Source of the DNA: a virus
DNA length: 29,749 bases
Strand: one strand, 5' to 3'
IMG/VR virus record: IMGVR_UViG_3300010343_000010
Coordinates: 1 to 29,749 of that record
The position numbers and the translations under genes were made by a program. This document shows positions 1-29,749 of the stretch, piece after piece. Position 1 is the first letter of the stretch. Every line of letters starts with the position of its first letter. The notes under the pieces were generated by a model. That model saw nothing but the letters and a program-made list of their open reading frames with translations. It ran no database searches and was not told the origin of the DNA.

Positions 1-58
1 CGTAAATCCGGTAAAGGCGATCCGCTGATTGTTGACCCTTGGTCCCCGTGAGATACAT
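1..58 (-). CDS. Partial gene running off the left edge
   Basis: An open frame starts with ATG on the minus strand and stays open to the window edge, giving 19 residues that begin MYLTGTKGQQSADR. It starts 12 bases after the stop of the glycine-rich fibre gene, and a GAGGGA stretch upstream could serve as ribosome binding site. It follows the tail-fibre genes in the same direction, so it probably belongs to the late operon. Too little is visible to assign a function. Confidence 0.5.
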   Translation of the reverse strand, partial: MYLTGTKGQQSADRLYRIY

Positions 59-70
59 TTTGGAATTCCC

Positions 71-2203
71 TCAATTGAATTCGTAGACGATGATTTCGCC
101 GCCGCTTGGGTTTCCGCCGGTTACTGCGGCACCGCTGTTAGCACTTGATCCGCCGCTTCCTCCGGCCCCAAAGCCTCTCCCTGGCGCGCCGTTGTTGGTT
201 GCTCTCTCCTGGACTCCCCCAGTGCCTAATGGAGAATTAGCACCTGCCCCCGAAAAATTTGAATTTAGGGCGGCATTAATGATGCTGTATTGCGGTGGTG
301 CCCCAGGAATATCATCAAGGCTTGTTCCTCCCGAGATGGTGCAGTCTGCGGGCAATGATCCTGTTATTGTACCAAAACCGATTAATGTGTCTGCTATAGC
401 TGTATTTCCTTGCCCAGCCGCCCCACCACTGCATGAAACAAGAGCTCCAAATGATACTGTGCTTCCAGCTGTGCCAGCGTTATCTCCAGCGCTTCCACCA
501 GCACCAGCAGTTCCGATAGTAATGGTTTCCGGTGAAAATCCGCTGGTATAATAAACTTTGGCGTAAGATCCTGATCCACCAGAACCCGCAGAGCAATTTT
601 GAGATGATGATGTAGAAGCGCACCCACCACCGCCACCGCCTTGTCCGACAACTTCAACGATAATCTGTTGCGTTCCTGCGTCTTCCGTGTAGGTTCCGCT
701 CGCGGTAAAAACCTGGATTCCAACGAGACCTGGCGAAGAGGAGGCAAGGGTGTTGCATCCAAAACCGGTCCCGCTGGTCCAGCTTAGTGCGTCATTCGAT
801 AGGCTGCATGAGGGGAGGGACAAACCGCTTGGCGTCGTCGCGGTGACGGAACCCAAGACTTGGTTGGCGGAAAGCGCTGGTAAATGAGCGTAGGTAATTC
901 CTGTAATTCCAGAGCCGCTCCCAGTTATGGTTGTGAACGATCCAGCGAAGGTTGTTGCCTGCCCTATGCTTCCGTTTAGCGCGCCGCTGGTTGAATTCAG
1001 AATTGAGAATGTGGCATTTCCGCCGACGAGGGAATAAATTCCGGTCGTGGCGTCGTTCTCAATAAGCATAGGCGCGGAATTGTTCGTCCCCTGCGGGATA
1101 ATGACCGTTGGTCCGCCGTTGCAAGCGTCTGAACCGTTACTCTGGCAAAGGGTGGTCGCGAACGAACCGGTTGTATTATTGTAAACCGCAACCTGGTCAG
1201 AGTTTCCGATACCGGTTCCATTCGGGAGAATGACCGTTAAATTGCTGGTCAGAATTCCAGTGTTTATGAAAACCGCGGGGAAGGGGGTTGGAAGGCTTAC
1301 TGTTTGATTGGTGCCGCTGACATATCCCGTGCCGCCATATAGGATCATATCTCCCGTGACGGCGGTTCCAGAGACGGTTGTTACCTCGACATAGTCGTCA
1401 TTATTTCCTTGGAACGAGGTATTGTTCGGAAATGTGACAACATCCCCCACCTTGTATCCTGAACCGCCATTGAAAATGGTGCCAAGAGAGGTGATAACGC
1501 CGCCAGATGCCGTAAATGTTTGGGTTAATCCGACGCCGTTGGTGGCAAACGAAAGGGTTCCACCGGCTGTGCTCCCCAGCGCAATATATATCGTGGCTTT
1601 CCGAAAATTGGTGACGTTTTGAGTGAACCCGGTTGTCGCAAGCTGGGTTGTGTTCGTGGTGGATGGCGCGGTTGGGGCGAGAGGAACGAGGGTAAACGTC
1701 GGTGAGGCAGCAAGGACAACCGCCCCGCTTCCCGTGGTGCCGTTGGAGAGGTTGGAGGCGGCGATTTGAGATCCTGCGACCTCGAAAATTCCGCTGATAT
1801 TCACGTCCCCGGTTGGTGGAACGCTCTCGTTGACGCCTAGCGCCGTGAGGCCACCAATCCCCGAGCTTGTCCATGTGCTGGAGTCGGGACCAGTGACGGT
1901 TCCGGTGAATGTCGGATTGTTGAACGAGCCCCCGGAGGTTGTCGCCAGAGTTCCAGAGGTTGGCAGGGTGACGTTTGTTGGCCCTGTGGTTGTAAAAGTT
2001 AGGGAGTTTGCCCCGGAGGTTGCGAAATTTCCCCCGAGCGTGATGGTGTATCCGAACAGATTGACCTGTGCGGTTGCGGTCGTTCCATTTTGGGTAATCT
2101 CGTCAAGATTATTTTGCGCCTGGAGTGGACCAATAATCGGCTGCCCCATAGCAGGGAGCGTCATCGACAGAAGAATGATCGTGGTCCAGATTTTTTTCAT
2201 CAT
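71..2203 (-). CDS. Glycine-rich tail fibre/adhesin with apparent signal peptide
   Basis: A 710-residue protein. The ATG at 2203 overlaps the previous stop (ATGA), so it is preferred over the in-frame GTG at 2215. Residues 1 to about 20 look like a Sec signal peptide: two Met and two Lys, a hydrophobic run (IWTTIILLSM), then PAMGQ as a possible cleavage region. The middle is Thr/Ser/Gly-rich beta-type sequence like phage fibre shafts and includes two GSGY-type modules. The C-terminal ~200 residues begin near FTASGTYTEDAG, contain a run of glycines and end GGEIIVYEFN, the pattern of glycine-rich domains at phage tail-fibre tips. Eight cysteines are visible, several as closely spaced pairs. Its place after two other fibre genes supports a receptor-binding role. 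A signal peptide is unexpected for a virion protein. Alternatively it could be a secreted or outer-membrane adhesin. Confidence 0.75.
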   Translation of the reverse strand: MMKKIWTTIILLSMTLPAMGQPIIGPLQAQNNLDEITQNGTTATAQVNLFGYTITLGGNFATSGANSLTFTTTGPTNVTLPTSGTLATTSGGSFNNPTFTGTVTGPDSSTWTSSGIGGLTALGVNESVPPTGDVNISGIFEVAGSQIAASNLSNGTTGSGAVVLAASPTFTLVPLAPTAPSTTNTTQLATTGFTQNVTNFRKATIYIALGSTAGGTLSFATNGVGLTQTFTASGGVITSLGTIFNGGSGYKVGDVVTFPNNTSFQGNNDDYVEVTTVSGTAVTGDMILYGGTGYVSGTNQTVSLPTPFPAVFINTGILTSNLTVILPNGTGIGNSDQVAVYNNTTGSFATTLCQSNGSDACNGGPTVIIPQGTNNSAPMLIENDATTGIYSLVGGNATFSILNSTSGALNGSIGQATTFAGSFTTITGSGSGITGITYAHLPALSANQVLGSVTATTPSGLSLPSCSLSNDALSWTSGTGFGCNTLASSSPGLVGIQVFTASGTYTEDAGTQQIIVEVVGQGGGGGGCASTSSSQNCSAGSGGSGSYAKVYYTSGFSPETITIGTAGAGGSAGDNAGTAGSTVSFGALVSCSGGAAGQGNTAIADTLIGFGTITGSLPADCTISGGTSLDDIPGAPPQYSIINAALNSNFSGAGANSPLGTGGVQERATNNGAPGRGFGAGGSGGSSANSGAAVTGGNPSGGEIIVYEFN

Positions 2204-2823
2204 GACACGAGCCACTTTGTTAAAGTGATAAGCGTGAATGTCGCTACGCCATTGGCGGAAATCCCAGATGGAGAGTTCGTTGATAGGGATTCAATCTGAG
2301 ATCCAACGGGCGGATAAACGCTTAGCAAATTAGCGCCTCGATTGAAAACTTGGATTGACGTACCCACGGAAATCGGTTGACTGTCGAGATTTAGGGTTGG
2401 AAGTATAACGCCGGTTCCGGAAGAAACGGTGGTTACGTCATTGATCTGAGAGACCAGGAGAGTCGCGGTTCCTTGTGAGACTCCCGCAGCCGTAACCGAG
2501 GGAGAAACCGTGAGAACGACAAATCCGGTTGCCGTGCTCGTTGATATTATCCCAACTCTAACCCATTCACCCGTCCCCGTTCCTTCTGGGACGATGTAAT
2601 TCAGATTGTCGTCAGAGTGTGTTCCTGCTGGATTCCACCAGAAAAAACCACCAAAACCGTCATTCGGTACAGTAATTCCCTGCAAGAATACCGTCATACC
2701 AGGAAGGCCGGTAAAATCGCGCAGCTGAGACGCCATTTGCGCGCCTTGAAGAAATGTATTCAGATTATCGGCTGAGACGGTCCCTTGACCTTGAATTTGC
2801 GCTGCGAGTTGAGGGGCTGACAT
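2200..2823 (-). CDS. Short tail-fibre-like protein, paralogue of upstream gene
   Basis: A 207-residue protein. Its first ~90 residues closely match the N-terminus of the 2835-3863 product: both contain AQIQGQGTVSADNLNT, then QLR-F-GL-GM-VF, then a W/YWN segment and an IVP motif. The last ~100 residues form a different beta-rich domain (INDVTTVSSGTGVILP, NRGANLLSVYPPVG, ending in LTKWLVS), a pattern common at the distal ends of phage fibres. The start is ATG with GGGGAA upstream, and the stop overlaps the next start. The shared N-terminus is probably the attachment or trimerisation module and the variable C-terminus the working end; this is inference from the paralogy. Confidence 0.7.
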   Translation of the reverse strand: MSAPQLAAQIQGQGTVSADNLNTFLQGAQMASQLRDFTGLPGMTVFLQGITVPNDGFGGFFWWNPAGTHSDDNLNYIVPEGTGTGEWVRVGIISTSTATGFVVLTVSPSVTAAGVSQGTATLLVSQINDVTTVSSGTGVILPTLNLDSQPISVGTSIQVFNRGANLLSVYPPVGSQIESLSTNSPSGISANGVATFTLITLTKWLVS

Positions 2824-2834
2824 TTCGCGTTCCC

Positions 2835-3863
2835 CTAAAAACTGTAGCTCGAAATAGCGATGGCAAAGGTTCCCGTTCCCGCAGACACCGATGAACTATA
2901 AAAAAGCTCTTGCGGCGTTGAAATTTGAAGAAGACTGAATGGAATGTTGATTGATGCTCCCGCGCTGATCGCAACAAAACTGCTGATGGTCCCAAAGTTT
3001 ACGATTGTCGGATACATGTTCAATTGAGCCGAATCGCCTGATGTGTTGTTCGCGACGTTCAAAAAACCGTTTATGGAATTGGCGTTCATCGGGACCGCGC
3101 TGGAGATTGAGAGCGCGGTGATTGATGCTTGAGGTGTGGTTGTCGATAGAACCGTGACGGCATTCCGGCTTATCATTCGACCGGTCTGATACCCAGTAAT
3201 AAATTGTTTGCTGGAATTTGTTGTCCAAACGCTGACGAGAGCGGATGCTGTGTAACCAGCTGGAGCGTTCACGCCGCCATAAATGCTTGGCGCAACTGAC
3301 GAGGTGGCGTTTACCCCAAGAAGGGCGGTGGCTCCTGAAGATGGATTATAAATTGCGTAGAGCGCCACATACCCGCTGGTTGGTGCCGTTCCGGTGTCCA
3401 TACCGTTGGCGCCGACTGTCGCGAGATTTATGGTTTCGCTGAAACTCCCAATTTTATACGCCAATCCACCCAAAATGGACTCAACAATAATCTCGTCCGC
3501 AGTCAGGGTTGCGGTGGCGGAGGCGGCGGAAACCGACATCACAACATTTCTGGATGAGCCAACGACGCCTGGACCGATGTTGAATCCGCCGATGAGCATA
3601 ACCCATGCCCCGGCAACGCCCGGTTGGGGGACAATAATGGTTGTTCCGTTGTCGGGTCCAATTGAGGTTGCGTTCCAATAGAATAACCCCTGCCCCCCAT
3701 CGCCTGGTGAACTACTCCCCTCCACAAAAACCATCATCCCGGTAAGGCCAATGAACGCGCGAAGCTGCGTTATGTTCACGCACCATTGGGTATAGGTGTT
3801 CAGGTTGTCCGCTGAGACGGTTCCTTGACCCTGGATCTGAGCAAATAGCTGGGGCGCGGTCAT
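2835..3863 (-). CDS. Tail-fibre-like protein
   Basis: A 342-residue protein. The N-terminal ~90 residues are shared with the next gene downstream, and the rest is a Ser/Thr/Ala/Gly-rich, cysteine-poor beta sequence typical of phage fibre or appendage proteins. Residues ~130-240 (TADEIIVESILGGLAY, then TAPTSGYVALYAIYNP) resemble a phage fibre jelly-roll-like segment, a weak impression only. AGGAAG lies just before the ATG and overlaps the stop of the tiny Trp-rich reading frame upstream. Sitting late in the structural operon next to two other fibre genes supports a role in host recognition. The receptor cannot be deduced. Confidence 0.7.
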   Translation of the reverse strand: MTAPQLFAQIQGQGTVSADNLNTYTQWCVNITQLRAFIGLTGMMVFVEGSSSPGDGGQGLFYWNATSIGPDNGTTIIVPQPGVAGAWVMLIGGFNIGPGVVGSSRNVVMSVSAASATATLTADEIIVESILGGLAYKIGSFSETINLATVGANGMDTGTAPTSGYVALYAIYNPSSGATALLGVNATSSVAPSIYGGVNAPAGYTASALVSVWTTNSSKQFITGYQTGRMISRNAVTVLSTTTPQASITALSISSAVPMNANSINGFLNVANNTSGDSAQLNMYPTIVNFGTISSFVAISAGASINIPFSLLQISTPQELFYSSSVSAGTGTFAIAISSYSF

Positions 3864-3864
3864 G

Positions 3865-3939
3865 TCACTTCCTGACCGGTGGGCGAGGGGGGCGGTGCGG
3901 TAGGGGAAACCAGCGCCAGGGGGGAATCCAACGCCACAT
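3865..3939 (-). CDS. Putative 24-residue Trp/Pro/Arg-rich peptide
   Basis: A very short frame whose ATG overlaps the TAA of the preceding small gene (TAATG). Its TGA falls one base before the ATG of the fibre gene, so it exactly fills the space between two genes. The product begins [11 protein letters not shown] and continues with HRPPRPP, ending RK: four Trp, nine Pro and six Arg/Lys, with no acidic residue. The composition resembles Trp/Pro/Arg-rich antimicrobial peptides of the indolicidin type, but that is only compositional. It could instead be a translational relay that couples ribosomes from the upstream gene to the fibre gene, or a chance frame. Confidence 0.4.
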   Translation of the reverse strand: MWRWIPPWRWFPLPHRPPRPPVRK

Positions 3940-4091
3940 TAACGCTTCGACTTCCGGCCTTTTCGACCGGTTTTTCTGGCATTTGAGAGTGCAATTGCCA
4001 CCGCTTGTTTTTGCGGTCTTTTTCCACCCCGCATTAACTCGCGAATGTTCGAGCTTACAACCTCTCTGCCGCTACCGGATTCTAGAGGCAT
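3939..4091 (-). CDS. Small basic protein, DUF6496-like
   Basis: A 50-residue protein. The ATG has GGTGG upstream and follows the previous stop by 9 bases. It reads [19 protein letters not shown], then [18 protein letters not shown], then a Lys/Arg-rich tail. The segment '[22 protein letters not shown]' is the hallmark of small proteins annotated as DUF6496 in phages and bacteria; I recognise this from memory. Function is unknown. The helical, strongly basic character would suit nucleic-acid or virion association. The next frame overlaps its stop codon. Confidence 0.7.
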
Positions 4092-4100
4092 AACACCACC

Positions 4101-4193
4101 TTACCGACGATAGCCCATACCACGGGAGGATCTGCGCTTTTTCGATCCACCCATGCGGTTCATGCCCATGTATCCCATAGAACGACCGGCCAT
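4101..4193 (-). CDS. 30-residue Gly/Met/Arg-rich small protein
   Basis: The frame has an excellent ribosome binding site (AGGAGGGTAAA before ATG) placed over the end of the upstream membrane-protein gene, whose TAA lies one base before this ATG. The product begins MAGRSMGYMGMNRMGG and ends SSRGMGYRR: two MGY motifs, many Arg/Lys and no acidic residues. The strong initiation signal and tight packing argue that it is translated. No family is recognised. With the next two frames it forms a run of three very small basic products between the membrane protein and the fibres. Confidence 0.55.
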   Translation of the reverse strand: MAGRSMGYMGMNRMGGSKKRRSSRGMGYRR

Positions 4194-4194
4194 T

Positions 4195-4518
4195 TTACCC
4201 TCCTGGTTTGAATTTGTGGCCGTACTCAATCAGCGCCACGGGAAATAAGATGAGGACAGAATATGCGATGAGCACCCAAACGCTGATTCCGGTTTGATGA
4301 CCCATCGCGACCGACGCGAGGTAAAAACCCCCGGCGAGAACAAAAAATAGCGCCACCCGAATGGAAAGAATAAGGGCAAGGGCCTTGAATACGCCGAGAG
4401 TCGCGGCGTTGGCGGTTTCGAGTGAACGAGAGCGTATTGTCGCCTGTTGAACTTGCGCCAGCTCATTCTGCCGCTCCTCTAGGCGGTTCAGTTGGAGTTG
4501 TAGAATAGACGTGTCCAT
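4195..4518 (-). CDS. Small membrane protein with coiled coil; possible holin
   Basis: Using the ATG at 4518, the protein has 107 residues. It starts with a heptad-like helix (LQLNRLEERQNELAQVQQ) followed by two hydrophobic segments, roughly residues 42-67 (ALALILSIRVALFFVLAGG...) and 75-98 (SVWVLIAYSVLILFPVAL), and ends in a short positive tail. Two membrane spans in a small late protein fit a class II holin, but similar proteins occur in virions, and no endolysin is adjacent. In-frame starts upstream at 4584 (ATG) and 4671 (GTG) would enlarge the overlap with the preceding gene. The 4518 start was chosen because it keeps the overlap to 56 bases; none of the starts has a good ribosome binding site. 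Confidence 0.6.
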   Translation of the reverse strand: MDTSILQLQLNRLEERQNELAQVQQATIRSRSLETANAATLGVFKALALILSIRVALFFVLAGGFYLASVAMGHQTGISVWVLIAYSVLILFPVALIEYGHKFKPGG

Positions 4519-4909
4519 TGACGGTAAAGGGGTCTGCGCCGTCTGGGGGTAATGGATCTCGGAGGGGGATGACGTTTGATTCATCTGCTGAGCCGGAAAC
4601 GCCAGAACGCTTTCGACCTCTGGTTTTTTGGCTTGAATTGGCGTTACCGCTAGTCTTTCCACGGAGTTCACTCAAAACCTCCTCAAATTCGCTGGGTTGG
4701 TCCGGTTCATCAGCCATGATTTTGGCTCTTGTCGCCAGAAAACCACTCGCCGTCGCGGCAACCTTCAATTTTTCCGAAAAACTCGGACCTTCCTCTATTG
4801 TCATCCCATCTGGATTTTTCAAATCACCAATGGTTGCCTCCCGGATTAACCCAATGAGAAGCTTTTCCACATCAGACATGAGCCTGTCGGATCGGGATAC
4901 CTTAGCCAT
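4463..4909 (-). CDS. Hypothetical virion-operon protein
   Basis: A 148-residue hydrophilic protein beginning MAKVSRSDRLMSDVEKLLIG. The ATG at 4909 is preferred to a TTG five codons upstream. The first ~75 residues look helical (LIREATIGDL, FSEKLKVAATASGFLATRAKIM); the rest is charged and probably disordered, with a basic patch (KTRGRKR) and a Pro-rich end. It lies between the last ejection-type protein and the small membrane protein, overlapping the latter. No family recognised. The helical N-terminus with a flexible tail is loosely reminiscent of small terminase subunits or scaffolds, but nothing specific supports either. Confidence 0.6.
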   Translation of the reverse strand: MAKVSRSDRLMSDVEKLLIGLIREATIGDLKNPDGMTIEEGPSFSEKLKVAATASGFLATRAKIMADEPDQPSEFEEVLSELRGKTSGNANSSQKTRGRKRSGVSGSADESNVIPLRDPLPPDGADPFTVNGHVYSTTPTEPPRGAAE

Positions 4910-4967
4910 GGAGTCTTGTAGCAATCTTATTGGATTGCCGGGTTAAGTACGAAAAAATGCAACACTT

Positions 4968-7370
4968 TTATTGCGTCTGCTGGTCATCCCCGATTGGAAC
5001 AATAGGCGTGGATGGAAGGAACGGGGTCGATGGCGCAGGGGGTTGGAACATCGGCAAAACCTGACCGGGTTCGGCTTTTGAAAGAAGCTCTGGATCGGTC
5101 AAAATCTTTGCGACCTCTTCATTCAACGCCTGGTTTTGGATCAATCCAAGGTTTCTTTTGGCTCTCAGAAACGCCATCCCTCCGGAAAGTAAATCTCCAT
5201 GTGCGGTATGTGCTATCCCTTGCGCCACATCCAAATATGGAGCGATATTGTGGGTAGCATCCTCGACAACGCGGCGTGCCGTCGCTGAATTACCGACGAC
5301 ATGATGATATGCGTCCCGAATCGCTCTTTCACCCGACGCTGAGTCGATGAAATTTTCAAATTGTTTCTTGGTTTTGAAGATAGGTTTTATTCTCTGCCTT
5401 GCCCAAGCCTCATCCTCATCTTTTGAAATATCTCTAATCTCTGAGGCAGTAGATCCTTTTGGACCAAGTTTGTCTAAATAGGCTTGCGCCGCTCCAATTC
5501 GGAAATGCTCTTGTTGGGATGGCGTCATCTTACTGAAAATATCTTTTACATCCTCTGGATGAGTCCTAAGAATCGCCTCCCCCTGTTTCATCGCCCCTTT
5601 GCTTGCGGCAGGACCAGCCCATGCCGCTCGCGCGATTTTATAATTTGGATTTATCCGGTCCAACTCATTGACTAGAGATACGCGAAGTTTTTCGATTGAT
5701 CTGCCGTATTCATCTAAATTTAGTCGTCCGGTAACTGGATCACGGTATTCCTCAAGCATATTGTCCAGACCTTTTTTTGCAGCATCAAGGAGCCTCATGT
5801 TTGGAGTCTTGATCAATTTTGGATTCCCTTCGGCATCCAATTCAACCGCATAATCTGTTGGATCAAATCTAACGTTGTCGGCATGAGCCTCGTTTCTCTG
5901 AATTTTAAGTCCGTGCGCTATTCCTTTTTGTATGTCCGGATTTTTTTTCAGCAAACGAGCGATATACGGGCTGTAAACGGCAGCGCCTTTACCCTGAGAT
6001 TCCGCCGTTTGGGCGGTCTTTAATTGCTTCAAAATATCAGCATGATCGTCTTCAACCGATTGTACTCTTGCTTCAGCCTCATCAACCAAACGTTGCGCTT
6101 GGTTCATTTGTTGTCTAGCGAGTTTGTTGGTTTTTATATCTCGTCCAACATTTATCATCCTTGCGGCAGTCTGGTTAAGATTTTGATAGGCTGAGTTCAG
6201 AGCCTTACCCGCGTCTTTTCGTTCCTTTGAAATCCGGTTGAATTCCGAGGTAAACTGTTCCTGGATTGGCTTCATGCTTCCAGGTTCAAAAGCTTTTTCA
6301 TATAGCGGTTTTGAAGACGTTCTCTGGCTTTCGCTCAAAGCCTCTCCAACCTCGCGGCGAGTGTTCGGGGAATTGAAGTTTGACCGTACCGATGCAGTAA
6401 GCCTTGAAGCGGAATTTCTCAGTCGATTTAAGAAACTCTGGGTGATTATTGTTCGGCTTGCTCCTTGTGAGCGATGCAATCGACCAGCTAAACCTTTGAG
6501 ATTTTCTCCGCCGATCTCCATCAATGTCGATGGGACTCCGGCAGCATGGGATTTGTGAAACATATCAATGATATGTTCAGCCGTTGGACCCCCACCTTTT
6601 TCATCCGCAGCAAGAGTCCTCGCGACCGCTTGAACCGCTTGGGATCTCAAAGCCTCCGGTTTGTTTTTCATCATGTACCGGCCAACACCACTTTTGGCGA
6701 AGTTCGCTCCCTCCAGGACTCCACCGGTTGCCACGGCACCCTCGACGTTTTCAGCGGTTTCCCTCTCTTTCCCGCTCCAATAATCCGGACCAGAGACCGG
6801 TTGTTCTTCGCCGGCAGTCAAACCTCCGCGAATCGCTTGCCCCATTCGCCCGATCAAGCCGCGAGCGGCTGAAATATCCCCCATAGCACCTTCCGGTCCC
6901 ATGGCTGCGGCCATCTGACCAGCGATATTACCGGCTCCATATAGTTCCGGATGTTCTTGTTCGTATGGTTGGGTCTGTCCACTAAGCCAATCCAACCCGC
7001 GTTGCGATCCGGCGGTGAGCGTTGGTCCGGAAATACCTTGCGCTCTCCCGATGTCCGAGAGGGTCTTGCTGATAAACTGCAAGGGGGCAGGTTCAGAAGG
7101 TGAGGGAGTGAGTGCTTGACCGGCGAGCTGTGCTGTACCCAAAACCGCGCTTCCCAGACCACTCACAAGCCCTGCGCCAACCGATGCTCCAGGTCCACCA
7201 ATCGGGTTTTGAGGCGAAGGTTTTGGTGTGGGGGTCAAAGGCGCAAGGCTTGGAGATTTTGGCTGGTGACTTAGGGCATAATCCTTCATAACCTTGCCGA
7301 TGACAGCCGAATTGGTTCCGTCCGGAAAAACATGGGACACGCCATCAGCTGAAACAGCGGTAATACTCAC
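4968..7370 (-). CDS. Large ejection-type (internal virion) protein
   Basis: An 800-residue protein starting at a GTG that overlaps the previous stop (GTGA). The N-terminus (ADGVSHVFPDGTNSAVIGKVM) resembles a short module found at the start of many phage internal proteins. It is followed by a Pro-rich linker and a Gly/Ala-rich stretch (GGPGASVGAGLVSGLGSAVL) that could insert in membranes. Residues ~300-700 are mostly long charged helices, including KERKDAGKALNSAYQNL and QMNQAQRLVDEAEARVQSVEDD. The C-terminus is Pro-rich. This architecture and its position as the third of three long genes after the tail hub match podovirus ejection proteins, which enter the cell with DNA. No transglycosylase or peptidase motif was seen. 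Confidence 0.65.
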   Translation of the reverse strand: MSITAVSADGVSHVFPDGTNSAVIGKVMKDYALSHQPKSPSLAPLTPTPKPSPQNPIGGPGASVGAGLVSGLGSAVLGTAQLAGQALTPSPSEPAPLQFISKTLSDIGRAQGISGPTLTAGSQRGLDWLSGQTQPYEQEHPELYGAGNIAGQMAAAMGPEGAMGDISAARGLIGRMGQAIRGGLTAGEEQPVSGPDYWSGKERETAENVEGAVATGGVLEGANFAKSGVGRYMMKNKPEALRSQAVQAVARTLAADEKGGGPTAEHIIDMFHKSHAAGVPSTLMEIGGENLKGLAGRLHRSQGASRTIITQSFLNRLRNSASRLTASVRSNFNSPNTRREVGEALSESQRTSSKPLYEKAFEPGSMKPIQEQFTSEFNRISKERKDAGKALNSAYQNLNQTAARMINVGRDIKTNKLARQQMNQAQRLVDEAEARVQSVEDDHADILKQLKTAQTAESQGKGAAVYSPYIARLLKKNPDIQKGIAHGLKIQRNEAHADNVRFDPTDYAVELDAEGNPKLIKTPNMRLLDAAKKGLDNMLEEYRDPVTGRLNLDEYGRSIEKLRVSLVNELDRINPNYKIARAAWAGPAASKGAMKQGEAILRTHPEDVKDIFSKMTPSQQEHFRIGAAQAYLDKLGPKGSTASEIRDISKDEDEAWARQRIKPIFKTKKQFENFIDSASGERAIRDAYHHVVGNSATARRVVEDATHNIAPYLDVAQGIAHTAHGDLLSGGMAFLRAKRNLGLIQNQALNEEVAKILTDPELLSKAEPGQVLPMFQPPAPSTPFLPSTPIVPIGDDQQTQ

Positions 7371-9148
7371 GGGACAAGGTTTCCTTGCGCGTCATAGTGA
7401 AGCGTGCTTCCCGGCTTTGGGATAGATTCTCCGTTTTCGGGTTGCGCTGGCGTATATTGAATCGGAGGCGCCGGCATTCCTCCTTGTGGTGTTTCTTGAA
7501 GAAGTTGTTGAGCCTGTGGAGACAGGTATCTTTGGGCAAAACTATTTCCGACGTCATCAGTATTCGTTCCTGAATAGTATTCGGTTTGTAGGCCCTGCAT
7601 TTGAGCCGCCGCAAGATCCTGGAATGTTTTAATAACCCCAGCCAACTGTGCGGGAGAGTTTGCCGAATTGACTTGAGCGGCGGCTTCATCACGATCACCC
7701 AAGGCACCGGACCCGGAACCGACGATAGCTTTGACAACCTCATCAGCCACAATTTGTTTTGCGGCGTTGAAATTGGTTATTGACGTTCCACCAGACCATA
7801 TTGAAGCGGCGTTCGACAATTGATTTACCGTCCTCATGTCTGAATTTTGAAGAGCTGTAGTCAATTTACCCAGCGTATCCAAATGTGAAAGCATGACATT
7901 GAAGGATCTTACGGACCTTCCCTCTACGCCAGTTGTAAAAGCTTCCCTGGTTTTTGATATTGGAGCGTAATACGTGGCGTTATAATTTGGATTTATTGAC
8001 TGAACCGCAGCCATGAGTTTTTCGCCGACCCCTTGAGAAGACGAATACGACGACACCGGAGCCGCTTCATAATGAGCGATTTGCCACGCCGACGAATATA
8101 GCGCGGGGTCAGAGAGTCTTAACGCCTTCAGATTTATGGAAGCGGGAGGCGGCGCCGGGGGAGCGGTGGTGATTCCTGGATCGGGTTGGGTCGTTGTCCC
8201 ATCTGATGAAGGCGGTTGCGTTGTTGTGCCTCCACCGTTTGTTGTTGGTGGTTGTGAAGTCCCGTCAGGGAGGAGGGGTAAGGCAGGTCCACCAGCTCCG
8301 GCGCTGGAAGAGAAAATAGTCTTCGCGGCGGCGGTTGCCGATTGTGTATAAGCGGGCATTTCCGCTGGATCGGATGGCGGCGGATTCGCGGCTTGCCACT
8401 CTTCCCATGATTGTTCTTCCAATTGGGCGAGAACAAGCTTGTTGGATTGACCAGCGAGGGACGCAGCGCTTGCGGTTCTTTTGGCTAAAAACGTCATCAA
8501 CCCCTGATTTCCGCCCTGTTGCCATGCGGCGTATGCGGCACCGTCCTTGAACGCCGAAAATAGCGCAAGAAGTCTCCCGGTTTGAGCTTTGCTGCTATCG
8601 GTCGTATTTTTCCAAACCTCATTGTATTGGTCGTTCTGAAACTTAAAAAGCGTCAAAGCGTTGGTGGTTTGAGTTTTCCAAATTTCATATTGCTGCTTTG
8701 CCGTCGCTGAATTGGCAGCGCTGGTGTTTATGGTGCTCATAACCTGCGCTCCGGCATTTAGAGCGCTTGTGAGGGGGTGTCTGGTTAAAGACGACGCCAA
8801 GAGACCAAAAACCATAGCCGTCGCTCCCCAAGCATGACCAGGATTTGCCGGAGGTTGCGGGGGAGGTGGAGTCAACATCGGCGGGACCGGGGCTGGACCC
8901 ATGGACATTTGAACAGGTTGCATGTCCGCCGCTTGCTGTGCGAGTTGCTGATTTAGCGTTGAGAGAGCATCAGCGGGAGCCGGATTGCTCCCGTCTTGAG
9001 GTGGCGGCGAAGGTATTGACGCTGCCGGGGGAGGGGTTTTCTGCGGGACGTTTGTGGGGGTTTGGACACTGGCCACGGGAGTCGCGGCACCAGAACTCTT
9101 TCCGAGGAGCGCTTGAGAGACCGGACCAGGGGGATTATCGAGGGGCAT
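7367..9148 (-). CDS. Ejection-type (internal virion) protein, Pro-rich
   Basis: A 593-residue protein from an ATG with GGAG 7-10 bases upstream. Residues 1-105 are Pro/Ala/Gln-rich and look disordered. A moderately hydrophobic segment follows (ATAMVFGLLASSLTRHPL). Then comes a helical region (EIWKTQTTNALTLFKFQND), a second Pro/Thr/Gly linker around 290-340 (TTTQPPSSDGTTTQP), and an Ala/Gln/Asn-rich helical domain to the end. No enzymatic motif was recognised. Alternating low-complexity linkers and long helices, together with its location between two similar genes, suggest one of the three proteins ejected with the genome in podovirus-like phages. The assignment rests on architecture and gene order, not on a recognised family. 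Confidence 0.6.
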   Translation of the reverse strand: MPLDNPPGPVSQALLGKSSGAATPVASVQTPTNVPQKTPPPAASIPSPPPQDGSNPAPADALSTLNQQLAQQAADMQPVQMSMGPAPVPPMLTPPPPQPPANPGHAWGATAMVFGLLASSLTRHPLTSALNAGAQVMSTINTSAANSATAKQQYEIWKTQTTNALTLFKFQNDQYNEVWKNTTDSSKAQTGRLLALFSAFKDGAAYAAWQQGGNQGLMTFLAKRTASAASLAGQSNKLVLAQLEEQSWEEWQAANPPPSDPAEMPAYTQSATAAAKTIFSSSAGAGGPALPLLPDGTSQPPTTNGGGTTTQPPSSDGTTTQPDPGITTAPPAPPPASINLKALRLSDPALYSSAWQIAHYEAAPVSSYSSSQGVGEKLMAAVQSINPNYNATYYAPISKTREAFTTGVEGRSVRSFNVMLSHLDTLGKLTTALQNSDMRTVNQLSNAASIWSGGTSITNFNAAKQIVADEVVKAIVGSGSGALGDRDEAAAQVNSANSPAQLAGVIKTFQDLAAAQMQGLQTEYYSGTNTDDVGNSFAQRYLSPQAQQLLQETPQGGMPAPPIQYTPAQPENGESIPKPGSTLHYDAQGNLVP

Positions 9149-9157
9149 TTTAATCTC

Positions 9158-10366
9158 CTATCCCGTTGACAGGGCGGCGTTAGCGGCGGCGGCGGCGGGG
9201 GTTGTTGGACCAGCTGCCATTGCAGCGAAATTTCCTATCGCGCTGGATAGGTCCTGATCTTCCTGCATGGATTGGTTCATGATGTTTTGGTAAATCTGGT
9301 CCGCCACCTGAGACTCCTGGATTCCGCTGTTTAGCAGAGTTGTCGCCATGTTCGTTGCTTGGGTGACTCCCTGCAATTGCGCGTTCTGGAGATCCTGTTG
9401 CTCTGCCGATGAACCGGACCCGCCCATTGAAGCGTATTGGCTCCTGATTGCCGCCTGAGACGACGCAACCGCTTGGTTGATAGCCGCTTGCGCGCCAGGT
9501 GGGAGCGTTCCGGTTTGCAGGTAACTTTGGAGTTGTGCGCCTTGCGTCCCCATCTGCGCGGCGGATTGTTGAAGCTGGGTCTCCCCCTTGTAGGGCTGAT
9601 TTCCCTTCAGAACATCGAGCGCAATCGGAGCCGCAGAGAACAGCGCTTCTAGGGGGCTTCCACCAAACAATCCCTTTCCTCCGGCGCCACCTCCACCGGT
9701 AAGAGCGCTTAAGAGTCCGCCGCCACCTTGAGAGACTACGGGGGCGTTTGCCGCGTTGCTCACAACATTTTCACCGATATTAGCCGCAAGTTTTGATTCC
9801 AAACCGGCATTTGATGCCGCAGGTCCACCGCCAACCGCTTGCGTGGCGGTTCCGCCCCCCAGAAGGTTGCTTGCTCCACCGGTCAACTGATTCCAGCCGC
9901 TTGAAATTTCGCTCGTAAGACCTCCCGGTCCCGTAAGTCCGAGGCTGGTTCCAAGATTGCTCGCGCCGGTTGAAATATTCGTCCCGATACCGCTAAGGGC
10001 AGGTCCAATTCCACCCAAGCCGACGCTCTGAAGTCCAGATGAAATGTCGCTCCCGATACCGCTAAGAATTCCGCTGCCGGCGGCACCGCCCGCACCAGCT
10101 CCGGCACCGGCACTAGTTAAACCGGCAGCGTTCGCGCCAGCACTTAAAAGGTCGCTTGCACCGTAGACCTCGCCTCCCGTCTCCAAAGCGCCAAGGGTTG
10201 CTTGTCCGAATGGTTTTCCTTTGGCGAGCCCCTGGCCCTCGCTCCCCAACCCCGCGCCGATGGCAGTTCCGATTCCAGGGGCGACAAGCGTTCCCAGGGT
10301 TCCGCCGACGATCGGGCCAATGTTGTGGCCTAAAAAACTGCCTATGGTATGAAAAACATGTGACAC
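9158..10366 (-). CDS. Gly/Ala-rich ejection-type protein
   Basis: A 402-residue protein starting at GTG, two bases after the previous stop. Residues 10-45 form a glycine-zipper-like hydrophobic stretch (GGTLGTLVAPGIGTAIGAGL) able to enter membranes. Most of the first 250 residues are Gly, Ser and Ala repeats such as GIGSDISSGLQSVGLGGIGP and GIGTNISTGASNLG. The C-terminal third is a Gln/Ala-rich helical region (QSAAQMGTQGAQLQSYL, AEQQDLQNAQLQGVTQATNM). This combination, right after the GNAT-like gene and before two long helical proteins, is typical of the smallest DNA-ejection protein in short-tailed phages. The function is inferred from that context. Confidence 0.65.
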   Translation of the reverse strand: MSHVFHTIGSFLGHNIGPIVGGTLGTLVAPGIGTAIGAGLGSEGQGLAKGKPFGQATLGALETGGEVYGASDLLSAGANAAGLTSAGAGAGAGGAAGSGILSGIGSDISSGLQSVGLGGIGPALSGIGTNISTGASNLGTSLGLTGPGGLTSEISSGWNQLTGGASNLLGGGTATQAVGGGPAASNAGLESKLAANIGENVVSNAANAPVVSQGGGGLLSALTGGGGAGGKGLFGGSPLEALFSAAPIALDVLKGNQPYKGETQLQQSAAQMGTQGAQLQSYLQTGTLPPGAQAAINQAVASSQAAIRSQYASMGGSGSSAEQQDLQNAQLQGVTQATNMATTLLNSGIQESQVADQIYQNIMNQSMQEDQDLSSAIGNFAAMAAGPTTPAAAAANAALSTG

Positions 10367-10367
10367 G

Positions 10368-10814
10368 TCACTGAATCCCGCCGTTTAATTTCTTGAAAAA
10401 ATACTGGCTTGTGCGGTCATATCCGCGCTTTCGCGCAATGGGGGTCAAATCCTCCCCATTGATGTTCCCCCAGCCGCATTCAACGGCGCCGATCCTTCGA
10501 GACCATGCTTCCATAGCGTCCAAAGCCGAAAGAACCTCGCGTAAATTTGGGTTTTTCGTGAACAACCAGATTCCGCCCACCGTAATTTCAGGTTCAATAA
10601 ACGTCCGGATCGCTGTGGCGCAGAAAAACACATCATTCCCGCGAATCATGAGGTAATTTTGGTTTTGTTCTACCATTTGGCAAAACGCCAATGCGTTTTC
10701 ATAAGTAAGACGAGGATGAAGATGGCGGTATTTTTCCAAAGCCAATTCAATCGCCTCCGGAAAATCAACGGAGGTCATCGGCCTTAGCGGGGTTGAAAAA
10801 TTTGCGCCGTCCAT
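10368..10814 (-). CDS. GNAT-fold-like phage protein
   Basis: A 148-residue protein. The pattern of an N-terminal helix (FPEAIELALEKYRH), the strand NDVFFCATAIRTFIEPEITVGGIWLFTKNPNLREVL broken by turns, then a helix-strand with RRIGAVECGWGN and a C-terminal RKRGYDRTSQYFFKKL is what phage GNAT-like proteins look like. The canonical acetyl-CoA loop (Q/R-x-x-G-x-G/A) is not evident, so catalysis is doubtful. Small GNAT-like proteins just before the ejection proteins are known in podoviruses (T7 gp13 occupies a comparable position), so a virion-assembly role is as likely as acetyl transfer. Confidence 0.6.
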   Translation of the reverse strand: MDGANFSTPLRPMTSVDFPEAIELALEKYRHLHPRLTYENALAFCQMVEQNQNYLMIRGNDVFFCATAIRTFIEPEITVGGIWLFTKNPNLREVLSALDAMEAWSRRIGAVECGWGNINGEDLTPIARKRGYDRTSQYFFKKLNGGIQ

Positions 10815-10818
10815 GATT

Positions 10819-11412
10819 TTATTCGTTCGGAAGGTAGCCTGTTAAAACGCTTCGGGCATTTAGGTGGTCCTGAACATGCTCAAAAATGAATTCCTCCAAG
10901 TCTTCCTGGTCCGAATTGGCGAAATCTATACTCTCCAAATCGCTGCTTTGCTGACCGGTTGCGTTGAGCATATCCTGGTGCGTCTCCTGGTGGAGAACAT
11001 TCCATTGCGCCATGTCAAAAACAGGGATTGGATCTAGCTGGTATTGAGTGAGATCGATGTAATTTACGGTCGCGACAACTTCCAATCCCGTGCCGCCGCC
11101 ACCCGTCACCGTCACTGTCGGCGCGCGGATATATCCAAGCCCTGGATTCGTCAGGGTAAGCTGTAGTTTCATTGAAACGATGGTAAAGATCGCGGTTGCC
11201 TGAATGCCGTATGACAAATTTGGCGGTCCAATGGTGACTGTTGGCGCGCTGGTATATCCAGATCCAGCGGCGGTGACTGTCAATCCTGCAATGACGCTAC
11301 TCTTCTTGGAAATTGCGTTCAAAATGTCCTGATGATCGATGCGATTCGCCAACCCCCAAACCGCTATGTCTTCAGGAGTTTTCGGAGGATTCCAGAGTTG
11401 ACTTGTGCTCAT
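10819..11412 (-). CDS. Virion protein with two GSGY beta modules
   Basis: A 197-residue protein whose ATG overlaps the previous stop (ATGA). The central ~90 residues hold two copies of the GSGY module: AAGSGYTSAPTVTIG and NPGLGYIRAPTVTVTGG. These are flanked by two similar helical segments, DHQDILNAISKK and LHQETHQDMLNATGQQ, and an acidic C-terminal helix (SDQEDLEEFIFEHVQDHLN). The repeated HQ-D-LNA helices on each side suggest an internal duplication wrapped around the beta insert. Location between the tail hub and the GNAT-like gene suggests a tail or neck component; no family is recognised. Confidence 0.6.
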   Translation of the reverse strand: MSTSQLWNPPKTPEDIAVWGLANRIDHQDILNAISKKSSVIAGLTVTAAGSGYTSAPTVTIGPPNLSYGIQATAIFTIVSMKLQLTLTNPGLGYIRAPTVTVTGGGGTGLEVVATVNYIDLTQYQLDPIPVFDMAQWNVLHQETHQDMLNATGQQSSDLESIDFANSDQEDLEEFIFEHVQDHLNARSVLTGYLPNE

Positions 11413-11708
11413 TTCTTCAGTTTTCGAGAAAACGGAAGCATGTACGGGACAGGCTGGAATTCATCAGGGCATTGATGTTGAGGTATGGGATTTCCGTTCC
11501 ATTTTTGTCCATCGGCAATATTCCCGTTGTACTGGCATCCATCACCGCCAAATCCGCCGTCTGCGTTCGCGTATATCGTTCCCGCAGGGGCATGAGAAAC
11601 GTGGCCCATTGGATTCATAACGCGCGTTGCGTTGGAGGGCACGTCTTCTTGCGTTACCTGGACCATTCCAGGGAAATTCATGGTCCCTTTGCGATTGAAT
11701 TTTACCAT
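11409..11708 (-). CDS. Hypothetical small virion-operon protein
   Basis: A 99-residue protein from an ATG with a good AGGAGA ribosome binding site. It is rich in Gly, Asn, Pro and Met, with a middle section NADGGFGGDGCQYNGNIADG and a basic C-terminus (FSRKLKK). There are no membrane segments or recognised motifs. The two cysteines (CQYNG and QHQCPDE) do not form a metal-binding pattern. It lies directly after the tail-hub gene and overlaps the next start, so it is probably a minor virion or assembly factor; that is context only. Confidence 0.55.
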   Translation of the reverse strand: MVKFNRKGTMNFPGMVQVTQEDVPSNATRVMNPMGHVSHAPAGTIYANADGGFGGDGCQYNGNIADGQKWNGNPIPQHQCPDEFQPVPYMLPFSRKLKK

Positions 11709-11717
11709 GTCTATCTC

Positions 11718-14015
11718 CTATGACTGATCCGGAACCATGAGGCCGACGCTTCCAACTTGGAAGCCTGTCGGCGTGTAGGTAATCGCCAAATATTGTATCG
11801 CGTCATCCGGATCTGTCGTTGTGACCGTCAATCCGAGGAAAATTCCAGCCGCATCATTCAGGCCCGTGACCATCATTGGATAGCCCAAAATGTACTGACT
11901 TGCGAGAGAAAATGTCGCCGGAGACGGTAGGACCGGAAATGTGCCTCCATCTGTATCCAGAGAGATCGTATAATTGACTGGATCTCCAAAGACATTGAAA
12001 TTGTTCGATTGGATCATGACCGAATATACCTGTTTGGCTATGATCGGTTGATTCCCCCCAAATAATTTCGTGGTGAAGGTTTTGACGAGAGTAGAACTTG
12101 GCGTGGTGAACAGGGGGTAGAGAGATGTCCCGTCAGAACCCCAAGCCATAAGATTTGATGTGACCTCTTGCGTACAAATGAATGTCAGATTTACCGTTTG
12201 AGACGCCAGGAACCAATTTTGCTCGTCCCAAAGCAGCATTTTATTTGCCGGTTCAAGGCTGATAGGGTCGAGTATGGTCAGGTTCAGGACGTAATATTTT
12301 CCCCCGTACAGATTCACAACCGCTGAGGTTGGCGTCAATGCTCCATCTGCCGGAGGGAATAGCGCGAAAGAAAATAGGGGGTCGAGATCCTGACTGATTT
12401 TTGTGACCGATCCTCCATAGAGGCCGTAAACCCCTAGCTGATTGGCGAAAAGGATCGTTCGACCAAAATCTTGGCAGCTATCTCGCCATGAGACCCCGAT
12501 TTGCGGGTCTGTGTTCTGATAATTAAATGTTGTGCTGGACGGGTTGCCGCTGGTTGAGACGCCAGAGATGATTGAAACCGAAGAATCCCCAAATGGGTAT
12601 AGATACCCATTAGATTGCTGCATGGCCACATATTGGACGCGCAAAAACCGGTCTGTTGAGGTGAATAGAACGCCGCCATCGCTGGTTGAAAAATCAGAAA
12701 ATGATCCGGGAGCTGAAACCTGGAATTTGTTTGAATTGTTGTTTGCGTCTGGGTTTCCTGGTGGCGTGTATGGAGAGGCAATCCAGATTCGAGACTGAAA
12801 TTCCTCCATTGTCGTCCCGCTCACACCATAGGGCATTAACTGAACGGTTGCCGAGGCGGATTTGTTGATTCCAGACTCAATAATGACCGCTGGACGGTTG
12901 ACGTATCCGGCCCCGTCAGTGACCATCGTGACAGAGGTAATTGCGCCTCCAGAGACAACTGCGGTCGCGGTCGCTCCAGATCCTTGGCTCCCAACAATCG
13001 TCAAGGTTGGGGCTACGGTATATCCGCTTCCCCCGCTGATGACCGCGATTGATACGACACCACTGGCAGTTATAGCTGCATAAGCCGACGCTCCTGACCC
13101 ACCACCGCCCGAGAATGAAACGGTTGGGGCGCCGACATACCCGCTTCCGCCCGCGGTGACGTTTATCGCCGTGACCACCCCGCCGCTGACTATCGCGGTG
13201 GCCATAGCTCCAGATCCATTGGCGCCGGTAATCATCACGGACGGCGCGCTTCCGTATCCTATGCCTCCGTTGGTGACGACAATTGAAATTACCGCGCTTG
13301 CGGTCAGGTTTGCTTGAAGGAACGCTTCGCTATCCGTGTTTCCGCCCGAGAAAACCAGAACAGGGGAATCTATTGGCTGATAACCGGTCCCTGGATTTGT
13401 GACCGCGACAGTGACGACTGAGCCATTTTGGATTGTGGCAACAAAGGTTGCTCCTGTCCCTTCACCAGATTCAATCGTTACCGTTGGAACCGATGAATAT
13501 CCGGTTCCGCCATCGGTTATGACGATTTGAGGGGAAATCGTTCCTGCCGTGTAGAGGATCTCCCCATCCCAAACCCAATAAGCATCCTGATTTTGGTTGT
13601 TGCAGATTATGAGGTATTGAGATCCCCATTGGATGCATCCGGGGATATTTCCGCCACTGACATAGAATGTATTTGCGGAGGACGAGATCGTTGTTACTGC
13701 GCCGTTTGAAACCTGGACTTGATAAGACGTACCGTCGCTAAGAAATACAACTGTATATTGTGTTTTGGCGATGTTATAGAAAAATGCACTGATAATAGTT
13801 TTTCCACCGGTCGCCGTATAGAGCGCTGGTCCATGGTCCCATAGAGTTCGCAAAAATCCATCGCCAATTCGGACCCAATTTTCAATGTTGTAGAATTCCT
13901 GGTCTCGGATTGCCGGTCGACTGGACGCAAGATTTAATCCCGCAAATGGGAATGACGAATATACGTTTAGACCTGGCGGGATTCCAAGGTCATCACCTCC
14001 ACCTTTCTTGGCCAT
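11718..14015 (-). CDS. Tail hub/DNA-stabilisation-like protein with inserted GSGY repeats
   Basis: A 765-residue protein whose ATG overlaps the previous stop (TGATG). The N-terminal ~160 residues (FPFAGLNLASSRPAIRDQEF, YNIENWVRIGDGFLRT, SGGNIPGCIQWGSQYLIICN) and residues ~400-765 (MEEFQSRIWIAS, SWRDSCQDFGRTILFANQLG, VYGLYGGSVTKIS) read as the two parts of a beta-propeller like the P22 gp10 family, which plugs the portal and holds the tail. Between them, residues ~164-384 hold six tandem ~35-residue modules of the type TNGGxGYxxxPTVxI, apparently inserted in the propeller. The family is named from recalled pattern, not alignment. Position after the adaptor gene agrees with a neck or tail-hub role. 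Confidence 0.65.
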   Translation of the reverse strand: MAKKGGGDDLGIPPGLNVYSSFPFAGLNLASSRPAIRDQEFYNIENWVRIGDGFLRTLWDHGPALYTATGGKTIISAFFYNIAKTQYTVVFLSDGTSYQVQVSNGAVTTISSSANTFYVSGGNIPGCIQWGSQYLIICNNQNQDAYWVWDGEILYTAGTISPQIVITDGGTGYSSVPTVTIESGEGTGATFVATIQNGSVVTVAVTNPGTGYQPIDSPVLVFSGGNTDSEAFLQANLTASAVISIVVTNGGIGYGSAPSVMITGANGSGAMATAIVSGGVVTAINVTAGGSGYVGAPTVSFSGGGGSGASAYAAITASGVVSIAVISGGSGYTVAPTLTIVGSQGSGATATAVVSGGAITSVTMVTDGAGYVNRPAVIIESGINKSASATVQLMPYGVSGTTMEEFQSRIWIASPYTPPGNPDANNNSNKFQVSAPGSFSDFSTSDGGVLFTSTDRFLRVQYVAMQQSNGYLYPFGDSSVSIISGVSTSGNPSSTTFNYQNTDPQIGVSWRDSCQDFGRTILFANQLGVYGLYGGSVTKISQDLDPLFSFALFPPADGALTPTSAVVNLYGGKYYVLNLTILDPISLEPANKMLLWDEQNWFLASQTVNLTFICTQEVTSNLMAWGSDGTSLYPLFTTPSSTLVKTFTTKLFGGNQPIIAKQVYSVMIQSNNFNVFGDPVNYTISLDTDGGTFPVLPSPATFSLASQYILGYPMMVTGLNDAAGIFLGLTVTTTDPDDAIQYLAITYTPTGFQVGSVGLMVPDQS

Positions 14016-14770
14016 CAGTAACCCCAGCCATTATACCAATCGACCACGCGCCCATGATCCGTAGCGCCACGAGCGCGCCCAAGTGACGCTTGGAACATTT
14101 GAAGGTAAATTCCCGCCTGTTGGTGTTGCTGCATACCCAATTTCGACAGGTACGCAGCATAAAATTTCACGGCATTTTGGAACGGATGCGGAATTGCATC
14201 ATAATCACTATCCGTCTCCAACGGAGATGGTGTGCAGCAACATTTCCATTCCATTTCGAGCGCTTGGCTTGGAACGGGCCACAGCCAAAGATTTGCATTC
14301 GCTCCGTCGCCATCGGTTGCCCACACGAGAGGATAACTGGAAACGATGTAATTATATGAGCGCGCATAAGCCTGAAAATCATCCCACGGCATGTAATTCA
14401 GCGCTGGACGCATTGATCCCCAAGAGATAGCGATAGAGGTAATATCCGTGACATATTGGATTCCAGCATTCGCATTTTGAATTTGCGCGAGTGCCATGGA
14501 GAATGGATATTTTTCTTGATTGACAATGGTGTTGAAAGGTGGCGTTGGCGCGCTTCCGGGAGTGAACCCGCCAGGAACCATCGTTCCAGGTTGCGCGGCG
14601 TTCCCGTTTGGAGACATACCGGTTGCGATGAGGTTGATGCAGCCCGTCCCATACGCAACTTGACGCCGCGCCTCGTTTATCCAACTTGTCAGCTGCAAAA
14701 CCGGAGTCAGAAGCCCCAAATTGTCGTGCAGCAAACTTTGGGTGTCAGTAATATACTGAGACAGCTGCAC
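14015..14770 (-). CDS. Head-tail adaptor-like protein
   Basis: A 251-residue protein beginning at GTG (MQLSQYITDTQSLLHDN). An N-terminal helix pair ending in LTSWINEARRQVAYGTG resembles the start of phage adaptor proteins, which typically have 'W-N-A-R/Q' in this position. The C-terminal part contains helices (FQNAVKFYAAYLSKLGMQQHQQAGIYLQMFQ, seen in pieces) ending in a Trp/Tyr-rich tail. It lies between the decoration-like protein and the tail hub, where head-completion proteins are expected. No enzyme motif is seen. The adaptor call rests on this N-terminal pattern and on gene order. Confidence 0.6.
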   Translation of the reverse strand: MQLSQYITDTQSLLHDNLGLLTPVLQLTSWINEARRQVAYGTGCINLIATGMSPNGNAAQPGTMVPGGFTPGSAPTPPFNTIVNQEKYPFSMALAQIQNANAGIQYVTDITSIAISWGSMRPALNYMPWDDFQAYARSYNYIVSSYPLVWATDGDGANANLWLWPVPSQALEMEWKCCCTPSPLETDSDYDAIPHPFQNAVKFYAAYLSKLGMQQHQQAGIYLQMFQASLGRARGATDHGRVVDWYNGWGY

Positions 14771-14787
14771 GACAATTTATCCATTCA

Positions 14788-15867
14788 TTAGGACGGATAG
14801 ATATAGCACTCATTATCTGGAAGACCGCCGACCGCGACACTCAGAACCGCAGCAGTCGTGATAATGCCGTTGGAGAGGACGTTCAGAGACCCAACGGCTG
14901 GAATTGTTTCGTAAGATCCACCATCAATGACGGTTTGATTGGTGATCGAGAGCGCGCCAGCAGAGCTGGTAGTAGTTGCAACAATTGCTGGCCGCATGGT
15001 CACAATATCGACCTGAGAGCTGGGGTTTAGGTATGCGCTGGCCGTACCAAGAGCAACCGGCGTTGGGGTTGCGCTCAATGTTACAAACCCCGCTGCGGCG
15101 GTGTATCCGGCGCCCGCAGTCGAGATGCCAAAAGACGTGATGGCAAAATTCATAATCGCCGTCGCTGCGGCACTCGTTCCTCCGCCACCGGAAAAGGTGA
15201 GGGTAGGGACTGAAGTGGTCGGATTTCCGTGGTTGCTCACCAGAACCGCCGTAACCGTTCCGGCTCCAGTCAGGGTGGCAACAGCGGATGCGTTGGCTCC
15301 CGTGCTGTCGCGTGGATCATTGAAGAAGCTGACGGTAGGTGGGAAAGTGTAACCAGCTCCCTGGTTGGTCACGGTCACACTCGTCACCACGCCGCCAGAG
15401 ATCGTGCAATATCCAGTTGCAGGAACACCGGGAGCTGGGGGCGCACTGAAAAAGACGTTGGGCGGCTGTGTATAGTTGGTTCCGCCATAGGAAACTGTGA
15501 CTGTGGTATTCACCGCGCCACCGACGATAGCGAAAAGGGTGGCACCAGTGGTTGTGGTGACTGTGGGAGGGGAGGTGTAACCAGATCCGGCATTGGTGAG
15601 ATAGGCACCAACAACGCATCCGGAGGTGTTGGCAAAACGCATATTTACGCCGTCAGCGGAAAAGAATGTGTGGTTCTTGACGCCTGAGATCGGTTGCCAG
15701 GTCGTGGTAATCGGATCGTATTCCTGGAGCTGTGAGTAGCGCCCAAGATTGACCCAATAGCCATTTGCCGGAGGCATCCAAACACCACCCGCTTGCAGCG
15801 CAAACTGGTTACTGGTCAGGTCTGCGAGGGTGTTTGTTACCCCAGGACCACCGAAACGAATAGGCAT
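14788..15867 (-). CDS. Decoration-like virion protein built from GSGY modules
   Basis: A 359-residue protein with a strong AGGAG site before the ATG. After a ~90-residue N-terminal region (NQFALQAGGVWMPPANGYWV, YDPITTTWQPISGV), the rest is a string of about six beta modules: NAGSGYTSPPTVTTT, YGGTNYTQPPNVFFS, NQGAGYTFPPTVSFF, a degenerate NHGNPTTSVPTLTFS, AGAGYTAAAGFVTLS and DGGSYETIPAVGS. The same module appears in three other virion proteins in this window. Being immediately downstream of the major capsid gene suggests a head decoration or head-fibre protein. Family not known to me. Confidence 0.6.
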   Translation of the reverse strand: MPIRFGGPGVTNTLADLTSNQFALQAGGVWMPPANGYWVNLGRYSQLQEYDPITTTWQPISGVKNHTFFSADGVNMRFANTSGCVVGAYLTNAGSGYTSPPTVTTTTGATLFAIVGGAVNTTVTVSYGGTNYTQPPNVFFSAPPAPGVPATGYCTISGGVVTSVTVTNQGAGYTFPPTVSFFNDPRDSTGANASAVATLTGAGTVTAVLVSNHGNPTTSVPTLTFSGGGGTSAAATAIMNFAITSFGISTAGAGYTAAAGFVTLSATPTPVALGTASAYLNPSSQVDIVTMRPAIVATTTSSAGALSITNQTVIDGGSYETIPAVGSLNVLSNGIITTAAVLSVAVGGLPDNECYIYPS

Positions 15868-15898
15868 GTGTCAAACTCCTGATTGACCGAGGGTAAAG

Positions 15899-16963
15899 TT
15901 ATAAAACAGCCGGGGGACCGGGGACGTTTGGCCATGCGGGAGCCGCAAGGCCGGTAATGTGGGCGCCAGAGGATGGTTTCGAGCAAACGAGGTCGAGAGC
16001 GGTTAAGAGAACGCCAATTGACGCCAACTGACCGAGCGGAATCATCGACTCAAAGCCCGTGAAGATGAACGGCGCCGCCTCGGAAACGTACATCGCGAGA
16101 TAGCGCGAATTGATCATATACATTTCACCGCGGGGGCACCAAGGATCGGGGAAGATCGGCGTGTTCAAAACCTGGATGGCGCGGAAGCCGGAATTGACCA
16201 CATCCCCTTTGCCGTATCGGCTGCGCGGGGAGGTCTGATACTGCTCAAATCCCATGAAATCCGCCATGAGAGTTGCCCAATCGGCGGGGTTCATCACGGC
16301 AAAATCGCAATCCTCGCCACCAGCACCGGTCGCAACGCGTGTCAGCATCGTCGCCATACCGACGCGGGAAGCGATGTTGGATATACCGCCCTGGTTGGGA
16401 TAATATTGCCCCTGCCAGAACGCGTTGGTTTTGCTAATTCCACCGTAGGCCGCGACGTTGGTTCCGTTGTCGTAGGCCATATAAAGAGAATCGAGCGCGT
16501 TCAGATTGTTTGAGTTATTCGAGAACATGTAACTTGCGAGGGCCTGTTTGATGACCACCGCAGCATCCGCCGTAACTGCCCTGAGTTTTGGAATAATCAC
16601 GTCCGACGACTGGACGATTGCTTCAAGGTTGAAGAATCCAATCGGAACCATGCCAATTTTGAGGTTGAACGAGGCGTCGTTGATTGCCGCCTGATCTTCC
16701 GGCATCGGGAAATCACCAGCGAAACTTCCCCAATTAAACGTTGTGAACGACGATCCCTGAGTCGGGACCGTGATTTGCGAGGCACCACCGCGGGCGGACT
16801 GCGCGTTGCTCAAAAGCAAAGATAGCAGAGGATGAGACTGATAAATCTGCACGAAAAGCGACGGTATAACGGCGCGGTTGGTAATGTTTGTGAGCTGTTG
16901 ACCTAGTGCCCCACCGGGCATTAACCCGCCAGATACGCCAGACGTGAAAAATGTTTGGGACAC
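15899..16963 (-). CDS. Major capsid protein
   Basis: A 354-residue protein starting at GTG with GAGGAG 7-11 bases upstream. The sequence has features of HK97-fold coat proteins: an N-terminal helical arm (ITNRAVIPSLFVQIYQSHPLLSLLL), an E-loop-like Gly/Ser/Thr section (GGASQITVPTQGSSFTTFNWG), and a long alternating domain with DAAVVIKQALASYMF, DCDFAVMNPADWATLMADFMG and RAIQVLNTPIFPDPWCPRGEMYMINSRYLAMYV (seen in segments). The stretch 'MNP-DW-L..D..' followed by 'G.....V.NTPIF.D' is typical of coat proteins of several podo- and siphoviruses. It follows a scaffold-like gene and precedes a decoration-like one. I am confident of the role, less so of the exact family. Confidence 0.85.
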   Translation of the reverse strand: MSQTFFTSGVSGGLMPGGALGQQLTNITNRAVIPSLFVQIYQSHPLLSLLLSNAQSARGGASQITVPTQGSSFTTFNWGSFAGDFPMPEDQAAINDASFNLKIGMVPIGFFNLEAIVQSSDVIIPKLRAVTADAAVVIKQALASYMFSNNSNNLNALDSLYMAYDNGTNVAAYGGISKTNAFWQGQYYPNQGGISNIASRVGMATMLTRVATGAGGEDCDFAVMNPADWATLMADFMGFEQYQTSPRSRYGKGDVVNSGFRAIQVLNTPIFPDPWCPRGEMYMINSRYLAMYVSEAAPFIFTGFESMIPLGQLASIGVLLTALDLVCSKPSSGAHITGLAAPAWPNVPGPPAVL

Positions 16964-16975
16964 GGGTTATACTCC

Positions 16976-17566
16976 TCACGCCGCCTGGTTGGTTTCGTTG
17001 TAGATTTTCAGAGCTTCCTGATCGAACCATTTGATCGGGTCGCGGTGGAGAGCGGCGATATTTTCATCAGTTCCCCGGTCATCTCCCGTTCCAAACAGAT
17101 TTGCCGATGTTGGCATGAAGCTATTTGGTTTGATCGGAGCCGGGGGTTTCGGCAGGGTTTCGAGATAGGCCGGAGCTGCAAGTTCAGCGTCCGCCACCCC
17201 CTTTTCCTGCATGAACTTTATCAGGTTGTCGGTTGCTTCCTGACTCAGTTTATACTTGTCTTTCGCGCGCCCGATTGAATCTCGGAGACCGCGTTCCAGT
17301 TTGTAGTTCTCTGCCGCCTCTTTTTCCTTGGCGCGTTCTGCAATCAAGGCGTCCAGCTGCGCTCTCGTTGAGGTAAGTTCCTCACGGATCGGAGCCACCA
17401 CCGCATCTCCAACGTCGATTCCAGGAAGATTGAGCGACGGGTCAATCTCTTTCAGCTTCCTCTGAATCCCGAGACCGTCTTTCTTGTCGCCCGTGAGCTT
17501 ATCAAGAAGAGACATCGCCTTTTTATATGCGGCAAGATCCGCGGCGGGAATTTCAACGGTTTCCAT
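16976..17566 (-). CDS. Probable scaffolding protein
   Basis: A 196-residue, strongly charged and helical protein whose ATG overlaps the previous stop (TAATG). A long coiled-coil stretch runs around residues 60-125 (REELTSTRAQLDALIAERAK, EKEAAENYKLERGLRDSIGR). It is followed by a Pro-rich linker (LETLPKPPAPIKPNSFMP) and a C-terminal Trp/acidic segment. Acidic, coiled-coil proteins with a short C-terminal binding segment directly before the major capsid gene are usually internal scaffolds. No protease motif is visible. The scaffold call follows from position and composition. Confidence 0.65.
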   Translation of the reverse strand: METVEIPAADLAAYKKAMSLLDKLTGDKKDGLGIQRKLKEIDPSLNLPGIDVGDAVVAPIREELTSTRAQLDALIAERAKEKEAAENYKLERGLRDSIGRAKDKYKLSQEATDNLIKFMQEKGVADAELAAPAYLETLPKPPAPIKPNSFMPTSANLFGTGDDRGTDENIAALHRDPIKWFDQEALKIYNETNQAA

Positions 17567-17763
17567 TAGGGAGCGCCTTTTCCGGGATTACCATCAGTCG
17601 TTGTGCCGTAGTGTTGGAGCCCCATTCCGGCGCCGCGCGTTCCTGCGGGCATTCCAGCGGGATTTGCGCCGATTCCCGAATAATCAAACGGGACGGTTTT
17701 CATGATCGGATCTTTCCCCTCTGCGGGGACCGTATTCACGTAAGGGCCTGGACCTTTGGACAT
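17566..17763 (-). CDS. Small Gly/Pro-rich virion-operon protein
   Basis: A 65-residue protein with a clean AGGAGT ribosome binding site upstream of ATG. It starts MSKGPGPYVNTVPAEGKDP and ends in a Gly-rich tail with GIGANPAGMPAGTRGAGMG. There is no hydrophobic segment or cysteine. Short Gly/Pro-rich proteins are frequently found between portal and scaffold in phages of this kind, but the function is not known to me. Its stop overlaps the scaffold-like gene's start, implying coupled translation. Confidence 0.6.
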   Translation of the reverse strand: MSKGPGPYVNTVPAEGKDPIMKTVPFDYSGIGANPAGMPAGTRGAGMGLQHYGTTTDGNPGKGAP

Positions 17764-17774
17764 TTTCGTTACTC

Positions 17775-18260
17775 CTAAGAAGCCATGGGAAGACCGGGGG
17801 GACCACCGGGAGGTCCGCCTGGTTCTGGAGGGGGAGGCATAGCGGGAGGCGCGTTTGGAGCGAGGTTTGCGAGCGCCGCATTCGGTCGTTGCTGGGCTAG
17901 TTTCTGCATCAACGCCATCAACTGAGTGATTTGCTGCTGGTCTGTACCTTGCTGGTCAGAACTTGCGTGTTTCGCCAACATGCTCACCGCTTTAAGGACA
18001 TCACCGTGAACATCGGACCCCATTGGGATTGCCGGCAGAGCTTCTTGGAGAAGCGTCAATGCCGATTTAATTTTTGAAACCGCCGCCATCGCATTCCCTG
18101 GATTCCCTTGGGGAGCGGCCATCGGACCAGCGCCAGGGGGACCACCCATCAAGCTAGGTGGGAGGTGCGGGGGACCACCCGGACCGGGAGGAGCGCCGGG
18201 AGCGCCGCCGCCGATCATACCAGCGAGACCAGGAGGGATTTGACCATCGAATGGGGGCAT
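17775..18260 (-). CDS. Pro/Gly/Met-rich protein, possible head-assembly factor
   Basis: A 161-residue protein. The ATG at 18260 is preferred over an in-frame TTG five codons upstream. Both ends are Pro/Gly-rich (GGAPGAPPGPGGPPHLPP at the start, PPPPEPGGPPGGPPGLP at the end). The middle ~75 residues are helical (AVSKIKSALTLLQEALPAIP, HGDVLKAVSMLAKHA, QQQITQLMALMQKLAQQ). A helical core with disordered Pro-rich arms between portal and scaffold genes would suit a head-assembly or portal-associated protein. No family recognised. Confidence 0.6.
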   Translation of the reverse strand: MPPFDGQIPPGLAGMIGGGAPGAPPGPGGPPHLPPSLMGGPPGAGPMAAPQGNPGNAMAAVSKIKSALTLLQEALPAIPMGSDVHGDVLKAVSMLAKHASSDQQGTDQQQITQLMALMQKLAQQRPNAALANLAPNAPPAMPPPPEPGGPPGGPPGLPMAS

Positions 18261-18319
18261 GACTTTTCGTCGCAAGACGATGGCGCGGGATTTTGCAGAG
18301 TCACCCCGCGCCGAATCGC

Positions 18320-18352
18320 TTACTTGCGCTTACGCCCTTTATGCCGAGCCAT
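18320..18352 (-). CDS. Micro-ORF encoding a 10-residue basic peptide
   Basis: The frame reads MARHKGRKRK and stops. It is preceded by AAAGGAG, a strong ribosome binding site 7 bases before the ATG. Seven of ten residues are Arg, Lys or His. It lies in an otherwise gene-free stretch between the helix-turn-helix gene and the Pro-rich gene, alongside a second, very similar micro-ORF. The two share a good initiation signal and an MA...R(K/R)GKRK-like product, which makes chance less likely. It could be a nucleic-acid-binding micropeptide or a leader controlling downstream translation. Confidence 0.45.
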   Translation of the reverse strand: MARHKGRKRK

Positions 18353-18405
18353 GACAAAACTCCTTTGAAAATATGGAAAAAACGGGTTATTCAATCCGAA
18401 GGGGA

Positions 18406-18441
18406 TTACTTACGCTTCCCACGGCGCATACGTATGGCCAT
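18406..18441 (-). CDS. Micro-ORF encoding an 11-residue basic peptide
   Basis: The frame reads MAIRMRRGKRK and stops, preceded by GAGGAG 8-11 bases before the ATG. Six of eleven residues are Arg or Lys. Its end (RGKRK) resembles that of the neighbouring micro-ORF (GRKRK), suggesting either a duplication or a shared role. It is the first possible coding frame after the predicted promoter near 18.54 kb. Translation cannot be proved from sequence alone. Confidence 0.45.
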   Translation of the reverse strand: MAIRMRRGKRK

Positions 18442-18469
18442 TTCACACTCCTCTAATGTTGAGGGGAGT

Positions 18470-18508
18470 CCGGATTTTCCGGTCCCATTGTGACGCCAAA
18501 ATCGGCGT
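18470..18508 (-). other. Two short hairpins in the capsid-module leader
   Basis: On the minus strand, ACGCC-GATTTT-GGCGT (504-508 pairing with 493-497 of the 18.4 kb block) is followed by CCGGA-AAA-TCCGG (18478-18482 with 18470-18474). Both stems are 5 bp and perfect. Neither is followed by a T run, so they do not look like intrinsic terminators. They sit between the predicted promoter and the first micro-ORF and could act as mRNA stabilisers or translation control. Weak structures of this size also arise by chance. Confidence 0.3.
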
Positions 18509-18513
18509 GGCCT

Positions 18514-18544
18514 TAGCTATTTTCCGTTTTTACTTAATCGTCAA
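18514..18544 (-). promoter_or_regulatory. Candidate promoter for the capsid module
   Basis: The minus strand carries TTGACG (18539-18544), followed 17-19 bases later by AATAGC/TAGCTA. The arrangement TTGACG, 12 bases, CGGAA, then TAG matches the better promoter upstream of the ERF gene, which also has TTGACG, 12 bases, CGGAA, TAG. It lies in the only sizeable gap of the structural operon, so it would start a transcript for the micro-ORFs, scaffold and capsid genes. The -10 hexamer is poor. Confidence 0.4.
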
Positions 18545-18566
18545 AAGAAATAGGTATTTCCTGCAA

Positions 18567-18812
18567 TTATGCAGCATAATCGCTGCATTTATAGGCTTTT
18601 TGTCGAGCGATATTTACCAACATGGATTGAAGCAATCGGGTTCTAGTCTCTAAAAGAACCTCAATTCTTTCCTCCTCCCATGGAGGGATTTTTGTTCCTG
18701 CCATCCATCGAAAAATTGTGACGCGATGGACTTTTAGATTGCGCGCCAAAGCGCTTTGCCATTGCCTTCCGTAAAGCAATCTTCCTCGGGTTTCGAGTTC
18801 GTCAGGGGTCAT
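18567..18812 (-). CDS. Small helix-turn-helix protein
   Basis: An 81-residue protein whose ATG overlaps the portal stop (ATGA). Residues ~10-45 (GRLLYGRQWQSALARNLKVH, RVTIFRWMAGTKIPPW) form a clear helix-turn-helix like small phage and alphaproteobacterial XRE-type regulators, in which 'LYG.RWQ..LAR.L.V...T..RW..G...P' is recurrent. Helical residues 46-75 follow. It is odd to find a DNA-binding protein embedded in the head operon, just upstream of a predicted promoter. It may regulate late transcription or be a small terminase-like DNA-binding factor; neither is shown. Confidence 0.7.
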   Translation of the reverse strand: MTPDELETRGRLLYGRQWQSALARNLKVHRVTIFRWMAGTKIPPWEEERIEVLLETRTRLLQSMLVNIARQKAYKCSDYAA

Positions 18813-20644
18813 TTCTTCCCCGGTTTTCCTGGGGGTGGACCGCCTTGTTGCGCCGCCGCCGCTTGCGCCGCCGCCGCCGCGACTTCCGCTGTACGGACCT
18901 CCGCAATGACAACCTCTGCATTTGGCGGATTGATCTGTTCAACGAATTGCGTGTTGCTCATGGCATTCGCCTTCTTCAACAGAATGGCTTTCTGTTCCGT
19001 TTCGTCGCCAAATGTCGGCGATGAGCTATGAGCATCCACCGTCACCCGAACATTGTTGGGGACATCGGACATATAAAATTGGAATGCCTTCATCCCTGGA
19101 GAGGGAGGCTGGACAACCGGGTCAATCAGCTTACCCATCAATTCCGGAGAGGTGTCTGGAGTTGGCAGAACCCACGCCGTCAGAAGATTCGTTGATTTTG
19201 CTTTTAGGAGGTCCAGAAGCAAACCGGCGCAAGTTTGGATTGCCCTCTCAACCCGGATTGATTTTGTTTTGAACCGCGGCGTTGCGTTGCTGGTGAGTTG
19301 CCCTGTTTGCCCATGAGATCGAACGGATGGAGATGCCAAACCTTGGAGCGTTGGCGTCATTCCGGTCATCACGTCAAACATACGCTCGGTTTGTTCCAGG
19401 CTTTGCCAGAGATCCGGGGGAAGTGTCGGCGCCAGGACTGTGGGAGGTTTGGCGGTTGGGTCTGGATCGTGCATCCACCCGCCTGGTTTGGTGAGTTTGG
19501 ATTTTTTCTCCTGGTCCATCATGGAGCCACCCAAGAACGCTATCGGGGGCTGTTCCTGGAGCCGGAGCAATCCGTTGATGCCGTTGATCCGCTTGTTCAG
19601 TTGCCTCTGCATGAGCGCGATGTTGGCAACCTCTGAGCGCCCCCAGAAATAGTTCTGGAGCCGATTAGGGCAGAATTCCACGAATGGATGCTTGAACGAG
19701 AGGGGATTTCCCTCAAACGGTTGGCGGATTGGCGTCTTATTGTATGGGTCAAGAGCGTCGGCGAAAATATTCATGCGCTGTTCTTTCCCGAACAGCATAA
19801 TGTTGCCGATAACTTGGAATGTGGACCATTCGCGGCGTCCCTCGTCATCCGCCCTCGCGTCGTCTCTCACCCATAGCTCGTCCACCCTCACCAGTTCTGT
19901 AATCACTTTTGGATCAAAGCTTGGATAGGGACCGGCGAGCCACTGAACCATTCCGTTTGTCGTTTGTGGGTTTGCGCTACCGACGCCTCCCACCCCCTGG
20001 TAAGGCTGGAACCCGCCAACGATAACCTGCTTCAGCATCGCCGCTTGGTCCGGTCCATCTGCGGATCTGGTTTGAGCGGAAAATTGGATCGCGCGCTTGT
20101 AGATTTTTTTCGCGTCTGGATGGTCTTTGATCAACATCCTGAATTGATCGCGGGTCAAATAGGTGGAGTGAACGAACGCCTCTTGCTGGTCGAGAGAGTT
20201 AATATCCGCCCTCATCACCCCCATAAATTCGGGCATGATCATGTGAGGCTCTAGACCGTTTACGCTCCAAAGCATTTTGATGAACGTTATGCCCTTAACC
20301 AGCGCCCAGCGTGTTGCTTCCTCGTAAAGCGTATCCAGCTCGGTTTGCCGCGACTGGTCAAGAAGTTCATGAGAAATAGACTCCGCTTGCGCGCGCTGGA
20401 GAGCAGATCCTCCTCCGGGGTAATTTACCGAATAGCGAAGATCCACCGACGAACAGAGATAAGATGTGACGTCCTCAATGCTATCGAACGTTTTGTTGAA
20501 TATCGCGGCATCGCCATTTTCATCGCCGGAGAGATAGAGATTTTTGAAGAAAGCGCCGCGTTGCAATCGGTCCTGGTTGTCTGGCGTGCATTGGCGGATG
20601 ATTTCTGACGCCCAATCCTCAATATCTCTATCCGGGATGATCAT
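18809..20644 (-). CDS. Portal protein
   Basis: A 611-residue protein whose ATG overlaps the previous stop. It starts with a helical segment (DWASEIIRQCTPDNQDRLQR), then a mixed domain with DEATRWALVKG-type helices and ITFIKMLWSVNGLEPHMIMP. A central region includes FVEFCPNRLQNYFWGRSEV and ALMQRQLNKRINGINGLL, the long-helix part typical of portals where 'G.S.v..i...Q..iN'. The last ~40 residues are Ala/Gln- then Gly/Pro-rich (AEVAAAAAQAAAAQQGG), perhaps a coiled barrel or flexible tail. Gene order after the terminase strongly supports it. It forms the dodecameric DNA gate at the capsid vertex. Confidence 0.85.
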   Translation of the reverse strand: MIIPDRDIEDWASEIIRQCTPDNQDRLQRGAFFKNLYLSGDENGDAAIFNKTFDSIEDVTSYLCSSVDLRYSVNYPGGGSALQRAQAESISHELLDQSRQTELDTLYEEATRWALVKGITFIKMLWSVNGLEPHMIMPEFMGVMRADINSLDQQEAFVHSTYLTRDQFRMLIKDHPDAKKIYKRAIQFSAQTRSADGPDQAAMLKQVIVGGFQPYQGVGGVGSANPQTTNGMVQWLAGPYPSFDPKVITELVRVDELWVRDDARADDEGRREWSTFQVIGNIMLFGKEQRMNIFADALDPYNKTPIRQPFEGNPLSFKHPFVEFCPNRLQNYFWGRSEVANIALMQRQLNKRINGINGLLRLQEQPPIAFLGGSMMDQEKKSKLTKPGGWMHDPDPTAKPPTVLAPTLPPDLWQSLEQTERMFDVMTGMTPTLQGLASPSVRSHGQTGQLTSNATPRFKTKSIRVERAIQTCAGLLLDLLKAKSTNLLTAWVLPTPDTSPELMGKLIDPVVQPPSPGMKAFQFYMSDVPNNVRVTVDAHSSSPTFGDETEQKAILLKKANAMSNTQFVEQINPPNAEVVIAEVRTAEVAAAAAQAAAAQQGGPPPGKPGKK

Positions 20645-21165
20645 GTGATAAATCGCCCATTTCGGTCGCGCGGATTAAGCAGCTGCACGGGAGGACGTTG
20701 GCGGGTCGCCTGGACCAGCGCGATAGGGTCCGGTGTCCTTGGGTCTCGTGGAGGCGCGAACGCCCCCAGACCCTTTCCCTGAGCCGCTGCGGCAACCATC
20801 TGTTTGGCTCTCGCCCCGATGAGGGTGTTATTTCTCGGGCTAAAGAAATTGTCGGCGCGTTCTTGCTGGTGAGGGGGCAATTTTGGGGCCATTGTCGCGC
20901 CAGGTCGACCATCTGAATTCAGATCGGTCATCTGATAATTGTCCATCACAATATCTGCGGTATGGTCCATCGCTCGGACAATATCGGACCCGCCAACCGA
21001 TGGCGCTTTCCCAGCGCTTACATCCATGCCCCTGGTTTTTTGCTCTTTTGAACACTTGGGGCACGGTTTATCTTCGACATCAGACGCGTCATCAAAATCA
21101 CTGACGGCTTTGAATCGGTAAGTATGGTGGCAACTCTGGCAACGGTTTTTGATCCAGAATTCCAT
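20641..21165 (-). CDS. Zinc-ribbon-like hypothetical protein
   Basis: A 174-residue protein. The N-terminus has two CxxC pairs, C9-QS-C12 and C35-PK-C38, with aromatic and basic residues between them, the layout of a zinc ribbon. The rest is hydrophilic, with a probable disordered region and an Arg/Pro-rich C-terminus (VQATRQRPPVQLLNPRDRNG). It sits between terminase and portal, and its stop overlaps the portal start. In this position proteins often help packaging, but no specific family is recognised. Metal binding is predicted only from the cysteine spacing. Confidence 0.6.
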   Translation of the reverse strand: MEFWIKNRCQSCHHTYRFKAVSDFDDASDVEDKPCPKCSKEQKTRGMDVSAGKAPSVGGSDIVRAMDHTADIVMDNYQMTDLNSDGRPGATMAPKLPPHQQERADNFFSPRNNTLIGARAKQMVAAAAQGKGLGAFAPPRDPRTPDPIALVQATRQRPPVQLLNPRDRNGRFIT

Positions 21166-21171
21166 TTTGGC

Positions 21172-21483
21172 TTAATCCTCGTAGCCGGTGAATTTGCGCC
21201 AAAAAACCGGCTCAAACGGCAACGTCGCCTTGGTCAAGGGCGTCACCCATCGGCTATATGGAGTCCATCTCGATCCATTTATTTTTCGAGAGGTCGACCA
21301 AACCGCTGCAATTCCATGATTTTTTTCGTCTGGAGAGACGAAAACCACGCTCCCATCATACGGATATGATCGAGACTTTGCGTCATCCGGATTCAGGGCA
21401 TGATAATCAAATGCCTTTTCCGGGGGCTCTGGTTCTGAAATTTTCGGATACTTTTCGGTGTGAACCGATGCATGTCTTCCCAT
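21172..21483 (-). CDS. Hypothetical protein after terminase
   Basis: A 103-residue protein with AAGGA ahead of the ATG. It is hydrophilic, with an N-terminal Pro/Glu section (YPKISEPEPPEKAFDYHAL). A C-terminal half rich in Trp, Arg and Ser (AVWSTSRKINGSRWTPYSRW) reads like a small beta domain. It has no cysteine, membrane segment or known motif. It lies directly downstream of the large terminase in the same operon. Function unknown. Confidence 0.6.
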   Translation of the reverse strand: MGRHASVHTEKYPKISEPEPPEKAFDYHALNPDDAKSRSYPYDGSVVFVSPDEKNHGIAAVWSTSRKINGSRWTPYSRWVTPLTKATLPFEPVFWRKFTGYED

Positions 21484-21500
21484 GATTAGTCCTTTTTATA

Positions 21501-23357
21501 CTAAGCTAATCCGCGTTCCAACAGAAACTTGTTGATCGGAGGTTCTGGTTTCGGGGCATTTAGAGCGCGCATTACGCTATTGTTCAGAATATCAGAGACG
21601 CGCGACTGGACATTATCGGTTGCCATCATGATCCGGTCATAGGTCAAACCTTGCGCGATCATCGAGGGGCGAATCCAGGATTTCCAGCATTCATCCGACA
21701 GCGCTGCGGCAAAAACCCGGTCATCATGCAACCCGCCTGGAGCGCCAACCTCCGCGCCCTCTTGGGTGACATCGTGCATTTCTCGGAGGCAAAACACTGA
21801 ATTTATCTGGATTTGATCGGTCACATGGGAATCACGGAATCCACCCATCAACCTAAATTTTGTGCGAACGGTAGTTTGCCAGTTATAGACGTACCCTGGA
21901 CCCAGAGAATCCGGTCTATGGTAGAGATACCAGCGCATGGTTTCTAAAAAATCCTTGGCCCCCTCCGGCGCTCCCATCGCTTTTTGGTAATTTTCGGAGC
22001 GAAGCTGGTGCCTCAAGGAGTTTAATTCCATCATCACCTGGTCTCCTGGACCCCCGATTTCCAGGTTAACGACGCAATTGGAATACCAGCCCGCAAGATG
22101 CGCCAGAACCCACGCAGATTGACCTGCGGTATGCTGGTTGCTGGCATATTCCGCCACCTGAACCCAGCGATCCGCAAAGCACCGCGCCACGCAAATGACA
22201 TTATTATCAGCGTTGTCGTTTCGACCGTAAGCCGGATCAAAACCAATGACATACCGCGCCCCCGGCACCGGATCTTCCCAGACCCTCAATTCAACCTCAC
22301 CGCGCCGATTTGGATCAATTATCTGTTCGCATTTGGACAGCATGAACGAATTGCCCAAATAATAGCGATACCATAGAGAGGGATTTTTTAGAGCGCGCTG
22401 TAGATCCTCAGTGACCTTCCGAACCTGGAAGAACGACATGCCGGAGAGAACAAACGAATCCTCTTCGGTCCATGGCTGGGATTCGTCCAGCATTTCCTTG
22501 GTTATGGCTTTGTTTGATTCACGCCAGCGATACCACGCGAGTTGATTTCGAGTGACTGAAAAACCATAGGCATTTTTGACAGCGGTAATCAGCTCTTGCT
22601 CTTTGGGCGAGGGGCCGGTGGCGCCGAAAATCTTAAATCTTGGGTCTTTCTCGGGGATTGTGTTGACTTCGCTGGACCACCACCCAACGAAAATCCGGCG
22701 TTTCATATGGATGTCGATTCCGGCATCCTCCCACATCACTTTCCAATGATTTGGACCATGAGCGGTCGACTCAAACATGTAGAGGCGATCCGGATTGGTT
22801 TCAGACAAGGTTTCGAGGAACGAATTCAACCCTTCCGCGCGGCCATATTTCGAGACCTCGGAGAGCAACGCCACCGTATAGGCGCGCGATTCACCCCATG
22901 TCGTTTTGGATTTACCAGCCACCAGAAAATCCAATCTGGAACCATTGGAGAATTCTAGGAATTTTGCGTTGTTGTGAACGAGAGAAAAACCTTTCCCGAA
23001 ATAATTGGACGGGAAGCTGCCCATATATCGTACCAGGATGTTTCGGAATGCCTCTGAGTTTTTGTCGTTGTCGATGACCAGAGCGCCAAAAATTCTTGGA
23101 TGAATGGCGAGCCAGAACAGAAGAATCGCCAGAGTGACCGTGGAAACGCCAAGTTGTCGAGATTTTAGGATGTAGAAAACGTGGATTCCGTCATCCAAAC
23201 CATTGCCGATACAGTCTAAAACTCGCTGCTGCGAGTCCCATAGATCGAGCCTTATTCCAGCTTCAGCGGATTCAGCGGCAATATGCTTACTATCGATTCT
23301 CAAATTTGCGAGAAAATTAGAAAAAGCCCGTAGCCACCGACGCGACTGCTTTGTCAT
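21501..23357 (-). CDS. terL: Terminase large subunit
   Basis: A 618-residue packaging motor. The N-terminal ATPase has a Walker A-like KSRQLGVST (residues 65-73), a candidate Walker B VALLSEVSK (162-170) where Ser precedes the catalytic Glu instead of the usual Asp, and a coupling-motif-like FESTAHG (195-201). The C-terminal nuclease shows IGFDPAYGRND (first acidic residue D374), NLEIGG (E433) and LHDDRVFAAAL (D545/D546), the RNase H-like triad of terminases. It pumps DNA into the prohead through the portal, encoded just downstream. No typical small subunit is seen upstream; a J-domain protein occupies that place. Confidence 0.95.
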   Translation of the reverse strand: MTKQSRRWLRAFSNFLANLRIDSKHIAAESAEAGIRLDLWDSQQRVLDCIGNGLDDGIHVFYILKSRQLGVSTVTLAILLFWLAIHPRIFGALVIDNDKNSEAFRNILVRYMGSFPSNYFGKGFSLVHNNAKFLEFSNGSRLDFLVAGKSKTTWGESRAYTVALLSEVSKYGRAEGLNSFLETLSETNPDRLYMFESTAHGPNHWKVMWEDAGIDIHMKRRIFVGWWSSEVNTIPEKDPRFKIFGATGPSPKEQELITAVKNAYGFSVTRNQLAWYRWRESNKAITKEMLDESQPWTEEDSFVLSGMSFFQVRKVTEDLQRALKNPSLWYRYYLGNSFMLSKCEQIIDPNRRGEVELRVWEDPVPGARYVIGFDPAYGRNDNADNNVICVARCFADRWVQVAEYASNQHTAGQSAWVLAHLAGWYSNCVVNLEIGGPGDQVMMELNSLRHQLRSENYQKAMGAPEGAKDFLETMRWYLYHRPDSLGPGYVYNWQTTVRTKFRLMGGFRDSHVTDQIQINSVFCLREMHDVTQEGAEVGAPGGLHDDRVFAAALSDECWKSWIRPSMIAQGLTYDRIMMATDNVQSRVSDILNNSVMRALNAPKPEPPINKFLLERGLA

Positions 23358-23367
23358 CCATGAGGCA

Positions 23368-24024
23368 CTACCTCATATTTTGGATCATTGTCATCAAATT
23401 ATTTAATCCGTTTTGTCTCATCTGTTCTGGAGACATTTTCTCAGATTCAAAATCATATTCAGATAAAAGTTCAAGCGCGCTCAAAGCAATCTTGCGCTGG
23501 CGTTTCTGATTGGCGATTCCATCTTGGAATGTCCGAATTCGTCCAGTGACCAGCAACTCCATGAGGTTTGGTTCTTCCATCTTATGTTTCCTCTGGAATT
23601 TTTTCGCCAAACGCTCGTTGATTTTGATTCCGTTTTCCATTTCAGCATCAGCTGCATGGCTTTGCTTGACAAGTTCATTGATTTTCGCCTTCAGCATTGC
23701 CACTAGGTCGCGGTAGAACACCGTTTCCATCGAGCCATTCTGATTTTCCGCGCTCAAAACCATATCCAAGCACCTGGAAATCAAATTCATGATTTTGGCT
23801 TGTTCGTTGTTTGGATCTTTTTCCTTAAATTCCCCTGTCCGGTCATAATGCGCGCGTCGGTTGTCATCCGTGAGGACATCATGCGCCAATTTCACCAGCG
23901 CGAATTCTTCGGCAGATCCGCCAGCGTCAGGGTGAGATTTTTTTGCCATTTTCCGGTAAGCCTTTCGTATCTCCCCATGATCCGCGTTCCTGTCGACGCC
24001 CAACGCGCCGTAAAGGTCACTCAT
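23368..24024 (-). CDS. J-domain protein upstream of terminase
   Basis: A 218-residue protein using the ATG at 24024; an upstream ATG nine codons earlier exists but lies inside the previous gene. Residues 2-65 are a clear DnaJ J-domain: LYGALGVDRNADHGEIRKAY, the invariant HPD at 31-33 and AHDVLTDDNRRAHYDRTGE. J-domains stimulate Hsp70 (DnaK) ATPase. The remaining ~150 residues are charged helices (RDLVAMLKAKINELVKQ, KMEEPNLMELLVTGRI) without Gly/Phe or zinc domains, so it is not a full DnaJ. Lying 10 bases before terL, it may recruit host DnaK for packaging or assembly, or its C-terminus may stand in for a small terminase; the second idea is speculative. Confidence 0.9.
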   Translation of the reverse strand: MSDLYGALGVDRNADHGEIRKAYRKMAKKSHPDAGGSAEEFALVKLAHDVLTDDNRRAHYDRTGEFKEKDPNNEQAKIMNLISRCLDMVLSAENQNGSMETVFYRDLVAMLKAKINELVKQSHAADAEMENGIKINERLAKKFQRKHKMEEPNLMELLVTGRIRTFQDGIANQKRQRKIALSALELLSEYDFESEKMSPEQMRQNGLNNLMTMIQNMR

Positions 24025-24283
24025 CTTCGGCCCAATGATGGCATAGATCAAATTGGGTCATGGTCGCTGCTGAAAGCAAAACCGAATATCTCGCAGAACC
24101 TTTTTTGAAAAAAGTTCCAATTTCTCCGTTTGCCCTTACGGCACCAATAGCAATCCCGATGATTTCACCTTTTTCGGCGAGTTCCAGCAGTTCTTCTAGG
24201 AGATCAATGACGCTATCCTGAACTCCAGGAACGTCATAAATTCCTTCGCTGATAGGGATTACGTTGTTTTTTTCATCATCCAT
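24017..24283 (-). CDS. Hypothetical small acidic protein
   Basis: An 88-residue protein. The ATG at 24283 has a full AGGAGG 7 bases upstream and overlaps the previous stop (TGATG), so it is preferred to the TTG one codon earlier. An acidic helix (DSVIDLLEELLELAEKGEI) is followed by a two-strand section (IGIAIGAVRANGEIGTFF) and a C-terminal helix ending HHWAEDE. Similar small proteins with 'GEI.G.a.a.v..nG' recur in phage early operons, but no function is known to me. It overlaps the J-domain gene by 8 bases. Confidence 0.65.
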   Translation of the reverse strand: MDDEKNNVIPISEGIYDVPGVQDSVIDLLEELLELAEKGEIIGIAIGAVRANGEIGTFFKKGSARYSVLLSAATMTQFDLCHHWAEDE

Positions 24284-24639
24284 CAAATCCTCCTGGTTCC
24301 GGGGAATCCAGGATCGGTTGGCGTGATGATCGGAGATCCAGCTTTCAATTTATCCAGCGTCCGACTCCCTAATTTTTGCTGCATGAATTGCCATGTCGCA
24401 TCTCCTTCAACAGCCTTTTCAAAATCTATCAACTCAACCAATATCACGGAATAGTACGGAATCTTGATGCTCAATCCAAAATCATCTTCAACCAGGACAT
24501 GCTTCAGCGTCATGTCGTTGTTGTCCCTAAAAACACACGCATCAAGATCCTCGCGGAAAGATGTAGCGACGGATTTTTGCTTAAACCTGAACATGATCGT
24601 TTCGCCCATGCCCTGGACCACAACTTTCAAAATATACAT
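24283..24639 (-). CDS. Hypothetical protein
   Basis: A 118-residue protein starting at ATG. The N-terminal half has alternating strands (ILKVVVQGMGETIMFRFK, HVLVEDDFGLSIKIPYYSV), the C-terminal part helices (TWQFMQQKLGSRTLDKLKA) and a Gly/Pro end. No membrane segment or cysteine cluster. It is packed between the membrane protein and the small acidic gene, and its stop overlaps the latter's start. No family recognised. Confidence 0.6.
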   Translation of the reverse strand: MYILKVVVQGMGETIMFRFKQKSVATSFREDLDACVFRDNNDMTLKHVLVEDDFGLSIKIPYYSVILVELIDFEKAVEGDATWQFMQQKLGSRTLDKLKAGSPIITPTDPGFPGTRRI

Positions 24640-24645
24640 GGCGTT

Positions 24646-24888
24646 TCATCCGATATGTTGTTCATTGTCGTTTCCAAAAGAGAAAGAAGAAGGAGTTCTG
24701 GTGTTATTTTGGAATGTATTCGCTTCCTGTATAGCATCTTGCAATTCATCGTTTAAAGCGTTCGTCCGATTCAACAAACTATTGAGGTGCTTTTTCTCTT
24801 TAATATTTGTGTATAGGAACCAGAAATTTAGGATAATTAGAATCCACGCCACAGCCATATTAAACAACCAAAAAGTCATCATGCTCAT
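24646..24888 (-). CDS. Single-pass membrane protein with coiled coil
   Basis: An 80-residue protein. The ATG at 24888 has AAGGAG with 5-base spacing and is preferred over a GTG two codons upstream. Residues ~4-26 (TFWLFNMAVAWILIILNFWFLY) form one strong membrane span. A helical charged section follows (NIKEKKHLNSLLNRTNALND, ELQDAIQEANTF), probably a coiled coil in the cytoplasm, and a short Ser/Asn tail. It could be a spanin- or antiholin-like protein or a superinfection factor. No motif decides, and its place among early genes argues against lysis. Confidence 0.65.
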   Translation of the reverse strand: MSMMTFWLFNMAVAWILIILNFWFLYTNIKEKKHLNSLLNRTNALNDELQDAIQEANTFQNNTRTPSSFSFGNDNEQHIG

Positions 24889-24890
24889 AT

Positions 24891-25121
24891 TCACTCCTTC
24901 ACATATTTGTGTGTGTATTTGCCTCGGATATAATCATTGAACGCTTTGCCGGGGCTTGAAGCGCTCTGAAAGTCACTCGCCACCGTCGCCGGCACATCAT
25001 CATATTTTGACACGCGCCCGTCTTTCCATTCGACATAGAGCGATTGTTGACCTTCATCATACCCAACTGCGGCAAGGTGGGTGCTGGTTACCGGCGTCAA
25101 ATTTGGGATTTGTTCAGCCAT
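24891..25121 (-). CDS. KTSC domain protein
   Basis: A 76-residue protein from the ATG at 25121, one base after the previous stop, with GGGGAG upstream. An in-frame start 32 codons earlier lies inside the preceding gene and is rejected. The body fits the KTSC domain: VTSTHLAAVGYDEGQQSLYV, then the strand EWKDGRVSKYDDVP, then SASSPGKAFNDYIRGKYTHK. KTSC domains are named for their Lys-Thr-Ser-Cys residues and occur in many phages and bacteria, sometimes fused to RNA-related enzymes. The molecular role is unknown. Confidence 0.8.
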   Translation of the reverse strand: MAEQIPNLTPVTSTHLAAVGYDEGQQSLYVEWKDGRVSKYDDVPATVASDFQSASSPGKAFNDYIRGKYTHKYVKE

Positions 25122-25122
25122 T

Positions 25123-25308
25123 TCAGCGTTTACTCCCCAAAAAAACAAGCAATGGCCATAGCATAGGGCACCACCAAACCCACGCTGGATACGGAAGTTC
25201 TGGCGACTTAGGACCAAAAGTCAAGATTACTTTCTCATCCGTAATGTCTAGGCGCGAATGCCAATTCGGATGCTTTTGTAACCATTCCGTCATACTTGTA
25301 ATGGTCAT
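25123..25308 (-). CDS. Hypothetical 61-residue protein
   Basis: A short protein starting at ATG that overlaps the previous stop (ATGA). Its first part (MTITSMTEWLQKHPNWHSRL) is hydrophilic. The last ~25 residues are Pro/Trp-rich and hydrophobic (LPYPAWVWWCPMLWPLLVFL) and could lie in or on the membrane, although the prolines would distort a helix. No family is recognised. Tight spacing to both neighbours supports translation. Confidence 0.5.
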   Translation of the reverse strand: MTITSMTEWLQKHPNWHSRLDITDEKVILTFGPKSPELPYPAWVWWCPMLWPLLVFLGSKR

Positions 25309-25652
25309 CAGACAAACTCCTTTGGCGGCATGGGCATATCAAAATCATGCTTTCTCCAAATATGGAGAACGTTTGGATGAATGTTGATATGGTCATTTTC
25401 TGGAACGTGATATTGCCAGCATACTTCACGATCCTCAAAAAACAGACGTCTGACCTCTTCCATTTCATACCAGTTTGGACATCTATTTTTGAGGCTTACA
25501 GAAACATGGTCCCATCCAAAATCATTAGACGCTATAACCTGCAATAATTGACCGCTTACCTTCGATTTAACGACAAAAATACCCTCAAGAGATGGCTCGG
25601 GGGTTTCGTCAAGCATAATTCGGTAGCCGTCCAGTAAACGCAAATTACGCAT
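25308..25652 (-). CDS. Conserved phage protein, DUF7694-like
   Basis: A 114-residue protein. The pattern MRNLRLLDGYR, then GQLLQVIASNDFGWDHVSVS, then NWYEMEEVRRLFFEDREVCW, then a HVPENDHINIHPNVLHIWR segment and an end MPMPPKEFV is one I recognise from small phage proteins currently labelled DUF7694. No catalytic role is known to me. The several conserved His, Trp and Asp residues might bind a metal or nucleotide, which is speculation. It overlaps both neighbouring genes. Confidence 0.65.
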   Translation of the reverse strand: MRNLRLLDGYRIMLDETPEPSLEGIFVVKSKVSGQLLQVIASNDFGWDHVSVSLKNRCPNWYEMEEVRRLFFEDREVCWQYHVPENDHINIHPNVLHIWRKHDFDMPMPPKEFV

Positions 25653-25836
25653 CAGGCTTCATATCCTCTGTCCAAAATTTCTCTCCAAACAATATCAATG
25701 ATATAAAGGCTTGGCAGCTGATTGGAATCAGGTGCTCAACCTCATGGTCCCCGGTTTTTTGGATGGCGGTTAAAAGAATTCTGTCTCCGAAGAAGGTAGC
25801 ATAAATTCCATCTCCCAGATTCGTCTTATCGGCCAT
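25645..25836 (-). CDS. Hypothetical 63-residue protein
   Basis: A short protein whose ATG overlaps the stop of the exonuclease gene (TAATG). The sequence (GDGIYATFFGDRILLTAIQK, then EVEHLIPISCQAFISLILFG) suggests a small alpha/beta fold; the second stretch is hydrophobic but too mixed to be a sure membrane span. It is translationally coupled to the recombination genes, so it may serve that module. No family recognised. Confidence 0.55.
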   Translation of the reverse strand: MADKTNLGDGIYATFFGDRILLTAIQKTGDHEVEHLIPISCQAFISLILFGEKFWTEDMKPDA

Positions 25837-26507
25837 TAGTCACCCTCCCTCGGATAAGCGTCATCTTGCGCCATCAGGATAGCGTCGCGCTCCTCAAAAA
25901 ATCCAGAGGACTTTGCCTTTCGGATAATCTCTGCCAGGTCATCACAAAACTGGTCCAAAGCATCGGCCAGAAGCTTTATGTATGGTTCATCGCGCGTGGT
26001 ATGCTCTAGGACCGGGGGCATTTCTGGATGGTAGGAATATCTCTCCACAAAATCCAATTCAGCCACATATAATTGCCCCTGAACCTGGACCCTGTAAGCC
26101 TTCCCAAACCCGTCGATCATGTATCCCATATGTGTATGAGGGGCAGGACACTTGATCTCCAGGCCCGCGTTTTTACCGATTATGAAGCGGTCTGGACTGG
26201 CGCCGATTCTCCCGTCATCCGTGGTAATCAACCCAACCTCTCGGGTCTGGACATCCTGCAAAAACTCGTAGTTCTTGACCGCTTCCGGCTCCAGGTCTTT
26301 GCCGCGTGCGACCCATTCCAAATTGTCGATGCTATCCAGCTGCCGATGCAATAGGTGTTCTGCGGCAAGGTAGAACGCGTATTTTCGCGCTGATTCCGAC
26401 AGCTTACCGCCTGGTGTCAGGATCTTGTCGAAATTCGATGCAGTAGGAATCCCAAGGCGCGCGGTAATCCATGCATCACTTCCCTGTTTACACTGTACTT
26501 CCTTCAT
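25836..26507 (-). CDS. YqaJ-type phage recombination exonuclease
   Basis: A 223-residue protein. The ATG at 26507 gives the family-typical start MKEVQCKQGSDAWITARLGI; an in-frame ATG 14 codons earlier adds a basic stretch not expected in the family. Motifs are W13 and R17 near the start, LEPEA (E73/E75), the PD-(D/E)XK core GASPDRF (D106) and LEIKCP (E117, K119), and QVQGQLYV (Q144). These belong to YqaJ/lambda-exonuclease-like enzymes, which resect one strand of linear duplex DNA. It overlaps the ERF gene by 20 bases, so exonuclease and annealing protein form a pair comparable to lambda Exo-Beta. Confidence 0.9.
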   Translation of the reverse strand: MKEVQCKQGSDAWITARLGIPTASNFDKILTPGGKLSESARKYAFYLAAEHLLHRQLDSIDNLEWVARGKDLEPEAVKNYEFLQDVQTREVGLITTDDGRIGASPDRFIIGKNAGLEIKCPAPHTHMGYMIDGFGKAYRVQVQGQLYVAELDFVERYSYHPEMPPVLEHTTRDEPYIKLLADALDQFCDDLAEIIRKAKSSGFFEERDAILMAQDDAYPREGD

Positions 26508-27267
26508 TTTTCTTGGTTTCCATTTTCTTTTTCTTCGCAACCAAGGCATTGATTGCGGCGGTCACATTTTTGTGTTCAATCTGGTCCAGGCTCTCAACCC
26601 CGAGGTGGCGAAGATATGCCAGAGTATCCGCCCCGGTTTCCTGCAAGAGCTTGATGATTTCTTGTTTTTTGTCGTCGGTGATAAACCTTAGACCGGCATT
26701 GTACCCATCATCATCCTGACCTTCAAAAACAATGTTCAGAAGCATGATCGTTGTGTACCTCTTGCCGTAACTGAATGAGCTGCCCATACCCTGGACGTTG
26801 TTTTTTCCGCCGGCATTCTCCAGCGCGAGGGGGATAGACGCGCTCTTGCTATGCCCACCCCTATGCAAAAGCGTACCAGTGACCACCAACCCGCCTCCAT
26901 CTGCGGCGCGCGGCGTGGTATCAAACGTCAGGGAAAATCCGAATTCCAGAAGCAACGGACGAATGATCGTGTCAATGCTTTCCCATTTGGCATAATTGAA
27001 CGCTTTTTTCTTGGGTCCATCAGGTTTGTTTTTGTCGGCGGCATATTCAACTGTGCCGTCTTTTTTGATCCGGGGCAATTTAGCTTGAAGTGCTGCATAG
27101 TCGCGGTTGAATTCCGCTTTGGATTGGTCTGCAATTACCTCACGCTGCATCTGAAGCAACGCCTGAAGGCTCGCAACGTTTGTGTCTGGATTGCGTGCGG
27201 CTTCGGCGATTATGTTGAGGAGAGAAATCGATTCAGGGGGACCGGTGGAAACGAGATCGTTGACCAT
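26488..27267 (-). CDS. erf: ERF family single-strand annealing protein
   Basis: A 259-residue protein with GGAGGGG five bases before the ATG. Residues ~33-185 match the ERF superfamily: an N-terminal helix (LQALLQMQREVIADQSKAEF), NYAKWESIDTIIRPLLLEFG (91-110), and the characteristic GSSFSYGKRYTTIMLLNI (162-179). The last ~60 residues look like a helix-hairpin region with a basic end (ALVAKKKKMETKK). ERF proteins coat single-stranded DNA and anneal complementary strands in phage recombination. It is the first gene of the leftward operon, preceded by a promoter and inverted repeat. Confidence 0.92.
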   Translation of the reverse strand: MVNDLVSTGPPESISLLNIIAEAARNPDTNVASLQALLQMQREVIADQSKAEFNRDYAALQAKLPRIKKDGTVEYAADKNKPDGPKKKAFNYAKWESIDTIIRPLLLEFGFSLTFDTTPRAADGGGLVVTGTLLHRGGHSKSASIPLALENAGGKNNVQGMGSSFSYGKRYTTIMLLNIVFEGQDDDGYNAGLRFITDDKKQEIIKLLQETGADTLAYLRHLGVESLDQIEHKNVTAAINALVAKKKKMETKKNEGSTV

Positions 27268-27276
27268 TATTCCCCT

Positions 27277-27320
27277 CCGAAATAGATTCTCAGTTTTTAG
27301 ATTGAGCTAATCTATTCCGA
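27277..27320. promoter_or_regulatory. Inverted-repeat operator upstream of ERF
   Basis: CGAAATAGATT (27278-27288) and AATCTATTCCG (27309-27319) are near-perfect inverted copies, differing at one position of 11. Nested inside is AGATT-GAGCT-AATCT (27299-27313), so three AGATT half sites lie 15 and 10 bases apart. The right arm covers the -10 box of the leftward promoter and the left arm reaches the ERF ribosome binding site. This geometry fits repression of the recombination operon, most simply by the XRE protein encoded next door. A GATTC (GANTC methylation site) is in the left arm at 27285-27289. Confidence 0.6.
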
Positions 27321-27337
27321 ATTGGAAATAACGTCAA
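27309..27337 (-). promoter_or_regulatory. Promoter of the leftward recombination operon
   Basis: On the minus strand, TTGACG (27332-27337, five of six matches to the -35 consensus) is followed by exactly 17 bases and TAGATT (27309-27314, four of six to TATAAT). It lies about 40 bases upstream of the ERF start codon, in the 129-base gap between the repressor-like gene and ERF, and its -10 is inside the inverted repeat. Confidence 0.65.
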
Positions 27338-27396
27338 TAAAAATTAGTCGGTATGGTCATAATTTAACGTTGAACTCTCGGACCATGATGGGAGGT

Positions 27397-27699
27397 TTAC
27401 GCCATTTGCGCCAATCTCTCCTCAATCAAATTGTTCAACATAACTTTCTCTTTTTTCTTAAAAGGCTTCAGGTCTCCAGCATAAATAAAATTAAAATCAA
27501 CGCTGTATTTTTCGCAAATCACACGAACATGCAATTCATTTGGAAAATTATCGCCGCGTTCCCATTTGTGATAAACCGATTGTGTGGCACCGATGCTATC
27601 CGCGAATTTCTCCTGAGAAACGCCATTAGCATTACGCAACGCCCAAAGACGAGTGCCAATTTCAAGGCGGAATTTCTGCAATTTCAAGTCTTTATTCAT
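27397..27699 (-). CDS. XRE-type repressor-like regulator
   Basis: A 100-residue protein with GGGGTGA before the ATG. Residues ~12-68 are a classic HTH_3/XRE domain: IGTRLWALRNANGVSQEKFA, then DSIGATQSVYHKWERGDNFP. The remainder has a helix (LHVRVICEKYSVDFNFIYAG) typical of this class and a Lys-rich stretch. It lacks a LexA-like peptidase domain, so it is not a RecA-cleavable CI. It diverges from the Cro-like gene across a 103-base control region, the usual layout of a lysis-lysogeny switch. It probably represses its own or the flanking promoters; this is inference. Confidence 0.85.
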   Translation of the reverse strand: MNKDLKLQKFRLEIGTRLWALRNANGVSQEKFADSIGATQSVYHKWERGDNFPNELHVRVICEKYSVDFNFIYAGDLKPFKKKEKVMLNNLIEERLAQMA

Positions 27700-27721
27700 A
27701 TCTCACCCCGATTTGTTGTAG

Positions 27722-27758
27722 TCCAAATTGGATTATCGCGGTGCAACAAAGATGTCCA
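27722..27758 (-). promoter_or_regulatory. Candidate repressor promoter with palindrome
   Basis: On the minus strand, TGGACA (27753-27758) and GATAAT (27732-27737) each match the sigma-70 consensus at five of six positions, but the spacer is only 15 bases. The odd-centred palindrome TCCAA-A-TTGGA (27722-27732) adjoins the -10 box and the likely start point, about 25 bases from the repressor ATG, so it could be an autoregulatory operator. Confidence 0.4.
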
Positions 27759-27795
27759 GAATTAAATTTGCATTTAGTACGTTTGGGAATTAAAT
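27759..27795. repeat. 9-bp direct repeat in the Cro control region
   Basis: GAATTAAAT occurs at 27759-27767 and again at 27787-27795, start points 28 bases apart. The second copy overlaps a possible -10 (TTAAAT, 27790-27795) with TTTGCA (27767-27772) 17 bases upstream, which would place the start of transcription at or next to the GTG of the Cro-like gene. These could be operator half sites or promoter elements; AT-rich 9-mers also recur by chance. Confidence 0.3.
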
Positions 27796-27802
27796 ATGGC
27801 TT

Positions 27803-28051
27803 GTGAACCATAGAGAATTCATAGAAAAGTTTGGTCCAGCCAAAAATGCGGCAGACGCTTTTGGTGTCTCAAATATTGTGATTGGTCATTGGAAAATGAG
27901 AGGCATCCCCCCGCTGTACTGGCGGCGCGCTCTCCAACTCGCGAGAGAGCGTGAATTGCCTTTGACCGAAGATGACCTCGCGGAAACCTCCCCCAGCAAG
28001 CGCGTTCAGAAGCATCAGGCTAAACAATCCTTGGACGATTGTGTGTCGTGA
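27803..28051 (+). CDS. Cro/YdaS-like helix-turn-helix regulator
   Basis: An 82-residue protein starting at GTG; the nearby ATG at 27795 runs into a stop. Residues 5-45 (FIEKFGPAKNAADAFGVSN, IVIGHWKMRGIPPLYW) form a Cro/YdaS-type helix-turn-helix, in which the 'G....AA..fGVs...v..W..rGIP..yW' pattern is standard. No clear ribosome binding site is seen, so the message may be leaderless. It is the first gene of the rightward operon and overlaps the nuclease gene (GTGA). It probably opposes the divergent repressor. Confidence 0.8.
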   Translation: MNHREFIEKFGPAKNAADAFGVSNIVIGHWKMRGIPPLYWRRALQLARERELPLTEDDLAETSPSKRVQKHQAKQSLDDCVS

Positions 28052-28566
28052 GGGGTTTCGATGAGTCGTGGCTTCGGGATTTCCAGATGAAACAGAGACG
28101 GGATCAGGAAAATAAACAAATTCAATCTAATCGAATGATGAAAATGATAGCCGAACAACCAGAATCAAATCCTTATTCTCGTTGTTCTGGTGGAAAGCGA
28201 GCCGATCTTGGAGAGATTTATTTTAGATCATCTTGGGAAGCTAATTATGCTAGATATTTGAATTTCCTCGTTAAACAAAAGCAAATATTGAAATGGGAAT
28301 TTGAACCCGATACTTTTATTTTTCATGAGGTAAAGCGAGGGATTAGGTCCTACAAACCGGATTTTAAGATTTGGGAAAATGAAGCGTCGGAACCTTATTT
28401 TGTTGAAGTAAAAGGTTGGATGGACAATGTGAGCAAAACTAAATTAAAGTATATGGCAAAATATTATCCACATATAAAGATTATCCTAGTGGGTGAATCG
28501 GAATATAAAGCAATTAGATCTACGGTCAGAAAAATGATCTCTGGATGGGAGGACCGGAAACCATGA
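28048..28566 (+). CDS. PD-(D/E)XK nuclease, DUF1064/endonuclease I-like
   Basis: A 172-residue protein from a GTG overlapping the previous stop; an ATG at 28087 is a plausible alternative. Motifs are SSWEANYARYLNFL (the helix with a conserved Glu, E65), then LKWEFEPDTFIF, YKPDFKIW (D105) and YFVEVKGW (E120, K122). Together these form the PD-(D/E)XK core of small phage nucleases related to DUF1064 and T7 endonuclease I, which cut branched or other structured DNA. The coding sequence is clearly AT-rich: hand counting gives 21 G+C in 28201-28260 against 40 in 27901-27960, suggesting recent acquisition. Confidence 0.8.
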   Translation: MRGFDESWLRDFQMKQRRDQENKQIQSNRMMKMIAEQPESNPYSRCSGGKRADLGEIYFRSSWEANYARYLNFLVKQKQILKWEFEPDTFIFHEVKRGIRSYKPDFKIWENEASEPYFVEVKGWMDNVSKTKLKYMAKYYPHIKIILVGESEYKAIRSTVRKMISGWEDRKP

Positions 28567-28709
28567 AACGTCGACGCACCTGGCCGAAGAAACCAAGCGC
28601 CGCATTGCGCCATATGCGCTTCAACGAATTCAAACCCATGACCGATCAGGAACAGAAAAAAATTTCCGAATTGATCGAACCGGAAAAAATAGATACGCTA
28701 AAAAAATGA
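28563..28709 (+). CDS. Small basic hypothetical protein
   Basis: A 48-residue protein whose ATG overlaps the nuclease stop and whose stop overlaps the GcrA start (ATGA at both ends). It begins MKRRRTWPKKPSAALRHMRF and continues with a charged helix (MTDQEQKKISELIEPEKI). No family recognised. The double overlap strongly suggests translational coupling in a nuclease-small protein-GcrA operon. Confidence 0.6.
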   Translation: MKRRRTWPKKPSAALRHMRFNEFKPMTDQEQKKISELIEPEKIDTLKK

Positions 28710-29086
28710 AAAAAGAACCCTGGACTGAAGGCCATATTTCTGAACTAAAAATCCTATGGGCGCGAGAAATGACGGTAGCCAGTATTGCCATACGTCTCAA
28801 AAAAACGCAGTCGAGCATCGAGCACAAGGTGCGTCGGCTTCACCTCCCATATCGATTTGCCTCTGAAAAAAGAATCCGGATTCCGGTGGTTCATGTAAGA
28901 CCAGAGGAACCACCCCCGCCACCTCTGCCACCGCGAAAGATAATCCGTCCCGTCGAGCTATGCTGTTGGCCGCTGGGAGATCCAAAGCATGACGATTTTT
29001 GTTTTTGCAGGAATCCCCGGATTCAAGGGAAATCCTATTGTCCTCAACATCACAAGGTGGCGTACACCGCCCCAACCAGCAGATAA
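28706..29086 (+). CDS. gcrA: GcrA cell-cycle regulator homologue
   Basis: A 126-residue protein. The N-terminal domain (WTEGHISELKILWAREMTVA, then SIAIRLKKTQSSIEHKVRRL) matches GcrA, whose typical form is 'W......LK.LW..G.SAS.IA..L....N.VIGKV.RL'. After a Pro-rich linker (residues 68-77), the C-terminal domain has the GcrA signature CCWPLGDPKHDDFCFC, then YCPQHHKVAY. GcrA of Alphaproteobacteria binds sigma-70 RNA polymerase and activates promoters with methylated GANTC sites made by CcrM. A phage copy would let it join or redirect the host cell-cycle programme. VIGKV is replaced by SIEHKV, so DNA recognition may differ. Confidence 0.88.
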   Translation: MKKEPWTEGHISELKILWAREMTVASIAIRLKKTQSSIEHKVRRLHLPYRFASEKRIRIPVVHVRPEEPPPPPLPPRKIIRPVELCCWPLGDPKHDDFCFCRNPRIQGKSYCPQHHKVAYTAPTSR

Positions 29087-29095
29087 GTTGTTGGA

Positions 29096-29434
29096 TCAGG
29101 AGATACATAAGATGAGCGCTAAGACTACGCTGCTACGAGGCAACTGCCTGACCGACTTGGCGTCGCATGGTCCTTTTGACCCGTTTGACCCGTTTTGACC
29201 CGCTTTGACCCGTTTGACCCGACTAAACCACACCCGGTGGAATTGCGCGGCGGGGACATTTTTGCCTCTGCCCATGCCAAAGCATCGCCCGTGGCGCCGG
29301 ATGAAATAAAGCTCGCCATCCTTCACCTTGCGCCGCGCCGCCTCGATTGAGGCGATGCGCCTTGCGCCGGTAACTTTATCGGATGCTTTGATCTCTCGCA
29401 TGGGCTCTCCGGGCAGTTGGTGGATTCGGTTCAT
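29096..29434 (-). CDS. Hypothetical basic protein containing a 9-bp repeat tract
   Basis: A 112-residue protein whose ATG overlaps the previous stop (ATGA). The first ~68 residues look genuine (REIKASDKVTGARRIASIEA, ARRKVKDGELYFIRRHGRCF). Residues 70-88 (FSRVKRVKAGQNGSNGSKG) are encoded by the tandem TTTGACCCG repeat, and the remainder has no protein-like character except a hydrophobic end (VVLALILCIS). The repeat may have expanded in the gene and altered its C-terminus. It converges with gcrA, 9 bases apart. Function unknown. Confidence 0.5.
   Translation of the reverse strand: MNRIHQLPGEPMREIKASDKVTGARRIASIEAARRKVKDGELYFIRRHGRCFGMGRGKNVPAAQFHRVWFSRVKRVKAGQNGSNGSKGPCDAKSVRQLPRSSVVLALILCIS
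29175..29221. repeat. Five tandem copies of TTTGACCCG
   Basis: TTTGACCCG is found at 29175, 29184, 29194, 29204 and 29213, with start points 9, 10, 10 and 9 bases apart, close to one helical turn. Single-base T or C insertions separate some units. It lies inside the 3' half of the leftward hypothetical gene. It may be a protein-binding array, or slippage-born repeat DNA; nothing adjacent resembles a replication initiator. Confidence 0.8.
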
Positions 29435-29749
29435 TTCGTGAACCCTCCATGCTTCTCGACAACTGCCACGATAACATCGACCGGAACCCAGCCGTAGACG
29501 GTCATTGTTGGGTCGCTATCGCTATCGTCAATATAGGGCATGATCAGTTCTTCCCGCGCGCTGGGGAAGCCGATTTCCAGCCTAGAGTACCCGGTACGAG
29601 AAAAGCTCACGCGCGGTTCGCAGTATGCTCCACAGTGCCCCTGGACACTCATTGAGAAGCCGTCCTCGCACTTGATAAGTGGGACAAAATGGAGTTTTTG
29701 CTCGTCGTCGTCTGGGTGGTCTTTGGGATAGCTGGCGACGATATACTGA
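29431..29749 (-). CDS. Conserved phage protein, 5' end beyond the window
   Basis: The frame has no stop from its end at 29431 to the right edge, so the internal ATG at 29652 is probably not the start. Upstream residues (QYIVASYPKDHPDDDEQKLH, then FVPLIKCEDGFSMSVQGH) read like real protein. Later parts include SRLEIGFPSAREELIMPYID and TMTVYGWVPVDVIVAVVEKH. The arrangement 'kt.DGF.mSVQ....YC.PR...y..vE.GFPS..e......TVYGYVPV.vv...i..HGG' is one I recall from small phage proteins of unknown function. Its stop overlaps the next gene. Confidence 0.7.
   Translation of the reverse strand, partial: QYIVASYPKDHPDDDEQKLHFVPLIKCEDGFSMSVQGHCGAYCEPRVSFSRTGYSRLEIGFPSAREELIMPYIDDSDSDPTMTVYGWVPVDVIVAVVEKHGGFTK

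Follow-up and report, generated by a model that had tools for sequence, protein, structure and literature searches.

The closest described counterparts of the repeat domain reported here are found on phage tail hubs and on other virion proteins. The tail hub of phage SU10 is a hexamer, and its beta-propeller bears four Ig-like nozzle domains as an insertion that separates blade 2 from blade 3 (PMC9509320). The chain of the T7 gp12 nozzle likewise leaves its propeller via the loop of blade 3, which leads to the nozzle tip, a domain made of one beta-barrel (PMC6702177). Hubs of P22 gp10 size, with 471 residues in the PDB chains, are too small to hold such an insert. Accessory virion domains that are mobile are also already known. 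Ig-like domains are described as accessory beta domains in unrelated virion proteins (Fraser et al. 2006, as summarized in PMC10684548), and the BACON repeats of crAss-like phages are tail-associated tandem beta domains with varying copy number and positional orthology (PMC6949934).

The window analyzed here is a virus record of 29,749 bases with a gene order of the short-tailed-phage type and its structural genes on the minus strand. Several of its virion proteins contain a short glycine-rich repeat with a GSGY core. We consider it probable that this repeat is an undescribed paired accessory domain that is inserted into loops, projects from the particle, closes in even numbers and serves as the nozzle in the tail hub. 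As in SU10, a tail-hub propeller carries tandem beta domains between its second and third blades, but the repeat sequence is a different one and the hubs carry from 0 to 12 units, always an even number. Unlike phage Ig-like domains, the GSGY domain consists of two equal units that move as a pair and has no Pfam or NCBIfam match, and whereas BACON arrays of five, six or eight follow no even-number rule and have another sequence, GSGY arrays in hubs do follow one. What is new is therefore the pair as the unit, the even rule and the use of the nozzle site. The features of the window are as follows.

10819..11412, minus strand: 197-residue protein, one pair inserted in a small (~112-residue) conserved protein; relatives such as L015 and L264 are without the pair
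11062..11166, minus strand: 197-residue protein, unit 2 (34.8 bits)
11176..11292, minus strand: 197-residue protein, unit 1 (29.8 bits)
11718..14015, minus strand: tail hub/nozzle-type beta-propeller protein, 765 residues (AlphaFold model pLDDT 83, Foldseek)
12834..13538, minus strand: GSGY array in the hub, residues 160-394, between blades 2 and 3 (profile, strand order, empty-site relatives)
12834..12941, minus strand: hub unit 6 (29.3 bits)
12951..13058, minus strand: hub unit 5 (36.7 bits)
13068..13175, minus strand: hub unit 4 (36.8 bits)
13185..13292, minus strand: hub unit 3 (37.7 bits)
13302..13418, minus strand: hub unit 2 (29.0 bits)
13428..13529, minus strand: hub unit 1 (42.9 bits)
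14015..14770, minus strand: adaptor-like protein upstream of the hub, no unit in the window
14788..15867, minus strand: 359-residue protein downstream of the major capsid gene, five clear units and a weak sixth
14827..14946, minus strand: 359-residue protein, possible diverged sixth unit, by eye (TNQTVIDGGSYETIP...); profile not significant
15040..15141, minus strand: 359-residue protein, unit 5 (11.3 bits)
15151..15255, minus strand: 359-residue protein, unit 4 (29.6 bits)
15268..15387, minus strand: 359-residue protein, unit 3 (36.3 bits)
15397..15507, minus strand: 359-residue protein, unit 2 (21.0 bits)
15520..15615, minus strand: 359-residue protein, unit 1 (20.4 bits)
1289..1480, minus strand: fibre stretches that resemble the GSGY core only, unconfirmed as units (whole-protein E = 4)

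Units were identified with a 36-position profile that was iterated and built from 309 units, and a second profile, from which the window and its close relatives had been left out, served as a retest. The two profiles gave E values of 9e-59 and 3e-53 for the six units of the hub, and the same value with both for the 359-residue protein (2e-29) and for the two units of the 197-residue protein (1e-19). When each protein was shuffled 250 times, the best score obtained was no higher than 5.9 bits, compared with 184 bits observed for the hub, 90 for the 359-residue protein and 59 for the 197-residue protein. The preliminary description had counted about 16 copies in four virion proteins. Its counts for the hub and the 197-residue protein hold, and five of the six units it assigned to the decoration-like 359-residue protein are clear, the sixth being weak. 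The two it placed in the glycine-rich fibre (71-2215) are not borne out: the whole protein gave no significant match to the profile, and only short GGSGY/GGTGY stretches (residues 246-262 and 294-307) match, without the remainder of the unit. The window thus contains 13-14 GSGY units spread over three proteins.

Although the sequences themselves are publicly available, none of the sources searched (Pfam, NCBIfam, the PDB and open-licence literature) describes the domain. Searches of the three libraries with the hub, the 359-residue protein, the tail sheath and tail tube described below and a repeat consensus returned no family and no solved relative. In particular, no Ig-like model of Pfam or NCBIfam matched the repeat, and the Pfam BACON model matched none of the hub, the 359-residue protein, the 197-residue protein, the sheath, the tube or the consensus. 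The best PDB profile match, BurrH, reached an E value of 0.01 summed over many weak pieces and was taken as chance, and matches to antibody, ClpP and S-layer chains were rejected as chance as well. A model of the 359-residue protein matched nothing in the PDB at E <= 0.001 by Foldseek, weak cupin, CRP and PM2-spike matches being set aside; among predicted viral proteins it does have matches, some of them proteins of uncultured phages that bear the name 'P22, Gp10'. No open-licence paper describing the motif was found when its letters were looked for in the literature. The repeat is contained in PHROG families 701, 460, 708 and 438 (wedge, neck and structural proteins), which are cyanophage-type and defined on whole proteins.

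The AlphaFold model of the hub has a mean pLDDT of 83, with most of the core above 90 and the array at about 54-93, a moderate range. By Foldseek it matches the hubs of SU10, the cyanophage A4, T7, P22 and Pa223 (E values from 3e-17 to 1e-10) and also the VP1 and GP4 tail hubs, which gives the protein the propeller fold of P22 gp10, T7 gp12 and the SU10 hub. The genes for the major capsid protein, the 359-residue protein, the adaptor and the hub follow one another in the window, an arrangement that fits the capsid-adaptor-hub order of tail-hub phages; in MW202753 and MW202825 the capsid gene likewise precedes an adaptor-like gene and the hub. The portal protein (18809-20644) is similar to that of SU10 (Pfam SU10_portal at E 1e-6, slightly short of the cut-off), in agreement with an SU10-like hub. 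Also among the structural genes is a 148-residue protein (10368-10814) whose sequence reads like a GNAT acetyltransferase.

Seven blades can be traced in the strand order of the model (residues 74-111, 126-149, 402-452, 462-503, 515-539, 563-604 and 612-634), and all of them lie outside the array, which falls between blades 2 and 3. Because a sequence-profile comparison of the hub with SU10 gp17, the gene taken as the SU10 nozzle gene, gave no alignment, this placement rests on strand order, and both it and the blade order were read only from the secondary structure of the model. On that reading, the hub has its extra domain where SU10 has one, between blades 2 and 3, and where T7 has one, on the blade-3 loop. 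Given the correspondence with the SU10 nozzle domains, the array is most likely placed at the nozzle position of the modelled hub. In one hub relative (L268:4269-6047), a different module of about 75 residues is found at this position in place of GSGY units, suggesting that the site accepts several domain types. In three others (L276, L278 and L279), the first GSGY unit has a foreign module of 63 residues (SGSIATTTLTVTAVASG...) nested in it.

In the models of both the hub and the 359-residue protein, each unit is predicted to form three strands, a long A, a short B and a long C, with a tight turn from C to the A strand of the next unit. The working unit would be a pair of these ~39-residue units, with about 78 residues and six strands, inserted in loops of virion proteins and probably projecting outward from the particle. 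Three strands would reverse the direction of the chain and two units would bring it back to the side from which it started, which would account for even numbers in loop inserts and for the fact that a single unit is hardly ever seen. The first A strand and the last C strand may then complete a closed fold. The pairs in the hub probably make up the distal nozzle of the tail, in which case unit number would set its length, while in the other proteins they may serve as surface spacers or stabilizers.

Searches of phage proteins, of the kind the preliminary description had proposed, found the module in unrelated virion proteins, over which it has spread as a mobile domain. P2-type tail sheaths, identified by their sheath Pfam domains, carry it at one and the same loop with no units in Vibrio MAR and phage 186, two in E. 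coli ep3 and HeidiAbel_Bas97 (Bas97), Burkholderia Mica and Xanthomonas FoX1, and four in Klebsiella KA2-1. In the ep3 sheath the pair spans residues 146-228, and Bas97, which has a single pair, is a phage of an E. coli laboratory host. One pair is present in a lambda-type tail tube (Pseudomonas phage PseuP_224) and one in a fibre of cyanophage S-B43. Adaptors mostly have 0 or 2 units, with one pair in L018, L019, L020, L022 and L024. Two or more adaptor-like genes stand in a row in L018, L019, L020, L021 and L024, and in all of these except L021 the pair is borne by the one adjoining the hub. The 197-residue protein belongs to a ~112-residue family that is conserved downstream of the hub in most relatives and is almost always without the pair; one pair, at a single point, is a feature of the clade formed by the window, L005-L008 and L294. 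Outside the pair, the 197-residue protein has stretches that repeat an H-x-x-x-H-Q-D-x-L-N-A-like motif. The array of the 359-residue protein is kept in the relatives aligned. In bacterial and archaeal genomes, the module is found in multicopper oxidases, among other proteins.

The recombining character suggested for the domain was not seen in the lineage of the window. When the 67 units of five genomes were compared, every one was most similar, among the units of other genomes, to a unit of the same gene, and none had a nearer match in a different gene of the genome it came from. There is therefore no present movement between genes in this lineage, and mobility is old or rare within a lineage and clear between lineages.

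A role other than that of spacer or nozzle can be considered. The array could be a module that binds glycans or receptors of the host surface, its copy number tuning avidity. It is likely to be exposed at the tail tip, on the sheath and on the head surface, and for the BACON and Ig-like repeats of phages, binding to cell surfaces has been suggested (PMC6949934). However, the conserved positions of the unit are mostly Gly, Ala, Thr, Val and Pro with one Tyr and form no evident polar pocket, and the occurrence in multicopper oxidases suggests a general spacer. We therefore regard a binding function as unlikely, though it is the best of the alternatives, and favor the paired structural domain.

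The clearest property of this paired domain is its copy number. Relatives of the hub were collected by searching with its C-terminal half, and among the 136 obtained, 13 have no units, 5 have two, 58 four, 44 six, 11 eight, 4 ten and 1 twelve; no odd count was found at the hub insertion site. For the 56 hubs of the second set, found later, the class was taken mostly from insert length, profile counts agreeing for the large majority and several hubs in which the profile missed units being read by eye. L268 was excluded from the counts, and L276, L278 and L279 were entered as four units, since with their additional 63-residue module length alone would mislead. Insert length increases in steps of about 79 residues: the first set had inserts of 25-37, 99-102, 171-194, 258-286, 336-341 and 500 residues, and the gap at ten units was filled in the second set with inserts of 417-419 residues, as the spacing predicts. 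The even rule has been kept through at least 31 changes of unit number on the tree of the 136 hubs, the first 80 having given 15. In the clearest of these transitions (L027 and L046 compared with L028; L074 compared with L062), two adjacent interior units were added and the flanking units stayed orthologous.

Outside the hub, clusters of arrays with similar flanks are even in 63 cases and odd in 15 (21:5 viral, 42:10 cellular), a ratio that the search query, itself a pair, may have tilted toward two-unit arrays. Several cellular arrays called odd (L182, L208, L197 and L245) proved by eye to be register-shifted, with the order B-C-(ABC)n-A and the equivalent of four, six or eight units. They lie near the N-terminus of multicopper-oxidase-like proteins, a call made from a Pfam match in L182 and L197 and from similar flanks in L208 and L245. 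In some other odd-called arrays, edge units that the profile had missed were recognized by eye, and few odd ones remain; those of L164 (five units), L134 (three) and L111 (1+2) look real. The number of units is thus even in hubs and nearly always even across all proteins.

Even numbers could also come from a process at the DNA level, namely repeated duplication of two units, with folding playing no part. The gain of two adjacent units in the transitions from four to six is what such a process would produce. However, no tandem repeat was found at the DNA level in the GSGY array, and no two-step pattern of similarity was found among the units within arrays, so that the sequences give no sign of arrays having evolved through copying of fixed pairs. 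Together these results argue that the rule stems from folding, and unrelated proteins and register-shifted arrays follow it as well. We consider the duplication explanation improbable and retain closure of the paired domain as the probable source of the rule. Going further, it is conceivable, and we put it forward tentatively, that two like units of three strands together form a new beta fold, which closes only in even numbers, and that one to six such pairs form the tail nozzle of many short-tailed phages and give it a tip length that changes in steps.

A very improbable alternative is that the repeats make up blades of the hub propeller itself, or form a second propeller, and are not an inserted domain. 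Four-stranded blades are likewise beta repeats of about 40 residues, and the register-shifted arrays recall the way in which propellers close. However, the GSGY unit has three strands, not four, two units alone occur in the tail tube, the sheath and the 197-residue protein, and the structure prediction proposed in the preliminary description placed all seven blades outside the array. Removal of integral blades should break the propeller, but hubs that naturally have no array (L022, L023, L025, L263-L267, L301, L309, L313, L330 and others) keep the whole of it with all core sequence. The comparison with relatives, proposed likewise, includes the hubs of L025 and L034, which are 71% identical and have 0 and 4 units, respectively. 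With seven blades outside the array and relatives with an empty site, the array is an insert that interrupts the propeller, as had been suspected. Two features escaped the preliminary description: what moves is a pair of units, and the point of insertion in the hub is a position at which nozzle domains are known.

Convergence of low-complexity strands rich in Gly, Ser, Thr and Ala, alike in composition and without a common origin, is a highly improbable account, for although the composition is strongly biased and HMMER applies large bias corrections, shuffled proteins fail to match, the profile made without the window recovers all units, and the order G-x-G-Y, P-T-V, G-A-T-A is conserved in the alignment of sheath, tube, hub and fibre.

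The GSGY module is thus a widespread domain that is absent from the libraries searched, and this misleads annotation. Repeats of the window match wedge, neck and fibre PHROG families, and a partial match of this kind can give a gene the wrong name. One hub relative (L009:9314-11302, in MW202753) is annotated as 'baseplate wedge initiator', a label that probably arises from its GSGY repeats matching cyanophage wedge proteins. Gene naming should benefit if the repeat is masked. In addition, the even-number rule is a sharp and testable statement on the folding of repeat proteins. If the arrays are nozzles, these phages provide a natural series of tails graded by about 79 residues per step, and the relationship between nozzle length and genome delivery could be tested with them.
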